Source: Sphaerochaeta globosa str. Buddy
GTDB taxonomy: Bacteria > Spirochaetota > Spirochaetia > Sphaerochaetales > Sphaerochaetaceae
Assembly (NCBI RefSeq): GCF_000190435.1
Contig: NC_015152.1
Span: forward strand, 2,052,458 to 2,116,457
DNA: 64,000 nt
Direction of reading: 5' to 3'
The position numbers and the translations under genes were made by a program. Of the stretch, positions 1 to 64,000 are shown piece by piece. Positions within the stretch are counted from its first letter, which is position 1. Each line of letters starts with the position of its first letter. Below the pieces are notes generated by a model. The model saw only the letters and a program-made list of their open reading frames with translations, made no database searches and was not told the origin of the DNA.

Positions 1-1056
1 TTCGTAATGGCCGAATTTTTAGGTGTCAGCTACACTAAAGTAATGGTTGCCGCCGCCATTCCGGCTTTTCTTTACTATCTTTCATTGCTGTTCGCAGTGC
101 ATTTCGAGGCTAAACGCCTCGGGCTGTCGGGATTAAGCAAAGAGAACATCCCCAATGCCGTTGTCGTACTGAAGAAGCAGGGTCATCTGCTCATTCCCCT
201 GTTTGTCCTGATTGGAATGCTTGGATTTGGATTCACTCCATTATTTGCTGCAGTCATTGCAATTTTTGCTACCGTAGGTGCCTCTTGGCTAAGAAAAGAA
301 ACACGGATGACCTGGTCCGTTATCGTAAAGGCAACAGTGGAAGGTGCACGCTCGGCTGTAGCGGTAGGTATGAGCTGTGCCATCATCGGAGTAATTATCG
401 GTACCGTTTCCTTGACAGGAATCGGGCTGAGCTTCGGATACATCATCCTCAAGATTGTCGGCGAGGGGCAGCTCTATCTCGGAGGTTTGATGGTCATGCT
501 CATGAGCATCGTCCTGGGAATGGGAGTTCCCGGTGTTGCTGCCTATGTCATTGTTTCGACAGTCTCTGTTCCAGTTTTGATCCAAACAGGGGCAATTCCC
601 ATGGCAGCCCATATGTTCTGCCTTATCTATGCCTGTCTTTCCAACATCACCCCCCCTGTGGCAATGAGCAGTTACGTAGCAAGCGGCATTGCAGACTCCG
701 ACCAAACAAAAACCAGCCTTATCGCGGTAAAACTTGGACTTACCGGGTTCATCCTCCCCTTCTTCTTTTTGAACAATCCCATCCTCTTATTGGGAAGCAC
801 GGAAGGTATTCCCTTGCTTGTGACCCTCAGGGCACTGCTTACCTCGTCCATAGGGGTCATCGCCCTCTCATCAGGCCTGCAGGGATATCTTTTCAATAAA
901 CTCAACACCATCGAACGCTTGCTCATGGTCGTCGCAGGGCTCTTATTCATAGAAACCGGGCTTGTCACCGACCTGGCTGGACTCTTTCTCGTCGTAATCA
1001 TCATAGCCATCCAATATAAAAACATAAAATCACAACCCAAGGAGAGAATCGTATGA
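1..1056 (+). CDS. TRAP transporter, fused permease (TAXI type), C-terminal part
   Basis: This is the membrane permease of a sodium-driven TRAP uptake system for small organic anions. The reading frame is open to the first base of the window, so the gene starts upstream and only about 350 residues are visible. The visible part opens with a motif typical of the large DctM-like subunit in TAXI permeases (MAEFLGVSY, then FEAKRLGL) and is strongly hydrophobic throughout, with a Gly-rich segment (LGMGVPGVAAYV) matching the conserved substrate-path region of the family. Its stop overlaps the start of the next gene in an ATGA junction, so it is translationally coupled to the periplasmic binding protein. 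The ligand cannot be read from sequence. Confidence 0.85.
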   Translation, partial: FVMAEFLGVSYTKVMVAAAIPAFLYYLSLLFAVHFEAKRLGLSGLSKENIPNAVVVLKKQGHLLIPLFVLIGMLGFGFTPLFAAVIAIFATVGASWLRKETRMTWSVIVKATVEGARSAVAVGMSCAIIGVIIGTVSLTGIGLSFGYIILKIVGEGQLYLGGLMVMLMSIVLGMGVPGVAAYVIVSTVSVPVLIQTGAIPMAAHMFCLIYACLSNITPPVAMSSYVASGIADSDQTKTSLIAVKLGLTGFILPFFFLNNPILLLGSTEGIPLLVTLRALLTSSIGVIALSSGLQGYLFNKLNTIERLLMVVAGLLFIETGLVTDLAGLFLVVIIIAIQYKNIKSQPKERIV

Positions 1057-2036
1057 AAAAGTCTGTAGTAGTACTGTTGGTTATCACAATGCTCATTCAG
1101 GGCCTCCTGTTCGCAGCAGGTACGCAGGAAGGAGCGGCTGAACCTGTAAAGAAAACCGTCATCAATTTCCCCACAGCAGCAACTACCGGAGCGGTCTATC
1201 CGCTTGGGTCCGCCATGGCAAATTTGTGGAATACTAAGCTTGATAACGTCAGGGCCAGTGCCCAAGCCAGTGCCGGCGGTATTGCCAACCTGAATATGAT
1301 CGCCGACGGAGAAGCCCAACTGGGTGTTGCCGTGACCTCCATTATGTATGAATCCTTCAATGGCATCGGAGCATTTGAGGGAAGACCGAATCCGAACCTC
1401 AGGGTTATGATCGGCTTGTATGCCAATCCAAACCAAGTGGTGGTCACCCAGAACAGCAATATCAATTCACTAGCCGACCTTGCAGGAAAGCGCTTCGCAT
1501 CAGGAGCCCCGGGTTCTACAACAGAAGTGGAGACAAGCCTGCACCTCAAGACAAGTGGAGTAAACTATCCCGATGGATTGAGAGTCCAGTATGTCGGTTT
1601 CACGGAAGCAATTGACCTAATGCGCAACAAACAGCTTGATGGAGCTTGGATTATGGCAGGTATTCCCAACGCCGCCGTTACCGAGATGCTTTCAACCGCC
1701 GGTGGTAAATTACTCAGCCTCGACATGGACCTGATCAAGAAGCTGCAGCAAGCCTACCCTTGGTATGGTGCTTACACCATCCCGGCCGGTACCTATCCGG
1801 GACAGACAACCGATGTCCTGACTTCCGCCATCAAGATTACCGTCTGTACCGATGCCCGCGTCGATGCCGATGTAATCTACGATATGACTAAGGCATTCTG
1901 GGAAAACTTTGAGGAACTGAAGGCTACCCAAGCTCCGCTGAAGCAGGTCAATCCCAAGGAAGCGGTAAAAGACCTTGCAGGTCTCCCCCTCCATGAAGGC
2001 GCTGCACGCTACTACAAAGAAATTGGATTGCTGTAA
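1053..2036 (+). CDS. TAXI-family TRAP transporter solute-binding protein
   Basis: Periplasmic receptor that captures the substrate and hands it to the TRAP permease just upstream. It has an N-terminal signal peptide (about residues 1-22) ending in a segment FAAGTQEG that is common in spirochaete binding proteins; there is no lipobox cysteine. The mature part has the family hallmarks ATTGAVYPLG near residue 43 and SGAPGSTTEV near residue 150, as in TAXI receptors. The length, 327 residues, is usual. It overlaps the permease by 4 bp and is followed by a strong terminator, so the operon ends here. The ligand is unknown; glutamate-like and dicarboxylate ligands are reported in the family. Confidence 0.88.
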   Translation: MKKSVVVLLVITMLIQGLLFAAGTQEGAAEPVKKTVINFPTAATTGAVYPLGSAMANLWNTKLDNVRASAQASAGGIANLNMIADGEAQLGVAVTSIMYESFNGIGAFEGRPNPNLRVMIGLYANPNQVVVTQNSNINSLADLAGKRFASGAPGSTTEVETSLHLKTSGVNYPDGLRVQYVGFTEAIDLMRNKQLDGAWIMAGIPNAAVTEMLSTAGGKLLSLDMDLIKKLQQAYPWYGAYTIPAGTYPGQTTDVLTSAIKITVCTDARVDADVIYDMTKAFWENFEELKATQAPLKQVNPKEAVKDLAGLPLHEGAARYYKEIGLL

Positions 2037-2054
2037 GATCAACTGAAGCAAGGG

Positions 2055-2090
2055 ACCGAGGGCTGGAATTTCTGACCCTCGGTTTTTTTT
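2055..2090 (+). terminator. Rho-independent terminator of the TRAP operon
   Basis: A perfect 8-bp stem (ACCGAGGG at 2055-2062 with CCCTCGGT at 2076-2083) is followed directly by a run of eight T. It lies 18 bp after the binding-protein stop and ends the TRAP transcription unit. Confidence 0.92.
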
Positions 2091-2104
2091 GCCTTTTCTG
2101 ATGC

Positions 2105-3211
2105 ATGATACGCATACTTGTAACGCCTCTTGACCCAACTTCGTCGAGCGTGCATGCTCAACGTATGCAGCAGAGATTCTTCGATGAACTTGGGTTCTCG
2201 ATACAGCAGAGAGAGGATGTCAAGCGAGCGGCACGGCAGATTACCGATGCAAAGCACCATGCAAGGTTGAACACAGGGTTGCGCGCAGCAATAGCGAATC
2301 GTGATGAAAAAACCGCAGGGGCTCTTCTCTTTGAGGGATTGCAAACCTTTGGGCCAACCTATCCTTTATATCTCATACAAAGTTGTTATGATTGCGTGTG
2401 CTCACTCTACGATACGCTTTCCATTGATAATGCCATCAGGATCGCCACACTCAAAGACATTCAGCTTTGGACCGATACCTATGCACAAGCACACCAACAG
2501 CAGACCGGCCTTACCCAGGTCTTTTGGATTGCACGTCATCTGTGTGCCAGAATTCTTCGTCTTGGAAGGTTGCAGTTCGAACTGAAAAGCTTGGGCTCAC
2601 CCGTTCGCGTCTATAAGCAGAAGGAAACAGGAGTGTTGCTTGCTATTGCTGAGGCAAACCTTGCTTGCGATCAGGAAGGCTATCTCGCAGATAGGGAAAA
2701 AGCAGCGTTTGTCACCACCTTACAAGAAGAAGCTTCAGTGCTGACAGCCCATACCATAGATTGCCAAAGCGGGAGCATTGCACACAAGCCTCTTCCATTT
2801 GAAACCACTTCCCTAAGCCTGCTTGCTGATTCGCAGACGAAAGTCCTGCATATGCATATCCCTTCCGGAGAAAAATTGTCCAGAGAAGTTGTGGACGATT
2901 CCCTGCTTCAGGCAAAAACCTTCTTTCCTACCCATTCTTTGGTATTCTGTACTTCATGGCTGATCGATCCTGCATTGAAGCAGGTCGCTGAACCATCGAG
3001 CAACATCGTCTGCTTCATGCAGCGGTTCTCCAAGTTTCCGGTCCCCTTTCAAACCCCTCAGATTTTTGAACGTGTCTTTAGTTTCACCGCTACAGAACAA
3101 GACATCCCTGCATGGAAGGCAACTACATCGCTCCAACGTTCAGTGCAAACAGCGCTCTCATTAGGAGTGGTCTTCCGTACCATGGGGGGATATGTCTTGC
3201 TTGAAAAGTAG
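2105..3211 (+). CDS. Acyltransferase-like protein (NAT_N / GNAT_C type)
   Basis: A 368-residue protein that resembles the two-part family annotated as acyltransferase domain-containing protein: an alpha-helical N-terminal half, with the motif ILRLGRLQFEL near residue 155, and a C-terminal half containing LHMHIPSGEKLS near residue 250, matching the GNAT-like C-terminal domain pattern. No substrate can be named. The chosen ATG has no visible Shine-Dalgarno sequence; the next in-frame ATG (2165) lies 20 codons later and is an alternative. It stands alone after a terminator, and its upstream gap is only 14 bp, so its promoter may lie within or just before the terminator region. Family assignment is from remembered motifs and is moderate. 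Confidence 0.6.
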   Translation: MIRILVTPLDPTSSSVHAQRMQQRFFDELGFSIQQREDVKRAARQITDAKHHARLNTGLRAAIANRDEKTAGALLFEGLQTFGPTYPLYLIQSCYDCVCSLYDTLSIDNAIRIATLKDIQLWTDTYAQAHQQQTGLTQVFWIARHLCARILRLGRLQFELKSLGSPVRVYKQKETGVLLAIAEANLACDQEGYLADREKAAFVTTLQEEASVLTAHTIDCQSGSIAHKPLPFETTSLSLLADSQTKVLHMHIPSGEKLSREVVDDSLLQAKTFFPTHSLVFCTSWLIDPALKQVAEPSSNIVCFMQRFSKFPVPFQTPQIFERVFSFTATEQDIPAWKATTSLQRSVQTALSLGVVFRTMGGYVLLEK

Positions 3212-3229
3212 AATTGGCAAGTTTATACT
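3201..3229 (+). promoter_or_regulatory. Sigma70-type promoter for lipoprotein gene
   Basis: TTGAAA (3201-3206), a 17-bp spacer and TATACT (3224-3229) form a good match. It overlaps the end of the preceding gene and lies about 50 bp before the lipoprotein start, which has its own GAGG ribosome site. Confidence 0.55.
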
Positions 3230-3283
3230 GTATCTACAAAGAGTTGAGTCGTTCCTCGCCTTTATACCTGCTGAGGTTTACTC

Positions 3284-4075
3284 ATGATTGGACGCTTGCT
3301 TCGAATGTGTGTTATGGGGTGTCTTACCTGCTGTTTTCTCATACTAGGATGTGAAATTGATCCTGATATGCTACAAAACAACACTCCTTATCTTGTATAT
3401 GAAGAACCCCCACCTACTCCAGCAGTAGCTGCTCTACCATCCAATCTCTTATTCATCGCACACTGTGATTATTATCAAGACCCGGTTGCGCGACTCTATT
3501 TCAAACCTCTCCCAGAAATGGGAGCTGCATCCTATACAATCCAAAGCTCGATTGATGGGAATGTGTGGTCTGACTTCATGGTCAACGGGCTCATATTCAC
3601 CATTACAGACCAGAGTGCGATTGGAATCGATCCCAGACTTACCGAGAATTGCTATTCCCGAATAAGAATCAATGGGGGTGAATATGATGGACAAACTTCA
3701 AACACCATGTGGGCGAAGTACGCCCCCCAGGGAGGATATCTGCATCATTCGACGTTGGACACCTCCCTGCACCTTACAGGAGTGATGTCCCCTTCAGCAG
3801 GACACGGCATCGAAGTAGGGATCGAAATCAGAACTTTTGTCAGCGCAACTGATTTCTCACTCAATCCAATCCTGCCTGATGCAATCGGGTCTTGGACTTG
3901 GTATCGAGTGAACCCGCTTGATTTTGATGATAAAACGCTTATTGTCGGCGCAAACACACATACCTATACTACGACAAACGCAGATATAGGTAAGCTAATT
4001 ATGGTCGAGGCAAGCGGTGATGGTTCATCGTTTTATGGCTTGGTACGAATCAAGACTCTCGAAATAGTTCAATAA
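3284..4075 (+). CDS. Hypothetical lipoprotein
   Basis: I do not recognise this 263-residue protein. It begins with a charged and hydrophobic signal segment ending in LILGC, a clear lipobox with the lipidated cysteine at residue 23, so the mature protein should be anchored in an envelope membrane. The remainder is rich in Ser, Thr and aromatic residues and looks beta-rich; the segment WTWYRVNPLDF with a later TTTNADIGKLIMVEA resembles a repeat seen in Ig-like surface modules. A GAGG site lies 8 bp before the ATG. Its stop overlaps the stop of the convergent oxidoreductase gene by a few bases, with no room for a terminator. Confidence 0.7.
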   Translation: MIGRLLRMCVMGCLTCCFLILGCEIDPDMLQNNTPYLVYEEPPPTPAVAALPSNLLFIAHCDYYQDPVARLYFKPLPEMGAASYTIQSSIDGNVWSDFMVNGLIFTITDQSAIGIDPRLTENCYSRIRINGGEYDGQTSNTMWAKYAPQGGYLHHSTLDTSLHLTGVMSPSAGHGIEVGIEIRTFVSATDFSLNPILPDAIGSWTWYRVNPLDFDDKTLIVGANTHTYTTTNADIGKLIMVEASGDGSSFYGLVRIKTLEIVQ

Positions 4076-5889
4076 TCTTTCAAATACGTACACACCTTCC
4101 CAATCGCAACCGACTCTTCTCTGATGCAGTTTGGTTCCAGTTTTTTGGGATCTTGCACTGCTGACTCAGCTAGCTTGCGTTTTGCTCCCGCAAAGTTGCC
4201 CACTGTCACCCTTCTCATGATACCGCGTACATCCAAGTCTGTCCCTTGACTGCAAGAAGGATGTTCACAGAGCTGACAGCGTCGTGCCGCCCTCTGAATG
4301 GCATCACGTTCTGCGTCTGTTGTTGCATACAGTTGCTCGTTGGTAAACGGTGCATCGATAACCTTGACAAACTCTTTCATGCCAGGCTCATACAGGAAAG
4401 GCTTGAGACCTCGTTTGGAGAGAACGGCATTTGCTGCAGCAATACCGCTGGTTGTTACCGTAGGGGTGCCGGTACCCAGCGTAGTCGACTCGCCACAGCA
4501 GAATAAACTATCCCACCCTGTCCGGATATGCTGGCGTTTGAACATATGGTTGCCAAGTTTCTGCTTGGGTCCGGCCACCGCTCCCCCATTCTTCAACGTA
4601 AAGCGTTCTATGGTTCTTGGCGTGGCAAGCTCTACATGCCTGATGTGCTCTTTGATCGTGGGGAATCGCTTTGCAAGTACAGAAAGCAGGCGATCAATCT
4701 CCTCGTTCTTTCTTTGCTTGTACGCTTCGGGATTGAGTGAAGACCAATCACTGAACGAAGGCCCGATGGCCATAACGATGTGTTCATCATCGCTACAAAT
4801 GGTTCTGTCATCGACGCTGGGAATGTAGGCGGTTACCTCGTCTTCATCCAGCATATCGGGTCGGCCGATAAGCATTTCCACAGCCAAGGTATCAGACTCA
4901 ACAACTTCTTTGTCAACCAGTGTATAGAGCGCCACGCTCGGATAGGTAGGTTCCTGATTCTTTGCCCACTGTCTTTGTTTTTCGGTAGTATACTCTTTTG
5001 GAAGCAGCTTGTCGTACAAATTCCAGACTGTACCGCTGTAGATGATCTGATCTGCAGTATATTGGGACCCGTCGTCCAGCAACACTCCGTAGGGTTTCCC
5101 TTGGTCAAAGAGAATGGAGACGACTTCATGTTCTGCAATCATCGTAGATCCATGTTGCTCGATTACTTTCTCCAGTGCACCCGTTAGGTGCAACGTGGAG
5201 CCGGCCGGGTAGTAACTACCACCGACATGGTTGTCGACAAACATCACCGAGGCAAGAATCGCAGGACTTTCCTCGACGGTTGCATAGCAATAGGTTGAGG
5301 TGAGCTTGTCAAAGAAATTGAATATCGATTTGTCGGTGAAGTATTTGGAAAGCAGGCTCTTAGCACTTACATTCAAGTAGGAAAGGAAACGCATATAGGA
5401 AAGAGGATGCTGCAGCAACGAGCTCAGGGCAGCTTTCTTATCCACTTCGTCAGGAGTGGTATAGGAAGGATTTTCCACCATGACATGCTCGTACATTTTT
5501 TGCATATCAGCATAGAAATGTACCAAGTTCTCTCGTTGGCCGGGAAATATTGTGGCTACTTCTTCGATGAACCGGGAAATATCAGAGAAAAACCTTACTT
5601 TTTTACCATCATAATGGACACAGTAGAGCAATTCATGCTGGATGATGGTGATGGGCTCCTCCAGACAATTGAAGAGAAACCGATGAGCGTTGAACCCCTT
5701 TTCCCCCCAGCCAAAAAGCATGGATGAACCTTGGTCGAAGATTGCATCGCCGCGCTTGAAAGCACCACAGCTTCCTCCAGGACAGTAGGCCTTGTCGATG
5801 ACGGCTACCTGCAACCCTCGCTTTGCCAATAAAGCTGCTGAGCTGAGACCACTGAGGCCTGCTCCTATGACGAGTACATCAACGTGCAT
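4069..5889 (-). CDS. FAD-dependent oxidoreductase, carotenoid isomerase/desaturase-like, with Fe-S domain
   Basis: A 606-residue flavoprotein. Residues 1-30 hold the FAD-binding Rossmann motif (VIGAGLSGLSSAALLA) and the first 500 residues look like the phytoene desaturase / CrtISO / retinol saturase superfamily, including a final FAD-contact segment (FCCGESTTLGTGTPTVT). The last 75 residues are unusual for that family: CQLCEHPSC, then GNFAGAKRKL and NCIREESVAIGKV resemble the iron-sulfur domain at the N terminus of the glutamate synthase small subunit. A redox reaction on a hydrophobic or polyene substrate with electrons from an Fe-S centre is inferred. It lies 10 bp downstream of a flavodoxin gene on the same strand, a plausible electron donor. 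The AAAGGGG site before the ATG supports this start. Confidence 0.75.
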   Translation of the reverse strand: MHVDVLVIGAGLSGLSSAALLAKRGLQVAVIDKAYCPGGSCGAFKRGDAIFDQGSSMLFGWGEKGFNAHRFLFNCLEEPITIIQHELLYCVHYDGKKVRFFSDISRFIEEVATIFPGQRENLVHFYADMQKMYEHVMVENPSYTTPDEVDKKAALSSLLQHPLSYMRFLSYLNVSAKSLLSKYFTDKSIFNFFDKLTSTYCYATVEESPAILASVMFVDNHVGGSYYPAGSTLHLTGALEKVIEQHGSTMIAEHEVVSILFDQGKPYGVLLDDGSQYTADQIIYSGTVWNLYDKLLPKEYTTEKQRQWAKNQEPTYPSVALYTLVDKEVVESDTLAVEMLIGRPDMLDEDEVTAYIPSVDDRTICSDDEHIVMAIGPSFSDWSSLNPEAYKQRKNEEIDRLLSVLAKRFPTIKEHIRHVELATPRTIERFTLKNGGAVAGPKQKLGNHMFKRQHIRTGWDSLFCCGESTTLGTGTPTVTTSGIAAANAVLSKRGLKPFLYEPGMKEFVKVIDAPFTNEQLYATTDAERDAIQRAARRCQLCEHPSCSQGTDLDVRGIMRRVTVGNFAGAKRKLAESAVQDPKKLEPNCIREESVAIGKVCTYLKDY

Positions 5890-5899
5890 TGTTTCCCCT

Positions 5900-6397
5900 T
5901 TACTGAAAAGAATCGTTCGACAAAACAGCTGAGCTGAAGGCTTTGAGACGTTCGATATCCTGCTGCAAAGTCGCTTCAGTTGGATTTACAAACGAGATTT
6001 CCCCTCGAGTGTGGCCATCAGTCTTGATTTTCTTGATAGTCGAAAAACATTTGGAAACATCACCACCACTACAGGTAGCAATGAGATAGAGATCCTTTTG
6101 GAGGAAGCTGGCTTTTTTCAAGTAAGAATACATGGGGGCGCTGACAGTCCCGGCCCAGATCGGCGTAGCAAGCAGTACAACTTCATAGTTGCTCAAATCA
6201 GGGAAAGGTTTATTGAAAGCCCGACTGAAGTGAAAAACAGAGTCCCTTCCACCATAATAGAACTTTAAGAATCCTTTGGTAGGATACGGCTTGACCAATT
6301 GTAGTTCAAAAACATCGCAACCAAGCATCTCGGATATCTTTTCAGCAACGAGACGAGTATGCCCTTCTGATGAGTAATAAATAAGAATTCTATTCAT
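5900..6397 (-). CDS. Flavodoxin family protein
   Basis: A short-chain FMN electron carrier. It begins MNRILIYYSSEGHTR, the phosphate-binding loop of flavodoxins, and later has LLATPIWAGTVSAPM, which lines the isoalloxazine site in this family. I use the internal ATG at 6397, which has GGAG 8 bp upstream, rather than a longer frame that would add 15 unconserved residues. The 165-residue length matches flavodoxin-like quinone reductase or protoporphyrinogen oxidase HemG-type relatives. It is the first gene of a two-gene unit with the FAD/Fe-S oxidoreductase, to which it may deliver electrons. Confidence 0.85.
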   Translation of the reverse strand: MNRILIYYSSEGHTRLVAEKISEMLGCDVFELQLVKPYPTKGFLKFYYGGRDSVFHFSRAFNKPFPDLSNYEVVLLATPIWAGTVSAPMYSYLKKASFLQKDLYLIATCSGGDVSKCFSTIKKIKTDGHTRGEISFVNPTEATLQQDIERLKAFSSAVLSNDSFQ

Positions 6398-6466
6398 TGG
6401 GAGTCTCCAATCATAGCAATGAGTGTAGCATGACACAGGCATTCAAGCCATGAAAGAATGCCTACC

Positions 6467-6495
6467 TTGCAACAAAAAAGTGAAGCAGGTATAAA
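6467..6495 (+). promoter_or_regulatory. Promoter predicting a leaderless tatD mRNA
   Basis: TTGCAA (6467-6472), 17-bp spacer, TATAAA (6490-6495), then exactly 6 nt to the ATG at 6502. With the usual start about 7 nt after the -10 box, transcription would begin at the A of the start codon. The GAAGG between box and ATG is too close to act as a ribosome site. Confidence 0.6.
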
Positions 6496-6501
6496 GAAGG
6501 T

Positions 6502-7281
6502 ATGCAAACCATAGCCACCCAACTCATCGATTCCCACTTCCACCTTCTTTCCATGCAGAGAAAGGGCGTTGACATCGACCTCGTCCTCGCGTCGATGAGG
6601 GAAGCCTCGATGGAAGGCATCGATGTTGGATTGGACTGCGACGATTTGGCTGGTAGAACCGCGTTGTTTGCCCCCTACCCGTTCATTCACCTCAGCGCAG
6701 GCATCGGGCCCTGGGGAGCTGATGACCCGCTGGATGAACAACTTGGCAAGTTGGAAGACCAGCTAACTCGAAACAAAGTTGTCGCCATCGGGGAAATCGG
6801 GCTGGACAACTACCATACGTATGGAACTGTTGAGAACCAGGAGTACTTGGTGGAAAAGCAAATCGAGCTTGCCAACCGAATCGGTAAGCCAGTCATTTTT
6901 CATAACCGGGAAGCGGACAAGCAGTTTCAAAAATTGCTGGGGAAAACAACCTTTGCAAAGCGTGGTATTTTTCATTGCTACCAAGGGGGGAGAGAGCTTG
7001 CAGAACTTGCCGTTGAGCAGGGTTTTTATCTCTCCTTTGCCGGACCCTTGACCTATAAGGCGAACAAGAGCATGCAGGAATTGTTTTCTTCGCTTCCCCT
7101 CGACCACCTACTTTTGGAGACGGACAGTCCCTATCTCAGTCCCAATCCGGTGAGGGGAACGGTCAATACTCCGCTTTCCATGCAGCATATCTACGCATTT
7201 GCGGCTCAATTGCGGGGTCTTGCACTCGAAACCTTGATTGAGCAAATCAGAGCCAACTTCCACGCATTTGTCGAGCAGTAA
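6502..7281 (+). CDS. TatD family metal-dependent deoxyribonuclease
   Basis: A TIM-barrel hydrolase of the TatD family, which removes nucleotides from DNA 3' ends and hydrolyses phosphodiesters using two metal ions. The metal-binding motif IDSHFHL (HxH near residue 12), the glutamate in AIGEIGLD (near residue 97), the HNR at about 134 and the terminal LLETDSPYL motif (near residue 210) are all present. The length of 259 residues is typical. It appears to be transcribed from its own promoter positioned so close that the mRNA would start at the ATG. Its 3' end overlaps the opposite-strand membrane protein gene by 35 bp. Confidence 0.9.
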   Translation: MQTIATQLIDSHFHLLSMQRKGVDIDLVLASMREASMEGIDVGLDCDDLAGRTALFAPYPFIHLSAGIGPWGADDPLDEQLGKLEDQLTRNKVVAIGEIGLDNYHTYGTVENQEYLVEKQIELANRIGKPVIFHNREADKQFQKLLGKTTFAKRGIFHCYQGGRELAELAVEQGFYLSFAGPLTYKANKSMQELFSSLPLDHLLLETDSPYLSPNPVRGTVNTPLSMQHIYAFAAQLRGLALETLIEQIRANFHAFVEQ

Positions 7282-8062
7282 ACAAGCGCTTGACGGCTGG
7301 TACAGTCATCTTCTCTGTTGAGAGGACGCCAATAAAGGTGCGACCGAGATCCTCGGCAATCGCGCCATAGCGTTGTGATGGTTTGACCAAACCGATATAG
7401 GAAGCATCGACTGTCCATAAAAGCGAAGACGTCTGTAAAAGTGGCAATGCCCATGCACCAAGCCTGGGAGCCAGCACATGCATGATGGGTTGCCTTCCAA
7501 GCGTTGTACGCACGCGCTCGGAAAATTGTGTATCACTTTCTGAGTCTTTTTTAGACAACACATAATCTGAGGGAATACCTGTCGGGTAATACTGTTCATC
7601 GGAGTTACGGACATAGAGAACTTCGTTTTTCCTTCTCTCAACCACAGTCTGCCAAACATCTTCCCCATCCAAATTGACGATCATACGGTCAAACAGCATT
7701 GCTGTTGGACTTTGGCGTCCCATACCAACCCAGGTCAGCGGGACAAGTGCCTCCAAGCGCTTTGTATCGAGGTTTTGCAGAGCCTGGGTGATCACCGGCG
7801 AACAAAACACAAAGCCTTCTTGAGCTTGCAACAGTGTATGAAGGAACTTCTCATCAACATCCGTTTTCACCGTTACCGTCTGAAGACGATACCCATGCAT
7901 TAGCAGTGAAGTCGCCATACGGAAGTTCTGATACGCATAGACATTCGCATAATACGTTGCATCGGTAAGAAACCAAAGTATAGGGAGCAAAAGAAACGTA
8001 GCAAGCAGTGTTGCACACAGCAATAGGGCTAACAAATAGGGCAACAGAACAGGTGCTTTCAT
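7247..8062 (-). CDS. Hypothetical membrane-anchored protein
   Basis: I do not recognise this protein. From the ATG at 8062 it has 271 residues: one strong N-terminal membrane helix or uncleaved signal (about residues 6-33, Leu-rich) and then a soluble part of about 235 residues that would lie outside the cytoplasm. A segment IGLVKPSQRYGAIAEDLG near the C terminus faintly recalls periplasmic binding folds, but this is too weak to name. A frame extending 35 residues upstream exists, but the promoter TTGACC-17-TACATT sits inside that extension and supports the shorter start. It runs into the end of tatD and shares a divergent upstream region with the aldolase. Confidence 0.6.
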   Translation of the reverse strand: MKAPVLLPYLLALLLCATLLATFLLLPILWFLTDATYYANVYAYQNFRMATSLLMHGYRLQTVTVKTDVDEKFLHTLLQAQEGFVFCSPVITQALQNLDTKRLEALVPLTWVGMGRQSPTAMLFDRMIVNLDGEDVWQTVVERRKNEVLYVRNSDEQYYPTGIPSDYVLSKKDSESDTQFSERVRTTLGRQPIMHVLAPRLGAWALPLLQTSSLLWTVDASYIGLVKPSQRYGAIAEDLGRTFIGVLSTEKMTVPAVKRLFTARQMRGSWL

Positions 8063-8069
8063 GCCCTTG

Positions 8070-8098
8070 AATGTAGCAGTCTGGCCTAGGCCGGTCAA
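8070..8098 (-). promoter_or_regulatory. Promoter predicting a leaderless mRNA for the membrane protein
   Basis: On the minus strand TTGACC (8098-8093), a 17-bp spacer and TACATT (8075-8070) stand 7 nt before the ATG at 8062. No spaced Shine-Dalgarno sequence is present. Confidence 0.55.
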
Positions 8099-8116
8099 TA
8101 AACAGATGCATACAGG

Positions 8117-8145
8117 TTGACCTGTTTGTGCAGATTGGATACATT
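8117..8145 (+). promoter_or_regulatory. Promoter of the aldolase gene
   Basis: TTGACC (8117-8122), 17-bp spacer and TACATT (8140-8145), followed about 40 bp later by the AAGGAG ribosome site and ATG of the aldolase. It is divergent from the promoter of the neighbouring membrane protein. Confidence 0.5.
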
Positions 8146-8184
8146 TGTAACGACTTGAACTTTCCATTGAACAAGGAGCAACCT

Positions 8185-9177
8185 ATGACATCCTATAAGG
8201 AACTCGGTCTGGTTAATACCAGAGACATGTTTGCAAAAGCAGTCAAGGGCGGTTATGCCATTCCTGCCTATAATTTCAACAATATGGAGCAGCTGCAGGC
8301 TATTGTCCAGGCATGTGTCGCTACCAAGAGTCCTGTCATTCTTCAGGTATCGAAGGGTGCACGAGATTACGCAAACATCAATCTGCTGAGAAACATGGCC
8401 CGCGGGGCCGGTGAATATGCAAAAGAACTCGGCTTTGAAATCCCCATCGTACTGCACCTCGACCACGGCGACAGCTTCGAGACTTGCAAGGAATGTATTG
8501 ATAACGGATTCAGCTCTGTCATGATCGATGGATCACATTTCCCCTATGAAGAAAACATTGCACTGACCAAGAAGGTCGTTGAATATGCTCACGCCCACGA
8601 TGTAACCGTCGAAGGCGAGCTTGGAGTTCTGGCCGGTATTGAAGACGAAGTAAGCAGTGCCGTCAGCCACTACACCAAGCCTGCAGAAGTTGTTGACTTT
8701 GTATCCCGAACCGGTGTCGACTCCCTGGCTATTTCCATCGGAACCAGCCATGGTGCGAACAAGTTCGTACCCTCCCAGTGCACCCGCAATGCTGAAGGCA
8801 TCCTCATTCCGCCTCCGCTTCGCTTTGACATCCTCGAGGAAATCGAGAAGGAACTTCCTGGGTTCCCCATCGTTCTGCACGGATCCTCTTCTGTCCCCGC
8901 AGAGTATGTAAACATGATTCTGCAGTTCGGCGGCAAGCTCAAGGACAGCGTAGGCATTCCCGAGGAACAGCTTCGCAAGGCAGCAAAGAGCGCAGTCTGC
9001 AAGATCAACATCGACAGTGATGGAAGACTTGCCATGACAGCCGTCATCCGCAAGGTTCTTGCTGAGAAACCCGGTGAATTCGACCCACGCAAGTACCTCG
9101 GCCCTGCCCGTGATGAGCTGAAGAAGATGTACATGCACAAGAACATCAACGTCCTGGGTTCCGCAAATCAGGCGTAA
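8185..9177 (+). CDS. fba: Fructose-1,6-bisphosphate aldolase, class II
   Basis: Zinc-dependent aldolase that splits fructose 1,6-bisphosphate to glyceraldehyde 3-phosphate and dihydroxyacetone phosphate in glycolysis and makes it in gluconeogenesis. The zinc and catalytic motif LHLDHGDSFETC (about residues 90-101), the EGELGVLAG segment, SIGTSHG and the phosphate-binding VLHGSSS are all visible. The true start is the ATG at 8185, preceded by AAGGAG; a frame running 19 codons further upstream contains the promoter. The 330-residue length fits the type with a C-terminal extension. A strong terminator follows, so it is monocistronic. Confidence 0.95.
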   Translation: MTSYKELGLVNTRDMFAKAVKGGYAIPAYNFNNMEQLQAIVQACVATKSPVILQVSKGARDYANINLLRNMARGAGEYAKELGFEIPIVLHLDHGDSFETCKECIDNGFSSVMIDGSHFPYEENIALTKKVVEYAHAHDVTVEGELGVLAGIEDEVSSAVSHYTKPAEVVDFVSRTGVDSLAISIGTSHGANKFVPSQCTRNAEGILIPPPLRFDILEEIEKELPGFPIVLHGSSSVPAEYVNMILQFGGKLKDSVGIPEEQLRKAAKSAVCKINIDSDGRLAMTAVIRKVLAEKPGEFDPRKYLGPARDELKKMYMHKNINVLGSANQA

Positions 9178-9194
9178 TGGTTACTAGGATAGGC

Positions 9195-9228
9195 AAAGGC
9201 CGTTGGGAGGTTTCCTACGGCCTTTTTT
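9195..9228 (+). terminator. Rho-independent terminator of fba
   Basis: A 9-bp stem (AAAGGCCGT 9195-9203 with ACGGCCTTT 9217-9225) leads into a T run. It lies 18 bp after the aldolase stop. Confidence 0.92.
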
Positions 9229-9250
9229 CATTTGCTCAAGGGGAGATACT

Positions 9251-9280
9251 TTGACACTCCCCTTATGCTTGTGATATATT
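9251..9280 (+). promoter_or_regulatory. Promoter of the infC-rpmI-rplT operon
   Basis: Consensus TTGACA (9251-9256), 18-bp spacer and TATATT (9275-9280). It gives a leader of about 65 nt before infC, which includes a small hairpin just before the ribosome site. Confidence 0.7.
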
Positions 9281-9322
9281 GATTTCCGTCGGCCTTTTAG
9301 GCTGGGAAACGCTCACACACAG

Positions 9323-9348
9323 TGGTTTTCACCGAAAACACAAGGAGT
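9323..9348 (+). promoter_or_regulatory. Leader hairpin adjoining infC ribosome-binding site
   Basis: GTTTTC (9325-9330) and GAAAAC (9334-9339) pair around a 3-nt loop, with TG/CA able to extend the stem. AAGGAG (9343-9348) begins directly after it. infC operons are autoregulated at translation in well-studied bacteria; that this hairpin does so here is inference. Confidence 0.35.
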
Positions 9349-9352
9349 TCGA

Positions 9353-9907
9353 TTGGCTACGAAGGATTTGAGGATCAATAGACAGATCCGCGCAAGAGAA
9401 GTGTTCGTCATTGATGCAGAAGGTAATCAAAAAGGCATCATGAGCGTGTTTGACGCCGTTATGCTTGCAGAGAGTGTAGGATTGGATTTGGTGGAAGTAT
9501 CCCCCAACGCAAACCCTCCCGTTTGCAAGGTCCTCGACTTCGGAAAATACCGTTATGAGCAGGAAAAGCGGCTCAGGGATGCCAAGAAGAACCAAAGTGT
9601 CGTCAAAATGAAGGAAATCCGGATGCAGCCCAAGATTGAGAGACACGATCTTGAGACAAAGTCCAAATTCATCGGTGAATTCCTCGCTGAGGGAAACAAG
9701 GTCAAGGTAAGCATCCGCTTCCGTGGCCGAGAGCTTGCCCACACTGAACTCGGAAAAGTAGTTTTGGACAAAATACTTGCCCAGCTTACCGAAAATGGTG
9801 TAGGCTTCAATCTTGACCGAGACGCCCTGATGGAAGGCAAGATGATGAGTATGATCGTCAGTCCTGCCAAGGTTTCAGCTGCCTCAGTCAAGAAAGACAA
9901 TCAGTAA
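9353..9907 (+). CDS. infC: Translation initiation factor IF-3
   Basis: IF-3 binds the 30S subunit, keeps it free of 50S and checks start-codon pairing. The protein begins with the usual INRQIRAREVFVID segment and has the central lysine-rich linker followed by the C-terminal domain (EIRMQPKIERHD, then SIRFRGRELAH). At 184 residues it is of normal length. The start codon is TTG at 9353, preceded by AAGGAG; no ATG is available nearby. Use of a non-ATG start is a known feature of infC genes, where it permits feedback control by IF-3 itself. It heads an operon with ribosomal proteins L35 and L20. Confidence 0.96.
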   Translation: MATKDLRINRQIRAREVFVIDAEGNQKGIMSVFDAVMLAESVGLDLVEVSPNANPPVCKVLDFGKYRYEQEKRLRDAKKNQSVVKMKEIRMQPKIERHDLETKSKFIGEFLAEGNKVKVSIRFRGRELAHTELGKVVLDKILAQLTENGVGFNLDRDALMEGKMMSMIVSPAKVSAASVKKDNQ

Positions 9908-9988
9908 CAGTATCCCGCATGGGATGTTGAATATGCTGCTCCAAGGGGATCTTGTTCCTTGTGAGCGCAAGATGGAAGGTGCACTACA

Positions 9989-10186
9989 ATGCCCAAAATG
10001 AAAACAAGAAGGTCCGTTGCAAAACGGTTCCACGTCACTGGAACTGGTAAGGTCCGCTATAAAAAGCAGGGTCTTCGCCACATTCTCACCAAGAAGAGCA
10101 GCAAGCGTAAGGGCAACCTCCGTGCAGCTGGTATTCTCGAAGATATGGAAGCAAAGAGAGTTAAGACCATGCTTCCATACGCGTAA
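9989..10186 (+). CDS. rpmI: 50S ribosomal protein L35
   Basis: A 65-residue, very basic ribosomal protein. The start [14 protein letters not shown] and the [13 protein letters not shown] segment are the family signatures. It lies between infC and rplT, the order conserved in most bacteria, 81 bp after infC and 12 bp before rplT. Confidence 0.97.
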
Positions 10187-10198
10187 GGGGGTGGGCAA

Positions 10199-10558
10199 AT
10201 GCCAAGAGCAGTAGACGGAACTAAACACAAGGACAGACGGAAGAAGATTCTTGAGCTCGCTAAAGGTTATTATGGCCGAAGAAGCACGAACAACCGCGTT
10301 GCAAAAGATGCGATTGCCAAGGCTGGCCAGTATGCCTATCGCGGCCGTAAAGAGCGCAAGCGGGATTTCCGCAAGCTCTGGATCGCAAGAATCAGCGCAG
10401 CTGTGCAGGAAGAGGGTCTCAACTACTCTCAGTTCATGCATGGTATTAAACTTGCCAACATCGAGATCAACAGAAAGGCCCTCTCCAATATGGCTATTGA
10501 AGATAAGGCTACTTTCACCGCTCTCGTGTCCCAGGTAAAGGGTGTTTTGGCTAAATAG
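10199..10558 (+). CDS. rplT: 50S ribosomal protein L20
   Basis: A 119-residue basic protein that binds 23S rRNA early in 50S assembly. It has the typical start MPRAVDGTKHKDRRKKIL, AKGYYGRRSTNNRVAKDAI and the helical RKRDFRKLWIARI. L20 is the translational repressor of this operon in several bacteria; no L20-like pseudoknot was identified by eye upstream here. Confidence 0.97.
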   Translation: MPRAVDGTKHKDRRKKILELAKGYYGRRSTNNRVAKDAIAKAGQYAYRGRKERKRDFRKLWIARISAAVQEEGLNYSQFMHGIKLANIEINRKALSNMAIEDKATFTALVSQVKGVLAK

Positions 10559-10595
10559 TCCAAAACAACTCGTCTAGACGTTTGAAGGAGGAACC

Positions 10596-10952
10596 ATGTC
10601 AGTTGTTGATACCGTAAAAATGCTCGAACTGCGGACCAAAAAAGCTGCAGGCTTGATCGCGATGCTCCGCAAGGAGAAAGCCGAACTCCAAGAAAAGTTC
10701 GATTTGGTACATGCACACAACGCTGAACTCGAAGAGTATGTTGAAAGTTTTACTTCCAGCACCAAGCTCCTCGAAGAAAGTATTGCAAATGCCATGGAAA
10801 ATCTTTCCACCATCGAAGGGCTGGATGATGTCCAGCTTTTGGATGATGCAGAGCTCGAGTTGGAAGCCGCCGATGGATTCACCAGTGGAGACGCCTTTGC
10901 AAATGAGGAAGTCGACCTTGATGCCCTATTGGAGGATTCTCCCTCACTTTGA
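10596..10952 (+). CDS. Small coiled-coil protein downstream of rplT
   Basis: I cannot assign a function. The 118 residues comprise a heptad-rich coiled coil (about residues 5-65, many Leu, Glu and Lys) and a very acidic tail (about 75-118, DDAELELEAA and EEVDLDALLED). The shape recalls ZapB-like or other division-associated small coiled coils, but no specific motif supports that. An AAGGAGG site lies just before the ATG. It is 37 bp after rplT and ahead of the terminator, so it is probably co-transcribed with the ribosomal protein operon. Confidence 0.7.
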   Translation: MSVVDTVKMLELRTKKAAGLIAMLRKEKAELQEKFDLVHAHNAELEEYVESFTSSTKLLEESIANAMENLSTIEGLDDVQLLDDAELELEAADGFTSGDAFANEEVDLDALLEDSPSL

Positions 10953-10982
10953 GTCGATGGAAGTAGTCTGGACACTGTCCGT

Positions 10983-11015
10983 AAACGGGGCCGATAGGTC
11001 CCGTTTTCTTTTTCC
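10983..11015 (+). terminator. Rho-independent terminator of the infC operon
   Basis: AAACGGGGCC (10983-10992) pairs with GGTCCCGTTT (10997-11006) with one G-T wobble and a GATA loop, followed by a T-rich stretch. Confidence 0.88.
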
Positions 11016-11090
11016 AAACCCCCTTTCATAAAGCGCTTTCTTATTGTACCATGTAGGCAGAGCAGTCATCTGCCTTGATATTTGACAAGT

Positions 11091-11275
11091 TTCCTGCGGT
11101 GTGCGCCTGGAGCCACAGTCTCTTGGCTCAACATACACAAATGGGTAGCGGTATAGCTGATTTGCATTGATCCGACTCCTTCGGGGTTTAATGGAACAGA
11201 ATTTTCAGCGTAACTAGCAGCCCCCTTGAACCAATGGTTCAAGAGCATTCTCCGGGTACGGCACCGCAGGTTTTA
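11091..11275 (+). ncRNA. ssrS: 6S RNA
   Basis: 6S RNA mimics an open promoter and holds sigma70 RNA polymerase in stationary phase. The closing stem is exact: CCTGCGGTG (11093-11101) with CACCGCAGG (11262-11270). The most conserved block of the family, CCTTGAACCAATGGTTCAAG (about 11224-11243), is nearly identical to the one I recall from the E. coli RNA, and the 5' strand of the central bubble (CCACAGTCTCTTGGCTCA) also resembles it. The length of about 180 nt is right. It lies in a 340-bp gap between the infC operon terminator and the TPR gene. Exact ends are estimated. Confidence 0.85.
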
Positions 11276-11299
11276 TCTTGCATACAGGAAAACTCATCC

Positions 11300-12556
11300 A
11301 TGTCAGAAACACACGATGCCCTGAGGAACATTCTCTTCATCAAACTTCCCGCTTCCATGGAGCGGGATATCAACAATTTCCATGTCGACAGCTCGATTGA
11401 AATTCCCGTACAACGCCCCGAAGGAAATTCATCCTTTGACCCCGTCAAGGATATTTCGGTGGAATTGATCGTTGCAGGAATGCTAAAAATTCTTGCCTAT
11501 CAGGACGATCATGAGCATGCATCCTACTATCGCGACTTTGTGCTCGCGCTTCAGCCTGATGCCGTCCAGGAACTCAACATAGCAGCCATAGCCCAGGAAC
11601 AGAAACATAATTTTGCCTTTGCAGAAGAGTTGTTCCTTACCGTCTGCCACCTCGCGCCAATGAGTGCCACCTATGTCAACTTGGCCACCTTGTACAGCCG
11701 AAAGGCTGCCGAGGATACCTCAAAGGGTGCCCAGTACGACCTTTATCAGCAGAAAGCCCTGAACACCCTTAAGGAAGGGCTTGATGTCGTCGGTGATGAT
11801 GCAACCCTCCTCTCGGAGATAGGCTTCTTTCATCTCTATCAGGGGAATGTTGAAATTGCCAAGGAGTACTTGGACCGATACCTCTCCATAGCTGAAGCAG
11901 ATGAGAAAAAAGCACATGTACAGAAAATTATGGACGATATCGAAGCTAAACTTAACGATGACCAGACCTTGATGCGCTCCTACGATGCCATCCAGATGAA
12001 CAAAGAAGGAGAAGCAGTCACCCTTTTGGATTCATTCTTAGAGGATAACCCCAAAGTATGGAATGCCTGGTTTCTCAAGGGCTGGGCGCTTCGCAGAATG
12101 GGTAACTATCGGGAGGCCGAACAGGCATTGCTCGCCGCCCTGGCAAACAGCAAGGGAACCAGCGACATCTACAATGAACTGGCTCTGTGCAGCTTGGAGA
12201 CGGGAAAGGCTGAACTCGCCAAGGACTATCTCAATACTGCAGTAGATTTGGACAGCCAGAACATCACCTTGATCTCGAACTTGGCCTACCTGTATTTAAA
12301 GGACCAGATGTGGGACGAGGCTCGTCAGTATCTGGAAACAGCGCGTACCATCGATCCCAACGATCCGCTGATTATCCAACTGATGAAGGATTATGAGGCA
12401 TCAAGCGGAGACAAACTCTCCTCGCCCATCATCCAGGAATTTGTCGACACCGAAGATGTAATCAGGCAGACCAAAAAAGAGAAGCCATTCTTCATCCAAG
12501 GCAAGGATGAGACCGATGATCTTGAGACTGATTTTGACATTGAGGATACTCCTTGA
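11300..12556 (+). CDS. Tetratricopeptide-repeat protein
   Basis: A protein of 418 residues built largely of helical TPR-like repeats, visible as periodic AxxLxxxG and LxxAL patterns (for example GWALRRMGNYREAEQALLAAL and EIGFFHLYQGNVEIAKEYL regions). No enzyme domain, signal peptide or membrane helix is seen, so it is likely a cytoplasmic scaffold. I start it at the ATG at 11300, since the longer frame begins inside the 6S RNA. Its stop overlaps the tsaE start, which couples it to the tRNA-modification genes; a role there is only suggested by position. Confidence 0.8.
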   Translation: MSETHDALRNILFIKLPASMERDINNFHVDSSIEIPVQRPEGNSSFDPVKDISVELIVAGMLKILAYQDDHEHASYYRDFVLALQPDAVQELNIAAIAQEQKHNFAFAEELFLTVCHLAPMSATYVNLATLYSRKAAEDTSKGAQYDLYQQKALNTLKEGLDVVGDDATLLSEIGFFHLYQGNVEIAKEYLDRYLSIAEADEKKAHVQKIMDDIEAKLNDDQTLMRSYDAIQMNKEGEAVTLLDSFLEDNPKVWNAWFLKGWALRRMGNYREAEQALLAALANSKGTSDIYNELALCSLETGKAELAKDYLNTAVDLDSQNITLISNLAYLYLKDQMWDEARQYLETARTIDPNDPLIIQLMKDYEASSGDKLSSPIIQEFVDTEDVIRQTKKEKPFFIQGKDETDDLETDFDIEDTP

Positions 12557-12975
12557 TGACGATTCTCAGTCATAGTGAAGAGGAGACTCGACAGGTTGGC
12601 TATCGCTTGGGCAAACTGTGTAAACCCGGTACGGTAATTTCTCTGAGGGGAAGCCTTGGGGCAGGAAAAACAGTTCTGGCAAAAGGGCTTGCCCAAGCCT
12701 TGGGTATCACCGAACAAATTGTAAGTCCGACCTTTACCCTGATTCAGGAGTATGCAGGAACTTTGCCACTGTTTCATATGGATTTGTATCGGATCAGCGG
12801 GACAGAGGAATTCGAAGGAATCGGTGGTGAGGAGTTGCTCTACAGTGATGGAGTGACCCTGATTGAATGGAGTGAAAAGATTGCCGAGATGCTTCCCGAT
12901 TCGACCCTTTATGTCGATATTAGGATTATGCCTAATCAAGACCGAGCTATCACCCTGCAAGGGGTAACACTATGA
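12556..12975 (+). CDS. tsaE: tRNA t6A synthesis ATPase TsaE
   Basis: P-loop ATPase that cycles with TsaB and TsaD in making threonylcarbamoyladenosine at position 37 of ANN-decoding tRNAs. The Walker A motif GSLGAGKT (about residue 32), SPTFTLIQEY and FHMDLYR, typical of the family, are all present. The ATG at 12556 overlaps the upstream stop as TGATG; a TTG one codon earlier is a less likely start. Length is normal (139 residues). It overlaps tsaB by 4 bp. Confidence 0.94.
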   Translation: MTILSHSEEETRQVGYRLGKLCKPGTVISLRGSLGAGKTVLAKGLAQALGITEQIVSPTFTLIQEYAGTLPLFHMDLYRISGTEEFEGIGGEELLYSDGVTLIEWSEKIAEMLPDSTLYVDIRIMPNQDRAITLQGVTL

Positions 12976-13673
12976 ATATTCTCTCGTGCGACACCTCCAC
13001 TGAATTCATGCACCTATGCTTGGCACGTTTGGAGGAGGGAAAGAAGCCCTTCTTTGAGAAGCAGGTGCTGACAAGCGGCAATCAGCATTCTGAACTGCTC
13101 GTTGTGCGCATTCTCAGCTTGTGTGAGCGCAATAACATGCAGTTCAAAGACCTTGACCTTTTGGTATGCACCAGTGGACCGGGCTCCTTTACCGGACTCA
13201 GGATAGCCATGAGCACACTCAAGGGAATCAGTCTTGGTTCCCACATCCCCATGGTGAGCATTCCCACCCTGCAGGCATATCAAGCATGCAACAGATCGGA
13301 ATCACATGCCATCCTTGCTGTCATCGATGCTAAAAAAAAGCGGTTTTACGCTGCCCTGTTCAAAGATGGCGTTCAACTGAGTCCGGAGCTCGACCTTGAA
13401 GTAGGACAGATTGAAAGTCTGCTTGCACCCTACCCCGATGCCCTTTTGGTAGGAAATGACGCAGCCCTTCTTGCAACAAAACTCTCAAAACCTTACAGAT
13501 TCGATGAGATATCGCACCTCAACCTTTCCTTGGTACTCTGTACACTGGGTAAGGAAAAGTTTGAGCGGTTCGGAGCCGACGACTTGGACAACGGTCCGCT
13601 GTATGTGAGAAAGAGCGACGCAGAAATAGCATTACAACAAACCATCAGTTCATTGGAGGAAACACATGATTGA
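12972..13673 (+). CDS. tsaB: tRNA t6A synthesis protein TsaB
   Basis: Inactive ASKHA-fold paralogue that scaffolds TsaD and TsaE in t6A formation. It opens with NILSCDTSTEFMHLCL and carries the family signature TSGPGSFTGLRIAMSTLKG (about residues 65-83). It starts inside the end of tsaE (4-bp overlap) and its end overlaps the trxB start by 8 bp. tsaD is not in this window. Confidence 0.93.
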   Translation: MNILSCDTSTEFMHLCLARLEEGKKPFFEKQVLTSGNQHSELLVVRILSLCERNNMQFKDLDLLVCTSGPGSFTGLRIAMSTLKGISLGSHIPMVSIPTLQAYQACNRSESHAILAVIDAKKKRFYAALFKDGVQLSPELDLEVGQIESLLAPYPDALLVGNDAALLATKLSKPYRFDEISHLNLSLVLCTLGKEKFERFGADDLDNGPLYVRKSDAEIALQQTISSLEETHD

Positions 13674-14604
13674 ACAAGATATCCTTATCATAGGATCAGG
13701 GGTTGCAGGTATGTCCGCTGCCCAATATGCGGCACGTGCAGGTCGCTCCGTTACGCTTCTCGAGTCCATTGCCCCCGGCGGACAGACCATGTACATCGAT
13801 ATGATCGAGAATTACCCTGGTTTTGATCAACCCATCAGCGGTTACGAAATCGGTATGAAATTCCACGCCCAGGCTGAAGCCTTTGGAGCAAAGCTTGTCT
13901 ATGCAACCGTCAGCAAGCTTTCCAAGAAGGGAGAGATCTTCCTTGCTGAGACTGCCGACGGTGAAACCTATCAAGCCAAGGCTGTCATTTTCGCTACCGG
14001 GGCAAATCATCGCCATCTCGGTGTCGAAGGTGAGGAAAAGTACAATGGCAAGGGTGTCAGTTACTGCGGTACCTGTGACGGTCCGTTCTTCAAAGGCAAA
14101 AGGATTTTAGTTGTCGGCGGTGGTGACACAGCCCTTACCGATGGCATTTTCCTTTCAAAGCTCAGCGATCATATTACCATTGTACATAGGAAAGACCGAT
14201 TCCGTGCCCAGGATAATCTGGTTGAGCAGATTAAGCGCAACAAGAATATTGAGCTGGTCATGCAACATACCATCACAGAGATCAAGGGGGATGAGAAGAA
14301 AGTCACCTCGGTTATTCTCAAGGACCTGGTCAAGGGCACTGAGTATGAACGGGAGTTTGATGCCGTGTTCATCTTTGTCGGCATGCTGCCTCAGACTGAC
14401 CTGCTTGATAAAACCATCCTTGATGAGAGTGGGTATGTCATTACCAACGACCGAATGGAAACTTCCATTGCTGGTTTATATGCGGCCGGTGATGTGCGTA
14501 CGACCGTGTTTAGGCAGCTGATTACAGCCGCCAGCGACGGAGCCATCGCAGCCCATTGCGCAAGCGAATATATCGATGAGCTTGAGGGAAGAGCGTACCG
14601 CTAA
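13666..14604 (+). CDS. trxB: Thioredoxin-disulfide reductase
   Basis: NADPH-dependent flavoenzyme that reduces thioredoxin. The FAD motif IIGSGVAGMSAAQ (residues 8-20), the redox-active pair C134-x-x-C137 in YCGTCDGPFF, the NADPH site GGGDTA (151-156) and the C-terminal FAD contact YAAGDVR are all visible. The length of 312 residues is typical of the low-molecular-weight class. It overlaps tsaB by 8 bp, so it belongs to the TPR-tsaE-tsaB transcription unit. Confidence 0.95.
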   Translation: MIEQDILIIGSGVAGMSAAQYAARAGRSVTLLESIAPGGQTMYIDMIENYPGFDQPISGYEIGMKFHAQAEAFGAKLVYATVSKLSKKGEIFLAETADGETYQAKAVIFATGANHRHLGVEGEEKYNGKGVSYCGTCDGPFFKGKRILVVGGGDTALTDGIFLSKLSDHITIVHRKDRFRAQDNLVEQIKRNKNIELVMQHTITEIKGDEKKVTSVILKDLVKGTEYEREFDAVFIFVGMLPQTDLLDKTILDESGYVITNDRMETSIAGLYAAGDVRTTVFRQLITAASDGAIAAHCASEYIDELEGRAYR

Positions 14605-14640
14605 ATAAGGGGTTGCTACTTATATATCACACAAATCTCC

Positions 14641-14670
14641 TTGACGATGGCTGGTCGTTAGTGTTCTAAT
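14641..14670 (+). promoter_or_regulatory. Promoter predicting a leaderless glgA mRNA
   Basis: TTGACG (14641-14646), 18-bp spacer and TCTAAT (14665-14670), then 6 nt (TGAACC) to the ATG at 14677. No Shine-Dalgarno sequence exists between box and start. Confidence 0.6.
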
Positions 14671-14676
14671 TGAACC

Positions 14677-16131
14677 ATGAATATTTGCATGGTTTCCAGT
14701 GAATCTGTACCCTTTTCGAAGTCTGGAGGGCTTGCAGATGTGGTTGGTGCACTATCGACAGCCCTCGCTTCATTGGGAGAGGATGTAAGGGTTGTGCTTC
14801 CGTTGTATGGAAGTGTCAACGCTTCTTCTTTTACTGAAGTACCCGTTTTAGGAAAACTTTCACTTCTTGATTCCGAGGAGCCCGTCAGTTTTTGTCAGAC
14901 CATCCTCAATGGGGTAACCTACTATTTCTTACGACACAGCTACTTTACCGGGCGCAAGGGCCTCTATGGTGATACATCCTTCACCCCGTATGCAGATAAT
15001 CTCAGACGCTATACACTGCTCAATAAAGCAGCCCTTTTCTTGTGCAAGGAACTTGACTGGACAGTGGACATCATGCACTGCCATGACTGGACGTGCGGTT
15101 TTCTGCCCTATTTGCTTAAAACAGACAACGATTCGTTCTATCGCAATACCAAGAGTATGATGACCATTCATAATCTCGCCTATCAAGGTGAATTCTCCCG
15201 CCTGGAGTTGCTTGGCTGCGACATGCTTCCCGACGATGCCATGTTCAGCGGCACTGCTGCACAAAAGCGGACCAACATGCTTAAGACGGGCTTGGTGTTT
15301 GCTGATACGCTCACCACCGTCAGTCCTACGTATGCAAAAGAGATACAGACCAACGAATATGGGTGTAATCTCCAAGATCTCCTATCCGAACGCTCCGAAG
15401 ATTTGACCGGTATCATCAACGGAATCGACTATGAGGAATGGAATCCCCAGACAGACGCTTTTTTGAGTCATCATTTCAGTGCAACACAGCAACAAGGAAA
15501 GGCTCTCACCAAAGCAGAATTGCAGGCTGAGTTCGGCTTGGAGGTGAATGAGAGCATTCCTCTCTTCAGCATGATCAGCCGCCTTGCAGAGCAAAAAGGA
15601 TTTGTAGAGCTGTTGGAAGGTTCGCCTTGTGCATTGGAACAGATGCTAACCCTTCATCCAATGCAGATGATTATTGTGGGAACCGGGGACCATGCCCTTG
15701 AGAAAAAGCTCATTGAAATTGGCTCACGGTACGCCAACCTCTCGGTCAATATTTTGTTCAGCAACCGGGCGGCCCACCTGCTGGAAGCTGGATCAGACTT
15801 CTTTTTAATGCCAAGCCGTTATGAGCCGTGTGGTCTGAATCAGCTCTACAGCCTGCGTTACGGCACGCTTCCGGTAGCGAGGCGAACAGGTGGATTGGCT
15901 GACAGCATTCTTGACCTGGACGTGAATCCAGAAAGCGGAACAGGAATCCTCTTTGACTCCATGACCGGTCGTGGTATACTGGAAGCAGTAGAACGAGCAC
16001 TTCATTGGTGGAGCAAAGGAAAGAAATCCATGCAAGCTATCAGAACTCGATGTATGCATTGGGACAGTACCTGGGAACGGTCTGCCCGATCATATCGTTC
16101 ACTATATGAAACCAGCATAAGGGGGAAATGA
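14677..16131 (+). CDS. glgA: Glycogen synthase (ADP-glucose)
   Basis: GT5 glucosyltransferase that extends alpha-1,4-glucan from ADP-glucose. The N-terminal substrate loop SKSGGLADVVGAL (residues 11-23) and MHCHDWTCGFLPYLL are present, as are the C-terminal catalytic segments RLAEQKGF and SRYEPCGLNQLYS. Its 484 residues match the bacterial enzyme. It overlaps glgC by 4 bp. The upstream promoter is placed so that the mRNA would begin at the ATG. Confidence 0.95.
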   Translation: MNICMVSSESVPFSKSGGLADVVGALSTALASLGEDVRVVLPLYGSVNASSFTEVPVLGKLSLLDSEEPVSFCQTILNGVTYYFLRHSYFTGRKGLYGDTSFTPYADNLRRYTLLNKAALFLCKELDWTVDIMHCHDWTCGFLPYLLKTDNDSFYRNTKSMMTIHNLAYQGEFSRLELLGCDMLPDDAMFSGTAAQKRTNMLKTGLVFADTLTTVSPTYAKEIQTNEYGCNLQDLLSERSEDLTGIINGIDYEEWNPQTDAFLSHHFSATQQQGKALTKAELQAEFGLEVNESIPLFSMISRLAEQKGFVELLEGSPCALEQMLTLHPMQMIIVGTGDHALEKKLIEIGSRYANLSVNILFSNRAAHLLEAGSDFFLMPSRYEPCGLNQLYSLRYGTLPVARRTGGLADSILDLDVNPESGTGILFDSMTGRGILEAVERALHWWSKGKKSMQAIRTRCMHWDSTWERSARSYRSLYETSIRGK

Positions 16132-17429
16132 GTATGCGTCTGAAAGAAAGGACTATCGCAATCGTATTAGGCGGAGGAAAGGGGACCCGATTGTACCCTC
16201 TCACCATGGATCGCGCTAAACCTGCCGTACCCTTCGCTGGAAAATACCGTTTGGTAGACATTCCCATTTCAAATTGTATCAACAGCGGTATCAGGCAAAT
16301 CTACATCCTGACTCAATTCAATTCTGCTTCCTTGCACAACCACATATCCAACACCTATATCTTCGACACATTCTCCAATGGGTTCGTTGAGATTTTGGCT
16401 GCCGAGCAAACCAACCAAACCGATACGTGGTACCAAGGCACCGCTGATGCAGTGCGCAAGAACCTGAAGCACTTCCATGACCAGAACGCGGATTACTACA
16501 TCATTCTCAGTGGAGACCAGCTGTATCGCATGGATCTCAAGGATATGCTCGACCGCCATATTGCCTGCGGGGCTGAACTTACCATTGCTACCAAGCCTAT
16601 CAGCCGCGAACAGGCTACCGGCCTGGGAATTATTGGATGCGACAGCGAAGGTATCATTACCAAATTCTATGAAAAGCCTGCAAATGATTTGGATATCAGC
16701 GAATACAAGGTTGCCGATTCCCTCTTGCACGCCTCACTGGGAAAACATGTGGATGCAAGCAATGAGTACCTCGCAAGTATGGGCATTTATATTTTCAATG
16801 CAAAAACCATGGAAGAGGTTCTGAACAATGACAAGACCGATTTCGGAAAGGAAATCATCCCCGATGTCATCAAACAGCGTAAGGTGGCCACGTACCTCTT
16901 TGATGGTTTCTGGGAGGATATCGGAACCATTAAGGCTTTCTACGAGACAAACCTCGACCTGGCTTCCATCAATCCTCAGTTCAATTTCTACAATGAGATG
17001 ATGCCGATTTACACCCATCGCCGCCACCTGCCGGCTACCAAAGTGAATTTCTGCAACATTTCCAGTTCACTGACCAGTGAAGGTTCCATCATAACCAACG
17101 CGTATATCGTGAATTCCATCATCGGTGTTCGTACGATCATCGAATCGGGAGCATCGCTTGACGGTGTGTACTGCATGGGAGCTTCGTTCTATGAAACGGA
17201 GGTTGAAAAGACCGCAAATGCCAAGAAAGGAATCCCCAATATTGGTATCGGTCGCGGTACAATCATCCGTAAGGCCATCATTGACCAGAATGCCCGTATC
17301 GGCGATGGATGCAGAATCGGCATCGATGACATCCCGCGCCAGGAAGGAGATTTTGCCATGTACTCCATCCATGATGGAATTATTGTCATCAACAAGAATG
17401 CAGTCATTAAAAACGGGACTGTCATGTAG
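16128..17429 (+). CDS. glgC: Glucose-1-phosphate adenylyltransferase
   Basis: Makes ADP-glucose from ATP and glucose 1-phosphate, the committed step of glycogen synthesis. The nucleotide-binding motif LGGGKGTRLYPLT (about residues 14-26), the Lys-containing AKPAVPFAGKYRLVD and the SGDQLYRMD metal site are clear, followed by the left-handed beta-helix region (about residues 290-430). Start overlaps the glgA stop (ATGA). An ATG two codons in is also possible. A terminator follows. The pair glgA-glgC gives storage-glucan synthesis; no branching enzyme is in this window. Confidence 0.95.
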   Translation: MSMRLKERTIAIVLGGGKGTRLYPLTMDRAKPAVPFAGKYRLVDIPISNCINSGIRQIYILTQFNSASLHNHISNTYIFDTFSNGFVEILAAEQTNQTDTWYQGTADAVRKNLKHFHDQNADYYIILSGDQLYRMDLKDMLDRHIACGAELTIATKPISREQATGLGIIGCDSEGIITKFYEKPANDLDISEYKVADSLLHASLGKHVDASNEYLASMGIYIFNAKTMEEVLNNDKTDFGKEIIPDVIKQRKVATYLFDGFWEDIGTIKAFYETNLDLASINPQFNFYNEMMPIYTHRRHLPATKVNFCNISSSLTSEGSIITNAYIVNSIIGVRTIIESGASLDGVYCMGASFYETEVEKTANAKKGIPNIGIGRGTIIRKAIIDQNARIGDGCRIGIDDIPRQEGDFAMYSIHDGIIVINKNAVIKNGTVM

Positions 17430-17448
17430 GTGAACCTAGCATTTTTAC

Positions 17449-17482
17449 CAGCGGGAGAAGTGAATTCTTCCGCTGTTTTTTT
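17449..17482 (+). terminator. Rho-independent terminator of glgAC
   Basis: CAGCGGGAGAA (17449-17459) pairs with TTCTTCCGCTG (17465-17475) with one wobble, followed by seven T. Confidence 0.9.
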
Positions 17483-17492
17483 ATTGTTCTAC

Positions 17493-17521
17493 TGGAAATA
17501 ATCTGCTATACCGGCTATAAT
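17493..17521 (+). promoter_or_regulatory. Promoter of the sugar kinase gene
   Basis: TGGAAA (17493-17498), 17-bp spacer and a perfect TATAAT (17516-17521), followed by an AAGGAG ribosome site. No copy of the nearby LacI-type palindrome is visible here. Confidence 0.55.
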
Positions 17522-17539
17522 TACTGGAAGGAGAATTCA

Positions 17540-19141
17540 ATGCATACCAACCAAATCAAAGAAGAGATAGTCAATGGTCAAACCATCCTGGGAATCGAAC
17601 TTGGATCCACCCGAATCAAGGCAGTTCTGATAAACTCAGAGAACCAGCCGATAGCACAAGGTGCCCACGATTGGGAAAATACCTTGCTCGATGGAATTTG
17701 GACGTATTCACTCGATGATGTTTGGAAAGGGATACAATCCTGCTTTGCCTCCTTGCAGACGAACATCCAGAAAAGCTATGCAGTGAACCTTACGCGCACC
17801 AAATCACTGGGCGTCAGTGCCATGATGCACGGATACCTGCCTTTTGATAGCGAGGGAAAACAACTTGCCGCCTTCAGGACTTGGAGAAATACCATGACTG
17901 CCCCTGCAGCCGAACAACTCAGCTCCTTGTTTGATTATCCGGTTCCCGAACGTTGGTCCATCTCCCACTTGTACCAAGCCATCTTGAACAAGGAAGAGCA
18001 TGTCAAGAACCTAGGTTTCCTTACTACCTTGGCTGGGTACGTGCATTGGAAGTTGACCGGAGAAAAAGTATTGGGTACCGGTGATGCCTCAGGCATGTTT
18101 CCCGTTGACATCAAGACGGGGCACTATGACAAGAGCATGCTGAAGGCCTTCTCCGATCTTACCAAGAGCTATCAATTTTCTTGGCAGCTCGAAAGAGTGC
18201 TCCCTTCCATCCTTACCGCTGGTGAAACAGCAGGCAGGCTCACCAGCGAGGGTGCCCACTTGCTCGACCCAAGCGGTAGTTTTGAAGCAGGCATTCCTCT
18301 TTGTCCTCCTGAAGGCGATGCAGGAACCGGCATGGTTGCAACCAACAGCATAGCCAAACGCACCGGCAATGTTTCAGCCGGCACCTCGGTTTTTGCCATG
18401 ATTGTTCTTGAGAAAGAACTTTCCAAGAGTTACAACAAGTTTATTGACCTTGTCACCACTCCTGACGGATCGCTGGTTGCGATGAGCCATGGGAACAATT
18501 GCACCGGAGAGTATGACAACTGGATGCGCCTGTTCAGCGAAGTACTCACTACAGCAGGATTTGCACTCAGTAAAGGCGAACTCTATGACAAACTGTTGTA
18601 TAAAGCCTTGGAAGGGGATAAGGAGTGCGGTGGCCTCTTAGCGTACAATTATCTCTCGGGCGAGACCATGACTGAACTCTATGAAGGTCGTCCCCTCTTT
18701 GTCAGGGAGACCAAAAACACATTCAACCTTGCCAACTTCATGCGTTCGCAGCTTTTCACTGCCCTTGGAGTACTGCGCATCGGCATGGACATCCTCTTCG
18801 AGCAGGAGCATGTTGCGATTGATTCAATCACCGGCCACGGCGGCTTCTTCAAGACCGCTGAAGTAGGACAGAAAATGATGGCCAGTGCCCTGCATACCCC
18901 CATTTCGGTTTTGAAAACAGCAGGAGAAGGTGGAGCTTGGGGAATTGCACTGCTTGCTTCATACATGGTCAACAAGCAAAACAGAAGCCTTGCCGACTTC
19001 CTTAGTACCGATGCTTTTGCTACTGCTGAAGTAAATACCGTCGAAGCCGACCAAGCGGATATCGATGGATTCAACACCTTCCTTGAACGTTACAAACGTG
19101 GGCTTGTAGTCGAGAAGGCTGCGGTCCAGAATCTGAAGTAA
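17540..19141 (+). CDS. FGGY-family carbohydrate kinase, probable L-ribulokinase of the non-AraB type
   Basis: An ATP-dependent sugar kinase of the FGGY fold. The phosphate-binding motif GIELGSTRIKAVL (about residues 18-30) opens the first domain, MMHGYLPFD and the TWRNTMT substrate region follow, and the second domain carries TGNVSAGTSVFAM and ITGHGGFF. It is more like the kinases found beside araA in clostridia, reported there as a ribulokinase unrelated in detail to E. coli AraB, than like AraB itself. Convergent with araA and close to a LacI regulator, it most likely phosphorylates L-ribulose. Xylulose is the main alternative substrate. Confidence 0.75.
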   Translation: MHTNQIKEEIVNGQTILGIELGSTRIKAVLINSENQPIAQGAHDWENTLLDGIWTYSLDDVWKGIQSCFASLQTNIQKSYAVNLTRTKSLGVSAMMHGYLPFDSEGKQLAAFRTWRNTMTAPAAEQLSSLFDYPVPERWSISHLYQAILNKEEHVKNLGFLTTLAGYVHWKLTGEKVLGTGDASGMFPVDIKTGHYDKSMLKAFSDLTKSYQFSWQLERVLPSILTAGETAGRLTSEGAHLLDPSGSFEAGIPLCPPEGDAGTGMVATNSIAKRTGNVSAGTSVFAMIVLEKELSKSYNKFIDLVTTPDGSLVAMSHGNNCTGEYDNWMRLFSEVLTTAGFALSKGELYDKLLYKALEGDKECGGLLAYNYLSGETMTELYEGRPLFVRETKNTFNLANFMRSQLFTALGVLRIGMDILFEQEHVAIDSITGHGGFFKTAEVGQKMMASALHTPISVLKTAGEGGAWGIALLASYMVNKQNRSLADFLSTDAFATAEVNTVEADQADIDGFNTFLERYKRGLVVEKAAVQNLK

Positions 19142-19163
19142 GAATTCTTACATCTATGGCTAC

Positions 19164-19195
19164 AAAAAGGAGGTTCAGTGAACCTCCTTTTTATA
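19164..19195. terminator. Bidirectional terminator between sugar kinase and araA
   Basis: A perfect 13-bp stem (19164-19176 with 19180-19192) around a 3-nt loop, with A and T runs on either side so that it can end both convergent transcripts. Confidence 0.93.
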
Positions 19196-19214
19196 TACCA
19201 TTACGTTTCTCTGC

Positions 19215-20699
19215 TTACCGCAGTTTCCAAGCAAGATCACTGAGGAACAGTTGCATCTTCAATGACTCGACCGTAGTACGGCTGTTGATGTGAACAAACT
19301 CAATACCCATGATCTCGCACCAGTCCTCAAGCATTTCTGCTGTTGCATCGTAGCTGAGTACAGCATGGTGAGCTCCCCCTGAGAGCATCCACAAGTGGCT
19401 AGCCTGATTCAAATCCGGCTCGGGTTTCCACATTACCCTTGCAACCGGGAGATTGGGCATACGGTAGATCGGTTTGACTACTTCAATTTCATTGACGATC
19501 AAGCGGACGCGACCGCCCATATCCACGAGCGAGGCAAGCAAAGCTTTACCGGGATGACCCTCGAAAACCAACCTTGCAGGAGGTTCCTTCCCCCCGATGC
19601 CCAGTTCATGCACTTCGATATGAGCCTTGTCGGTTGTGATGGAGGGACAGATTTCCAACATGTGAGCACCAAGGGAAAGTTCATTACCCTTCTCCATGTG
19701 GTAGGTGTAGTCCTCCATGAAGGTAGTTCCTTTTCCCATTCCCTCAGTCATACGCTTGACCAAGCTGGTCATAGCGGAGACTTTCCAGTCACCTTCACCA
19801 CCGTAGCCATATCCTTCAGCCATCAAGTCCTGACTGGCCAAGCCGGGAAGCTGCCGCATCTGCTGCAGGTCTTCAAAGGTGTTGGTATAGGCATAGGCTC
19901 CTTCACGCTGAAGGAACTTTCGCATGGCAACTTCTTCGCGGGCCTGATACCGAACCGTCTCCATATCCTTGGTCGCAAACACATAGCGGTTCTGATAGAT
20001 ATCCATCTGAGCTTGAACTTCGGCTTCGCTCACCTGGTCAAGTTCCCTGATCAAGTCACCGACTCCCCAGGTATTCACCTGCCATCCAAGCTGCATCTGA
20101 ACACCCACCTTATCGCCTTCGGTAACTGCGACGTTGCGCATGTTGTCCCCGAAACGAACCACCTTGAGCTTTCGGCTTTCTATCGCCCCTACAGCGGAAC
20201 GCATCCAGGATGCAAGTTTGAGTTGAACTGATGCATCTTCCCAGAAACCGGTAACAATCTTGCGCTTGGTGTGCATTCTTGCTGCAATGAACGCATGTTC
20301 ACGATCCCCATGAGCCGACTGGTTCAGATTCATGAAATCCATATCGATTTCGGTATCGGGAATTGTACGGTTGAACTGGGTATGAAGGTGGCAATAGGGT
20401 TTTTGCAATAAGTCGAGGCCGCGTATCCACATTTTTGAAGGAGAGAATGTATGCATCCAGGTAATGAGTCCGGCACAGTTGTCATCATAGTTGGCGTCCT
20501 TGACGCACTGCTCAATTTCTTCCGGTGTTTTGACCGTTGCCTTGTATACCAACTTGCAGGGAAGCAAGCTGCTTGCATTCATATTCTCTACCATTACCTG
20601 AGCATGCTTGGCCACTTGTTCAAGCGTCTCTTTCCCATATAAAAATTGAGACCCGACCACAAACCAAAACTCATACGTTGCCAAAGGTTGTCTTTGCAT
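19215..20699 (-). CDS. araA: L-arabinose isomerase
   Basis: Mn-dependent isomerase converting L-arabinose to L-ribulose, the first step of arabinose catabolism. It has the typical start YEFWFVVGSQFLYG, the HTFSPSKMWI substrate segment, and the metal and catalytic regions around GYGGEGDWK, MLEICPS and GGAHHAVLS. I start it at the ATG at 20699, which has GGAGGA upstream, giving 494 residues, the usual length. It is transcribed divergently from a LacI-family regulator, with a palindromic operator between. Confidence 0.96.
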   Translation of the reverse strand: MQRQPLATYEFWFVVGSQFLYGKETLEQVAKHAQVMVENMNASSLLPCKLVYKATVKTPEEIEQCVKDANYDDNCAGLITWMHTFSPSKMWIRGLDLLQKPYCHLHTQFNRTIPDTEIDMDFMNLNQSAHGDREHAFIAARMHTKRKIVTGFWEDASVQLKLASWMRSAVGAIESRKLKVVRFGDNMRNVAVTEGDKVGVQMQLGWQVNTWGVGDLIRELDQVSEAEVQAQMDIYQNRYVFATKDMETVRYQAREEVAMRKFLQREGAYAYTNTFEDLQQMRQLPGLASQDLMAEGYGYGGEGDWKVSAMTSLVKRMTEGMGKGTTFMEDYTYHMEKGNELSLGAHMLEICPSITTDKAHIEVHELGIGGKEPPARLVFEGHPGKALLASLVDMGGRVRLIVNEIEVVKPIYRMPNLPVARVMWKPEPDLNQASHLWMLSGGAHHAVLSYDATAEMLEDWCEIMGIEFVHINSRTTVESLKMQLFLSDLAWKLR

Positions 20700-20741
20700 T
20701 ATATCCTCCACCTAATCGTAGCTATTCTCAAAATAATCATC

Positions 20742-20759
20742 TGCGTTTACGTTAACGCA
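20742..20759. promoter_or_regulatory. LacI-type operator upstream of araA
   Basis: TGCGTTTACGTTAACGCA is an 18-bp palindrome with a central CG and eight of nine matched pairs, the form expected for LacI-family regulators. It lies just downstream of the predicted araA promoter, where a bound repressor would block transcription. Confidence 0.75.
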
Positions 20760-20772
20760 TTCCTATACGTAT

Positions 20773-20799
20773 ATTCTATCCTCCTGCAGTTTCTGTCAA
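20773..20799 (-). promoter_or_regulatory. Promoter of araA
   Basis: On the minus strand TTGACA (20799-20794), a short 15-bp spacer and TAGAAT (20778-20773). The downstream palindromic operator would overlap the initial transcribed region. The short spacer might mean activator dependence. Confidence 0.45.
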
Positions 20800-20851
20800 G
20801 CATTGAATGAGAATAATGTATCACATAGCTGCAACGCTGGTTTTGACCGCA

Positions 20852-20896
20852 TGGACAAAACTGTATTCTGTGATATAATTGCGTTATCGATAATCA
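20852..20896 (+). promoter_or_regulatory. Promoter and possible second operator of the LacI-family gene
   Basis: TGGACA (20852-20857), 16-bp spacer and TATAAT (20874-20879). Overlapping the start region is TGCGTTATCGATAATC (20880-20895), whose left half equals the araA operator half-site and whose right half matches in part. This suggests autoregulation. Confidence 0.45.
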
Positions 20897-20935
20897 AAAA
20901 TATCTCTGGGAAACCAGAAAGGATACAACAAACAG

Positions 20936-21970
20936 ATGACAATATCTGAAATTGCGAAACTTGCGCAGGTTTCAATCGGAACGGTAGATCGAGTCCTGCA
21001 CAAGCGAGGCCGGGTTGCTCCAGAAACCATCAAAAAAGTCATGAGTATCGTTGACGATTATGGATATCAACCGAACACCTATGCACGTAATCTCAAACTC
21101 AGCAAGGACTTCACCATTGGTGTGCTCCTTCCCCTACTCCATTCGGAGTTCGGGTATTGGAACCTTATTTACGAAGGAATCCTCAAAGCTGCAAAAGAGT
21201 TGTACCCCTTGGCGGTGCGCATCGATATGATGGAGTTCGACCGTACAGTTCCCGGCTCGCTGCTTGAACGAGGAGAAGCGCTGCTCAAGCATACTGTTGA
21301 TGCCCTCTTGCTGGCTCCGGTGGTACCTGATGATGCACAGAAACTTCTCAGCTCAAAAAACATACCCTTCTATGCCTTCATAGACAGCCCACTGCCCAAT
21401 ACCAAACCAGTTTCCTGCGTAGTGCAAAATCCGTATCGTGGCGGCTTCCTAGCCGGCAGGATGATGAACCTTCTTACAAAAAATAGCGGTACCTTGCTGA
21501 CAATCCAAACCCACCGCGCCGCTTACAACTCGGTTGAGCGAGCCCGAGGTTTTGCAGAATACTTTGCAAACAAGCCTGAATTCTCTGTATTCGAGATGGA
21601 GGCTCCACAAGCCAAAACCATGGATAAGGAACTGAACGTTTTCTATCAGGAACATGGCGATGTATGCGGAATTTTCGTAGTCAATGATGCCATCCACAAG
21701 GTTGCACAAAGTGTGTTGCTTCTCGGACGAAAGAGCCAGACAACCATGATAGGCTATGACTTGGTCGAACACAACCGAAGGGCGATGGTTGCAGGGTCCG
21801 TCGATTGTCTCATCAGTCAAAGACCTGAGTACCAGGGCTATACTGCAACCTATCAACTGTATCGAAAAGGGTTGCTCAACCAAGTGCCCGAAGAAACCAT
21901 CTGCGTACCGATCGATATCATCCTGCCTGAAAATCTTATCGACGAAAAGGGTTGGTGCCCTACCTTGTAA
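20936..21970 (+). CDS. LacI-family transcriptional regulator (arabinose-linked)
   Basis: A DNA-binding regulator with a sugar-sensing domain. The N terminus has the LacI helix-turn-helix and hinge (TISEIAKLAQVSIGTVDRVLHKRGRV pattern, then NTYARNLK near residue 55), followed by a periplasmic-binding-protein-like domain (FTIGVLLPLLHSEFGYWN onward). Its 344 residues are typical. An AAAGGA site precedes the ATG at a rather long spacing. It is divergent from araA with the palindrome described between them, so L-arabinose control is the likely role; the ligand itself cannot be read. Confidence 0.88.
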   Translation: MTISEIAKLAQVSIGTVDRVLHKRGRVAPETIKKVMSIVDDYGYQPNTYARNLKLSKDFTIGVLLPLLHSEFGYWNLIYEGILKAAKELYPLAVRIDMMEFDRTVPGSLLERGEALLKHTVDALLLAPVVPDDAQKLLSSKNIPFYAFIDSPLPNTKPVSCVVQNPYRGGFLAGRMMNLLTKNSGTLLTIQTHRAAYNSVERARGFAEYFANKPEFSVFEMEAPQAKTMDKELNVFYQEHGDVCGIFVVNDAIHKVAQSVLLLGRKSQTTMIGYDLVEHNRRAMVAGSVDCLISQRPEYQGYTATYQLYRKGLLNQVPEETICVPIDIILPENLIDEKGWCPTL

Positions 21971-22073
21971 AGCAAGCTCACCGTGTTGATCCCCTTCATC
22001 TGAGCTTCCGCTGCAAAGCTATTGGGCATCGGGTGGCTACAACCATGCATGCATCACGGTAATTGACACACAG

Positions 22074-23066
22074 TTAAGAGCCTTCCTTCTTTTCTTCTCG
22101 CTTTGCAAGTTCCTCACCTATTTTAGCTATCTTTTTTCCTACAAGTTTTTTTTGAGCGGGATCAAGGCCGTCCAGAGACTTGCTCAGCGTATCCTGAGCT
22201 TCCTTAAGTTCCTCCAGCGACTGCGCCTCGTCAGCTTTATCAAAAACCAGTTCTTCAATGATGGCCTTTCTCTTCTGTGGTTTTTCTTTCATACCGGTTT
22301 TCGGGATGTACTGTTTGGCCGCATCAAACTCCCTGCGATCCATCAGCGCAGGAGAAGCTATCTCAATGCCCTGTTCACGACAGACATCCAAAACAGCCTT
22401 GTGCAATTCGCTGGTCTTGCTCAGCCGCTCAGAACTTTCATCAAGCATTCCGTAGAGCCTATAACGGGTGGCGTGGTCGAGAAAAGACTCGACAAACACA
22501 AAGTTGTCCGCAAGGTTGCATCGATGGGCAGCTTCCAACAAGGCTTTCTCAACCAATTGGTGTGCAACCGAATAGCCAATCGAAACAGCCAGATTGATAA
22601 AGGTACCATCCCTACGCGTAACCTTTACGGCTTTCTGCGAGAGCAGCAGGTTGGGCAAGCTTACAACATCTCGGCTTATGAGCTGTATCTCGGTATGAAA
22701 GAGCCCCAAATTGGTTACCCTGCCTACAAAGGCATCAACCTCGATGAAGTCGCCTCCCCTGAATTCATGTGTTATTCTGAGCATGAGTCCTGCCATGGCG
22801 TTACTGACCAGGGTTGTTGAGGAAAGTGCGATGACGGCACTGAGCAGTATGCCCAGGAGAGAGAGTATCTGGTTCTTTACTTCGTGCTCAAGCGGAAGTA
22901 AGGCTATCGCTACAAACACCCCGGTAAGAACAACCAAAATTACCAAGAATTGACGCTGATACGGCCATCGTTTTGATGCGGAGAGAGTTTTTTTCCATAG
23001 CAACCGAATAAACAGTACCAGCATTACCGTGACAAGGACGACCAAAGCGGATTTTATAAGCGACAT
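22074..23066 (-). CDS. MscS-family mechanosensitive ion channel
   Basis: A small-conductance mechanosensitive channel that releases solutes on osmotic downshock. There are three to four membrane helices in residues 1-110; the last has the Gly/Ala pattern of the pore helix (STTLVSNAMAGLML), followed by the beta domain entry RGGDFIEVDAFVGRVTNLGL and the SLPN motif. The C-terminal 100 residues are charged and probably helical (many Glu, Lys), longer than in the E. coli protein. The GAGGGGG site before the ATG fixes the start. It stands alone and on the opposite strand to the LacI gene. Confidence 0.9.
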   Translation of the reverse strand: MSLIKSALVVLVTVMLVLFIRLLWKKTLSASKRWPYQRQFLVILVVLTGVFVAIALLPLEHEVKNQILSLLGILLSAVIALSSTTLVSNAMAGLMLRITHEFRGGDFIEVDAFVGRVTNLGLFHTEIQLISRDVVSLPNLLLSQKAVKVTRRDGTFINLAVSIGYSVAHQLVEKALLEAAHRCNLADNFVFVESFLDHATRYRLYGMLDESSERLSKTSELHKAVLDVCREQGIEIASPALMDRREFDAAKQYIPKTGMKEKPQKRKAIIEELVFDKADEAQSLEELKEAQDTLSKSLDGLDPAQKKLVGKKIAKIGEELAKREEKKEGS

Positions 23067-23163
23067 ATGGGCACCCCCTCTATCTAATTGTATCGTACTA
23101 CATAGTCGCTTTGGCTCAAAGGAAAAACGAAGCGATACAGCAAGTCATGATTTCTTGTTACTT

Positions 23164-23284
23164 TTGACATAAGATGTATTTGTGAAAAACTCTCTTTAAT
23201 CCACCTAAGCATACAATTTATACAAATTTGAAGAAAATACTTGATTTATAAACAACGATTGTATACCATCTGTTGACATAAGAT
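23164..23284. repeat. Two 12-bp direct repeats in an intergenic region
   Basis: TTGACATAAGAT occurs at 23164-23175 and 23273-23284, 109 bp apart, upstream of the secreted protein gene. Each begins with a consensus -35 hexamer, but neither has a good -10 box at the right distance, so they may instead be binding sites for a regulator. The rest of this 235-bp gap is A+T-rich without other structure. Confidence 0.4.
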
Positions 23285-23300
23285 TTCCCCTCTTTGGCAA

Positions 23301-24464
23301 ATGCTGAAAGCTCGGAGCATCTTGAAAACCACAACACTCCTACTAGCTCTCATGTTGGTATATAGCCCAATGATTTTTTCGGGTTCCCTGGATTATGACC
23401 AGGCTACAGGCAACCTTGACGGATTCTCAGTTACGACTACCGACTCCCCAAATTATTCAAGTGGATATGAAAACTCAACTGAAGTGTGGGATAAGAGCGG
23501 ATTCATTGGGAGATTGCTGTACGTCGGAGAGCCCACAACGTTCACGTTCACCAATATTGGATCAAATCCATACGGTACTTCGAACAACCGCTTTTACTTT
23601 ATCCTGAACAATACAGGAACGGCGAATACTGCAGTATGGAAAGAGTTCTTTTTTGTAGCCCGTGCAAAGGGAATAACCCAAGGGGGTTCCCAATATGCCT
23701 TCACCTCCGTGAACTCCGTTATAGCCAACAATGGAGGATCGTTCAGTCTAGCATATGGAGCTGGACCTGAATTGGTGGCAGTTGGGCAGACAGGGTATGA
23801 TACCAACCGACAAAGCGGTATCTATACCGGCTCGAACGCCTTTCGATACAAATACCCTTACCAGGCCATCTGGATTGACCTGACTTTAATTCGTACCAAC
23901 GTTTCGAAAAGCATTTACACGCGTGGATATTATGAAAGCCATATTCGCATCAGCACCAATACCGGCTTATGCCATGAGCTTCATTTGGGAGGCGAGTACA
24001 TACCGAGAAGCAACCATATTGAACCGGAGGCCTACTTCTTCGGCATAGAGGAGCTATACACCCAAGCTTTTCCCTTTACGGAGTTGGAGAATCGAAACAC
24101 TGTTGCATCTGCTTTGGAGGTGGCAACCATCCGGTATACATCCCATGTCGACCAAGCCCAAATCAGAATCGCAAGTAATGCAACTGGAACTGATACGAAT
24201 TTCCGCTTTACCTCGGATGAAGGGTTGTCCTTCCCGTTCAAAGTTGTCTACGACGGGACACTACCCAATCTAGCTGCTGTAGAAGTAACGCCGTCCTCCA
24301 ATACATTTGCAACAGTCTCCAGTACTCTGCCATCACCTGTTGGAGGCTCTTACACAGCCTATCGGATGGAGGGGAAGTTGAAATTATCCGTACCGATCAA
24401 CACCCAACCTGCGTCGGGCCTGTATAGCTCAACCATCTATGTATTGGTCACACAGATTGACTGA
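23301..24464 (+). CDS. Hypothetical secreted protein
   Basis: I do not recognise this 387-residue protein. It starts with a basic region and a hydrophobic signal sequence (about residues 1-28) and no lipobox, so it is exported. The mature part is rich in Thr, Ser, Asn and Tyr with alternating patterns suggesting mostly beta structure, as for a surface or periplasmic adhesin-like protein; VEVTPSSNTF and GLYSSTIYVLV near the C terminus resemble the last strands of fimbrial-type or bacterial immunoglobulin-like domains. No Shine-Dalgarno sequence is visible before the ATG. Its last 28 bp overlap the convergent NUDIX gene. Confidence 0.6.
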   Translation: MLKARSILKTTTLLLALMLVYSPMIFSGSLDYDQATGNLDGFSVTTTDSPNYSSGYENSTEVWDKSGFIGRLLYVGEPTTFTFTNIGSNPYGTSNNRFYFILNNTGTANTAVWKEFFFVARAKGITQGGSQYAFTSVNSVIANNGGSFSLAYGAGPELVAVGQTGYDTNRQSGIYTGSNAFRYKYPYQAIWIDLTLIRTNVSKSIYTRGYYESHIRISTNTGLCHELHLGGEYIPRSNHIEPEAYFFGIEELYTQAFPFTELENRNTVASALEVATIRYTSHVDQAQIRIASNATGTDTNFRFTSDEGLSFPFKVVYDGTLPNLAAVEVTPSSNTFATVSSTLPSPVGGSYTAYRMEGKLKLSVPINTQPASGLYSSTIYVLVTQID

Positions 24465-24841
24465 AGCGTCTTGACGATTTGCTGGTCACTGGGAGCAAAT
24501 GAATAGTTGACCAAGTCACCAAGCTCAACCCAGCGATATTCAGTATGTACGCGAAAAGGCAAATTCTCCACTTGCGTGGCATACACACGATAGGCTTTCA
24601 GGTGGTAGAGCGTCTCCTTGTTGGTAAAGTCATGGCTGTGAACCAGTTCCCCTACTTCGATTTCCATACCAAGCTCTTCCAAAAACTCACGCTTCAATGT
24701 CTCCTGCTCGGTTTCAGTGTAGCGGTTCTTCCCTCCAGGGAATTCCCAAAGTCCACCTATGGAACCTTTATCTTCCCGCTTGGCTATGAAATATGTATCG
24801 CCCTGCATCAAAATTCCAGCAGTGGTAATTCGTTCCTGCAT
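24437..24841 (-). CDS. NUDIX hydrolase, MutT-like
   Basis: Hydrolyses nucleoside diphosphates linked to another moiety; relatives of this size remove 8-oxo-dGTP from the nucleotide pool. The complete NUDIX box is present from residue about 38: G, five residues, E, seven residues, REFLEELGM. The flanking GLWEFPGG is characteristic of the MutT and (di)nucleoside polyphosphatase group. The length of 134 residues is typical. An AGGAGGAGG site supports the start. The precise substrate is unknown. Confidence 0.85.
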   Translation of the reverse strand: MQERITTAGILMQGDTYFIAKREDKGSIGGLWEFPGGKNRYTETEQETLKREFLEELGMEIEVGELVHSHDFTNKETLYHLKAYRVYATQVENLPFRVHTEYRWVELGDLVNYSFAPSDQQIVKTLQSICVTNT

Positions 24842-24853
24842 GCAAACCTCCTC

Positions 24854-25276
24854 CTACAATAAAACCAATTGCGGTGCTACGAAGTGGATAATCGCGATGG
24901 ACATCGTTACAAACCCAAGATTGCGTTTATTTCGTTCCATATACAGGCCGGTTGCATCCAATACTGTTTGCTGCTCGTCCTGTTTCACCCCGATGCCACG
25001 CAAGGCCTGATATACGTACCAAATGGTAAGCGAAAACACATTGAGCATGGGAACAAAGTCGCCCAACAACCAAGGACCGGGATCCATTGGAAGAAATGCC
25101 AACGCCAGGGTTAAGAGCAAACCGCCGAGAATGAGAATTCTTCGAACTGCTTTATGGGTGCGAAAGGCATACCGCAGCGAAAGCAAAAGGGGAAACGTAA
25201 GGCCATAGGAATCGGAAAGCAAGAAACCAGAACCTATTAACAGATATGCTATGGCAAGAACATACAGCTGAATCAA
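24854..25276 (-). CDS. Small hypothetical membrane protein
   Basis: Unrecognised 140-residue protein with about four hydrophobic segments (near residues 2-25, 45-63, 70-90 and 120-138), hence an inner-membrane protein. The start is TTG at 25276, within the TTGA that also contains the stop of the upstream repair enzyme, so translation is probably coupled. It lies directly before the NUDIX gene with a 12-bp gap, making a three-gene unit headed by the NAD(P)HX repair gene. Confidence 0.6.
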   Translation of the reverse strand: MIQLYVLAIAYLLIGSGFLLSDSYGLTFPLLLSLRYAFRTHKAVRRILILGGLLLTLALAFLPMDPGPWLLGDFVPMLNVFSLTIWYVYQALRGIGVKQDEQQTVLDATGLYMERNKRNLGFVTMSIAIIHFVAPQLVLL

Positions 25277-26760
25277 TGCTCGGCCTCCTGGACGGCCTTG
25301 CCGAGGATGGCAAGCAACGCTTCACTATCGTAATACCCATACGCACTCTTTGCAAGGCGACCTGCCTCTTGGTGGATCAAGGAGCCTTCCAAGGCTGCAA
25401 ACCAACAGTCCTGATATTTGGCCAAGAGTGCTGCAATGACCCCACAGAGCACATCACCACTTCCCGCAACACCAAGGGAGGGATTGTTGCCTTCAATGAC
25501 TACAACCCTCCCCTTTTCGTCGACTATATGCACCAGCGAGCTCTTCACCACCAGTGTAACACCCAGTTGCTTCGCCAAATCCTGGATGGAAGCGAAAAAG
25601 GAGTCCGGCGACTGTGTATCCTGCTTGGCACCGTAAAAACCGTCGAGCAACGTCTTGAGTTCCCCAAGGTGGGGAGTAAGAATAAGCGGTCCATGCTGAG
25701 GCCTCAGTCCTTGGGCAAGCAAGGATGCATATGCTCGTAAGCCGTCAGCATCGAGCACCATGCTCTGTCCTGTTGCAAAGAGTGTTGTAAGCAGGTCTTC
25801 CCGTCCGGGACCCCATCCCGGGCCCACCAGCAGAGCTCCGAAGGCGGGGATAGGTTGGCCTTCGTACACTTTTACCATGACAGAGGGAGAAGACGTCGCA
25901 GCCAGATTGAATACCTCAGGGTCACAATACAGGCTTACAAGCCCCGCACGCGTTGCAAAGCACGCTTTCGCAGAAAGCCTCACTGCCCCTGTATACGAGG
26001 TACTGCCTCCGAAAATTCCCACATGGGCCCGACTGTTCTTGTATTCACTGCTATCCAGCTTGGGTAAAAACGCCTTTCTGTCACAGAGTTGGGCAGCCTG
26101 TGGTACCCGTTCCAACAGGAAGGGAGGAAAGGATGGGTTCACACAGACAATCGTACCGCAAGCTGAGCGGGTTGCTGGATGGAACATAGAACGCTTGAGG
26201 CTTCCCATCGTCACCGTTACGTCGGCGTGTATCATGGTTTCCGTACAAGCTATTTCATCACCAAGGCCGGAAGGGACATCGATGGACAATGTTCGGGCTT
26301 TGCTTCGATTGGCGGCATCGACCAAGGAAGCTGTTAGACCACCAAGGGAACCCTTCAGGCCAATACCCATCAAGCCATCGATAATCCAAGCAGCCTGTGC
26401 CAGCTCACTGGCCAATACAGAGAGCTCGGTTTCTTCAGCCTTGAGAATAGGAAGGCCGTATGCATTTGCTACTGAACGGTGAATTGCGCTGGAGTCGGAG
26501 ATCCGCTTGCCGATGAAGATCAGCAGCTGATTGGTAAACCCATCCTGGAAAGCATATCGGCTTACTACCAAGGCATCCCCACCATTGTTGCCTCCACCAC
26601 ACAAAAACACCAGCCGGTCATCCTTTGCCAGGTAGGGCTTCCAGTTTTGGTAGATCAGAAGTCCTGCACTCTCCATCAGGCAAAGAGGGGGGATATTGGC
26701 AATGCTTTGTGCATGTTCGTCCAGTTTTGCAAGCTCAGTAGCAAGTACGAGTGATTTCAT
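25273..26760 (-). CDS. nnr: Bifunctional NAD(P)H-hydrate epimerase / ADP-dependent NAD(P)H-hydrate dehydratase
   Basis: Repairs hydrated NADH and NADPH. The N-terminal half (about residues 1-210) is the YjeF-N epimerase, with CGGGNNGGDALVVSRY and the IDGLMGIGLKG segment; the C-terminal half is the ribokinase-like dehydratase, with VLDADGLRAYA, LTPHLGEL, and GSGDVLCGVIAALLA, which binds the nucleotide. I choose the ATG at 26760: TTGACC-17-TACAGT ends 6 nt before it, whereas a longer frame starting with TTG would cross this promoter. It heads a unit with the small membrane protein and NUDIX genes. Confidence 0.93.
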   Translation of the reverse strand: MKSLVLATELAKLDEHAQSIANIPPLCLMESAGLLIYQNWKPYLAKDDRLVFLCGGGNNGGDALVVSRYAFQDGFTNQLLIFIGKRISDSSAIHRSVANAYGLPILKAEETELSVLASELAQAAWIIDGLMGIGLKGSLGGLTASLVDAANRSKARTLSIDVPSGLGDEIACTETMIHADVTVTMGSLKRSMFHPATRSACGTIVCVNPSFPPFLLERVPQAAQLCDRKAFLPKLDSSEYKNSRAHVGIFGGSTSYTGAVRLSAKACFATRAGLVSLYCDPEVFNLAATSSPSVMVKVYEGQPIPAFGALLVGPGWGPGREDLLTTLFATGQSMVLDADGLRAYASLLAQGLRPQHGPLILTPHLGELKTLLDGFYGAKQDTQSPDSFFASIQDLAKQLGVTLVVKSSLVHIVDEKGRVVVIEGNNPSLGVAGSGDVLCGVIAALLAKYQDCWFAALEGSLIHQEAGRLAKSAYGYYDSEALLAILGKAVQEAEH

Positions 26761-26766
26761 GCTCTT

Positions 26767-26795
26767 ACTGTACATGAGGCACAAGGGGCGGTCAA
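26767..26795 (-). promoter_or_regulatory. Promoter predicting a leaderless nnr mRNA
   Basis: On the minus strand TTGACC (26795-26790), a 17-bp spacer and TACAGT (26772-26767) stand exactly 6 nt before the ATG at 26760. No ribosome site is visible. This box lies back-to-back with the thiamine operon promoter. Confidence 0.6.
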
Positions 26796-26806
26796 CATTT
26801 CCTATC

Positions 26807-26835
26807 TTGACACTATAGGGTCATCCCGTTAGGCT
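26807..26835 (+). promoter_or_regulatory. Probable promoter of the thiamine transport operon
   Basis: Consensus TTGACA (26807-26812) with a 17-bp spacer to a poor TAGGCT (26830-26835), immediately before the riboswitch aptamer. Confidence 0.4.
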
Positions 26836-26838
26836 ACA

Positions 26839-26915
26839 ACTGTCCTGGGGTGGCGTAACAGCCTGAGATTACACCCGTTAACCTGATCTGGATAATACCA
26901 GCGGAGGGAGACAGT
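26839..26915 (+). ncRNA. TPP riboswitch (THI element)
   Basis: Senses thiamine pyrophosphate and turns off downstream expression. The closing stem ACTGTC (26839-26844) pairs with GACAGT (26910-26915). Between them stand the conserved blocks GGGGTG, CCTGAGATTACACCC (about 26862-26876) and ACCTGATCTGGATAATACCA (26881-26900), followed by GCGGAGGGAG, the diagnostic thi-box. The gap from the aptamer to the ATG is 55 nt and contains no obvious T-run terminator, so control at the ribosome site (GGAGGTG, 26960) is more likely. It precedes thiBPQ, which fits. Confidence 0.96.
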
Positions 26916-26969
26916 CACTTCTCAATTACTACCTATCCCCATGGCAGACTATTCAATATGGAGGTGCTT

Positions 26970-27995
26970 ATGAACAAGCATCAGTACGTATGTGTTTTGG
27001 TTGCCATCCTTACCCTCTCTTTCCCGGTTTTTGCACAACCAGCCAAGGAATCGAATGAGCTGGTCGTGTACGCCTACGACGCATTTTGCAGTGACTGGGG
27101 TCCAGGCCCTGCGATTGTCGAGGAATTTGAGAAGCAGTATGGAATCGAAGTGAACCTGGTTAGTGCAGGGGATGCAGTGGAGATGATGACCAAAGTCATC
27201 AGTGAGGCGAATAATCCATGGGCGGACGTGGTGGTGGGTATCACTGACGATATGGCTCAGAAAGTGTATGACGCAAACCTGCTTGAGCGGTATGCCAGTC
27301 CTGCCCTTTCCGATATCCCTTCGTTCCTCCATTTCGATTCCGCCTATCGTCTGCTGCCGTTCGACTATGGCAATTTTGCCTTTGTCGTCGATACCGAGCA
27401 CATGAAGGCAGAGGATATTCCCACCTCGCTGGCTTCGTTGGTTGAACCCAAATACAAGGGCAAGGTTATTCTGATAGACCCCCGCACATCATCGGTCGGC
27501 TTGGGTTTATTGCTCTGGACAATCGAGGTCTTTGGTGAGAAAGACTATCTGGGGTGGTGGAAAGCCATGAAAGAGAACGCCCTCACCATTACCGATGGCT
27601 GGTCGAGTGCCTATGGGCTCTTTACTGAAGGTGAAGCTCCCTTGGTTATCAGCTATACTACCAGTCCGGTCTACCACGTAACCTATGACGAAACCACTCG
27701 GTATCAGACGACAATTTTTACCGAAGGCCACAGCACTACTATCGAAGGTGTGGGTATTCTTGCATCGAGCCGAAAAAAGGAACAGGCAAGAAAGTTTATC
27801 GATTATTTGCTTACCGACGCCCAGCTTCCCATTGCCCTGGCAAACTCCATGTATCCGACCAATAGCAAGGCTGAACTTCCAAAAGCGTTCGACTATGCAC
27901 CAAAACCGCAAAAGAGCCTCGCTATGGAGACAGAAATACTTGCAAAAAACCTCGATAGATGGCTTACTGAATGGACACAGGTAATGAGTAGATGA
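26970..27995 (+). CDS. thiB: Thiamine ABC transporter, periplasmic binding protein
   Basis: Captures thiamine or its phosphates in the periplasm for import. A signal peptide covers about residues 1-22 (ending VFAQPA). The mature protein has the ThiB/iron-type binding-protein pattern: ELVVYAYDAFCSDWGPGPAIVEEFEKQYG at the start, later GDAVEMM and the DVVVGITDD segment. The start is the ATG at 26970 with GGAGGTG directly upstream, 4 codons inside a longer frame. Placement after a TPP riboswitch makes thiamine, rather than iron, the substrate. It overlaps thiP by 4 bp. Confidence 0.92.
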   Translation: MNKHQYVCVLVAILTLSFPVFAQPAKESNELVVYAYDAFCSDWGPGPAIVEEFEKQYGIEVNLVSAGDAVEMMTKVISEANNPWADVVVGITDDMAQKVYDANLLERYASPALSDIPSFLHFDSAYRLLPFDYGNFAFVVDTEHMKAEDIPTSLASLVEPKYKGKVILIDPRTSSVGLGLLLWTIEVFGEKDYLGWWKAMKENALTITDGWSSAYGLFTEGEAPLVISYTTSPVYHVTYDETTRYQTTIFTEGHSTTIEGVGILASSRKKEQARKFIDYLLTDAQLPIALANSMYPTNSKAELPKAFDYAPKPQKSLAMETEILAKNLDRWLTEWTQVMSR

Positions 27996-29686
27996 GAGAA
28001 GACAAGAACATACAGTACAAGCGTTTCTATCGCGTAATGCCGTTGCCCTCAACAATGGTTTTGCTGCTGTTGTTCTTCGTCCCCCTCTTTTTCACCCTCT
28101 CCTCGGCTTTTATCTTTGAGCAGGGATTCACGTTCTCTCGTGTTATAGGGGTCTTCACCGACCCCTATACACAGAGGATCATGCTCTTCACTCTCCTGCA
28201 GGCGACGCTTTCAACCTTGGCATCCCTGTTGGTAGCCCTACCCGGTGCCTACTTGATCGCCACCTATTCGTTCAGGGGAAAGCGGCTTATTCTGGCCCTC
28301 AGTGCCATCCCCTTTGTCATTCCTTCCATTTTGGTGGTGCTGGGCTTTGTAATTTTCTTTGGAAACAACGGATTTCTGAATCGTATTCTCATGACACTCT
28401 TTAACCTTGAAGAGCCTCCCCTATCAATACTCTACTCCTTTCCCGCCATCATTCTCGCTCATACATTTTACAACTTCCCGATTATCATGAGTTTGGTCTC
28501 CTCCTATTGGGAGCATATGGACGGCAATTGCGAGACTGCCTCCTATACCCTGGGAGCGACCAAGGCAAAGACTTTCTTCCTTATCACTCTGCCACGCCTA
28601 CTTCCGGCAATCATCAGCGCAGCCTCCTTGGTATTCCTTTTCTGCTTCAACAGCTTTGCCATTATCCTGGTTCTCGGCGGCGGTCCACAGTATACGACTA
28701 TGGAAGTCGAAATCTATCGTCAGGCCCGCATGTTGGGTCAGAGCGGTTCGGCAGCAGCCCTTTCACTTTTTTCCATAGTAGTCACCAGTTTGCTGCTTTT
28801 GTGGTACAACAGAACCCAAAAGAAGTTGGCACAGAGTGAGACCTACAGGAGCAACAATCGATTGACAGAGAAGAGACCGACAACCATAGTCGGCAAGCTG
28901 CTCGCTCTTGTGTATACCGTCGCTTCGTTCCTGTTCATACTCGGCCCCATCGCATCGGTGGTGGTCCGTTCGTTCATGGCTTCCTCTTCGCGATCGAGTG
29001 CGGAGTCATTCAGCCTAAAATGGTACCGTCAGCTACTTTCACTCGAAAGGGCGACCGGACATATGAATTCCGCGTTGCAAGCCCTGTCCAACAGCCTGAT
29101 CATTGCTTTGTTGGTTGCCCTTTGCACGGTCCCGCTCGCTCTTACTCTTTCCCTTGCCATTCGCAAGAAAGAGAAAAAAGGCTCTGCTTTGGAGCTTTTT
29201 GGCATGTTGCCGATGACCGTCAGTTCAGTAATTATTGGATTAGGGTATTATCTGATCAGCTCAAGGGTCAGAGGGGGGGTACTGACAAGCTATAGTCTGG
29301 TCGTCCTTGCCCACATGGTCATCGCCATTCCTTTTGTGCTGAGGACCATTCTTCCTGAATACCGTAAAATTCCCAATTCCTATATTCACAGCTCATTGAC
29401 CCTGGGAGCCGGACCACTGAGGACATTCCTTCATATCGAACTGCCTCTGCTCAGGGGAGCAATGTTAACAGGTGGAATTTTCGCTTTCGCCCTGAGTATG
29501 GGAGAGTTCAATGCTACCCTTACCTTGGCAAACAGCTCAATTGTGACGTTGCCCATTATCATGTACCGCCTCATAGGCTCCTACAACTTCCAAGGAGCTT
29601 GCGCCTTGGGAACCATCCTCATCGCGGTCTGTACCGTTGTGTTCATTGTAAGCGAATTATCAAAGGGAGGTACTCATGACCGATGA
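27992..29686 (+). CDS. thiP: Thiamine ABC transporter permease
   Basis: A fused two-domain permease of 564 residues with about twelve membrane helices, which forms the membrane channel on its own. Two EAA-type loops that contact the ATPase are visible: ETASYTLGATKAKTFFLITLP near residue 185 and SSLTLGAGPLRTFLHIELP near residue 470. It overlaps thiB by 4 bp at the start and thiQ by 11 bp at the end. Confidence 0.92.
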   Translation: MREDKNIQYKRFYRVMPLPSTMVLLLLFFVPLFFTLSSAFIFEQGFTFSRVIGVFTDPYTQRIMLFTLLQATLSTLASLLVALPGAYLIATYSFRGKRLILALSAIPFVIPSILVVLGFVIFFGNNGFLNRILMTLFNLEEPPLSILYSFPAIILAHTFYNFPIIMSLVSSYWEHMDGNCETASYTLGATKAKTFFLITLPRLLPAIISAASLVFLFCFNSFAIILVLGGGPQYTTMEVEIYRQARMLGQSGSAAALSLFSIVVTSLLLLWYNRTQKKLAQSETYRSNNRLTEKRPTTIVGKLLALVYTVASFLFILGPIASVVVRSFMASSSRSSAESFSLKWYRQLLSLERATGHMNSALQALSNSLIIALLVALCTVPLALTLSLAIRKKEKKGSALELFGMLPMTVSSVIIGLGYYLISSRVRGGVLTSYSLVVLAHMVIAIPFVLRTILPEYRKIPNSYIHSSLTLGAGPLRTFLHIELPLLRGAMLTGGIFAFALSMGEFNATLTLANSSIVTLPIIMYRLIGSYNFQGACALGTILIAVCTVVFIVSELSKGGTHDR

Positions 29687-30761
29687 TGGTCTTTCTTGTT
29701 CCCTGAAAGCTTCCTATCAAGACTTCAACCTCGATGTTTCCTTCTCCGTCAAAAGCGGAGAACTGACTTGCATCATAGGCCCCTCGGGTTGTGGAAAGTC
29801 CACAACCTTGCAGTTGATTGCAGGATTACTGCCGCTGAACACTGGATCGCTTGTGCTCAATGGCAATGATATTGCCCACCTCAGCGTGCATAAACGACAG
29901 GTTGCCATGGTTTTTCAAGATTATGCACTCTTTCCTCATATGAGCGTCGAGCAAAATATTGCGTATCCGTTGAAGATCAGAAAACTCGCTAGGGCTAAAA
30001 GGAAGGAGAGGGTTTCACGACTGCTTTCCATGGTCGCCCTTGAGGGCTACCAGAAACGTAAGAGTCAGGAGCTCAGCGGAGGAGAACGACAGCGTGTTGC
30101 TTTGGCAAGAGCTCTTGCTTCGGACCCCAAGTTATTGCTTTTGGATGAACCTCTCTCCGCTTTGGATGCGAAACTGAGAAAGCATCTGCGTGAGGAAATT
30201 CGCCGAATTCACGACGAAACCGGTATAACCACACTCTATGTCACCCATGACCAGGAAGAGGCGCTTGCTATCGCTGACCGCATTATAGTCATGAATGAAG
30301 GGAGCGTTATGCAGGAAGGAACGGGAGAGCAAATCTACAATGAACCGGCCAACATTTTTGTTGCAACCTTTATGGGAGAGGGGAACACATTACCGTATAG
30401 CATAATCCCTAAAACGCTCATCAACCCGGGAGGGGTTGTTCCCTTTGTCTTCAAGCCAAAGGAAGGGAAACATACAATTTTCTTCCGGCCCGAACACGTA
30501 TTGGTCCAAGACAACAAGAACCTGCCGCTTGCTGAATATTTGGTCCATCTGCAATTCAAGCAGGCTGAGGTAGTAAGTTGTGAGTTCCAGGGGGATCACT
30601 ATCGGGTTGCCTGCAACTGGGAAGGATTTACCATCATCAGTCATTGCTTGCAACGCCCGCAGGCAAAATCGGTAACATTGGGTGTAAGAATTAAGCATAT
30701 TCGAGAATATGTTGACGGTGAATCAATAAAAAAGACCTTGCTTTCGTCAGTAGGGGAATAG
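29676..30761 (+). CDS. thiQ: Thiamine ABC transporter ATP-binding protein
   Basis: Powers thiamine import. Walker A GPSGCGKST (about residues 35-43), Q-loop VFQDYALFPHM, signature LSGGERQRVALARAL (near residue 132), Walker B LLLLDEPLSALD and the switch histidine in YVTHDQEEA are present. At 361 residues it is longer than enteric ThiQ (about 230), because of a C-terminal TOBE-like domain (residues about 240-361, FFRPEHVLV) more usual in sugar, iron and polyamine transporters. The riboswitch and neighbours support thiamine. Confidence 0.9.
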   Translation: MTDDGLSCSLKASYQDFNLDVSFSVKSGELTCIIGPSGCGKSTTLQLIAGLLPLNTGSLVLNGNDIAHLSVHKRQVAMVFQDYALFPHMSVEQNIAYPLKIRKLARAKRKERVSRLLSMVALEGYQKRKSQELSGGERQRVALARALASDPKLLLLDEPLSALDAKLRKHLREEIRRIHDETGITTLYVTHDQEEALAIADRIIVMNEGSVMQEGTGEQIYNEPANIFVATFMGEGNTLPYSIIPKTLINPGGVVPFVFKPKEGKHTIFFRPEHVLVQDNKNLPLAEYLVHLQFKQAEVVSCEFQGDHYRVACNWEGFTIISHCLQRPQAKSVTLGVRIKHIREYVDGESIKKTLLSSVGE

Positions 30762-30780
30762 CAACAAGCCACATTTTCTG

Positions 30781-30786
30781 TATACT
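30781..30786 (+). promoter_or_regulatory. -10 box predicting a leaderless mRNA for the barrel-like gene
   Basis: TATACT (30781-30786) ends 6 nt before the ATG at 30793. The -35 region is weak, so this is less certain than the similar sites upstream of tatD, nnr and yidD; read-through from thiBPQ is also possible since no terminator separates them. Confidence 0.45.
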
Positions 30787-30792
30787 GAGTAT

Positions 30793-31356
30793 ATGAGAAG
30801 ACACTGCCTCACGATCCTCCTTCTTACGCTTACTGTCTTCCCCTTGTCAGCTCAGACCACAGGGTACTATTACTCGGCCACTGCCTCAGCTTCCGAGTAT
30901 CTGGGAATCCCTCATTTCGACGATGAGATTCCCGCCCGTTCCTCGTTTGCAGCACTTGCATCTGTTGGATTGCTTGGGTATCAGAGAGAACGCTGGGATG
31001 GTTCTTTGGAACTGCAGTTCCTCTCCGTCAGCCAGTCTCTTCCCTTTGGCCTGTACCGCAGCAGAGGTTTCAATTCCTTAGGTTTCGCCATACGATCACG
31101 ATTCACCTTAACCGATGCCTTCTCACTCTATGGTCAGATGGGGACCGAAATAAACTTTTACCATAAAATCGAGGAAGCCTTCGCTTCCTTCTCATTGCAG
31201 GTAGGAGGACAGTTGCTTCTTCTTCAAAACCCCACCTACCAACTCTTTCTCACGTTTCCAGTCTCTTTACACCTGAGAAAAGAAATTACTGCCATACAAA
31301 TGGGTGTGGGGTTACGTTATCACCTCTTCCCTTACCATCGAGGGGGCCCCCAATGA
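30793..31356 (+). CDS. Small exported protein, probable outer-membrane beta-barrel
   Basis: A 187-residue protein with a signal peptide (about residues 1-20, ending PLSAQ). The mature sequence shows repeated alternation of aromatic and hydrophobic residues with Ser, Gly and Tyr, ending in GVGLRYHLFPY, the style of an eight-stranded outer-membrane barrel. I cannot name a family. Its stop overlaps the start of the first lipoprotein caspase (ATGA), so the two are translated together. This places a barrel, or barrel-like periplasmic protein, and two caspases in one unit. Confidence 0.6.
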   Translation: MRRHCLTILLLTLTVFPLSAQTTGYYYSATASASEYLGIPHFDDEIPARSSFAALASVGLLGYQRERWDGSLELQFLSVSQSLPFGLYRSRGFNSLGFAIRSRFTLTDAFSLYGQMGTEINFYHKIEEAFASFSLQVGGQLLLLQNPTYQLFLTFPVSLHLRKEITAIQMGVGLRYHLFPYHRGGPQ

Positions 31357-32354
31357 GAAAACTCATCCCCCTGCTGCTCAGTCTGCTACTCCTTCTCAGT
31401 TCTTGCGAGCTGTTCTATGATGAGGCTGAGTTGGGGGATGTGTATGTGGTTTCAATCGGAATCGACTATAAGAATGAGCCAAATGATTCCAATGAAACAG
31501 GTATTTTACCCAACCTCAGAGGAACCGTTCCCGATGCGAAGGAGTTATTTACTGTTCTTAAGGACATCACCCTCCGAACTGGAAGGAATTGGCATGGATA
31601 CTTGCTCCTGCAAGAAGGTACAGATCACAGTACTGATACCTTTTCCACATTTGATCCAGATACAGGAATCTACGCATCAAAAACTCATTTATTCACTGTT
31701 CTCACCACTATCAAGAGCCAAGCGCAACCAGAAGATCTGGTAATCATTACGTACAGCGGTCATGGTATTGCTGAGAATGGTGATATGGTCATGGCTCACA
31801 CAACCAGCACGGGAGGTGTGGCAATAGAGCCACTGAGGATTTCCCCTTCTCTGCTCATTGATCAATACCTTGTTCCCATCCAGGCAAAAAAGCTACTCAT
31901 CCTGGATAGTTGCGTCAGCGGTGTCTTTGTTCCCGAAAGTGAATCCAGCCTCAGTACTGTCCTAGACAGCAACATTGATGATTGGTATGCAAAGTTCTGG
32001 GAAAAATCGATGTATGGGCTTCCTAATCTCTTTGTAATGACTGCCAGTGCACTTACTGATTCCTATGAGATAGATTTGGACTCGAGTTCGAACGAACATG
32101 TACATGGTGTCTTCAGCACCGCACTCCTTGAAGCTTTGGGCTGGAATCATCCCCATGCAACAGACCTAAACATAGTAGATCCTAATACGCCCCCAGCCAT
32201 ACGTGGTTCCGATCTCACCGTCGATTCCCTCTATGCCTACATCAAGAAGCATCAGAGTCTTCCAGTACGATGGAACATCTTTAAACCTTCCCGAAATTAC
32301 CAACACCCCCTGGTCTCAGGTGGAGCCATGGATATGGTCTTGTTTCGCTTCTGA
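31353..32354 (+). CDS. Lipoprotein caspase-family (C14) peptidase, copy 1
   Basis: A caspase-fold cysteine protease directed to the envelope. Residues 1-18 form a lipoprotein signal (LLSSC, lipidated C18). The caspase core starts at VYVVSIGIDY (about 30-39); the catalytic histidine is H137 in YSGHG and the catalytic cysteine C187 in ILDSCVSG. The 333 residues contain no further domain. Caspase homologues (metacaspase/paracaspase type) are known from many bacteria, mostly cytoplasmic; secretion as a lipoprotein is less common. It overlaps the barrel-like gene by 4 bp and is followed after 26 bp by a second copy. Confidence 0.85.
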   Translation: MRKLIPLLLSLLLLLSSCELFYDEAELGDVYVVSIGIDYKNEPNDSNETGILPNLRGTVPDAKELFTVLKDITLRTGRNWHGYLLLQEGTDHSTDTFSTFDPDTGIYASKTHLFTVLTTIKSQAQPEDLVIITYSGHGIAENGDMVMAHTTSTGGVAIEPLRISPSLLIDQYLVPIQAKKLLILDSCVSGVFVPESESSLSTVLDSNIDDWYAKFWEKSMYGLPNLFVMTASALTDSYEIDLDSSSNEHVHGVFSTALLEALGWNHPHATDLNIVDPNTPPAIRGSDLTVDSLYAYIKKHQSLPVRWNIFKPSRNYQHPLVSGGAMDMVLFRF

Positions 32355-32380
32355 AGTAAAAGGTATACTCCCTAACCTCT

Positions 32381-33310
32381 ATGCATATGAAACACCTACT
32401 CTTGCTTCCTTTTGTTCTCCTTTTCTTCGGTTGCGAACTCATGTATGAACCGTTGCAACAAGGCAAGGTCACGCATGTGGCGATCGGACTGAACTATCGG
32501 GGGACTAACGTAAATCCACTTTCAGGAACGATCAACGACGCCAGAGAACAGGAGCAGGCGTTTGGCCTTCTGTTTGCACAGCGAATCCATAACAGTTATC
32601 TGATGCTGCAAGAAGGCAGTGGTGATGGTTCGTATGACAATCTGGCTTCACCACTGCTTCCTACAAAAGAAAAGGTAGTGGATTTGCTTGAAGCATTGGT
32701 AAGCGAGCAACAAGAGCAGGACTTGCTCATAATCACCTATAGCGGACATGGCATGGAGGATGGTTCTTGGGTATTGGCACCGGATAATGCATCGGGCACC
32801 ATCTTTCTGGATGCAACCAACCTAGATCCATCACTGCTGTTCTCGGTAGATGAGCTGTTTGCCCTGATCGCCCCTTCGGTGGGAAATACTTTGCTCATCA
32901 TCGATAGTTGTTATGCAGGAAATTTTGTACAGGAAAGCGGATCATCAGTTTCTCTTATTGATCCCAAGCACATCCTCTGGGATGCATACAAGACCTATTT
33001 CGGCGAAGGAACCTATGAAAACAAGGTATTTGTCATGGCGGCCACTACCGCCGACAACACAAGCAAGGAGCCTTACAGCGGTACCCATATCCACGGATAT
33101 TTCACCGAAGCCCTTCTTGCAGGGCTCGGATGGGATGAAGAGACACAAAGTTTAGTGGCAACTCCTATTACAGTGAGTATGGACGGACTGTACCACTACA
33201 TCCTGGAAAACCAACGCATAGGGCTCTCCATACGCGATGCAGGTGTCTACCAGCACCCAACCATCAACGGCGGGGCGCTGGACTTGGTCTTGCGTCAAGA
33301 GGAAAACTGA
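32381..33310 (+). CDS. Lipoprotein caspase-family (C14) peptidase, copy 2
   Basis: A second lipoprotein caspase, clearly a paralogue of its neighbour: both have lipobox cysteine at residue 18 followed by ELxY, the VAIGLNYR-like first strand, LxGTxxDA, LMLQEG, the catalytic histidine (H123, YSGHG) and catalytic cysteine (C177, IDSCYAG), and a terminal QHPxxxGGAxDxV. Overall identity is modest, so the duplication is old. Starts at either ATG (32381 or 32387) are possible; both lack a good Shine-Dalgarno sequence. Its last 16 bp overlap the convergent uvrB gene. Confidence 0.85.
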   Translation: MHMKHLLLLPFVLLFFGCELMYEPLQQGKVTHVAIGLNYRGTNVNPLSGTINDAREQEQAFGLLFAQRIHNSYLMLQEGSGDGSYDNLASPLLPTKEKVVDLLEALVSEQQEQDLLIITYSGHGMEDGSWVLAPDNASGTIFLDATNLDPSLLFSVDELFALIAPSVGNTLLIIDSCYAGNFVQESGSSVSLIDPKHILWDAYKTYFGEGTYENKVFVMAATTADNTSKEPYSGTHIHGYFTEALLAGLGWDEETQSLVATPITVSMDGLYHYILENQRIGLSIRDAGVYQHPTINGGALDLVLRQEEN

Positions 33311-35364
33311 CCCTCGCGAATGGCGGCGATCTCATCGCGGATGATGGCAGCACGTTCAAACTCAAGGTTCTTGGCAGCTTCCAGCATCTCCTTCTCCAAG
33401 GCCTTCACATACTTCTTGCGGTCATTGGCATTGAAAAGGTTGTATCCACTCTTGAGAATGGTAAGATCCTGCTTCTGGATCTCCTTTGTCACTTCCCTCT
33501 CCCGCTCGAGAATATCCTGAACGGCCTTGACGATCGTGGTCGGAGTAATGCCATGCTCTTCGTTGTATGCCGTCTGAATGGCCCGCCTTCGGTTTGTCTC
33601 ACCGATGGATTCTTCCATTGCAGAACTCATGCGGTCTGCATACATAATGACCCTTCCCTCAGAGTTACGGGCTGCACGCCCGATAATCTGAATCAAGGAA
33701 GTGGTTGAACGCAAGAAACCAATCTTATCAGCATCCAGAATGGCAATTAAGGACACCTCGGGTAGGTCCAATCCTTCTCTGAGTAGGTTAATACCTACCA
33801 GGATATCAAAGACGCCGAGGCGGAGGTCTCTGAGAATCTCCACTCGTTCGATGGTATCTATTTCTGAATGCAAGTATCGTACTTTCAAGCCAAGGGAAGC
33901 AAAGTAATCTGTTAGATCCTCACTCATCTTCTTTGTCAGGGTGGTGACCAAAACTCGTTGCTTCTTCGCAATTACGCTTCGTATTTCACCATACAGATTT
34001 TCCATCTGGCCTTCGGAGGAACGCACCTCTATCTGAGGATCCAAGAGACCGGTAGGTCTAATTACTTGTTCCACTATCTGCGAACTTAAGCCAAGCTCAG
34101 TCTTTCCCGGTGTTGCAGAGACATAAATACGCTGTTGCACCACCTGCTCGAACTCGACAGCCTTCAAAGGCCTGTTGTCCAAAGCTGAGGGAAGCCTGAA
34201 ACCATAATTGACTAGATTAAGCTTGCGTGAGCGATCTCCCTCATACATGGCACCTACCTGGGGAAGAGTGACATGCGACTCATCAATGAACGTAACAAAA
34301 TCAGGGGGGAAGTAATCGAGCAAGACTGCAGGTCTCTCCCCTACTTTGCGGTCCGACAACGGCCGGGAATAGTTCTCGATGCCCGAACAGTATCCAATTT
34401 CCTCCAGCATCTCCAAATCATATTCGACTCTGGTCTTGATACGTTCCGCCTCAAGAGGCTTGCCCATGCTGTTGAAGTACTCCACCTGGTCTTCCATCTC
34501 ACTGCGGATTTTGCCGATGGCTGCCTTCACCTGCTCAGGGGGCATGACAAACTGCTTCGCAGGATAGAGGGTGTAGCTATCCACCATCTCCTGCTTCTCC
34601 CCCGAGACGGGGTCGAACCATTGGATCGAGGCGATTTCATCCCAATCGATGGAAATTCGCACTGCGTTTTCCAAGTACGAAGGACAGATTTCAATAATAT
34701 CGCCCTTCACCCGGAAAGCACCCCGCTTCAGAATTGCATCGTTGCGTTCGTATTGCATCCTCACCAGTTTTTCGAGGACATCGTGATGCTCAAACTGATC
34801 GCCCTTGGTAAAGGTATGAACCATATCACGAACAGAGACCGGGTTGGCCAAACCAAAAATACAGCTCACGGTAGCCACAACGATTACATCACGGCGCTCC
34901 ATCAAGGAAAAAGAAGCCGATAGCCTGAGACGGTCGATTTCTACGTTGATATCGGCATCTTTCTCAATATACAAATCCTTACCGGGCACGTACGCCTCCG
35001 GCTGGTAGTAATCGTACGTTGATACAAAGTACTCAACTGCATTGTCGGGAAAAAAAGACTTGAACTCCCGATAGAGCTGGGCGGCCAAGGTCTTGTTGTG
35101 GGAAAGCACCAACGTGGGGCGTTGTACCTGCTCAATGATCTTTGCCATTGTATAGGTCTTTCCACTTCCGGTCACACCCTTGAGCGTTTGGTACACATCA
35201 CCCTGTACCAACCCTGCACTGAGCTTTTCAATAGCCTGTGCCTGATCGCCGGACGGGTCATAAGCAGAGACAACCCTGAAGGGCTTGTTCTGGAAGGAAA
35301 CATCACCATGGACATTGGTGATAGATTCCCCACCCCATCGTTCATCTACTTTCATTTCTTCCAT
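33295..35364 (-). CDS. uvrB: Excinuclease ABC subunit B
   Basis: DNA damage-verification helicase of nucleotide excision repair. Walker A GVTGSGKTYTMA (about residue 64), the YDYYQPEAYVP beta-hairpin, the IDESHVTLPQVGAM motif, helicase motif VI QIIGRAARNSEGRV and the C-terminal UVR motif (LEKEMLEAAKNLEFERAA) are all present. The 689-residue length is slightly above average, owing to about 20 N-terminal residues; ATG codons at 35364 and 35355 are both possible. It starts 1 bp after the htrA-like gene's stop, so both probably share a transcript. Confidence 0.96.
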   Translation of the reverse strand: MEEMKVDERWGGESITNVHGDVSFQNKPFRVVSAYDPSGDQAQAIEKLSAGLVQGDVYQTLKGVTGSGKTYTMAKIIEQVQRPTLVLSHNKTLAAQLYREFKSFFPDNAVEYFVSTYDYYQPEAYVPGKDLYIEKDADINVEIDRLRLSASFSLMERRDVIVVATVSCIFGLANPVSVRDMVHTFTKGDQFEHHDVLEKLVRMQYERNDAILKRGAFRVKGDIIEICPSYLENAVRISIDWDEIASIQWFDPVSGEKQEMVDSYTLYPAKQFVMPPEQVKAAIGKIRSEMEDQVEYFNSMGKPLEAERIKTRVEYDLEMLEEIGYCSGIENYSRPLSDRKVGERPAVLLDYFPPDFVTFIDESHVTLPQVGAMYEGDRSRKLNLVNYGFRLPSALDNRPLKAVEFEQVVQQRIYVSATPGKTELGLSSQIVEQVIRPTGLLDPQIEVRSSEGQMENLYGEIRSVIAKKQRVLVTTLTKKMSEDLTDYFASLGLKVRYLHSEIDTIERVEILRDLRLGVFDILVGINLLREGLDLPEVSLIAILDADKIGFLRSTTSLIQIIGRAARNSEGRVIMYADRMSSAMEESIGETNRRRAIQTAYNEEHGITPTTIVKAVQDILEREREVTKEIQKQDLTILKSGYNLFNANDRKKYVKALEKEMLEAAKNLEFERAAIIRDEIAAIREGQFSS

Positions 35365-35365
35365 A

Positions 35366-36658
35366 TTATCGTACCAATGCGCTTACATGCTGCGCCGTTC
35401 GTTCGATGAGCTCTACATCCATCTGTTTGGTCTCACCTTTGCGATTCACCGTCACCCGTGCCTTCTGTCCGCTTCTCAGCGGCAGTAAAGCGAGATAGAG
35501 ATCGTTGAGGTCCTCGACCACTTCACCGTTTACACCGGTAATGATGTCACCACCGAGGTATATCACACTTGAACCGTACTGGACCATCTGCGCCCCACCC
35601 TTTATTCCTGCCTTGTCGGCAAAACCCCCATTCACCACTTGGCTGACCAATACACCTTTATCAACTGAAAGCTTTGCATACGCAACCAACTGGGGCGATA
35701 GCTGCACTGCCGCCAAGTCAAGCCAACCACGACTTACCTTGCCCAATTTTATCAGATCGGGGATCACGGCGATGGCCGTATCGATAGGAATGGCAAAGTT
35801 CATGCCCTGGGAGCTTCCGGTAGTGGAATAGATGGTACTATTGATACCGATCACCTCACCGCGGCCGTTGAGCAAAGGACCACCACTGTTTCCAGGATTG
35901 ATCGAGGCATCGGTCTGGATGGCGTTCATGATAATCTTGCCGTCGCTGGTACGCACAGGTCTATTCAGGCCGCTTACCACACCGACGGTCATTGTACGGT
36001 CATAGCCGAAGGGGTTGCCGATGGCAATGACTTTCTGCCCAATTTTCAGTTCTTCACTGGTGCCCAAGGTAATGGGATACAGGACAACATCCTTTTCAAC
36101 ATTGATTTTGATGACCGCCAAATCATCCTCGTTGTCTATGCCGACCAACTTGGCTGAGTACGTACGGTTGTTATACAACCCCACCTTCAGGCTTGCAGCC
36201 TTCTCAACCACATGGGCATTGGTAAGGATGTAGCCGTCGGAGGAAAGGATAATCCCACTTCCGGTACCTTGGGCGGGTAGCACATCCATGAATGCATTCA
36301 CCTGAGCTTCCGCAATCGTGGTGATGTGCACCACACTCTTGTTTACGTTCTCATAGACACTGATGTTTTGCTTTTCATCCGCACTATAGACCCAAGCTTT
36401 TTGTTCACCTTCAAAGAGAATTAAGCCATCTTCACCATGGAAAATATTGGCAACAGGAACTCCTGAAATACTCAGAAGCCCTTCAACACCCTCTGATTCC
36501 ACCACCCCTTTCAGAACTTCTGCAAGTTCTTTGTGGCGCTTGTCCTCGCTGATGGAATTCGTCCAATGAATCAGGATAAAGGCAAAAAATATCGAGGCCG
36601 TCCCGATAAGAATGGCTAGCAAGATACGGATGACTAGACTGCGTGTATTGCGAAGCAT
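35366..36658 (-). CDS. HtrA/DegP-family serine protease
   Basis: Envelope protease and chaperone-like enzyme that degrades misfolded proteins. One N-terminal membrane helix (about residues 8-31) anchors it with the rest outside. The trypsin-like catalytic triad is visible as H149 (TNAHVV), D179 (DDLAVI) and S258 (GNSGGP), with one PDZ domain in about residues 320-425 (GVLVSQVVNGGFADKAG). An extra region of about 70 residues between helix and protease is not part of the common core. The promoter just upstream predicts a leaderless mRNA. Confidence 0.92.
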   Translation of the reverse strand: MLRNTRSLVIRILLAILIGTASIFFAFILIHWTNSISEDKRHKELAEVLKGVVESEGVEGLLSISGVPVANIFHGEDGLILFEGEQKAWVYSADEKQNISVYENVNKSVVHITTIAEAQVNAFMDVLPAQGTGSGIILSSDGYILTNAHVVEKAASLKVGLYNNRTYSAKLVGIDNEDDLAVIKINVEKDVVLYPITLGTSEELKIGQKVIAIGNPFGYDRTMTVGVVSGLNRPVRTSDGKIIMNAIQTDASINPGNSGGPLLNGRGEVIGINSTIYSTTGSSQGMNFAIPIDTAIAVIPDLIKLGKVSRGWLDLAAVQLSPQLVAYAKLSVDKGVLVSQVVNGGFADKAGIKGGAQMVQYGSSVIYLGGDIITGVNGEVVEDLNDLYLALLPLRSGQKARVTVNRKGETKQMDVELIERTAQHVSALVR

Positions 36659-36664
36659 GAACCT

Positions 36665-36693
36665 AGTGTACTTCCAAAGGAGACGCTAGGCAA
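36665..36693 (-). promoter_or_regulatory. Promoter predicting a leaderless mRNA for the HtrA-like gene
   Basis: On the minus strand TTGCCT (36693-36688), a 17-bp spacer and TACACT (36670-36665) stand 6 nt before the ATG at 36658. No ribosome site lies between. Confidence 0.5.
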
Positions 36694-37665
36694 CTATTGG
36701 CTGGACAGCAGTGTCTGTACTTCCAATTTTGTAGGTGGGTCGCAACCACGACGTGAACAGTTTATGGCACTTGCGGCTGTGGCCCAGCGCAGAGCATCCT
36801 TGATCAAGCTTTCGTTGAGCTCTCCAAGCAAAGGAGTCTGACCATCCGAGCCAAAGCAATCCCGTTCATGCAAGTAGGAGAGCAATGCACCGCTGAAGGT
36901 ATCCCCGGCCCCCACGGTATCGATGACAGGCAAATCCACAATCGGCATGCTGGTTGCGCCCCCCTCAGGGGTAAACCAGATGCTTCCTTCTCTGCCCAAC
37001 GTCAAGATGACATGCATCGAGTAGTCCTTGGCAAGCTTTCTGGCTTGTGCTCGGACATCCGTATTCGGATAGAGATAAGCCAAGTCCTCATCACTGAGCT
37101 TGACTATGGAGGCAAGACCAAAAGCCTCCTGTATGCGCTTTTTATAGGATTTCTCATCGGCAATTACCGCCGGTCGTACATTGGGATCGAGGAATATGAT
37201 GGGACGCGGTTCATACTGCCTCAATGCAGCGAGGATTGCGTGGCAACCGGGTTCGAGAGCCAAAGCAAGCGACCCAATATGTACAACCCTGAGATCGGAA
37301 TGTTCGCTCAGAACCGCAAGCAGTTCTTCCTTACCCAAGGTGACCGGAGCCGACCCTTCCCAATAGAAAGCATAGGTAGCCTTCTTTTGTTCATCCAATG
37401 AAGCGAATGCCAGCAAGGACGGCTGCGGGGCAGCGCATAGACTGGGGTCGAACAACACCTGGTTGTCAACCAAGTGTTCCAAAATCCTCTTGCCGAACAT
37501 ATCCTGGGAAAGCTTCCCCATAAAGCCAACGGAAGTGCCTTGCAACGAAGCTGCTGTTGCTGCATTCAAGCCGCACCCGCCTACATGAGAATCGAAGCTG
37601 ACCGTTGAACCTTCAGCCTTCTGGGAAATGAAATCCACCAAAGCCTCACCGATGACACCTATCAT
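36694..37665 (-). CDS. PfkB-family sugar kinase, fructokinase-like
   Basis: Ribokinase-fold kinase using ATP, most like fructokinases. It opens with IGVIGEALVDFI, has the FDSHVGGCGLNAATAASLQG substrate-binding region (about residues 24-43) and the second PfkB signature VDTVGAGDTFSGALL (about residue 245), with the catalytic aspartate in GAGDTF. Length is normal (323). GGAGAG precedes the ATG. It lies 11 bp downstream of the HD-domain gene on the same strand. The sugar is not certain. Confidence 0.85.
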   Translation of the reverse strand: MIGVIGEALVDFISQKAEGSTVSFDSHVGGCGLNAATAASLQGTSVGFMGKLSQDMFGKRILEHLVDNQVLFDPSLCAAPQPSLLAFASLDEQKKATYAFYWEGSAPVTLGKEELLAVLSEHSDLRVVHIGSLALALEPGCHAILAALRQYEPRPIIFLDPNVRPAVIADEKSYKKRIQEAFGLASIVKLSDEDLAYLYPNTDVRAQARKLAKDYSMHVILTLGREGSIWFTPEGGATSMPIVDLPVIDTVGAGDTFSGALLSYLHERDCFGSDGQTPLLGELNESLIKDALRWATAASAINCSRRGCDPPTKLEVQTLLSSQ

Positions 37666-37676
37666 TGCATTCTCTC

Positions 37677-38483
37677 CTACAAATACCGTTTCTTTTCTTG
37701 CCCGATGACTCCCGCATACACCTGGACATACTGCCTGGCGGGGCTCATGGAAATTTTAGGCAGCAACACTTCCTCAATCTGGAAAAATCCAACATCACTG
37801 GACATGAGCACATCGATAAGGATCGGTGCCCCTTCGCCCTTGCTGATGGTTACTTTCTCAATGGAGTTTGCTGAATACTTGTGGATGTCACCGGTCTTCG
37901 GACTGGTAATGATGCTCATAGGAATTCGGGCCCTGCCCTTCTCCATGTCGCATCCGTCGGCAACCAGCAGCAAACCCGCTTCCAATGAGTGGACTTTCCT
38001 ATTCGCCATATGACCCAACACACCTTCAGTTGCAATCGAAATGATGGCAATGCGACGACTGAGCGAATCAGGCAACAAGACTTTCAGCAAGCGGTCCATG
38101 ATCGGGCGCGCGATGATGAGACCCGTCAACTCATGCTCGCTCCTGCCTACGCTCATGCCCAGGTCATGAAGGAATGCTCCAAGCAGCAGAGCACAGAGGC
38201 TGTCCTCATGGCTGCCGGCATCCTCCTGCTGTAGCGATGTCCGTACCGATTCAGCCTTTAGCAGGGAGAGCATTTTCACTACGTTCACAGCCACTTGGCG
38301 CATATGTACCGGTCCGTGATCGTTATAGTTCAATCGCTTTATCGATACGCTGTTCGCATATTCCTGAATTGCCTCAATTTCCGGGTCGCTGATGAGCAGC
38401 TGCGCGAGCGTGTAGCTATCAGATCCCTGTTCAAGCAGGGAAAGCAGTTGTCGTTCCAGATGGTATTCTTTTGGTGACTTCAT
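37677..38483 (-). CDS. HD-domain phosphohydrolase-like protein
   Basis: A cytoplasmic metal-dependent phosphohydrolase of the HD superfamily. The metal ligands appear as DHGPVH (about residue 55), FLHDLGM (about 105), and a late ADGCD (about 175), with a conserved histidine in SEHEL. The substrate, possibly a nucleotide or cyclic nucleotide, is unknown. The C-terminal 80 residues (DIHKYSANSIEKVTI onward) are extra. A weak -10 box (TAGTCT, 38495-38490) lies 6 nt before the ATG with no ribosome site. It is divergent from the small protein gene at 38561. Confidence 0.75.
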   Translation of the reverse strand: MKSPKEYHLERQLLSLLEQGSDSYTLAQLLISDPEIEAIQEYANSVSIKRLNYNDHGPVHMRQVAVNVVKMLSLLKAESVRTSLQQEDAGSHEDSLCALLLGAFLHDLGMSVGRSEHELTGLIIARPIMDRLLKVLLPDSLSRRIAIISIATEGVLGHMANRKVHSLEAGLLLVADGCDMEKGRARIPMSIITSPKTGDIHKYSANSIEKVTISKGEGAPILIDVLMSSDVGFFQIEEVLLPKISMSPARQYVQVYAGVIGQEKKRYL

Positions 38484-38525
38484 ACCATAAGACTACAACA
38501 ACTTCATTACAACGGAAAGAGTCTG

Positions 38526-38554
38526 TGGATAAAATGAGACAAACTGCCTATACT
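38526..38554 (+). promoter_or_regulatory. Promoter predicting a leaderless mRNA
   Basis: TGGATA (38526-38531), 17-bp spacer and TATACT (38549-38554), then 6 nt to the ATG at 38561. The bases between box and ATG (GGGATT) contain no properly spaced ribosome site. Confidence 0.55.
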
Positions 38555-38560
38555 GGGATT

Positions 38561-39085
38561 ATGAGACGAATCACAATGCGCGACTTTCGCTGGATGGGCA
38601 GCCCCTTGGTGTGGGAGAAGGATTATCGACACGTGAAGCTGGAAGTGCAAGCACATATGTGCCTGCCAACCGGCCCTATGCTTTTGGCAGTCAGCGACGA
38701 ATCCTTTCAATTTGAGGCTGCGTTGAACGTTCCCCCCGAGGGAGGATTTGCTGGTTTGTGTGTCTACCATCTGGATACAACATTTGCGGCTGTGGGATGC
38801 AATCGCAAAGCAATTGAGATCCATACCTCAATTGGCGGTCATCGCAGCAGAAGCTCTCTTGCACACGCTTTTGAAGCAGACGAGATCACGTGGCTGCTGA
38901 AGCGAACTGAAGCACAAGTGGCGATCGGCTATCGAAGGGAAAAAGGGAAAGAGGAAGTCTGGATCGGGTATTTCAACCTCCCCGGCACCGAACAATCCAT
39001 CAGCTTCGGTCCCTATTTCTCGAATGCGACCCAGCAAAGCATGCCGGGTTGGATGCATTCAGTACAGTATACCAAAGAAGCATAA
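38561..39085 (+). CDS. Concanavalin-like (DUF1349-type) protein
   Basis: A 174-residue protein without signal or membrane segment. The FRWMGSPLVWEKD start, ALNVPPEGGFAGLCVYH and the later EVWIGYFNLPG with YFSNATQQSMPG suggest the regucalcin/concanavalin-like DUF1349 fold, which often binds or processes carbohydrate, but I am not sure. I choose the ATG at 38561 because a consensus-like promoter ends 6 nt before it; a longer frame upstream begins inside the divergent HD gene. Confidence 0.5.
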   Translation: MRRITMRDFRWMGSPLVWEKDYRHVKLEVQAHMCLPTGPMLLAVSDESFQFEAALNVPPEGGFAGLCVYHLDTTFAAVGCNRKAIEIHTSIGGHRSRSSLAHAFEADEITWLLKRTEAQVAIGYRREKGKEEVWIGYFNLPGTEQSISFGPYFSNATQQSMPGWMHSVQYTKEA

Positions 39086-39171
39086 CCTCTACTGGTTCAA
39101 GCATTGCGCTTATGCTACTATGAGCTATCTTCAAACGAGCCCCTTTGGAAGGGCATAAGGAAGGATTTGTC

Positions 39172-40860
39172 ATGGACGAACGAACTGAGGAAAAAACACC
39201 CCTCAATTTTCTTGAGCGAATCATTGAGGACGACCTTGCGAACAACAGGGTCCCCGACAACACCATAGTAACCCGTTTTCCCCCGGAACCAAACGGGTAT
39301 TTGCATATCGGTCACATCAAGTCGATATGCCTGAATTTCGGTCTTGCTGAGAAATACAAAGGCCGCTGCCATCTCCGCCTCGATGACACAAACCCCGAGA
39401 AAGAGGATATCGAGTACAGCGATTCCATCAAGCGGGATATTCGCTGGCTCGGTTTCGATTGGGGCAAGTATGAGTACCATGCCTCCGACTACTATCCGCA
39501 GCTGTACGAAATTGCGGTGCGGTTGATCAAGGAAGGGAAAGCCTTTGTTGACAGCCTTAGCTTCGCGGAGATGAAGGAGTACCGAGGAACATTGACCGAG
39601 GGAGGCAAGAACAGCCCGTATCGGGATAGGAGCGTTGAGGAAAATCTCAGGCTCTTTGAAGAGATGCACCAGGGCAAGCACCCAGAAGGATCGTTGGTTC
39701 TCAGGGCGAAGATAGACATGTCCAGCCCGAACATCAACCTTCGCGACCCTGTGCTCTATCGGATCAAGTTTGCATCCCACCCCCGAACCGGGGATACATG
39801 GTGCATCTATCCGATGTACGACTTTACTCATCCCATCAGTGATGCTATTGAAGGCATCACCCACTCAATCTGCACCCTGGAGTTCGAGGACCATCGTCCT
39901 GCGTACGACTGGGCAACAGCCATTGACGACATCGAGCATGCGCCCCATCAGTACGAGTTCGCCCGCCTTAACATCAACTATTTGGTGATGAGCAAGAGAA
40001 GGCTGCTCAACCTGGTGAAGCTTGGCATCGTAGACGGATGGGACGATCCGCGTATGCCTACCATCAGCGGTATCCGAAGGCGTGGGTACTCCCCTGAATC
40101 GATGAAGGATTTCGTCAGCCGCATCGGTGTTGCCAAGGTAGAGAGCATGGTGGATTACTCTCTTCTGGAGTTCTGCGTCCGTGAAGACCTCAACAAACGT
40201 GCAGAACGGTTGATGGTTGTCCTGGATCCCTTGAAACTGGTCATCGACAACTATCCCGAGGGCAAGGTTGAGTACTTTGAGGCTGTAAACAACCCCGAAG
40301 ATCCCAATAGTGCCACTCATACAATTCCGTTCTCACGGGAATTGTATATTGAGCGGGAAGATTTCATGGAAGTTCCGGCCAAGGGCTACCATCGCCTGTA
40401 TATCGGCAATGAGATCCGCCTCAAATATACATACTATGTCACGGCCAATTCTGTGGTGAAGGATGAACAGGGCAACATTGTCGAGGTGCATTGCACCTAC
40501 GACCCTGAGTCCAAGGGGGGAACAACCCCTGACAATCGCAAGGTGAAGGGAACCAGTCACTGGGTCAGCGCCTCAGAGGGTGTCACCATCGAGACTCGCC
40601 TGTATGACAAACTCTTCATGACCGAGTATCCTGGTGAAGCGAGCGGCAACTATCTGGATGACTTGAATCCCGATTCCTTGAAAATTGTCACCGACGCAAA
40701 GGCTGAACCTGAGATACTCAATGCCAAAGTCGGCGATTACCTGCAATTTATTAGAAACGGGTATTTCTGCAAGGACAACCATAGCGAAGGCCTGGTTTTC
40801 AACCGAACCGTTACGCTTAAGGATTCCTGGGCCAAGCTCAAACAGAAAATGGGTATGTAA
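39172..40860 (+). CDS. glnS: Glutaminyl-tRNA synthetase
   Basis: Charges tRNA-Gln with glutamine. Class I signatures are present: FPPEPNGYLHIGHIKS (the HIGH motif, about residue 33), LRLDDTNPEKED and VMSKRRL (the KMSKS-like motif, about residue 262), followed by the anticodon-binding beta-barrels. The start at 39172 has AAGGAAGGA upstream; a frame 9 codons longer overlaps that site. Direct charging by GlnRS, rather than the GatCAB route, is implied here. The window also holds tRNA-Gln(TTG). Confidence 0.97.
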   Translation: MDERTEEKTPLNFLERIIEDDLANNRVPDNTIVTRFPPEPNGYLHIGHIKSICLNFGLAEKYKGRCHLRLDDTNPEKEDIEYSDSIKRDIRWLGFDWGKYEYHASDYYPQLYEIAVRLIKEGKAFVDSLSFAEMKEYRGTLTEGGKNSPYRDRSVEENLRLFEEMHQGKHPEGSLVLRAKIDMSSPNINLRDPVLYRIKFASHPRTGDTWCIYPMYDFTHPISDAIEGITHSICTLEFEDHRPAYDWATAIDDIEHAPHQYEFARLNINYLVMSKRRLLNLVKLGIVDGWDDPRMPTISGIRRRGYSPESMKDFVSRIGVAKVESMVDYSLLEFCVREDLNKRAERLMVVLDPLKLVIDNYPEGKVEYFEAVNNPEDPNSATHTIPFSRELYIEREDFMEVPAKGYHRLYIGNEIRLKYTYYVTANSVVKDEQGNIVEVHCTYDPESKGGTTPDNRKVKGTSHWVSASEGVTIETRLYDKLFMTEYPGEASGNYLDDLNPDSLKIVTDAKAEPEILNAKVGDYLQFIRNGYFCKDNHSEGLVFNRTVTLKDSWAKLKQKMGM

Positions 40861-40871
40861 TATTTGCGTTG

Positions 40872-40907
40872 AGGGGGACGATGTACGTCCCCCTGCTTGC
40901 AGGGGAG
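40872..40907 (+). promoter_or_regulatory. Two mutually exclusive hairpins over a ribosome-binding site
   Basis: Hairpin 1: AGGGGGACG (40872-40880) with CGTCCCCCT (40886-40894), a 9-bp perfect stem. Hairpin 2: CCCCTGC (40890-40896) with GCAGGGG (40899-40905), a 7-bp stem with a 2-nt loop. They share CCCCT, so both cannot form; hairpin 2 buries the AGGGGAG ribosome site (40901-40907), while hairpin 1 frees it. No T-run follows, so this is not a simple terminator. Confidence 0.5.
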
Positions 40908-40913
40908 AGAATA

Positions 40914-42152
40914 ATGAACTATTTCTTCGACCAGCACTTCCATGTCATGCACATTTCCCATCCGAATCTCATCAGTTTCTTCTCTTCGCTGGAGTCCGGC
41001 ATTCCCGATCTCATCACCAGCGGAGCACTCTCCCCCAGCTACATTCTCACAACCAAGAATCGTAAAGGCCCGATACTCCTCAACCGATTGACCAATACAC
41101 TTACCACCTTCGAGCAGACCATCGGCCAAACCTTGGTGATGATGGAAGATGACTTACAAGGCGTGTTTGCATCACATGAAGAAGGAGCGCCCAGACCCGA
41201 GCTTCCCTATATCAGGGACGGGAAAATGCATATGCGTGGGAGAACCTACGATAAACTGGCTATGTGCCCGCTTCTGATGGATTTCTCCAGCAACCAAATC
41301 CGCAAGGAAAATCTCTATTACCCCACTCCCAATGAACAAAAAATCCTCGACTATGTACAAGATACGCTTCAAGGATTTGCTTATTATCGTAAGGAAAAGC
41401 CTGATGGACTGTTTGAGTTTTTTCCGTTCCTCGGAATCAATCCTCCGGTGCACTCCCTCGATTTCATCAAGGAGTTATTGGAAACCTATGTGACTACGGA
41501 TGGAAAGAAAAAACAAACCAAGCAATTCTATGGCATCAAGTTCTATCCGCCCCTAGGATATGATCCTTGGCCGACCGATGAGATGGAGAGGGAGAAAGTC
41601 CTGTATATCTATGATTTCTGCAACCAATACGGCATCCCGATCATGACGCATTGTGATGACCAAGGCTTTCGAGGAGTTCCAGCCAAGGAAGCCTGGAAGT
41701 ACACTGCACCATCGGCCTACAAGCCGGTTCTGGCCCGCTTTCCGATGCTTAGGATTGACTTTGCCCATTATGGCTGGCAATATACTCCGCTGCAGAAGAA
41801 TCCCCTTACTATGTTTTCTGGTCTGACCAGCAAAATCCCCGACTCAACATGGTTCTATGAGATTATCGAGCTGATGCAGCTCTATCCAAACATCTATGCC
41901 GATGTCTCTTTCAGCGGAACCAATGGGGACTTCTATGCTTTGTTTACCAACTATTTGAATTCATTGGATGAAGAAAAACGGCAGACTATTCTTTGCCGTT
42001 CGCTTTTCGGTTCCGATTTTTCAGTCAATCTGATGAAAGTGGAAAGTTATACCTCCTACTATCGGATGTTTGAGCAATCGCCACTGTCCGATGATGAGGT
42101 GCATGCGATGGTTTCAACCAATCCAAGCCGCTTCATGAAATTCGAAAGCTAA
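40914..42152 (+). CDS. Amidohydrolase-superfamily protein (metal-dependent TIM barrel)
   Basis: A 412-residue protein of the amidohydrolase_2-like type. Metal-site features are seen as DQHFHVM (HxH near residue 8), a central GIKFYPPLGYDP, MTHCDDQGFRG (histidine near residue 244), FAHYGW and a terminal LFGSDFSVN aspartate (near residue 360). The substrate is unknown. I start it at 40914, which has AGGGGAG 6 bp upstream; that site is controlled by alternative hairpins. It lies 53 bp after glnS and has no obvious partner. Confidence 0.7.
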   Translation: MNYFFDQHFHVMHISHPNLISFFSSLESGIPDLITSGALSPSYILTTKNRKGPILLNRLTNTLTTFEQTIGQTLVMMEDDLQGVFASHEEGAPRPELPYIRDGKMHMRGRTYDKLAMCPLLMDFSSNQIRKENLYYPTPNEQKILDYVQDTLQGFAYYRKEKPDGLFEFFPFLGINPPVHSLDFIKELLETYVTTDGKKKQTKQFYGIKFYPPLGYDPWPTDEMEREKVLYIYDFCNQYGIPIMTHCDDQGFRGVPAKEAWKYTAPSAYKPVLARFPMLRIDFAHYGWQYTPLQKNPLTMFSGLTSKIPDSTWFYEIIELMQLYPNIYADVSFSGTNGDFYALFTNYLNSLDEEKRQTILCRSLFGSDFSVNLMKVESYTSYYRMFEQSPLSDDEVHAMVSTNPSRFMKFES

Positions 42153-42178
42153 AAAATAGGCAGGCCGATGGCCTGCCT
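42151..42178 (-). terminator. Rho-independent terminator of rubrerythrin
   Basis: AGGCAGGCC and GGCCTGCCT (42158-42166 and 42170-42178) form a perfect 9-bp stem. On the minus strand it is followed by ATTTTTT, which overlaps the stop codon of the convergent gene. Confidence 0.88.
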
Positions 42179-42201
42179 CTCTAGCGCTACACTGATTTCG
42201 C

Positions 42202-42744
42202 TTAGTAATTCTTGGCAACAATCTCGAAATATGCTTGGGGATGGGCGCAAACAGCACATATTGCAGGGGCTTTCTTGCCAATGACGATATGACCACAGTT
42301 GGAGCACTTCCACATCTGGTCTCCCTCACGACTGAAGACCAACGAACCTTCGACATTCTTCAACAAGTCAAGATAGCGCTGCTCATGATGCTTCTCAATC
42401 GCTGCGACCATCTCAAAGAGGGTTGCAATCTTATTGAATCCTTCCTCGCGGGCAATCTTGGCAAAACCGGAATACATTTCGGTCCACTCATAGTGCTCGC
42501 CGGCGGCAGCATCCTTCAGGTTAGTAGCGGTAGTATGAATCTCTCCACCTTCCTGCAGGAGCTTGTACCAAATCTTGGCGTGTTCCTTTTCATTGGCAGC
42601 AGTTTCCTCAAACAGATTGGCGATCTGAACATACCCTTCCTTCTTGGCCTGGGAAGCGTAATACGTGTACTTGTTGCGTGCCATGGATTCACCTGCAAAC
42701 GCAGTATTCAGATTGGCTTCCGTCTTTGATCCTTTCAATTCCAT
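42202..42744 (-). CDS. rbr: Rubrerythrin
   Basis: Non-haem iron peroxidase that reduces hydrogen peroxide in anaerobes. The N-terminal ferritin-like four-helix bundle (about residues 1-135) has the diiron ligands in GES, ANEKEH and EKHHEQRY segments; the C-terminal rubredoxin-like domain has four cysteines at 147, 150, 163 and 166. The 180-residue length is classic. It begins 12 bp after the PerR-type regulator and is presumably in the same transcript, under peroxide control. Confidence 0.96.
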
Positions 42745-42755
42745 ACCTTACTCCT

Positions 42756-43160
42756 TCACTGCTTTTCGGCAGCATGCTTTTTTTGGCAATCGGGGCAAAC
42801 CCCGTTGAACACTATCTCGTAAGATTCAAGGACATATCCAAAGGTTTCAACATTCTTTGCGCAAAGGTTGATATCGTCAAACATCTCAATGTCACTCACC
42901 TGCTTACAATCAGTGCATTGGATATGGTAATGATTTCCCAATGTACGGTCGAAATGGTCAGGGCCACCAAGAACACGGATACGTTTTACCTTTCCTTCAT
43001 CAACCAGCATATTCAAATTGCGATATACCGTCGCTCGACTGATGGAAGGATGCTTCAGCACAATGTTCTCGTAAATTTGTTCAGCATTAGGATGATTGGT
43101 TGCAGTAGTAACTGCGTCCCATACCAGTCCCTTCTGTATTGTCTGTCGCTTCTCTTTCAT
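42756..43160 (-). CDS. perR: Fur-family regulator, PerR-like
   Basis: Metal-dependent repressor. From the ATG at 43160 it has 134 residues: a winged helix (NAEQIYENI, then ISRATVYRNLNML) and a metal-binding C-terminal domain with structural zinc cysteines at 82, 85, 122 and 125 and regulatory ligands H69, D71, H77 and H79. Gene order with rubrerythrin favours peroxide sensing (PerR) rather than iron (Fur). The AGGAA site fixes this start; the longer frame of 46 more residues covers the promoter. Its own promoter overlaps an operator-like sequence. Confidence 0.85.
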   Translation of the reverse strand: MKEKRQTIQKGLVWDAVTTATNHPNAEQIYENIVLKHPSISRATVYRNLNMLVDEGKVKRIRVLGGPDHFDRTLGNHYHIQCTDCKQVSDIEMFDDINLCAKNVETFGYVLESYEIVFNGVCPDCQKKHAAEKQ

Positions 43161-43173
43161 GGAATTTCCTAAA

Positions 43174-43223
43174 TGATATTGAATCTCAATAATTATGATA
43201 GTCCAAGCTAAACACAGTGTCAA
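43174..43223 (-). promoter_or_regulatory. perR-rbr promoter with overlapping Per/Fur box
   Basis: On the minus strand TTGACA (43223-43218), a 17-bp spacer and TATCAT (43200-43195). From the -10 box on lies TCATAATTATTGAGA, close to the Per box pattern TTATAATNATTATAA, then the inverted repeat ATTGAG-ATTCAAT. A repressor here would block its own promoter and rbr. Confidence 0.65.
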
Positions 43224-43251
43224 CAAGATACTGGAAAAACCGGGCACCCAA

Positions 43252-43276
43252 CAAGAAACCCCAGGTAAACCTGGGG
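43252..43276 (-). terminator. Terminator of the rlmK-like gene
   Basis: ACCTGGGG and CCCCAGGT (43269-43276 and 43259-43266) form an 8-bp stem, followed on the minus strand by TTTCTTG. Confidence 0.75.
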
Positions 43277-43298
43277 CTTCCTGTACAACAGGAATCAC

Positions 43299-45938
43299 TT
43301 ACTTATCTTTGTTTTTCCCATCTTCATCGAGCCAGAAGAATGAATCATTCTCGTTCTCTCCCCGTGTCTTGGTTTCACGGAACTTGTCAAAACCATAGGG
43401 TTTGGGGGAAGATTTACGTTCACGCTTCACTCTTGCATCTGCTCCTATCTCATCACGTGGTGCTGAGAATGCAGGACGATCTTCGCTTCTGCGGAATGCA
43501 GGACGTTCGGGCCTGTCGCCGTAGGGTCTTCTCTCTTCACGGTCGCCGGCTGGGCGGTCGCGGAATGAGGGACGATCACCAAAGGGCTTGCGGTCGTCGC
43601 GGTCATGGAACGAAGGACGTTCGGGCCTGTCGCCGTAGGGTCTTCTCTCTTCACGGTCGCCGGCCGGGCGGTCGCGGAATGAGGGACGATCCCCAAAGGG
43701 CTTGCGGTCGTCGCGGTCGCGGAACGAAGGACGTTCGGGCCTGTCGCCGTAGGGTCTTCTCTCTTCACGGTCGCCGGCTGGGCGGTCGCGGAATGAGGGA
43801 CGATCACCAAAAGGCTTGCGGTCGTCGCGGTCATGGAACGAAGGACGTTCGGGCCTGTCGCCGTAGGGTCTTCTCTCTTCACGGTCGCCGGCCGGGCGGT
43901 CGCGGAATGAGGGGCGATCACCGAAGGGCTTGCGGTCGTCACGGTCGCGGAACGAAGGACGTTCGGGCCTGTCGCCGTAGGGTCTTCTCTCTTCACGGTC
44001 GCCGGCTGGGCGGTCGCGGAACGAGGGACGATCCCCAAAAGGCTTGCGGTCGTCGCGGTCGCGGAACGAAGGACGTTCGGGCCTGTCGCCGTAAGGTCTT
44101 CTCTCTTCACGGTCGCCGGCTGGGCGGTCGCGGAATGAGGGACGATCACCAAAAGGCTTGCGGTCGTCGCGGTCGCGGAACGAAGGACGTTCGGGCCTGT
44201 CGCCGTAAGGTCTTCTCTCTTCACGGTTACCGTAGGAGGGACGGTCGCCTGCGGGACGGTCACGGAAAGACGACGGCCTCTCGCTTCTGTCGCCATAGGG
44301 TCTTCTCTCTTCACGATTGCCGTAGGAGGGACGGTCGCCTGCGGGACGGTCACGGAAAGACGACGGCCTCTCGCTTCTGTCGCCATAGGGTCTTCTCTCT
44401 TCACGATTGCCGTAGGAGGGACGGTCGCCTGCGGGACGGTCACGGAAAGACGACGGCCTCTCGTTTCTGTCACCATAGGGTCTTCTCTCATCACGGTTGC
44501 CGTACGCGGGGCGACGGTCATCATGACGAGGGCCTCTCTCTTCATTGCCTGTTCGCTCACGATCCATTCTTGGAGAGCGGGTAGCTTCAGTCTGTTCTGC
44601 TTCCCCGTCCTCTTCAAAAAGCGGAGCAATATCTTCATCATCCCAGTGAAGGGTCAAAAGGTCGTCTTCTACTTCATTGGCTTCGGTTTCATCAGCAGCT
44701 TCTTCAGTATCCTGTTCAAGATCAGAGGACTCTTCTTCCTGTACGGCTTCATCTTGTACACTCTCGGCAACTACGGCTTCTTCCTGTACAATTTCTTCTT
44801 GTGCACTCTCTGCTACTACGACTACGTCTTCTTGTACAGCTTCTTCTTGTGCAATCTCTGCTACAATTTTCTCTTCCTGTACTTCAATGTCTTTCAATGC
44901 TTTTTCTTTTTTCATACTTTCTACATCCACATGTTCTTCACGCTGGTCATTGCCAGCTTTTTTCTCAACGGTCCGCAGATCTGCTGCAGTTATCCGTACA
45001 TCCTGTTGCTTTTGCAGCAACCACGTCCTCGCCGTTCCGAGACGGCGGGTAAACCCAGGGGCTACGACCTGTGTTGTTATCTCTTGAACTTCAAATCCTC
45101 GAACTGCTTTCGTGTCCATCCTGAATGTTCCCAGATTTGTTGAGAACACCAGCTTTCCTTCCCTCGCCAATAGTGCATTCAGCACTTTCATCCAACGCTG
45201 ATAGTCTCTTTGGACATCAAAATCATAATCCATCTTCCTGCTGTTGGAAAAACTCGGTGGATCGAATACGATCAGGTCATACACCTTTCCACTCGAAAGC
45301 GCCTCAACAACATATTGCCACGCATCAGCGGCAATACAAGGATACATTACTGTGCTATACCCATTGTCAGCAAGATTCTTTTGTGCCCATGCAGTATACG
45401 TACTGGACAAGTCCACCGACTCAACGCTGGTGGCTCCTCCCCGGGCTGCATAGACCGAGAAAGCTCCTGTATAGGAGAATAGGTTCAGTACCCTGCAACC
45501 CTGGCTCACCGACTCAACCATCATCCTGGTAAGCATGTGGTCAAGAAACAAGCCAGTATCAATTCGCTTGGTCAAATCTACAGTAAAGAACAATTCATTC
45601 TCTGTGACTTGTAAAACCAACGAAGTTTCGCCCTGCAAGCTGTGTTGTTCCTTGCCGACCCGTTTCGGTCGACGATGGAAAATCACACGGTCTGCCTGAA
45701 TGTAAAGCATACGGGAGACGATATCGCAGCATATCAACTCCTCTTCTTCATCCAAGCCCTCATCACTGTAATCGGTGACCCTTGCATAGGGACCATAGAG
45801 ATCCACAGTAACCGGAAACCTTTCAAGGTTTCGATCATATACTCTCATACAAGTCGTACCGCTCTTAAGCATCATACGGCGCATTTTGAGAGCATTACCT
45901 TTCAAAATCTTGCTAAAATCCTTCTCTGTGTAATCCAT
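43299..45938 (-). CDS. RlmK-like 23S rRNA methyltransferase with long Arg-rich repeat tail
   Basis: Residues about 1-315 match the RlmK half of enterobacterial RlmKL, which makes 7-methylguanosine in 23S rRNA: MRVYDRNLERFPVTVD, DTGLFLDHMLTR, the SAM-binding LNLFSYTGAFSVYAA and the catalytic-type DPPSFSNSRKMDYDFDVQRD. Residues about 330-460 are acidic (many Glu and Val, with repeated AQEE). From about 470 to 850 the protein is tandem repeats of 30 and then 38 residues made of Arg, Asp, Gly, Pro, Phe and Tyr (DRPSFRDRPAGDR), ending in a basic tail. Total length is 879, against about 330-400 for a free RlmK. The RNA-binding role of the tail is inferred from its likeness to arginine-rich tails of RNA helicases. 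No THUMP domain is seen. The AGGAA site supports the start. Confidence 0.85.
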   Translation of the reverse strand: MDYTEKDFSKILKGNALKMRRMMLKSGTTCMRVYDRNLERFPVTVDLYGPYARVTDYSDEGLDEEEELICCDIVSRMLYIQADRVIFHRRPKRVGKEQHSLQGETSLVLQVTENELFFTVDLTKRIDTGLFLDHMLTRMMVESVSQGCRVLNLFSYTGAFSVYAARGGATSVESVDLSSTYTAWAQKNLADNGYSTVMYPCIAADAWQYVVEALSSGKVYDLIVFDPPSFSNSRKMDYDFDVQRDYQRWMKVLNALLAREGKLVFSTNLGTFRMDTKAVRGFEVQEITTQVVAPGFTRRLGTARTWLLQKQQDVRITAADLRTVEKKAGNDQREEHVDVESMKKEKALKDIEVQEEKIVAEIAQEEAVQEDVVVVAESAQEEIVQEEAVVAESVQDEAVQEEESSDLEQDTEEAADETEANEVEDDLLTLHWDDEDIAPLFEEDGEAEQTEATRSPRMDRERTGNEERGPRHDDRRPAYGNRDERRPYGDRNERPSSFRDRPAGDRPSYGNREERRPYGDRSERPSSFRDRPAGDRPSYGNREERRPYGDRSERPSSFRDRPAGDRPSYGNREERRPYGDRPERPSFRDRDDRKPFGDRPSFRDRPAGDREERRPYGDRPERPSFRDRDDRKPFGDRPSFRDRPAGDREERRPYGDRPERPSFRDRDDRKPFGDRPSFRDRPAGDREERRPYGDRPERPSFHDRDDRKPFGDRPSFRDRPAGDREERRPYGDRPERPSFRDRDDRKPFGDRPSFRDRPAGDREERRPYGDRPERPSFHDRDDRKPFGDRPSFRDRPAGDREERRPYGDRPERPAFRRSEDRPAFSAPRDEIGADARVKRERKSSPKPYGFDKFRETKTRGENENDSFFWLDEDGKNKDK
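43501..44500 (-). repeat. In-frame tandem repeats within the RlmK-like gene
   Basis: Two classes. A 114-bp unit recurs with exact 114-bp spacing: GGACGTTCGGGCCTGTCGCC begins at 43501, 43615, 43729, 43843, 43957, 44071 and 44185. A 90-bp unit then repeats three times (TCGCTTCTGTCGCC at 44281 and 44371, a variant at 44461). Copies differ by few bases, mainly synonymous or Arg/His (FRDR or FHDR). This is recent expansion inside a coding frame. Confidence 0.95.
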
Positions 45939-46017
45939 GACATTCCTAGTAGCTCTTTCTGCAACGCAGTGTATATGCTAATATGGAAAAAAGCTAGTGA
46001 AGCAAAGGATAAAAATA

Positions 46018-46491
46018 ATGGAAGAAGATGCACAGGCCTTTATCTTTGAACTCGAATCAAGGCATGAAGCGCCACTGACATGGAAAACCTATGCCACTTG
46101 GTATGGCAACAACCATGATACCTTCAGGGAATTCGGGGTTTTCTTCTATAGATGCAAAAACTCTTTCCACTTTGAAGATTTTGAACGAAATCCAACACTG
46201 TTCGGCATTTCTATTAAACCTAAAAAACCAAAAGGACCTTTCATTAAATATGAGGGTTCATTTTCTCTTGAAGAGGTTATAGATTCGAGACCAATCCCAA
46301 AAACATTGGCGTTAAAAGTCATCCAAGGAAGACGCGATGCCACTTCCATCAGGAATTCCAATATTTTTGACAAGGTGTTCAGACAGATGGTTGAGATGGT
46401 GACATTAAAAAACGGTACAGTTCATTTCTTTGAACTGATGGATCGAAAACAGTTTGTGAGTGAGTTGCAGCAAAGCAACAAGGAGGAATAG
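46018..46491 (+). CDS. Hypothetical protein upstream of phosphomannomutase
   Basis: Unrecognised 157-residue soluble protein starting MEEDAQAFIF. It is rich in Phe, Lys and Arg, with no signal, membrane helix or clear motif; FGVFFYRCKNSFHFEDFERNP near the middle is the most distinctive part. AAGGA lies 9 bp before the ATG at 46018. The pgm-like gene follows without any gap (stop TAG directly before ATG), so the two are coupled and a link to sugar-phosphate metabolism is possible. Similar small genes at this place are known to me only as hypothetical. Confidence 0.6.
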   Translation: MEEDAQAFIFELESRHEAPLTWKTYATWYGNNHDTFREFGVFFYRCKNSFHFEDFERNPTLFGISIKPKKPKGPFIKYEGSFSLEEVIDSRPIPKTLALKVIQGRRDATSIRNSNIFDKVFRQMVEMVTLKNGTVHFFELMDRKQFVSELQQSNKEE

Positions 46492-47829
46492 ATGGGAGCG
46501 TTCAAGGCGTACGATATCAGAGGAATCTACAATACAGATTTCAACAAGGATACCGTCTATAAGATTGGGTATTTCCTACCCAAACTTCTTAAGAGCAAGG
46601 TAGTTCTTGTAGGCAGGGATGTTCGTACCAGCAGTGAGGAAATTTTTGAATACCTGTGCAAAGGTATTACCGATAGCGGTTCAGATGTCTATGACATCGG
46701 TTTGGCAACAACTCCCATGGTATACTTTTCCACGGTCCATTTTTCTGTTGATGCCTCAGTACAAATCACTGCCAGCCACAATCCAGCAAAGTACAATGGC
46801 TTGAAAATCAGCCGGACAAAGGCTGTACCGGTAGGCTCTGACAGCGGACTGAAAGAGTTGGAGCAAATGGTGCTCACCCAGCCAATAGAAGTTGCAGCCA
46901 CTAAAGGCCGAATCCTTTCAAAGGATGCAAAAACCCCCTATCTTGCATTCCTCGAGCAGTTCGTACCCGATACCTCCAATCTGAACATTTCCATCGATTG
47001 TTCACATGGAATGGCAAATCTGTTGGTGAAGGACCTTTTGGGAACACATCACCACTATTTGTATGACCATTTCGACGGAACATTCCCAGCACATGAACCC
47101 AATCCACTTGAAGTCGAGAATACCAAGGATCTTGAAAAAGCAGTATTGCAGAACAAGAGCGATATTGGAGTTATTTACGATGGCGATGCCGACCGGGTCA
47201 TGTTCTTGGACGAGAATGGTAGATTTTTGCAGCCCGACTATATTACCGCAGTGCTTGGGTACTACTACCTAAAGAAAGAACAAGGGAATGTATTGGTCGA
47301 TATCAGAACCAGCCGATCGACAACCGAGTACCTGACAAAGCTTGGTGCAAACGTATACATTTGGAAAGTTGGACATGCATTCGCAAAAACCAAGCTCCGG
47401 GATCTAGGAGCCATCTTCGGCGGCGAACTTGCCGGACACTATTACTTCAGGGATTTTTTCAACTGTGACAGCGGATTCCTCGCTTCATTGATCGTCCTGC
47501 AGGTTGTCAGCGAGTTGAAGAAACAGGGCGTGAGCATCAGCTCTTTCATCGATTCAATCATCGCCTATGCCAATAGCGGAGAAATCAACTTCAAGCTTGA
47601 GAACAAGGATAGCGCGATGGCGGCACTCTATGAACGATTTGTAGAGAATGACAAACCCTCCAAGGTAATGGATTTTGACGGCTATCGCATCGAATTCTCT
47701 TCCTGGTGGTTCAATGTACGCAAGTCCAATACAGAACCGTATCTGCGATTGGTTGTAGAAGCGAAGAATGCGGCAGAGTTGCAAGAGCGCACTAAAGCGC
47801 TCTCTAGCATCATCAAACAATTCAACTAG
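46492..47829 (+). CDS. manB: Phosphomannomutase / phosphoglucomutase
   Basis: Alpha-D-phosphohexomutase interconverting 6- and 1-phosphates of mannose and/or glucose. It has AYDIRGIYNTDF at the start, the phosphoserine loop ITASHNPAKYNGLK (about residues 89-102), the metal loop DGDADRVMFLDE (about 230) and the phosphate-binding RKSNTEPYLRLVVEA at the C terminus. The length of 445 is usual. The product feeds galE next in line, so nucleotide-sugar formation for glycans or envelope is the probable purpose; a separate uridylyltransferase is not in this window. Confidence 0.92.
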   Translation: MGAFKAYDIRGIYNTDFNKDTVYKIGYFLPKLLKSKVVLVGRDVRTSSEEIFEYLCKGITDSGSDVYDIGLATTPMVYFSTVHFSVDASVQITASHNPAKYNGLKISRTKAVPVGSDSGLKELEQMVLTQPIEVAATKGRILSKDAKTPYLAFLEQFVPDTSNLNISIDCSHGMANLLVKDLLGTHHHYLYDHFDGTFPAHEPNPLEVENTKDLEKAVLQNKSDIGVIYDGDADRVMFLDENGRFLQPDYITAVLGYYYLKKEQGNVLVDIRTSRSTTEYLTKLGANVYIWKVGHAFAKTKLRDLGAIFGGELAGHYYFRDFFNCDSGFLASLIVLQVVSELKKQGVSISSFIDSIIAYANSGEINFKLENKDSAMAALYERFVENDKPSKVMDFDGYRIEFSSWWFNVRKSNTEPYLRLVVEAKNAAELQERTKALSSIIKQFN

Positions 47830-47843
47830 CCTAGGAGCGTCAT

Positions 47844-48830
47844 ATGAAAGTACTCTTGTTCGGTGGTGCCGGTTATATTGGTACCCATGTAGCTTTGGAA
47901 TTTATTGACCGAAATGATACGGTAGGTATTTTTGACAACCTTTCATCCGGCCTGAAAAGCAATGTTCATCCAGAAGCTCTTTTCTATGAAGGAGACATCC
48001 GTGATAAAGCCAGGGTTTTAGAAGTGCTCTCACTTGGCTGGGATGTAGTAATCCATATGGCAGCTTTCAAAGCCGCCGGCGAGTCGATGATCAAACCGAT
48101 CAAATATTCTGAGAACAATATAGCCGGCTCGCTCAACCTGATCACAGGTTGTATCAAAGCAGGAGTGAAACGCTTTATTCTCTCCTCCTCCGCAGCAGTC
48201 TACGGGGAGCCGGCATATCTTCCGGTTGATGAGAACCATCCCAAGAATCCCACCAATTACTATGGCTATACCAAACTATGCATCGAAGAGAATCTGAAGT
48301 GGTACGCACAGCTTAAGGAATTTGAGTATGTATCCCTTCGATACTTCAATGCCGCCGGGTATGATGAAAAGGGAAGAATGCTCGGACTTGAGAATAATCC
48401 GGCCAACCTTATTCCGGTAGTCATGGAAGTTGCCATGGGTATACGTCCCAACCTATTAGTCTTTGGTAATGACTACGACACGGTAGATGGCACAGGAGTC
48501 AGAGACTATGTCCATGTTACCGATCTTGCCAAAGGACATGTCCTCGCAGCCGATTACCTGCTTGCAGGTAAGGGCAATCTGATAGTCAACCTTGGTTCAG
48601 AGGAAGGGCTGAGTGTACAGCAGATTCTCGATACCGCAAGAAGCATCACGAATAAGCCCATCCAGGCACAATATGTCGATCGACGCCCAGGAGACCCGGC
48701 AAAGTTGGTTGCTTCCTCCAAGATGGCTTACAAGACGCTTGGATGGAAAGCAGAACATTCTTCGGCACAGACAATATTGGAGACTACCTGGAAGGTGTAT
48801 GAAGCCAATCAGAAAAGAATGAAAGCATAG
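47844..48830 (+). CDS. galE: UDP-glucose 4-epimerase
   Basis: Short-chain dehydrogenase fold enzyme that interconverts UDP-glucose and UDP-galactose using bound NAD. The NAD motif FGGAGYIGTHVALEF (about residues 6-20), the serine in SSSAAVYGEP, the catalytic YYGYTKLCIE (Y-x-x-x-K near residue 140) and RYFNAAGYDEKGR are all present. Length 328 is normal. It follows the mutase by 14 bp and precedes a terminator. Confidence 0.95.
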   Translation: MKVLLFGGAGYIGTHVALEFIDRNDTVGIFDNLSSGLKSNVHPEALFYEGDIRDKARVLEVLSLGWDVVIHMAAFKAAGESMIKPIKYSENNIAGSLNLITGCIKAGVKRFILSSSAAVYGEPAYLPVDENHPKNPTNYYGYTKLCIEENLKWYAQLKEFEYVSLRYFNAAGYDEKGRMLGLENNPANLIPVVMEVAMGIRPNLLVFGNDYDTVDGTGVRDYVHVTDLAKGHVLAADYLLAGKGNLIVNLGSEEGLSVQQILDTARSITNKPIQAQYVDRRPGDPAKLVASSKMAYKTLGWKAEHSSAQTILETTWKVYEANQKRMKA

Positions 48831-48855
48831 TTCGCTCGAGTAATTACCATAGTTC

Positions 48856-48883
48856 AAACGGCAGGATTTCCTGCCGTTTTTTT
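48856..48883 (+). terminator. Rho-independent terminator of galE unit
   Basis: AAACGGCAGGA (48856-48866) pairs with TCCTGCCGTTT (48869-48879), followed by seven T in all. Confidence 0.92.
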
Positions 48884-48905
48884 GCATTCTCCCAGCCATA
48901 TAAAG

Positions 48906-48931
48906 AAAGACAACCCCGTAGGATTGTCTTT
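48906..48931 (-). terminator. Terminator of tRNA-Asn
   Basis: AAAGACAA pairs with TTGTCTTT around a short GC core, ending in a T-rich stretch on the minus strand, directly downstream of the tRNA. Confidence 0.75.
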
Positions 48932-48938
48932 CATCTTG

Positions 48939-49011
<73 letters not shown>

Positions 49012-49032
49012 ATATCGTTTCGAACGATTGGT

Positions 49033-49061
49033 ACATTACCCGATACCATTTTTTATGTCAA
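49033..49061 (-). promoter_or_regulatory. Promoter of tRNA-Asn
   Basis: On the minus strand a consensus TTGACA (49061-49056), 17-bp spacer and TAATGT (49038-49033), about 22 bp before the tRNA. Confidence 0.6.
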
Positions 49062-49111
49062 GCAGTTTCCAGTATAATCACCAGAAAATTCAACAAAGCA
49101 AGGTCCTCATT

Positions 49112-49144
49112 CAGTGACAAGAACGGCTACCCGAAGGTAGCCGT
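49112..49144 (-). terminator. Hairpin terminator of nucleotidase gene
   Basis: ACGGCTACC and GGTAGCCGT form a 9-bp stem closed, on the minus strand, by a stable TTCG tetraloop. The following T-tract is weak (TCTTGTC). Confidence 0.6.
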
Positions 49145-49167
49145 CTGATAGATCATAGTAGCGTGAA

Positions 49168-51930
49168 TTACTTCACAGGGTAGCTCTTCTTCAGGAACTC
49201 GATGAACACATCGCTCAACAGGGAACCTTCAGTAAGAACCTTACCGAACATGGTGTATCCATCACCGCCGGCAGCCATGAAGTCGTTGGTAGCAACCTTA
49301 TAGGTAGCATTACGATCGATGGCCTTGCCATTGAGAAGGACACGAAGGATGCGCTTGCCAGGGGCTGCAAAGCGGTTGTAAACAACCTGCAAATCAGTCT
49401 GGGAGAATGCACCATTCTGTTCGGGGAGCTTGCTGTAGCCATGCTCGAGAGCTGCATAGACGTCCGAACCCTTCACTTCAACAACAGTAATGATGTTGGT
49501 GAACGGTAGTACGTTAATGACATCGCCCATCGTCACGTTTCCAGCTTTCAGAGATGCGCGGATACCACCACCATTGGTAATGGTGAAGTCAGCACCACTC
49601 TCTGCAGTCATTGCCATGGTGATCAACTTGGAAAGGTTGGTCGCCTTGGTGCGGACGTTTGCACGTTCACCATCCAAGTTCTCAGGCAGTGTAGCAACAA
49701 GAGTGTTCAGCTTCTCGCTCAGCTGTGCAGACATATAACCGACATACTCATCGACCTGAGGATCGTTGGGGATATCAGAAATGCCGTACTGCTTGGCAAG
49801 GGCGGAATCCTTTGCATTCAGGACATCGGCTGCAGGAATCAGCATCGGATAGGTAGCGGTTACCTTACCGTTCTTAACATGCAACTGTACCAGTCCAAGA
49901 TTCTTCAAATAATCGCCAGTCTGAACAACCAGAGTATCACCAATCTTCATGCCCTCTTTGAGCAAGGTGTGACTGTGACCATCAACGAAGAGGTCGATAC
50001 CCTTGATTTTGCTGACAATCTTATCGGTGGTGAGACCGGAAGCTCCATCAGGATCCATACCAATGTGGCCGAGTACGATGATGTAATCAACATACTGTTT
50101 TGCCATATCGATTGCCATCTGGCCAATCTCAAAGATTTCTTCGTTGGCAAAAGTGATGCCTTCGACATTCTTCGGATGGGTCTTGGTGGCGGTATCAGGA
50201 GTGGTCAAACCAACAACAGCAATCTTAAATCCGTTGAAGTTGTACACCTGGTAGGGCTGGAACAGCAGATAGCCATTCTCATCCAATACGTTGGCGGACA
50301 GGACCTTGAGGTCAGTATACTCTTCAGCAAACTTTGCAGCTTCAATAAGACGATCAGCGCCATAGTTGAAGTCGTGGTTGCCTGGAGCAACTGCATCATA
50401 ACCGAGTGTGTCAAGCAGGACTCCTACGGTCTCGCCTTCAAACATGTTCGCAAGATTGGTTCCGTGAGTTACGTCGCCAGCATCAAGTACGAGAATGTTG
50501 TCGGTGAGAGCACGTCCCATCTTGAGCATGGTTGACAGCTTGGAATAACCCATGCCACCGTCAGCAGGAACGATACGTGCATGCACGTCGTTGGAGTGGA
50601 CGATGAACAGATCAAACTCTGCTGTACCTGCATCGTTCTTCACGATTTCGGTAACACCAAGCGGATATTCAACAGCTTTCGGGGCTGCTACTACAGGGGC
50701 GGGAGCCGGGGCGGGTGCTACGGGAGCAGGAGCCGGAGCGGGGGCCGGTGCAGGAGCCGGAGCAGGCACTGCTGCCTTCTTTACCGGGGTCGCACCAATC
50801 TTCGCAACAATGGCCGGATCCTCGGGCACGGTTACCATCAGCGTGTATCCCATCGCTCTGGCAAACGGCTCATAGGTCTTGGCAATTGCACTCTTGGCAG
50901 GCTCGAGAACGTCGGCTACAGGAAGCAGCATCGGATAGACAGCCTTCACTTCGCCATTGACTACGCTCAACTGCACAGCACCAACGCTCTTCAGTTGTTC
51001 GTCAGCCCTGACGATCAGGGTGCCGTTCACGGTCTTCGCCTTCGCAGAACCATTACCGTCAACAATCAAATCGATGCCGTCAATGTTCTGGGCTACCATC
51101 TCACTGGTGATCAGGCCTTCATCGCCCAAATCGCTCAGAATTACCAGGTAGTCAACATAACCCTTGGCAAGGTCGACTGCATACTGGGCACTGTCCAGAA
51201 TGATGTCGCTGGTGAAGCTTACGCCCTGGATCGGCTTCGGGGCTACCAGGCCGGCTACGCCAACCTTGAATCCGTTGAAGTCATAGATCTGATAGGGCTG
51301 GGCAACCAGGTAACCGTTCGCATCGAGGGCGTTTGCACTCAACGGGATGGCCTTCTTCGTTCCGGCGATGCCGGTAGCCAGCTGTATTGCCTGCGGGGTG
51401 TAGGCATCGTAGCCAAGCTCGTCAACGACTTCGGCCGCCAGCATTGCTGCCTGAGCGGGTACCTCACCGACATTGCCGCTGTTCAGAAGCAGCCAGTTGT
51501 CGGAGATCGCACGTCCGGCCTTCAGGGCGGTTGAGAACTTTGCCAGTCCCAGTCCACCGTTCTCGGCATAGATGTTGCCGTTCAGGTCGTTCGTATGCAC
51601 GATGAACAGATCGAATGCTTTCGCTCCGTCATCATTCTTTACAATTTCCTTCACTCCGTAGGGAAGCTCGATCTCTACGGGCTCAGCTACTACAGGGGCC
51701 GGAGCCGGGGCAGGGGCCGGGGCGGGTGCTACGGGAGCAGGGGCCGGGGCTACCGGTGCAGGGGCGGGCTCAGGAACGGGTGCTACGGGAGCCACTGGCT
51801 CGGGAGCAGTTTCTACAACAGGAGCTGGGGGTATTGGTTCAACCTTTGCGGTGCTCTTACAGCCTACAAGGGAAAAAGCCAACAAAGCTACCAGCATTGC
51901 TGTCATAATTGTTCTTGAAAGACGTTTCAC
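49168..51930 (-). CDS. Duplicated 5'-nucleotidase-family lipoprotein, one domain degenerate
   Basis: Envelope nucleotidase of the UshA/2',3'-cyclic phosphodiesterase family. I start it at GTG 51930, since AGGAGG lies 6 bp upstream; this gives 920 residues with a lipobox LVGC (lipidated C24). After a Pro-Ala linker comes a first metallophosphatase domain (from about residue 112) whose metal ligands are lost: HTNDLNG for HTNDxHG, LNSGN for LDAGD, PQAIQL for PGNHDF, DGNGSA for DGHSHT. A second Pro-Ala linker leads to an intact copy (from about residue 445: HSNDVH, LDAGDVTHG, PGNHDFN, GHIG, DGHSHT) and the substrate-specificity C-terminal domain with NGGGIRASL and NDFMAAGGDGY. It probably recovers nucleosides from extracellular nucleotides. 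Confidence 0.9.
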   Translation of the reverse strand: MKRLSRTIMTAMLVALLAFSLVGCKSTAKVEPIPPAPVVETAPEPVAPVAPVPEPAPAPVAPAPAPVAPAPAPAPAPAPVVAEPVEIELPYGVKEIVKNDDGAKAFDLFIVHTNDLNGNIYAENGGLGLAKFSTALKAGRAISDNWLLLNSGNVGEVPAQAAMLAAEVVDELGYDAYTPQAIQLATGIAGTKKAIPLSANALDANGYLVAQPYQIYDFNGFKVGVAGLVAPKPIQGVSFTSDIILDSAQYAVDLAKGYVDYLVILSDLGDEGLITSEMVAQNIDGIDLIVDGNGSAKAKTVNGTLIVRADEQLKSVGAVQLSVVNGEVKAVYPMLLPVADVLEPAKSAIAKTYEPFARAMGYTLMVTVPEDPAIVAKIGATPVKKAAVPAPAPAPAPAPAPAPVAPAPAPAPVVAAPKAVEYPLGVTEIVKNDAGTAEFDLFIVHSNDVHARIVPADGGMGYSKLSTMLKMGRALTDNILVLDAGDVTHGTNLANMFEGETVGVLLDTLGYDAVAPGNHDFNYGADRLIEAAKFAEEYTDLKVLSANVLDENGYLLFQPYQVYNFNGFKIAVVGLTTPDTATKTHPKNVEGITFANEEIFEIGQMAIDMAKQYVDYIIVLGHIGMDPDGASGLTTDKIVSKIKGIDLFVDGHSHTLLKEGMKIGDTLVVQTGDYLKNLGLVQLHVKNGKVTATYPMLIPAADVLNAKDSALAKQYGISDIPNDPQVDEYVGYMSAQLSEKLNTLVATLPENLDGERANVRTKATNLSKLITMAMTAESGADFTITNGGGIRASLKAGNVTMGDVINVLPFTNIITVVEVKGSDVYAALEHGYSKLPEQNGAFSQTDLQVVYNRFAAPGKRILRVLLNGKAIDRNATYKVATNDFMAAGGDGYTMFGKVLTEGSLLSDVFIEFLKKSYPVK

Positions 51931-52054
51931 GTGTTTCCTCCTCATGACGTTCTCATGTGTCGTTGTATACGTACTCAACAACACTATAACACACACTGCT
52001 AGAATCGGATACATCAAAAATACGCGAAAAATGGTGATTTAAGCCCTAATTTGA

Positions 52055-52092
52055 AGAAAAAAGAAGCCTGTGATTAAAAAATTCACAGGCTT
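52055..52092 (-). terminator. Terminator of the 56-residue protein gene
   Basis: AAGCCTGTGA and TCACAGGCTT (52064-52073 and 52083-52092) form a 10-bp stem followed on the minus strand by CTTTTTTCTTC. Confidence 0.9.
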
Positions 52093-52120
52093 ATGGTTAC
52101 AATTCGATATAAAGAAATCC

Positions 52121-52291
52121 TTACATCAAGTCTTTTGGCTTGCGAGCGGTATTCCCGGATTTCTCACAATAAGCCACGTGACGAAGTTTACCATTCTCAA
52201 ATACTGCCTTCATCTTGATCGGGCCACCCCAGCGGCTCAATATAACTTTTGCACCTTCACGGCGAGCGTTCTTTGATACGTTACCTGCCAT
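52121..52291 (-). CDS. Small basic protein (56 residues)
   Basis: A short gene overlooked by length cutoffs. On the minus strand an ATG at 52291, preceded by GGAGGG at good spacing, opens a frame of 56 codons ending at 52121, directly before a strong terminator. The protein starts MAGNVSKNARREGAKV, contains WGGPIKMKAVFENGKLRHVAYC and ends in a basic ARKPKDLM. It has 13 Lys/Arg and only a few acidic residues, so nucleic-acid or ribosome association is possible. I do not recognise the family. Confidence 0.75.
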   Translation of the reverse strand: MAGNVSKNARREGAKVILSRWGGPIKMKAVFENGKLRHVAYCEKSGNTARKPKDLM

Positions 52292-52386
52292 ATACCTATC
52301 CCTCCATACAATTTGCTCAATTCTTGGTTACTATAGCGATTCTCACTTGTCAAGTCAAATCCCTACCTATCTATTTTATCCATATG

Positions 52387-52415
52387 TTGCAACTTTGACA
52401 ATCCAAACATAGAAT
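52387..52415 (+). promoter_or_regulatory. Promoter predicting a leaderless yidD mRNA
   Basis: TTGCAA (52387-52392), 17-bp spacer and TAGAAT (52410-52415), then 6 nt (GTTCTT) to the ATG at 52422, with no ribosome site. Confidence 0.6.
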
Positions 52416-52421
52416 GTTCTT

Positions 52422-52706
52422 ATGAAAAAACCAGTAAAGTTGCTTAGGCAACTATTTCTCATACCAGTATACCTCTACAAGGGAATACTCTCCCCCTTTT
52501 TTGGCGGTAGTTGTCTCTACCACCCAACCTGTTCCAGCTATATGGTAGATTCAGTACTCAAACATGGCATAGCCAAAGGCTTTATCATGGGGTTCGCCCG
52601 AATTCTTCGCTGCAGCCGCTGGTACTACAGTGGGGACGATCAAGTTCCTGAAACCTGGTCCTGGAAAGCCATCCGCGATGGCTTCACACTTTTCAGAAAA
52701 CGATAA
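52422..52706 (+). CDS. yidD: Membrane protein insertion efficiency factor YidD
   Basis: A small membrane-associated protein that helps YidC-dependent insertion. The sequence YLYKGILSPFFGGSCLYHPTCSSYM with conserved cysteines and the GFIMGFARILRCSRW motif identify it. Length 94 residues is typical. It appears to have its own promoter at a distance that predicts a leaderless mRNA. It is convergent with udk, whose stop abuts its own with no gap. Confidence 0.94.
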   Translation: MKKPVKLLRQLFLIPVYLYKGILSPFFGGSCLYHPTCSSYMVDSVLKHGIAKGFIMGFARILRCSRWYYSGDDQVPETWSWKAIRDGFTLFRKR

Positions 52707-53318
52707 TCAACGAGACAGTTCCTTGACAAACGGAATCAGCACCGACAAAGCATTTTCATTGTACCCGCCTTCAGGAATAATCAGGTCAGCGAATACTTTG
52801 GTAGGCTCGATGAAATTGAAGTGCCCCGGCCTTACTACTTCCAAATACTGGTTGCACACACTGTCCACCGTTCTTCCTCGTTCGGCGATATCACGCTTAA
52901 GACGACGAATGAAGCGGATATCGTCAGGAGTATCAACATAGAGTTTTAGATCAAGCAGGTCCCTGACCTGCTTGTCATACAGAACCATCAAACCCTCTAT
53001 GATGACCAAAGGTTTTGGCTGTACGTTTACCGTTTCATCCTTGCGTCGATGGTGCACAAAATCATATTGCGGCATTTCAATGCTCTTACCCTCTTTTAGA
53101 GCCTTGAGATGTTCATATAAAAGTTCCATATCAAAGGCATCCGGGTGGTCAAAATTGAACGCTGTAATATTTTCATTGCTGATGAAGGTAGCGGACCGGT
53201 AGTAATTGTCCTGCGGGATAAACACAAAATCAGAACAAACTTCACCAATCTTGCGCACAATGGTTGATTTGCCTGAGCCGGACCCTCCGGTAATCCCAAT
53301 GATCTTAACCTCTTTCAC
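52707..53318 (-). CDS. udk: Uridine kinase
   Basis: Phosphorylates uridine and cytidine for pyrimidine salvage. Walker A GITGGSGSGKST (about residues 8-19), the IPQDNYYRS and FDHPDAFD substrate segments and RRLKRDIAERGRTVDSVCNQY lid are present. The start is GTG at 53318, with GGGAG 8 bp upstream. The length of 203 is normal. Confidence 0.94.
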   Translation of the reverse strand: MKEVKIIGITGGSGSGKSTIVRKIGEVCSDFVFIPQDNYYRSATFISNENITAFNFDHPDAFDMELLYEHLKALKEGKSIEMPQYDFVHHRRKDETVNVQPKPLVIIEGLMVLYDKQVRDLLDLKLYVDTPDDIRFIRRLKRDIAERGRTVDSVCNQYLEVVRPGHFNFIEPTKVFADLIIPEGGYNENALSVLIPFVKELSR

Positions 53319-53364
53319 TGCTCACTCCCCTACCTTATTACTCTATGCGGGACAGGCACCTGGC

Positions 53365-54396
53365 CTATTTACACCCAAAACTAAAGACAGTTGTATGCTT
53401 GAAACTTCGTTCCTTGCTAAAAATGCAAGAGGGGAATTCACTATGATTCGGACTATCCGGATAGTACTGGGTTTCAAAACATACCCCTCCATGCTTCGGA
53501 TAGGCAACCTTTCCCTTACCGATTTCCTTCGCCTTGAGGAAGTTTCCCGAATACATTTGTACAGCCGGCATAGTTGTACTGATTTTCATGGTACGGCCAC
53601 TATCCGGTTCATAAACCGAAGCAAATTCAACAAGTTTCTCGGAGCTTCGGGAAAGAATGAAACAATGGTCATATCCGCCGGCTTGCTCGATATCCCTTCC
53701 AATACTCTTTCTCTTCGTGAAATCAAAGGCCGTCCCCTGGACATCAAGAATCTTTCCTGTCGGAATTAATGCGGAGTCCACCTCAAGATACCGGTCGCAG
53801 GCGAGCTGTACTTCGTGGCCCAAAATAGTACCACTGCCTGCGCCCCCAAGATTAAAATAACTGTGATTAGTCAAATTGATCGGAGTCGGGCCGGAGGCGG
53901 TTGCTTCATAGTCTATACGCAAATCACCATTGCTCTTCAGTACATACGAGACTGTACAGGTAACAGAATGAGGAAAACCACCTTCACCGGAGGGGCTGAA
54001 AAGGCTCAACACCACACCAGGATCCCCATTCCAATCAAACGTCTCCACCAGCCAATTGCGCCAACCCCAGTTGCTGCTGCCACTATGAAGATTGTTCTTT
54101 CCATCATTCGTATCCAGCGTGTAGGTCTTACCTTCCAAACTGAATGTGGCTTTGGCAATTCTATTGGCAAAGCGACCAACAACCTGACCAAAGTAGGTTG
54201 TCGATGTAAGGTTGTCCAAGGGATTATCAAACCCAAGGACAATATCTCGAATCTCACCCCTACGGTCAGGAGTCTTCAAGGTTTTCAGATTGGCCCCAAG
54301 GCTTAGAATCTCAGCAGAATACGGTCCTTGAGTAAGGGTAATCAAATAGATATCATCGCCTTCAGCGGTAGTGGCAACCGAGCGTTTGGTTAACAT
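53365..54396 (-). CDS. galM: Aldose 1-epimerase
   Basis: Interconverts alpha and beta anomers of galactose and related sugars. The catalytic LTNHSYFNLGG (about residue 175) and the N-terminal VVGRFANRI with LHSGSSNWGWRNW are as in mutarotases, and the catalytic glutamate lies in the terminal GGVCFETQYYPDSPNH. Length 343 residues is usual. GAGGGG precedes the ATG. A TATACT box at 54434-54429 (minus) about 30 bp upstream may be its promoter. Confidence 0.94.
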   Translation of the reverse strand: MLTKRSVATTAEGDDIYLITLTQGPYSAEILSLGANLKTLKTPDRRGEIRDIVLGFDNPLDNLTSTTYFGQVVGRFANRIAKATFSLEGKTYTLDTNDGKNNLHSGSSNWGWRNWLVETFDWNGDPGVVLSLFSPSGEGGFPHSVTCTVSYVLKSNGDLRIDYEATASGPTPINLTNHSYFNLGGAGSGTILGHEVQLACDRYLEVDSALIPTGKILDVQGTAFDFTKRKSIGRDIEQAGGYDHCFILSRSSEKLVEFASVYEPDSGRTMKISTTMPAVQMYSGNFLKAKEIGKGKVAYPKHGGVCFETQYYPDSPNHSEFPSCIFSKERSFKHTTVFSFGCK

Positions 54397-54482
54397 AGGC
54401 TACTCCCCTCTACAATTCATTTTTTGAGAGTATACACCCCCTCGGCTTGAGGGGGCAACAAAGAACAATTGGGATTGGCGGA

Positions 54483-56300
54483 TTACTTGGAATCGTCATC
54501 ACTCTTGAGAACGGCCAAGAAAGCACTCTGGGGAATTTCAACATTTCCCACCATCTTCATGCGCTTCTTTCCTTCCTTCTGTTTTTCCAAAAGCTTTCGC
54601 TTTCTGCTGATATCACCACCATAACACTTTGCAGTGACGTCCTTGCGGAAAGCGGTAATTGTCTCGCGGCTGACAATAGTTCCACCAATGGCTGCCTGAA
54701 TGGCAATCTTATACTGCTGACGGGGAATCTCACCCCTGAGTCGTTCGCAAACCTGTCTTCCACGGTTCTGGCTGTTTCCTCGGAAAACCAATTGACTCAA
54801 AGCATCAACCGGTTCACCATTTACCAAAATATCCAATCTGACCAAGTCGGTCCGCTTGTAAGCGATGACCTGATAATCGAATGAAGCATAGCCTCGGCTG
54901 ATGGACTTCAAGCGGTCATAGAACTCAAACAGAACCTCGGCAAGCGGCATTTCATAAATCAGTTCAACCCGCTTTTCATCCAAGTAGTTCATACCTGTCT
55001 GTGTCCCGCGTTTTTCCATGCATAAGTTGATGATCGGCCCTACATACTGGGTCGGCGTAATTACATTAGCCTGGATATAGGGTTCCTCGGCGTACTCAAC
55101 CCGCATCGGGTCAGGATATTCCAAAGGATTGTCGATATTGATGGTCTCCCCGTTCTTCAAGTGGACAATATACTTGACCGAAGGACTGGTAAACACTATG
55201 GAAAGATCGAATTCACGTTCAATTCTCTCCTGTATCACCTCGAGATGGAGCATGCCGAGAAATCCGCAACGGAAACCAAATCCCAACGCTGCAGAAGAGT
55301 CCTTCTCATAAATCAGGGAAGCATCGTTGAGTTTCAGCTTTTCAATGGCACTGACCAGTTCCTCATAATCATTGGTATCAACAGGATAGATGGAACTGTA
55401 GACTACCGGCTTCACATCCATAAAACCTGGAAGCGGCTTTTTTGCAGGTCGGTTGGTGGAGGTAATCGTATCACCGACGCGTACATCACTGATGGTTTTG
55501 ACACCGGTAATTACATAGCCGACATCACCGGCATGCAGCTCTCCCGTCTTAATGAGCTCAAGCTGGAATATTCCAGCTTCCTCAACCTTATAGACGCCCC
55601 CGGTATTCATGAACTGAATTTCATCACCTACTTTCAAGACCCCGTCGAAGACACGGCAATGAACGATGACGCCGCGGTAGGCATCGTAATGCGAGTCAAA
55701 AATGAGAGCCTGCAAAGGAAAGGCATCCTTGCCTTCGGGATGCTGGATCTGCTTCACAATCGCCTCAAACAAGGCATCCACACCGAAACCGGTTTTGGCA
55801 CTGACTTGTACCGCCAAGGAGCTATCCAATCCAAGGTCGTGATCGATCTGGTGCAGGCAAGCTTCAATATCGGCAGAAGCCAGGTCAACTTTATTAATGA
55901 CCGGAATAATCGTCAGATTATGTTCCATTGCCATATAAAGATTGGCCAAAGTCTGAGCCTCAACTCCCTGGGTAGCATCAATGAGCAGCAAAGCACCTTC
56001 GCAAGAGCTGATAGCCCGCGACACTTCGTAGGAGAAGTCCACGTGGCCCGGAGTGTCGACCAAGTTCAACTGGTATACTTTCCCATCCTTGGCAGTATAG
56101 GGAATCGTTACTGCCTGACTCTTGATGGTAATGCCACGTTCCCGTTCAATATCCATGTTATCAAGCATTTGGGCTTGGGCAGGACCCCGGGAAAAATTTA
56201 TATGGGCCATATCAATAAATCGATCGGCAAGGGTGGACTTACCATGATCGATATGCGCAATAATGCAAAAGTTTCGGGTCAGACTGGAATCAGCACTCAT
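54483..56300 (-). CDS. lepA: Elongation factor 4
   Basis: Translational GTPase that back-translocates or remodels stalled ribosomes. G1 AHIDHGKST (about residues 14-22), G3 DTPGHVDF, G4 NKVD, then the LepA-specific CTD (RIKRKLLEKQKEGKKRMK) are evident. 605 residues is normal. It begins 8 bp after ftsH ends on the same strand, so it is likely co-transcribed. Confidence 0.97.
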   Translation of the reverse strand: MSADSSLTRNFCIIAHIDHGKSTLADRFIDMAHINFSRGPAQAQMLDNMDIERERGITIKSQAVTIPYTAKDGKVYQLNLVDTPGHVDFSYEVSRAISSCEGALLLIDATQGVEAQTLANLYMAMEHNLTIIPVINKVDLASADIEACLHQIDHDLGLDSSLAVQVSAKTGFGVDALFEAIVKQIQHPEGKDAFPLQALIFDSHYDAYRGVIVHCRVFDGVLKVGDEIQFMNTGGVYKVEEAGIFQLELIKTGELHAGDVGYVITGVKTISDVRVGDTITSTNRPAKKPLPGFMDVKPVVYSSIYPVDTNDYEELVSAIEKLKLNDASLIYEKDSSAALGFGFRCGFLGMLHLEVIQERIEREFDLSIVFTSPSVKYIVHLKNGETINIDNPLEYPDPMRVEYAEEPYIQANVITPTQYVGPIINLCMEKRGTQTGMNYLDEKRVELIYEMPLAEVLFEFYDRLKSISRGYASFDYQVIAYKRTDLVRLDILVNGEPVDALSQLVFRGNSQNRGRQVCERLRGEIPRQQYKIAIQAAIGGTIVSRETITAFRKDVTAKCYGGDISRKRKLLEKQKEGKKRMKMVGNVEIPQSAFLAVLKSDDDSK

Positions 56301-56308
56301 ACTCGTCC

Positions 56309-58276
56309 TTATTCGTTCGGTTGTTCATTTGAAACTTGCTCGGTCGCCTCAGAAGTCGGGTACAGGATCTTGTCAAAGCCCAAAAGTACTCGAATCTGGG
56401 CATCGTCCAAGGTCTCCTTCTCCACCAACTCCTTGGTTAGCAAATCCAGGTTGTCTCGGTGGGTAGACAGAATATCTTTCGTCTCATCCATGGCAGAATC
56501 AAGAATCTTGTGGACTTCTTGGTCAATCCGCTTGGCGGTCTCCTCGCTGTAATCCTTATGCTGAGTAATTTCCCGGCCAAGGAACAAAGGCTCTGACTCA
56601 TCAGCCAAGTTCACAAATCCCAATCCGCTCATGCCCCACTCGGTAACCATGCGGCGTGCCAAGTCGGTAGCCTGCTTGATGTCATTGCTGGTTCCAGTCG
56701 TAGTTTCCCCGTACACCAGATCCTCTGCAACATAGCCACCCATGCATACCTTAATCCAATCACCAAGCATTGACTTTGTCTTGGTGTAGGGATCTCTCTC
56801 GGGCAGGCTCACCGTCAGGCCCAACGCCCGTCCATGAGGAATAATGGTAACCTTGTGCAACGGGTCGAGATGCTTCAGGTAGTAGTGCAACAGCGCATGA
56901 CCGGCCTCATGGTATGCAGTTGCAAGTTTCTCCTGTTCATTCATGGCACGACTCTTGCGAGCTACACCGAGCAGAATCTTGTCCCTTGCTTCTTCCATAT
57001 CTTCCATGTTTACGGTGGATTTATTCTTTCGTGCAGCAAACAAGGCAGCCTCATTGACCAGGTTAGCCAAATCAGCACCACTGGTGCCTGCGCTACCACG
57101 GGCAAGCCGCTTCAGGTCCACATCTTTCTCCAGCTTGATCTTGCGGCAGTGAATCTTGAGAATCTCCTCCCGTTCCTGAATGTCAGGTAGATCGACGACA
57201 ACCTGTCTATCAAACCGTCCGGGTCTGAGAAGTGCAGGATCAAGTACATCAGGACGGTTGGTGGCTGCCATGACAATAACCCCGGCAGTAGTGGAAAATC
57301 CGTCCATCTCAACAAGAATCTGGTTCAGTGTCTGCTCTCTCTCATCATTTCCGCCACCCAGTCCGCCGCCACGGGTTCGCCCAACTGCGTCCAGCTCATC
57401 AATGAATAAAATGCAAGGAGCATGCTTGCGGGCTTGTTCGAACAAATCCCGAACGCGGGCGGCACCCATACCGACAAACATCTCAACAAAGTCAGAACCA
57501 CTGGTGTGGAAAAAAGAAACCCCGCTCTCCCCTGCTACGGCTTTCGCCAACAAGGTTTTTCCGGTTCCCGGAGGACCCACCAAAAGGACTCCACGAGGAA
57601 TTTTAGCACCAACCTTGGTAAAATGATCGGGATGCTTGAGAAAAGAGACTACTTCTTCCAACTCATATTTCGCTTCAACTTGACCGGCAACATCCTTGAA
57701 CGTGGTCTTGGTATCACTATCCATGTACTCCTTGGCTTTACTCTTTCCCAAGGTGGACATCATTTTCCCATTCAACCCACTGGATTGGCGGTACAACATA
57801 ATGGTAAAACCAATAAAAATAATCCAAGGCAAAAGTTGCAATAGTATCTGCAGGAAAGAAATCTCTTGCACGCTACCGGTAACGGAGACACCCTTTGCCT
57901 TCAAAGAAGGAAGCAAGCTCTCATCAAAATAGGGAATTCTCGTTTGGGCCGAAAGCCCGTTTTTCAGGACAAAGCGAATCAAGGACTGCTCCTTGATTTC
58001 CACTTGCATCACCTGGTTTGCATCCACGTAGCCCGTGAACGTAGTATAGGGAACCACTTGGTCCTTTGCACCAGAGGCTGAATCAAAAAACATATAGGCA
58101 AACATAATCGCCAAAGTGATGAACACAATTAAGGCAAAACGGTTTTTGGGGTTGTTTGAAGGCCTGAACGACGGTTTTTTATTATCCTTGCCCGGACCCT
58201 GCCAATATTGGTTGGGTTCCTGGTTCTCAGGCTTCTTTTCCGAATCGCTATCTTGGCTGTCTTTTCTCAATTTCAC
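56309..58276 (-). CDS. ftsH: ATP-dependent zinc metalloprotease FtsH
   Basis: Membrane-bound AAA protease that degrades unstable and misassembled proteins. Two membrane helices (about residues 46-63 and 148-165) flank a periplasmic region; Walker [13 protein letters not shown] (about residue 235), Walker [11 protein letters not shown], the second region of homology and the zinc motif [12 protein letters not shown] (about residue 459) are clear. Length 655 is typical. Its start overlaps the end of tilS by 29 bp, the neighbourhood found in many bacteria. Confidence 0.97.
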
Positions 58277-59702
58277 TGCAATTGTTCCTTTTGCTACTAC
58301 TATATATATTTGTCAATCTTCGGGCAAGGGGAGCTTTGAACCGCTTTGCAAGCCGGTCACGTCCCCCATGAAGGCGGGCAAAAACGGCAACAAGGCCTGA
58401 TCGGTCAGCGAGAACCGGAACCGAAGCATACAGATGCTTTGGTATCTTATACGAAGAGAGCAGTTTCGTCACCTTGACCGTTCCTCCCTCCAAGCAAATT
58501 TCATCAGAAAGCGTGCACGACCGAAGGACTGCACAATCAAGCTGCTTAGCATCCAAGGCAAGCAAGGCACTATCATTACCAAAAGCGTCCTCGTAGGGGA
58601 GAATGGTGAAAATAACATTGTTTCCCAAGTCCAAAACCTGTTTTGCCTGTGGATTCGCTAGGGGTAGACAGAATTGCCAAAGCGGGTGTTCTATAAAACA
58701 ATAGCTGCATACATCCTTATCAAGAATAACCCGATGAGGGCCAGACTCCAAGGTCCAGTTGCCTTCCTTCGTGCTGTTTTCCAATTCTGACCGTAAACGA
58801 TGAATGAAGGACCCCTTTACCCGACTTTTCTGTTCAAACTGTGCGACAATTCGAAAAAGAACCAATTCCCTGAGCGCCGGTGCCAATGCCAAAAACCAAG
58901 AGAGCGAAAACACTGCACCTTCCGGAAAAAAGGATACGCTTGCAAGCTCCTGGTCCGTCAGTGTTTGCAGCAACTGACCCGCTTCACTAAACCTCCGGGT
59001 CATAACGGAGATGGAATCGTATGCACTAGTGAACGTAGAGAGAATCGGGGCTGTAATCGTATGCCTGATGGTATTGCGCAGATAGGCATCCTCGGTATTG
59101 GTGGAATCTTCAGACCAAACCAGGTTGTGCAATCCGACATACTCGGCAAGAACGGCGTGGGAGCACTCCAAAACCGGTCTGATAAGGGTCAATGCATACC
59201 CATCGACAATTCGTACAGGTCGAATCCCCTCCAAGGCTGCTATGCTTGAAGCTTGGAAAAGTCTCATCAACGTTGTTTCAAGCTGGTCATCAGCGTTATG
59301 AGCGGTGGCCAGATAGGTACATCCACCACGATTACACTCCTCATACAAGGCCTCATAGCGAAGGTATCGAGCAGCTTCCTCAACCCCGCCCCGTCTTGTT
59401 TGCATCGCGTGTGCAACAGAGCCTTTCCCAAGGTCCAGAATATGGAGCGAGACCCCCAATTTCTGGCAGTTTTCCCTATTGAGGGCTGTCTCTGCTTCAA
59501 GTTCGTTACTAGGCCTTAGGTGATGCTGCACATACATCGCATGCAAAAAGGAAGGCTCATACATCTTTCTGAGCGCAATGAGAAGGGCGAGAGAATCGCT
59601 TCCCCCTGAAAAAGCCACTCCAATACGCTTTGTTGCATCGATATGCTGCATCGCAAGAAAGGAACGAACATTATTCAGAACGGTTTCTCCGGTTGTAGGC
59701 AA
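58248..59702 (-). CDS. tilS: tRNA(Ile)-lysidine synthetase
   Basis: Modifies cytidine 34 of the AUA-reading tRNA-Ile to lysidine. The PP-loop motif AFSGGSDSLALL (about residues 29-40), the YLATAHNADDQLET and LIRPVLEC segments are characteristic. The C-terminal part is less conserved. It overlaps both neighbours, pth by 32 bp upstream and ftsH by 29 bp downstream. Confidence 0.94.
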   Translation of the reverse strand: MPTTGETVLNNVRSFLAMQHIDATKRIGVAFSGGSDSLALLIALRKMYEPSFLHAMYVQHHLRPSNELEAETALNRENCQKLGVSLHILDLGKGSVAHAMQTRRGGVEEAARYLRYEALYEECNRGGCTYLATAHNADDQLETTLMRLFQASSIAALEGIRPVRIVDGYALTLIRPVLECSHAVLAEYVGLHNLVWSEDSTNTEDAYLRNTIRHTITAPILSTFTSAYDSISVMTRRFSEAGQLLQTLTDQELASVSFFPEGAVFSLSWFLALAPALRELVLFRIVAQFEQKSRVKGSFIHRLRSELENSTKEGNWTLESGPHRVILDKDVCSYCFIEHPLWQFCLPLANPQAKQVLDLGNNVIFTILPYEDAFGNDSALLALDAKQLDCAVLRSCTLSDEICLEGGTVKVTKLLSSYKIPKHLYASVPVLADRSGLVAVFARLHGGRDRLAKRFKAPLARRLTNIYSSSKRNNCSEIEKRQPR

Positions 59703-60225
59703 CCATTACCTCCTGTAGGGGTTTCCCCTCAATCAGATCAATCAATGCCTCGCACGCCAAATGGACCCCTTGTGCAATGCTCTCATCCTCTGGTTGACCA
59801 AGGACATGGTCAACTACGGATACACCTTCCTTAGGTCGACCAATTCCTATATAGATTCGGATGAAATCTCCGTTCCCATAGCATTCAATCAAGCTCTTCA
59901 ACCCGTTATGCCCCGCCGAAGACCCTCCGTTGCGTATCCGGATCATACCCGGGGGCAAATCCAACTGGTCGCAGATAACAATCATATCCGATGCACTTGT
60001 TTGGGGAAAGTGTTTGAGGATTGCTCCACTTGCATTCATAAACGTGAGGGGTTGTACCAAGAGAACGTTATCACCAACCTTGGCTTGACGATAGAGACGA
60101 AAACAGCGTTTTTTCAGAGTTACCTGAAAAAACGCTGCGCATGTGTCCACTACATCAAAGCCGACATTGTGTCGGGAGTGTTCATACTTGGCCCCGGGAT
60201 TACCCAGTCCAAGAATCAACCTCAT
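59671..60225 (-). CDS. pth: Peptidyl-tRNA hydrolase
   Basis: Recycles peptidyl-tRNA released from ribosomes. ILGLGNPGAKYEHSRHNVGFDVVD opens the protein, with the catalytic histidine in SRHN (near residue 20), then PLTFMNASG and GGSSAGHNGLKS. 184 residues is typical. It overlaps rplY by 4 bp and tilS by 32 bp. Confidence 0.96.
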   Translation of the reverse strand: MRLILGLGNPGAKYEHSRHNVGFDVVDTCAAFFQVTLKKRCFRLYRQAKVGDNVLLVQPLTFMNASGAILKHFPQTSASDMIVICDQLDLPPGMIRIRNGGSSAGHNGLKSLIECYGNGDFIRIYIGIGRPKEGVSVVDHVLGQPEDESIAQGVHLACEALIDLIEGKPLQEVMVAYNRRNRSE

Positions 60226-60857
60226 TTCTTAGCCTTTGCATCCTTATCAGCTTCGGCAGGAGCAGCAACAGCCACAGCTTCTTCAGCAGGAGCGACAGCT
60301 TCAGCCTTCACGCCCTTGACAGACGCAACCGTCTTGGCCAGGTCATCAAGAACCTTGACGTTGGCAGGAATCACTACATCCTTAAGATGGAGACTCTGGT
60401 TGATCTTCAAGGAAGTTACATCAGCTTCGAGAGCAGCGGGAAGGTCCTTGGGGAAACATTCAATTTCAACTTCATGCATGACCTGATCAAGAACACCACC
60501 CTCTTTGGTTCCCACAGGATTACCCTTGAGGACAATGGAGACCAAGGTGCGAAGAACCTGGCCACGGGTGACTTCAAAGAAATCTACGTGCTTGATCTCA
60601 GCGCGCATCAGGTTTTCCTGATAATCTTTCATCAGACACTCGTAGCTCTTCTTGCCAACTGAAATCTTCAACAGTGCGGTTTCAGAGAAATGGCGCATTT
60701 TGTTGGTAAATTCACGAGAATCCAAAATAATATGTACAGGCTCATTCTTTCCATAGATTACTGCAGGAATGCGCTTGGTGCGAAGCAAGCGGCGGGCACC
60801 TGCACTACCGAAATCCTCGGTTCTCAATTCCGCTTTCAAACTCTTGTTGTCAGACAT
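60222..60857 (-). CDS. rplY: 50S ribosomal protein L25 / general stress protein Ctc
   Basis: Binds 5S rRNA in the 50S subunit; in the long Ctc form it has an added C-terminal domain. From the ATG at 60857 (AAGGAG 7 bp upstream) it has 211 residues, with ARRLLRTKRIPAVIYGKN in the L25 part, then the beta-rich C-terminal domain (VLRTLVSIVLKGNPVGTKEGGVLDQ), and an Ala/Glu/Lys-rich tail. It heads the rplY-pth-tilS-ftsH-lepA series. Confidence 0.93.
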   Translation of the reverse strand: MSDNKSLKAELRTEDFGSAGARRLLRTKRIPAVIYGKNEPVHIILDSREFTNKMRHFSETALLKISVGKKSYECLMKDYQENLMRAEIKHVDFFEVTRGQVLRTLVSIVLKGNPVGTKEGGVLDQVMHEVEIECFPKDLPAALEADVTSLKINQSLHLKDVVIPANVKVLDDLAKTVASVKGVKAEAVAPAEEAVAVAAPAEADKDAKAKK

Positions 60858-60980
60858 ACAAACTCCTTGTACTCTCATTGGCGCATTCATCGATGCCCAA
60901 TTACCATAGCATTTTGATATTTAGAATATCACTAAGAAGGGAGTATAGAGTGTTTAGCATGGTAAGTGCAAGCCCTCTAT

Positions 60981-61016
60981 AAAAAAACAAGGGCAATCCA
61001 AATACATGGACTGCCC
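60981..61016 (-). terminator. Terminator of the spoVG/tRNA-Gln unit
   Basis: AGGGCA and TGCCCT with inner pairs form a stem on the minus strand, followed by TTGTTTTTTT, just after tRNA-Gln. Confidence 0.8.
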
Positions 61017-61018
61017 TA

Positions 61019-61090
61019 CTGGGAAGGAGGGATTCGAACCCCCGATGCCGGCACCAAAAACCAGAGCCTTAACCGCTTGGCGACTTCCCA
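61019..61090 (-). tRNA. tRNA-Gln (anticodon TTG)
   Basis: A 72-nt cloverleaf on the minus strand: acceptor TGGGAAG with CTTCCCA, D arm GCCAAGCGGTTAAGGC, anticodon loop TTTTGGT holding TTG for CAA/CAG, and T arm CGGGGGTTCGAATCCC. CCA is not encoded. It sits 46 bp after spoVG. Confidence 0.95.
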
Positions 61091-61136
61091 ACAACGGATA
61101 CGACAGTATATGAAAACAACGGATTTGTCCAGCGGT

Positions 61137-61421
61137 TTATTGCAGCTCTTCCTCAAGTGCTGTTTCACCCGTGTCTGAGGCATACGCTTCCATAATTACT
61201 TTTTGGAGGTGATCTCGGAAATCACTACTTATCGGGTGTGCCACATCCTTGAATTCACCGTTAGCCAACTGTCTGCTCGGCATAGCGATGAAATCGCCGT
61301 CCCGACCTTCGATGACCTTGATATTATGAACCACGAATTGGCTATCGAACGTAACGGTCACATAAGCCTTTAGTTTCCCTGTCTGATTGACTTTCCGTAC
61401 ACGTACTTCTGAAATATCCAC
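61137..61421 (-). CDS. spoVG: SpoVG family regulator
   Basis: A small DNA/RNA-binding regulator, first known from sporulation but widespread; in Borrelia the homologue binds nucleic acids. VRVRKVN, DSQFVVHNIKVIEGRDGDFIAMPSR, and EFKDVAHPI are the signature segments. The start is GTG at 61421: GGAGG lies 5 bp upstream, inside what would otherwise be read as four further N-terminal codons. This gives the family-type N terminus MDISEVRVRKV. It is downstream of ispE, a frequent pair, and before tRNA-Gln. Confidence 0.93.
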   Translation of the reverse strand: MDISEVRVRKVNQTGKLKAYVTVTFDSQFVVHNIKVIEGRDGDFIAMPSRQLANGEFKDVAHPISSDFRDHLQKVIMEAYASDTGETALEEELQ

Positions 61422-61457
61422 AAAAACCTCCAAACAACCACAAGCAACTTTTTCCTA

Positions 61458-62342
61458 CTAGCAACTCATCAAGTGTGTTAGCCAACACCTGACACGAGAG
61501 CCAAAAGCGGCGGCAACAGCGGCATGAACATCGTGGACGTGGGAAACATTCTCACTGACGAAAAACCAACAGGCTCCACTACCGCTCATGCTATAATATC
61601 CTTCATATCCTTCACAAAGACTACTCAGTGTCTCATAAAAAGCGTCATTGCCCGAGCACGGCTCGAAATCATTATACAATGAACCCTTCCAATTATGGGA
61701 AGGTTTTTTATATATTTGTAACAATTCCTGTATGCTCAGCCAGGAAACTTCTTTTTGCGTGCCTCTCATTTCATCAAGCAAACGAAATGCCGATGACGTA
61801 GACACGTCAAAATAGGTTGGCATCACCAATACCACGTGCATCTTTCGCCCTTCCAAAGGTGTAACGTTTTCGCCTTTCCCTGTTACAAGCGCCGCACAAT
61901 ATCCCGAAAGAAAAAAAGGTACGTCACTACCAACTTGCGACGCAACATCTTTGAGCGTCTCCAACGGTAATGCCCGCTTGGGATCAATATCTTGCAGCAT
62001 CTGCAGCAGGACAGCTGCGTCGCTGGAACCGCCTCCAAGCCCAGCTTTGACAGGAATCTGCTTATCACAACGGATGTCAAGCGAAAGTGGATACCCCCCG
62101 GCTTCATGCCAGAGGCGGGCTGCCTTCGTCAGGGTATCGTTCTGGGCACTGCAATACGCTTCCAAGCCAGTTACCTTTACATCGAACGTCTTGCTCTCTT
62201 TCCATTGCAACGTGATGGAATCACTGAGATCCACCAATGCAAACAGGGACTGGATGGGATGATACCCATCCGGATAAGGAAGCCCGACAGCCAAATGCAA
62301 ATTTACCTTGGCATAGGCAGGACGCGAACACACGGTATCCAT
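61458..62342 (-). CDS. ispE: 4-diphosphocytidyl-2-C-methyl-D-erythritol kinase
   Basis: GHMP kinase of the non-mevalonate isoprenoid pathway. AYAKVNLHLAV (about residues 9-19), the ATP loop PVKAGLGGGSSDAA (about 97-110) and the terminal MSGSGACWF are characteristic. 294 residues is usual. No Shine-Dalgarno sequence precedes the ATG; a promoter stands 7 nt before it. Confidence 0.95.
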   Translation of the reverse strand: MDTVCSRPAYAKVNLHLAVGLPYPDGYHPIQSLFALVDLSDSITLQWKESKTFDVKVTGLEAYCSAQNDTLTKAARLWHEAGGYPLSLDIRCDKQIPVKAGLGGGSSDAAVLLQMLQDIDPKRALPLETLKDVASQVGSDVPFFLSGYCAALVTGKGENVTPLEGRKMHVVLVMPTYFDVSTSSAFRLLDEMRGTQKEVSWLSIQELLQIYKKPSHNWKGSLYNDFEPCSGNDAFYETLSSLCEGYEGYYSMSGSGACWFFVSENVSHVHDVHAAVAAAFGSRVRCWLTHLMSC

Positions 62343-62349
62343 GGCTAAC

Positions 62350-62378
62350 AGAGTATCAAAGCCGACCGTGATTGTCTA
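62350..62378 (-). promoter_or_regulatory. Promoter predicting a leaderless ispE mRNA
   Basis: On the minus strand TAGACA (62378-62373), 17-bp spacer and TACTCT (62355-62350), then 7 nt to the ATG at 62342. The -10 box is a fair match only. Confidence 0.4.
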
Positions 62379-62443
62379 GTAAGATTTTTGCATATGTAGT
62401 TTCCCAGAGCAGATTTTTCACGATTTAATCGCTCTCTAAGTGA

Positions 62444-63214
62444 TTAATTGTCTGGAAAAACAATACAATTCTTGGATTTATCCAAAGTCCAGACTCCCAA
62501 CGAGGAGAGATGCGTTTCAGTCTTTTCCTTCCATCCACGATTTGCTTGAGGACTTGCCGGGCTTGGATGGAGAATTGAAGATATCACAACCCCAGGTCTT
62601 TGACTCGCAACATGAGTAAACTTTTGCATCGCATATTTACCGATCCCTATCAAATAGGTGGGCTCAAGGAGCTCAATCATGTCTATAAGGTATCGATCGC
62701 ATATGGTTTCCAAGGCAAGGCGCTCCCCTTTTACCAGCATATCGGGAGTAATGTTTTTGGCTGTTGGTTTTCTATCCAAAAAAACCAATGGACAATAGTT
62801 TATAACAGCCATCTCCTGGGCAAAAGCTTGGGCGCTCCCATAGTGATCTGCAATCAGACCCCACAAGCGCCTTCCACTGACTTCGCTTCGTTGCGTCTTC
62901 AAACCAAGTACCGGTCTGCCGGGGTGTTCCGTCAAAGGCTTCGAAATCTCTGCATCAAGCTTCAGAAAGTTCTTTACTGCTTCTATTTCGCCGAAGGGAA
63001 CACCGGTTTGCGTCATCCCAAAAGGACCGGGATTCATCCCCAGCAAAAGAGTTCTGATTGGATTGCTGAGATAGGTGCGAATATACAATTCATGCATCGG
63101 CCAAGCATAAGTCAATGGGTTGTAGATATAGCAATCGCAGCTGAAACGAAGCGTTTCAACTTGTTGTGCGAAGATTTTTGTACGTTCAATGACCTTTTCT
63201 TGCAGTGCGAGCAT
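62444..63214 (-). CDS. SMUG1-type uracil-DNA glycosylase
   Basis: Removes uracil and oxidised pyrimidines from DNA in base-excision repair. The substrate motif LLLGMNPGPFGMTQTGVPFGE (about residues 57-77, given in short: GMNPGPFGM) and the terminal ILHPSPASPQAN motif (about 216-227) identify the SMUG family rather than UNG. 256 residues matches animal and bacterial SMUG1. AGGGGGG precedes the ATG. SMUG1 is mainly animal and occurs in a limited set of bacteria. It stands alone between ispE and the HAD gene. Confidence 0.88.
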   Translation of the reverse strand: MLALQEKVIERTKIFAQQVETLRFSCDCYIYNPLTYAWPMHELYIRTYLSNPIRTLLLGMNPGPFGMTQTGVPFGEIEAVKNFLKLDAEISKPLTEHPGRPVLGLKTQRSEVSGRRLWGLIADHYGSAQAFAQEMAVINYCPLVFLDRKPTAKNITPDMLVKGERLALETICDRYLIDMIELLEPTYLIGIGKYAMQKFTHVASQRPGVVISSILHPSPASPQANRGWKEKTETHLSSLGVWTLDKSKNCIVFPDN

Positions 63215-63266
63215 TCATTCCCCCCTAGGCAGAGTGCGAGTGTGTACCGTATGATGATACCCCAAC

Positions 63267-64000
63267 ATGGCACAAATGAATGAGAAACTCAAGGGAATCA
63301 TTTTTGATAAGGACGGCACACTCTTTGATTACGCCCAAGTATGGGAGGATGTGCTGAAGGAAGGCATCGATAGCGCCTTCATTTCTATGGGCAAAGCCAG
63401 CCACCAAAAAGCAAAAAACGCTATGCTTCATCTCATGGGCATCGATGAACATGGTGATTGCCATCCCAAGGGATTGGTATTCACCCACCGCCCCGTGCAG
63501 ATTTTTCGAAGGTTCTTGGTGTACTGCATCCGGTATCGAGTAAACGCACTCAAGGCAATGAGAGCCTATCACCAAAGTGTGCAGAACAGCGAAGTACTCC
63601 TGAGCAAAAAGCTGAAAAAAATGGATTTTTCGCTGCAACAGACACTGTTTTCAAACTTGAAACAATGCGGCTACTCAATTGGAATCATCACCAACGACAA
63701 CGCTTCCTCCACCTCGCTCTTTCTCTCCCTCATGGGACTGAGTGAGTATATTGACTTTGTATCCAGCCGGGACAGTAACTACAAAAAGAAACCACACCCC
63801 CAAGCATTCCTTGAATTCTGCAATCAGGAGGGCATTGTCCCCAGCCAAGTTGCCATGGTCGGAGACACCATCACCGATATGTTGTTTGCCAAACGTTCAG
63901 AAGCAGGATATACCATCGCACTCTTGAGTGGAAGCAATGATACAAAGAGCCTTAGGCCTCTTTCGGATGTCGTGTATCCCGATATCTCCGCTCTTCTGAC
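63267..64000 (+). CDS. HAD-family hydrolase, cut by window end
   Basis: A phosphatase of the phosphoglycolate phosphatase-like group. Reading from the ATG at 63267 without interruption to the last base gives about 244 residues. Motif I FDKDGTLFD (about residues 13-21), motif II IITNDN, the motif III lysine in KKPHPQAF and motif IV GDTITDM (about 200) are all visible, so the catalytic protein is almost whole. It has no clear ribosome site; a TATGAT box lies 11 nt before the ATG. The substrate is unknown. Confidence 0.85.
   Translation, partial: MAQMNEKLKGIIFDKDGTLFDYAQVWEDVLKEGIDSAFISMGKASHQKAKNAMLHLMGIDEHGDCHPKGLVFTHRPVQIFRRFLVYCIRYRVNALKAMRAYHQSVQNSEVLLSKKLKKMDFSLQQTLFSNLKQCGYSIGIITNDNASSTSLFLSLMGLSEYIDFVSSRDSNYKKKPHPQAFLEFCNQEGIVPSQVAMVGDTITDMLFAKRSEAGYTIALLSGSNDTKSLRPLSDVVYPDISALL

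What the first reader, a model, noticed from the sequence alone, without database searches (positions are those of the whole stretch)
43299..45938. RlmK-type rRNA methyltransferase with a very long arginine-rich repeat tail
The catalytic third matches RlmK, but is followed by an acidic Val/Glu region and about 380 residues of tandem 30- and 38-residue repeats rich in Arg, Asp, Gly, Pro and aromatic residues. Such a tail resembles RNA-binding or condensate-forming tails of RNA helicases, not known rRNA methyltransferases. It could tether the enzyme to pre-ribosomes, replacing the THUMP-containing RlmL partner of the fused enterobacterial enzyme.
Basis: partly seen in the sequence, partly recalled or inferred. 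Interest (0 to 1): 0.75.

Follow-up and report, generated by a model that had tools for sequence, protein, structure and literature searches.

The report
Tailed RlmK-like methyltransferase of Sphaerochaeta
A whole family of spirochaete bacteria carries an enzyme related to a ribosomal-RNA methyltransferase, with a very long floppy tail of alternating arginine and aspartate and a conserved end motif also found in one of their RNA helicases; this suggests the tail docks the enzyme into a shared RNA-protein assembly, which has not been tested.

Summary
Window 43299-45938(-) encodes 879 aa: an RlmK-type domain (1-311), an acidic linker, and about 435 residues of Arg/Asp-rich tail holding in-frame 30- and 38-residue repeats.

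The tail is not a quirk or an assembly artefact. The gene is in 126 of 139 Sphaerochaetales genomes; nearly all sampled copies have a 110-650-residue tail. Repeat units differ between lineages, but composition, low charge segregation and a C-terminal KPYG[FY]D motif persist (motif in 40 of 41 tails).

The tailed enzyme is a separate paralogue. Tail-less relatives exist in other spirochaete families, and the tailed clade has lost several residues nearly invariant in RlmK, so an unchanged m7G2069 role is doubtful.

The "helicase-like tail" remark is partly right. The genome's DeaD-type helicase also has an R/D-rich tail with PYGxD; of 25 PYGxD DNA matches in the genome only these two sit in such a tail. 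The tail is a near-neutral polyampholyte, not a cationic RNA-binder.

Best reading: a diverged methyltransferase recruited by tail cohesion and a terminal docking motif to an RNP assembly shared with the helicase. Architecture near-certain; mechanism inferred.

The parts
43299..45938 (-). whole gene, 879 aa, tailed RlmK-like methyltransferase
   Evidence: ORF; orthologues
45006..45938 (-). RlmK-type class I SAM methyltransferase domain, residues 1-311
   Evidence: Pfam PF10672; NF008748 positions 395-703; PDB 3v8v/3v97 E 2e-55; Foldseek top hits 3v97/3v8v; folded in AlphaFold model
44574..44999 (-). acidic Val/Glu-rich linker, residues about 314-455
   Evidence: sequence; net charge about -35; low pLDDT
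44619..44669 (-). conserved linear motif EDDLLTLHWDD (residues about 424-440), [LVI]x[LVI]xW[DSE]
   Evidence: strict pattern in 26 of 41 tails, shuffled expectation 0.09
44197..44504 (-). 30-residue (90-bp) tandem repeats, 3.4 copies
   Evidence: TRF
43491..44227 (-). 38-residue (114-bp) tandem repeats, 6.5 copies, Arg/Asp mixed-charge
   Evidence: TRF; purifying selection between units; charge mixing z -5.8
43302..43403 (-). C-terminal conserved motif KPYGFDKFRETKTRGENENDSFFWLD...
   Evidence: PYG[FYM][DEG] in 38 of 41 tails (40 with KLYGFD), expectation 0.05; only copy of the whole motif in the genome

Best explanation
This is a spirochaete-family-specific paralogue of RlmK: a folded SAM-dependent RNA methyltransferase domain fused to a long intrinsically disordered, charge-balanced Arg/Asp tail that ends in a conserved docking motif (PYGxD...FFWLD). 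Shown here by computation: the domain assignment, the family-wide presence of the tail, predicted disorder, protein-level selection on the repeats, the conserved end motif, coexistence with a complete RlmKL, and loss of several RlmK-typical residues. Inferred: the terminal motif binds a partner that also binds the PYGxD motif in the tail of the genome's DeaD-type helicase, while the mixed-charge repeats act as a long, weakly cohesive tether. Together they would concentrate the methyltransferase where the helicase remodels RNA, probably pre-50S particles. The RNA target is probably not the m7G2069 site already served by RlmKL.
For: RlmK domain. Separate full RlmKL in the genome. Orthologues in 126 of 139 Sphaerochaetales genomes. 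All 42 sampled family members form one clade (100/100) beside the tail-less solo RlmK of a sister family, and RlmKL K-domains lie elsewhere. Solo relatives outside the family end 0-36 residues after the domain. Tails: R 20-33%, net charge per residue +0.03 to +0.10, FCR 0.44-0.67. Charges more evenly mixed than shuffled in most. pN well below pS between repeat units in most genomes tested. PYG motif in 40 of 41 tails, including a short one without Arg-rich repeats (G063). Disorder. Helicase tail with the same style and PYGxD: 12 of 23 genomes, expectation 0.03. Of 25 PYGxD DNA matches in the genome only helicase and methyltransferase lie in an R/D-rich C-terminal tail. Within-genome trigram similarity of the two tails exceeds between-genome similarity (p 0.0008, relatedness not controlled). 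Lost RlmK residues (E. coli numbering D686, H694, R527, D516, T682). Literature precedent: RNase E's disordered region with repeats and short binding motifs (PMC4435900); RlmKL linked to DeaD in 50S assembly in E. coli (PMC11194073).
Against: No binding partner, localisation or RNA target is known for either protein. The helicase motif is missing in 11 of 23 sampled genomes while the methyltransferase motif persists, so a shared partner is not obligatory. PYGxD is short, and Tyr, Gly and Asp are common in such tails. AlphaFold showed no confident structure for the motif. One small-genome relative (G017, 320 aa) has no tail. The RlmK-residue losses were not mapped to the active site, and two loops of the model (230-239, 290-300) were low-confidence.
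Confidence: 0.42

Rival explanations
1. The tail binds rRNA directly (multivalent Arg and aromatic contacts) and tethers the enzyme to its substrate or forms RNA condensates, with no specific protein partner.
For: Arg about 25-30% with 19-43 aromatic residues in the Arg-rich part in 13 sampled tails; same style of tail on a DbpA-domain helicase; bacterial IDRs can drive RNA condensation (BtRho, PMC13269538).
Against: Near-zero net charge and evenly mixed charges; alternating Arg/Asp peptides did not phase-separate in vitro (PMC9324279); does not explain the conserved terminal motif.
Confidence: 0.25
2. The protein is mainly a structural hub: methyltransferase activity is altered or dispensable, and the tail and end motif scaffold an RNP body in a genome that lacks RNase E/G.
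For: RlmK-typical residues lost; no RNase E/G hit in the genome; scaffold-like layout comparable to RNase E (PMC4435900).
Against: SAM-site and DPPxFSN residues are at least 95% conserved across tailed and untailed enzymes, which argues for retained catalysis.
Confidence: 0.18
3. It is simply the functional RlmK (m7G2069), redundant with the RlmKL K domain, and the tail is a lineage add-on that tethers it to pre-50S.
For: The FSNSxxM...FDVQRD stretch is closer to E. coli RlmK than the same stretch of the genome's own RlmKL.
Against: Complete RlmKL present; overall identity to E. coli RlmK is lower (37%) than that of RlmKL (46%); D686, invariant in all 23 untailed enzymes, is Gly in 40 of 41 family members.
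Confidence: 0.12
4. The tail is a neutral or self-propagating repeat expansion with no function.
For: Repeat units turn over quickly between lineages; one genome has a frameshift within the repeats (G110, 556 aa) and one lineage has no tail (G017).
Against: pN well below pS between units in most genomes, conserved composition and conserved end motif even where repeats are gone.
Confidence: 0.03

Closest known systems
RlmK domain of RlmKL (YcbY), E. coli, PDB 3V97/3V8V
   Same: Whole-domain sequence and fold match; SAM-site and DPPxFSN residues kept
   Different: Stand-alone, with a 566-residue tail; lacks D686, H694, R527 and other near-invariant RlmK residues; coexists with a full RlmKL
Stand-alone RlmK-like proteins of other Spirochaetota (for example the G387 protein, 316 aa)
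   Same: Same domain, closest relative in the tree
   Different: End at the methyltransferase domain, no tail; retain most of the RlmK-typical residues
[quoted passage not shown]
   Same: Arg/Asp composition, near-neutral, well-mixed charge
   Different: Those are eukaryotic nuclear-speckle proteins; here a bacterial RNA methyltransferase with lineage-specific tandem repeats and aromatic residues
RNase E non-catalytic region (PMC4435900)
   Same: Disordered, repeat-bearing region with embedded conserved short motifs on an RNA enzyme
   Different: Unrelated sequence and enzyme; partners unknown here
DeaD/CsdA-type helicase tail of the same genome
   Same: R/D-rich C-terminal tail with PYGxD
   Different: Much shorter, no long repeats, Lys-rich end, motif absent in about half of sampled relatives

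Membership tests
RlmK (23S rRNA G2069 N7-methyltransferase) | full-length RlmK domain homology | tested here: met
RlmK (23S rRNA G2069 N7-methyltransferase) | NCBIfam equivalog cut-off (466 bits, whole RlmKL) | tested here: not met
   271 bits over the K half only; the cut-off is for the fused protein, so this alone decides little
RlmK (23S rRNA G2069 N7-methyltransferase) | residues near-invariant in RlmK and stand-alone relatives (D686, H694, R527 in E. coli numbering) | tested here: not met
RlmK (23S rRNA G2069 N7-methyltransferase) | m7G2069 formation | not testable with these tools
   needs RNA mass spectrometry or m7G mapping
Split RlmK standing in for a missing RlmKL | RlmL/THUMP partner missing from the genome | tested here: not met
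   complete RlmKL found (L096:1605-4013, G000:C1 about 843.1-845.5 kb)
Arg-enriched mixed-charge domain | Arg plus Asp/Glu dominated, near-neutral, well-mixed charge, disordered | tested here: met
Arg-enriched mixed-charge domain | condensate targeting in cells | not testable with these tools
   needs imaging

The most novel reading that the evidence does not exclude
Sphaerochaetaceae, at least one of which has no detectable RNase E/G, organise RNA processing in a spirochaete-specific RNP body whose clients (this methyltransferase, the DeaD-type helicase) are addressed by Arg/Asp mixed-charge tails plus a PYGxD docking code, a bacterial counterpart of nuclear-speckle targeting, with the methyltransferase retargeted to a new RNA site.
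Probability: 0.15. Interest if true: 0.85.

Novelty: new variant of a known kind. Interest (0 to 1): 0.58.

Why it matters
It would be a bacterial case of a mixed-charge low-complexity tail retained across a whole family on an RNA-modifying enzyme, with fast-turning repeats but fixed composition and a fixed end motif. That makes it a clean natural system for asking what such tails do, with natural tail-less relatives as controls. The shared PYGxD motif gives a concrete handle: a short peptide that can be used to find the partner.

Tried and rejected
Replacement of RlmL: rejected. Assembly artefact: rejected (many genomes). Neutral repeat: disfavoured. Tail or end motif elsewhere in the genome by protein search: only self-hits; the helicase link came from inspecting DEAD-box tails. 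PDB search with the end motif: nothing. AlphaFold on the full protein and on a short-tailed orthologue to see whether the motif folds or docks: tail and motif have no confident structure. The + strand 455-aa ORF opposite the repeats and the alternative-frame 398-aa ORF are taken as by-products of stop-free repeats (inference). A literature search for Sphaerochaeta methyltransferase repeats found no report among its listed papers. The Kimura 2012 and Wang 2012 RlmKL papers were not held, nor the Greig 2020 mixed-charge paper.

Full report
Setting. The window lies in a single-contig 3.3-Mb genome (G000:C1:2052458-2116457) whose nearest named relatives are Sphaerochaeta and related MAGs.

Observation. 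The gene at 43299-45938(-) is an 879-aa ORF. Residues 5-311 align to the complete RlmK half of the RlmKL model, and the best solved structures are the E. coli RlmKL entries 3V8V/3V97, also the top Foldseek hits of the predicted model. After the domain come an acidic linker and an Arg/Asp-rich tail with a 90-bp array (3.4 copies) and a 114-bp array (6.5 copies). AlphaFold gives a folded domain and pLDDT below 50 for essentially all of residues 327-879.

The tail is a family trait. A search of 139 genomes of the order found the orthologue in 126 (my count of genomes with a match at E 1e-60 or better in the list), almost always with an open frame of 420 aa or more. Of the sequences read in full, tails ran from 110 to 653 residues. 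The clear exception is one 1.2-Mb genome (G017) with a 320-aa protein. Outside the family, the 16 sampled solo homologues end 0-36 residues after the aligned domain. In a 64-row tree the 42 family members form one group (100/100); their neighbour is the tail-less 316-aa protein of a sister family (G387), and RlmKL K-domains lie elsewhere. So the tail was most simply gained once, at the base of Sphaerochaetaceae (inference). The gene order (divergent to a conserved 164-aa ORF and pmm, near glnS) is kept across most of the family.

What is conserved in the tail. Repeat units differ by lineage, with best periods from 12 to 45 residues, but composition is constant: R 20-33%, few Lys, net charge per residue +0.03 to +0.10. 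Charges are more evenly mixed than in shuffled sequences in most genomes sampled; two or three short-tailed ones show no or a weak effect. Differences between repeat units are mostly synonymous: pS 0.132 against pN 0.012 in the window, with the same direction in nearly all other genomes tested and one clear exception, L004. The C-terminal PYG[FYM]D motif is in 40 of 41 tails (38 by strict pattern, two as KLYGFD), expectation 0.05; a second motif, LxLxWDD, is in 26 of 41 by strict pattern, expectation 0.09. The end motif survives in G063, where the Arg-rich repeats are gone, so it is the best-kept part of the tail.

Not a stand-in for RlmKL. The genome has a complete RlmKL with RlmL_1st, THUMP, UPF0020 and K domain, 809 bits against a 466 cut-off. 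The tailed enzyme keeps the SAM-binding and DPPxFSN residues, but residues nearly invariant in 23 untailed RlmK-type enzymes are replaced: D686 to Gly in 40 of 41, H694 and R527 to assorted residues (E. coli numbering). The sister protein of G387 still has these three. Changed specificity is therefore likely, but was not shown.

A link to a helicase. The DeaD-type helicase of this genome (DEAD, Helicase_C, DbpA domains) has an R/D-rich tail with DDYQPYGRDSYG. Its orthologues carry PYGxD in 12 of 23 genomes, expectation 0.03. A genome-wide pattern scan gave 25 DNA matches to PYGxD, fewer than the backward control, so the motif is not over-represented as such; but only the helicase and the methyltransferase place it in an R/D-rich C-terminal tail. 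Tail vocabularies are more alike within than between genomes (permutation p 0.0008), but shared ancestry and base composition were not controlled. In E. coli, RlmKL has been connected with 50S assembly in a strain lacking DeaD (PMC11194073), so a common pre-50S context is plausible.

Mechanism. Published peptides with alternating Arg/Asp do not phase-separate on their own, whereas blocky ones do and take up RNA; alternating domains still go to nuclear speckles in cells (PMC9324279). By analogy the repeat tail is better seen as a weak, long, cohesive tether than as a cationic RNA clamp, with specificity supplied by the end motif. RNase E is the precedent for a disordered, repeat-bearing region with conserved short motifs on an RNA enzyme (PMC4435900); no RNase E/G was found in this genome.

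Verdict. Architecture and family-wide conservation are established by computation. The RlmL-replacement idea is refuted. The tether-and-dock model is the best current explanation and is untested.

Noticed in passing
L120:217-2085 (G000:C1 about 989.0-990.9 kb, - strand): DeaD-type helicase with an R/D-rich tail and the motif QPYGRD, shared in style with the methyltransferase tail.
   Followed up: yes
45997-46491 +: 164-aa ORF without a Pfam match, divergent from the tailed gene and kept beside it in most of the family.
   Followed up: partly
42202-43298 -: Fur-family regulator and rubrerythrin genes directly downstream on the same strand, kept in the genus and some related genera.
   Followed up: partly
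L059 (G110): Frameshift inside the tail repeats shortens the open frame to 556 aa: sequencing error or real slippage.
   Followed up: no
L094 (G017): Orthologue of 320 aa without any tail in a 1.2-Mb genome, a natural deletion.
   Followed up: partly
window 50680-50766, 51695-51768 and 60247-60305: Further short-period tandem repeats (12-27 bp) in the window.
   Followed up: no
whole genome G000: No RNase E/G family match at E 0.001.
   Followed up: partly

Follow-up and report, generated by a model that had tools for sequence, protein, structure and literature searches.

The window analysed here, a stretch of 64,000 nucleotides from Sphaerochaeta globosa str. Buddy, whose genome is a single contig of 3,316,466 bases, carries on its reverse strand a gene for a putative lipoprotein that contains two copies of a metallophosphatase domain. 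The product starts with a signal peptide and its lipobox; copy 1 and copy 2 then follow one another, each behind a Pro/Ala linker of its own, and the chain closes with a 5'-nucleotidase C-terminal domain. The features of the locus are the following.

49168..51930, minus strand: whole lipoprotein gene, an open frame of 920 aa with a GTG start
51930, minus strand: GTG start, read from the sequence, an in-frame ATG at 51945 being a possible alternative
51937..51942, minus strand: Shine-Dalgarno-like AGGAGG, 6 nt 5' of the GTG, found by eye in the sequence
51859..51930, minus strand: signal peptide and lipobox LVGC (Cys24), invariant in 11 aligned two-copy proteins
51667..51843, minus strand: Pro/Ala linker 1, about residues 30-88 (~59 aa), pLDDT <50
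50791..51666, minus strand: copy 1, dead metallophosphatase domain, about residues 89-380, from alignment and model
50671..50787, minus strand: Pro/Ala linker 2, about residues 382-420 (~39 aa), mostly pLDDT <50
49726..50664, minus strand: copy 2, live metallophosphatase domain, residues 423-735, with all metal ligands present
49243..49677, minus strand: 5'-nucleotidase C-terminal (substrate) domain, PF02872, residues 752-896, from Pfam

The next gene on the same strand is a tRNA-Asn gene. A scan for promoters and terminators around the lipoprotein gene gave counts near the shuffle mean (5 against 3.6 and 4 against 3.0). At this gene, the closest relatives with a genus name belong to Sphaerochaeta. 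The genome of the window also encodes a second, single-copy UshA-like protein of 604 aa (L002, G000:C1:1630166-1630600).

An earlier note on this DNA, made from the sequence alone, had described one dead and one live domain copy in a single chain, each introduced by a Pro/Ala linker that may cross the periplasm or peptidoglycan, and had proposed aligning the two halves and predicting their structure. Both linkers are present, and in the full-length structural model (overall pTM 0.54) both are disordered. When the halves are compared by BLASTP, 136 of 320 residues are identical (43%, E 6e-76), and the two copies are therefore the product of a duplication and not of chance. Nine ligand or catalytic positions were compared on the basis of the metal-ligand residues of UshA. 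At these positions copy 2 reads D-H-D-N-H-N-H-H-H and copy 1 reads D-N-N-A-I-A-D-N-S, eight of the nine being replaced and one kept. All four replacements that had been named for copy 1 (HTNDLNG, LNSGN, AIQL, and DGNGSA) were confirmed, and a fifth one, from LGHIG to LSDLG (H622 to D267), can be added. The Asp of the ND.H motif (D115) is still present in copy 1. A single histidine (His 112) and no cysteine are found in residues 87-380, compared with nine histidines in copy 2 (residues 423-735).

Copy 2 harbors the full two-metal set D-H-D-N-H-H-H and is followed by a 5_nucleotid_C domain scoring 135.6 bits against a Pfam cut-off of 23.6. By sequence, the closest solved relative of this live half is 2z1a (E 1.4e-51). 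The NCBIfam UshA equivalog PRK09558 scores 250.5, below its cut-off of 600, and the live half is therefore not UshA itself. The sequence predicts an active two-metal 5'-nucleotidase, or a related phosphohydrolase, and the lipoprotein probably strips phosphate from nucleotides. Copy 2 and the C-terminal domain, with all metal ligands and both Pfam domains, correspond to the 5'-nucleotidases of the UshA/CD73 kind (PF00149 plus PF02872), from which the window protein differs by the dead catalytic domain and the two Pro/Ala linkers added in front. The YfkN-type multifunctional nucleotidases, which are built of two catalytic halves, offer another comparison, as they also carry two metallophosphatase domains per chain and their NCBIfam PRK09419 models match the window protein. 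However, in clostridial loci such as L070, both copies are intact and the C-terminal domain matches after the first copy, whereas in the window protein the first copy is dead and is not followed by a C-terminal domain.

Pfam recognizes no family in copy 1, even when this copy is submitted alone, and places Metallophos only in copy 2 (443-655). Against solved structures, phmmer gives copy 1 weak matches to UshA and CD73, the best with an E value of 0.0076. The AlphaFold model of copy 1 (pLDDT 84.4, pTM 0.86) aligns with UshA 1ho5 over 276 residues (Z 29.3, rmsd 4.1, tied with other rows), and Foldseek matches it to 1oie at 1.8e-17, although the model leans on live domains, which make up 39 of the 50 rows of the alignment behind it. 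Copy 1 is thus predicted to have kept the fold of the UshA N-terminal domain, with nearly all of the residues of the metal site gone. The acidic residues that are left (D115, D267, and D291) could in principle form a cryptic metal site or serve some other catalytic use, and D115 is kept in 11/11 dead copies and D267 is fixed in 14/14. This alternative appears very unlikely, given that a single histidine and no cysteine are left in the dead domain of the window, that eight of nine ligand or catalytic positions are replaced, and that the first Asp is lost as well in one lineage of dead domains (g13, see below).

The dead copy is not peculiar to the window. Copy 1 is dead and copy 2 intact in 11/11 two-copy proteins (the window protein and those of ten further loci), and D115 of the ND.H motif is conserved in all 11 dead copies; in two of the relatives (L008 and L009), the second linker is almost missing. 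Among ten genomes, the median dN/dS is 0.099 for the dead domain and 0.072 for the live domain, these medians being taken over the 12 of 45 pairs in which both dS values are <1.5. The dead domain is under purifying selection, in agreement with the earlier view that it is retained (dN/dS about 0.1). Another explanation, that the dead copy is a useless and decaying by-product of tandem duplication, would draw on the fact that tandem duplication clearly occurred more than once in the lipoprotein gene. It is the least probable of the alternatives, as dN/dS of the dead domain ranges from 0.045 to 0.156 over the 12 usable pairs at dead-domain dS of 0.09-1.22, and decay without function was rejected on these ratios. 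With its catalytic residues lost, and with its sequence and predicted fold maintained by selection, copy 1 can be regarded as a pseudoenzyme.

In 14 hand-picked dead sequences, the mean entropy of the motif columns of the former site is 0.62 versus 0.75 elsewhere (p=0.19); in 13 live domains, the same columns have a mean entropy of 0.18 versus 0.65 elsewhere (p=1e-7). The former active-site motifs of the dead domains are thus, on average, no better conserved than the background, which speaks against a generally preserved nucleotide pocket. Nevertheless, some local constraint persists around the old metal site. Seven columns are fixed for differing residues in dead and live domains, and the motifs around the former site contain four of them (p=0.017, one-sided Fisher test). 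N150, Q180, Q183, and D267 are fixed in 14/14 dead domains, their live counterparts being invariant in 13, and P-Q-x-x-Q stands in place of P-G-N-H-D in every dead domain of this set. These four residues could form a new site, or could just fill the space vacated by the metals.

Given these four fixed residues, a binding role is the main rival of the spacer reading developed below. The dead domain would then be a binding module, its old metal pocket remodelled for a ligand such as a nucleotide, an envelope glycan, or a partner protein, and it would deliver substrate or target to the live enzyme. Besides the four fixed residues and the enrichment of differing fixed columns in the old-site motifs, the low dN/dS and the presence of dead domains in other proteins speak for this reading. 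It nevertheless faces several difficulties: the average conservation of the former-site motifs does not exceed that of the rest of the domain, other dead lineages carry different letters at those sites, and 48 of 72 classified genomes have another module or a spacer and no dead copy. In addition, nucleotide-binding residues in UshA come from the C-terminal domain, and copy 1 has no such domain. We regard a binding module as a real but distinctly less probable option.

Copy 1 was searched against the 139 genomes of the family, the order-level set consisting of the same 139 genomes; beyond the order, dead copies were sought among loci from a pattern-limited scan. The dead copies are multiplied in tandem in relatives. 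Two of them precede one live copy in five genomes of the same genus (G091, G100, G110, G113, and G115) and three do so in a sixth (G114), and all six assemblies consist of one or two contigs. The DNA identity between dead copies of one gene is 94.8% in G091; in the remaining five genomes it is 99.9-100%, and these five contain exact repeats of 830-1841 nt with units of 996-1023 nt. Between the window, G091, G100, and G114, the first dead copies are 80.8-90.6% identical. G110, G113, G114, and G115 are close kin (96.1-99.7% between dead copies), and for this reason they are not four independent cases. In another genus, G080 carries two 100%-identical dead copies from another dead lineage in front of a live copy. 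G098 combines, in this order, one dead and two live domains in one chain of 1508 residues. A lone dead copy is found in the genome of the window and in G093, both of them assembled as one contig.

Among same-genus genomes with a whole dead-plus-live gene, at least two dead copies are found in 6/8 assemblies of one or two contigs versus 0/9 fragmented ones (Fisher one-sided p 0.002, counts read by hand from tables). G109, an assembly of about 90 contigs, has one copy and G110, a single contig, has two, with dead-domain DNA 100% and live-domain DNA 99.9% identical between them. Repeats may have been collapsed into one copy in the fragmented assemblies, or close strains may differ in copy number.

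Tandem copies also bear on the idea of regulation in cis, in which the dead domain would pack on the live catalytic domain or on its moving C-terminal domain and alter activity or stability. By analogy this would be plausible, as pseudoenzymes that regulate active kin are a described theme (PMC11266112). However, the two halves are separated by a disordered linker of ~39 aa and the full-length model has a pTM of 0.54; moreover, a one-to-one regulator is hard to reconcile with chains in which one live domain follows two or three near-identical dead ones, and with chains that carry dead domains and no live one. Cis regulation thus seems unlikely, though less so than a cryptic metal site.

The region between the lipid anchor and the live enzyme can be viewed as a slot whose content is exchangeable. 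A match was found in 112 genomes, of which 88 yielded a fetched live-domain gene and 24 were left unclassified; removal of 15 genes cut at the 5' end and of a masked one gave 72 classified genomes, an open frame being a condition for being counted and hence no evidence in itself. The slot is filled by dead copies in 23 of these 72 genomes (one copy in 16, two in six, and three in one), by 1-10 copies of an unrelated module of ~85 residues in 32, by a spacer only in 16, and by a second live copy in one. In all 23 dead-copy genomes, the dead copies precede the live domain, and none of the tabulated chains holds both dead copies and the ~85-residue module. A lipobox-like motif is present in 22/23 dead-copy proteins, 27/32 module proteins, 15/16 spacer-only proteins, and the single live-plus-live protein (1/1). 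The estimated length from anchor to enzyme ranges from 50 to 1218 aa across the classified genomes. One copy of the ~85-residue module, submitted alone, has no Pfam family, and a search of the genome of the window, run with no positive control, returned no match to this module.

Several individual loci deserve mention here. L128, with 1762 aa, contains ten ~85-residue modules. The module is also found in frames that have no metallophosphatase domain (L037, L023, L017, L018, and others), and some of these frames sit just upstream of a nucleotidase gene. Among L059, L108, L118, and L125, the S. halotolerans gene reads as N where copy 1 would lie, and so does a part of L125. Finally, L120 (G077) has two metallophosphatase domains, the first of which is intact except for a change from N to E at one ligand position; it possibly represents an early stage of loss.

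Dead domains are not restricted to chains with a live copy. They occur in chains that have none in 13 genomes, a count from which isolated frames that are short or cut (G048, G068, G102, and G104) and a 462-aa frame of G027 were left out. The uncut frames encode 1045-1779 residues, and in 3/13 genomes (G088, G089, and G122) the chain is cut by the end of the stretch read. The chain of this kind in G080 carries three dead copies with 95.6-98.3% DNA identity. The occurrence of dead domains in proteins that have no live one speaks against a role tied to an adjacent live domain. At L122, L126, L130-L139, and L141, the frame read encodes a large protein that has one or three dead domains and lacks a live one. 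Their kind has an N-terminus that is FecR-like below the Pfam threshold in 2/5 proteins (E 0.057 and 0.068) and in 0/4 of another set, and a C-terminus that gives a "barrel-like" impression from its sequence. An 850-residue protein from the genome of the window matches one dead-only protein in its N-terminal part alone, with no dead-domain match.

Phylogenetic analysis gave two pictures of the origin of the dead domains. In a first tree, 11 dead copies formed one clade (100/100) beside the live copies of Sphaerochaeta (96/91), the live copies of L008 and L009 falling outside this group. A tree of 71 domains did not recover the link between the dead clade and the live copies of Sphaerochaeta. 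It contained three supported dead groups, one with Sphaerochaeta and its sister genus g14 (100/100), one with g5, g9, g16, g19, and g20 (99/97), and one with g13 (100/99). The ligand replacements differ between these groups (D-N-N-A-I.., D-L-N-P-A.., and N-K-N-A-G..). Constraining 30 dead domains to a single group lowered lnL by 13.1 and was not rejected (p-AU 0.166); the first copy of G077, changed at one ligand position, was counted among the dead domains in the 71-domain tree and among the live ones in the constraint test.

Taken with the tandem repeats, the exchange of slot content for unrelated repeats and the existence of dead-only proteins make a spacer or scaffold the simplest explanation. 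We give about an even chance to the reading that the pseudoenzyme module is now mainly a spacer between the lipid anchor and a live enzyme of the UshA/CD73 kind, in a protein that would be located at the surface or in the periplasm. Duplication of the catalytic domain gave rise to a copy that lost its metal cage, stayed under selection with its fold predicted to be kept, and would have become mainly a spacer from lipid anchor to enzyme. In relatives the unit, composed of one dead domain and one linker (about 1 kb of DNA), is multiplied, probably because identical copies recombine with each other. Each unit gained or lost would thereby change the reach of the enzyme by a folded domain plus a flexible linker. 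The earlier note stands where it recognized a dead and a live copy and the retention of the former; the binding or regulatory use that it had drawn from this retention is not the best-supported consequence, since tandem copies, slot exchange, and unexceptional conservation of the former site point to a spacer or scaffold instead.

Several points count against a spacer. First, the window gene and that of G093 have a single dead copy in genomes assembled as one contig. Second, the linkers are long and predicted to be disordered, unlike the short rigid joints of classical stalks, and the second one is nearly missing in L008 and L009. Third, a globular domain of ~290 aa is a costly spacer. Finally, the location of four of the seven fixed columns in old-site motifs and the occurrence of P-Q-x-x-Q in 14/14 dead domains count against a pure spacer.

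Pseudoenzymes are commonly explained as regulators or binders. A broader proposal, which we advance tentatively and hold to be somewhat less than evenly probable, is that an enzyme has duplicated its own catalytic domain, disabled the copies, and used them as an extensible stalk of variable copy number. Within one spirochaete order, the slot would be filled alternatively by dead domains of three clades, by the 85-aa repeat, or by plain linkers, so that reach and not catalysis is tuned, and dead modules would also serve in other, probably envelope, proteins. If true, dead enzyme domains would here serve a structural purpose and give spirochaetes a means of setting the reach of an envelope enzyme. 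An annotation gap is also apparent, as the dead domain of the window and the tested 85-aa module have no Pfam family and fragmented assemblies may hide the repeats.

A parallel comes from periscope proteins, in which folded repeats of high identity, present in varying number, hold a functional domain off the envelope (PMC8201768, PMC9704523); the linkers of such arrays are mostly short, exceptions with longer ones being allowed (PMC8201768). In the multi-copy relatives of the window protein, likewise, tandem folded domains of high identity and in differing numbers stand before the functional domain. By contrast, the repeat is here a pseudoenzyme kin to the enzyme, the lipid anchor is N-terminal, and the linkers are long and rich in Pro/Ala. 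Highly identical tandem domains are absent from the window gene and present in 6/8 same-genus genomes of one or two contigs, and the linkers of the window protein (about 59 and 39 aa, pLDDT <50) are not short. With one dead copy and long linkers, the window protein is therefore not classed as a periscope protein. On the best reading, and by analogy, the dead copies would act as a spacer in the manner of variable-length periscope proteins, the building block being a pseudoenzyme derived from the enzyme itself.

Receptor tyrosine phosphatases, with their D1/D2 domains, also combine active and inactive homologous domains in one chain (PMC7320164). They have another fold, however, and here the inactive copy is multiplied in relatives and replaceable by unrelated modules. 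The available text of a further paper lists Sphaerochaeta as positive for both gene kinds and contains no mention of "duplicat", "tandem", "inactive", or "two copies" (PMC10454023). In a limited open-access library, no account of an architecture with a dead copy and a live nucleotidase was found. The same library yielded no description of an enzyme carried on repeats of its own disabled kin, which is weak evidence of novelty.

Elsewhere in the window, the gene at 43299-45938 (minus strand), whose product gives a methyltransferase-like impression, encodes a long tail at the C-terminus, made of repeats that are nearly identical and rich in R, D, P, S, and F. At the DNA level, this tail has periods of 114 and 90 with matches of 95-96%, and it contains long overlapping open frames.
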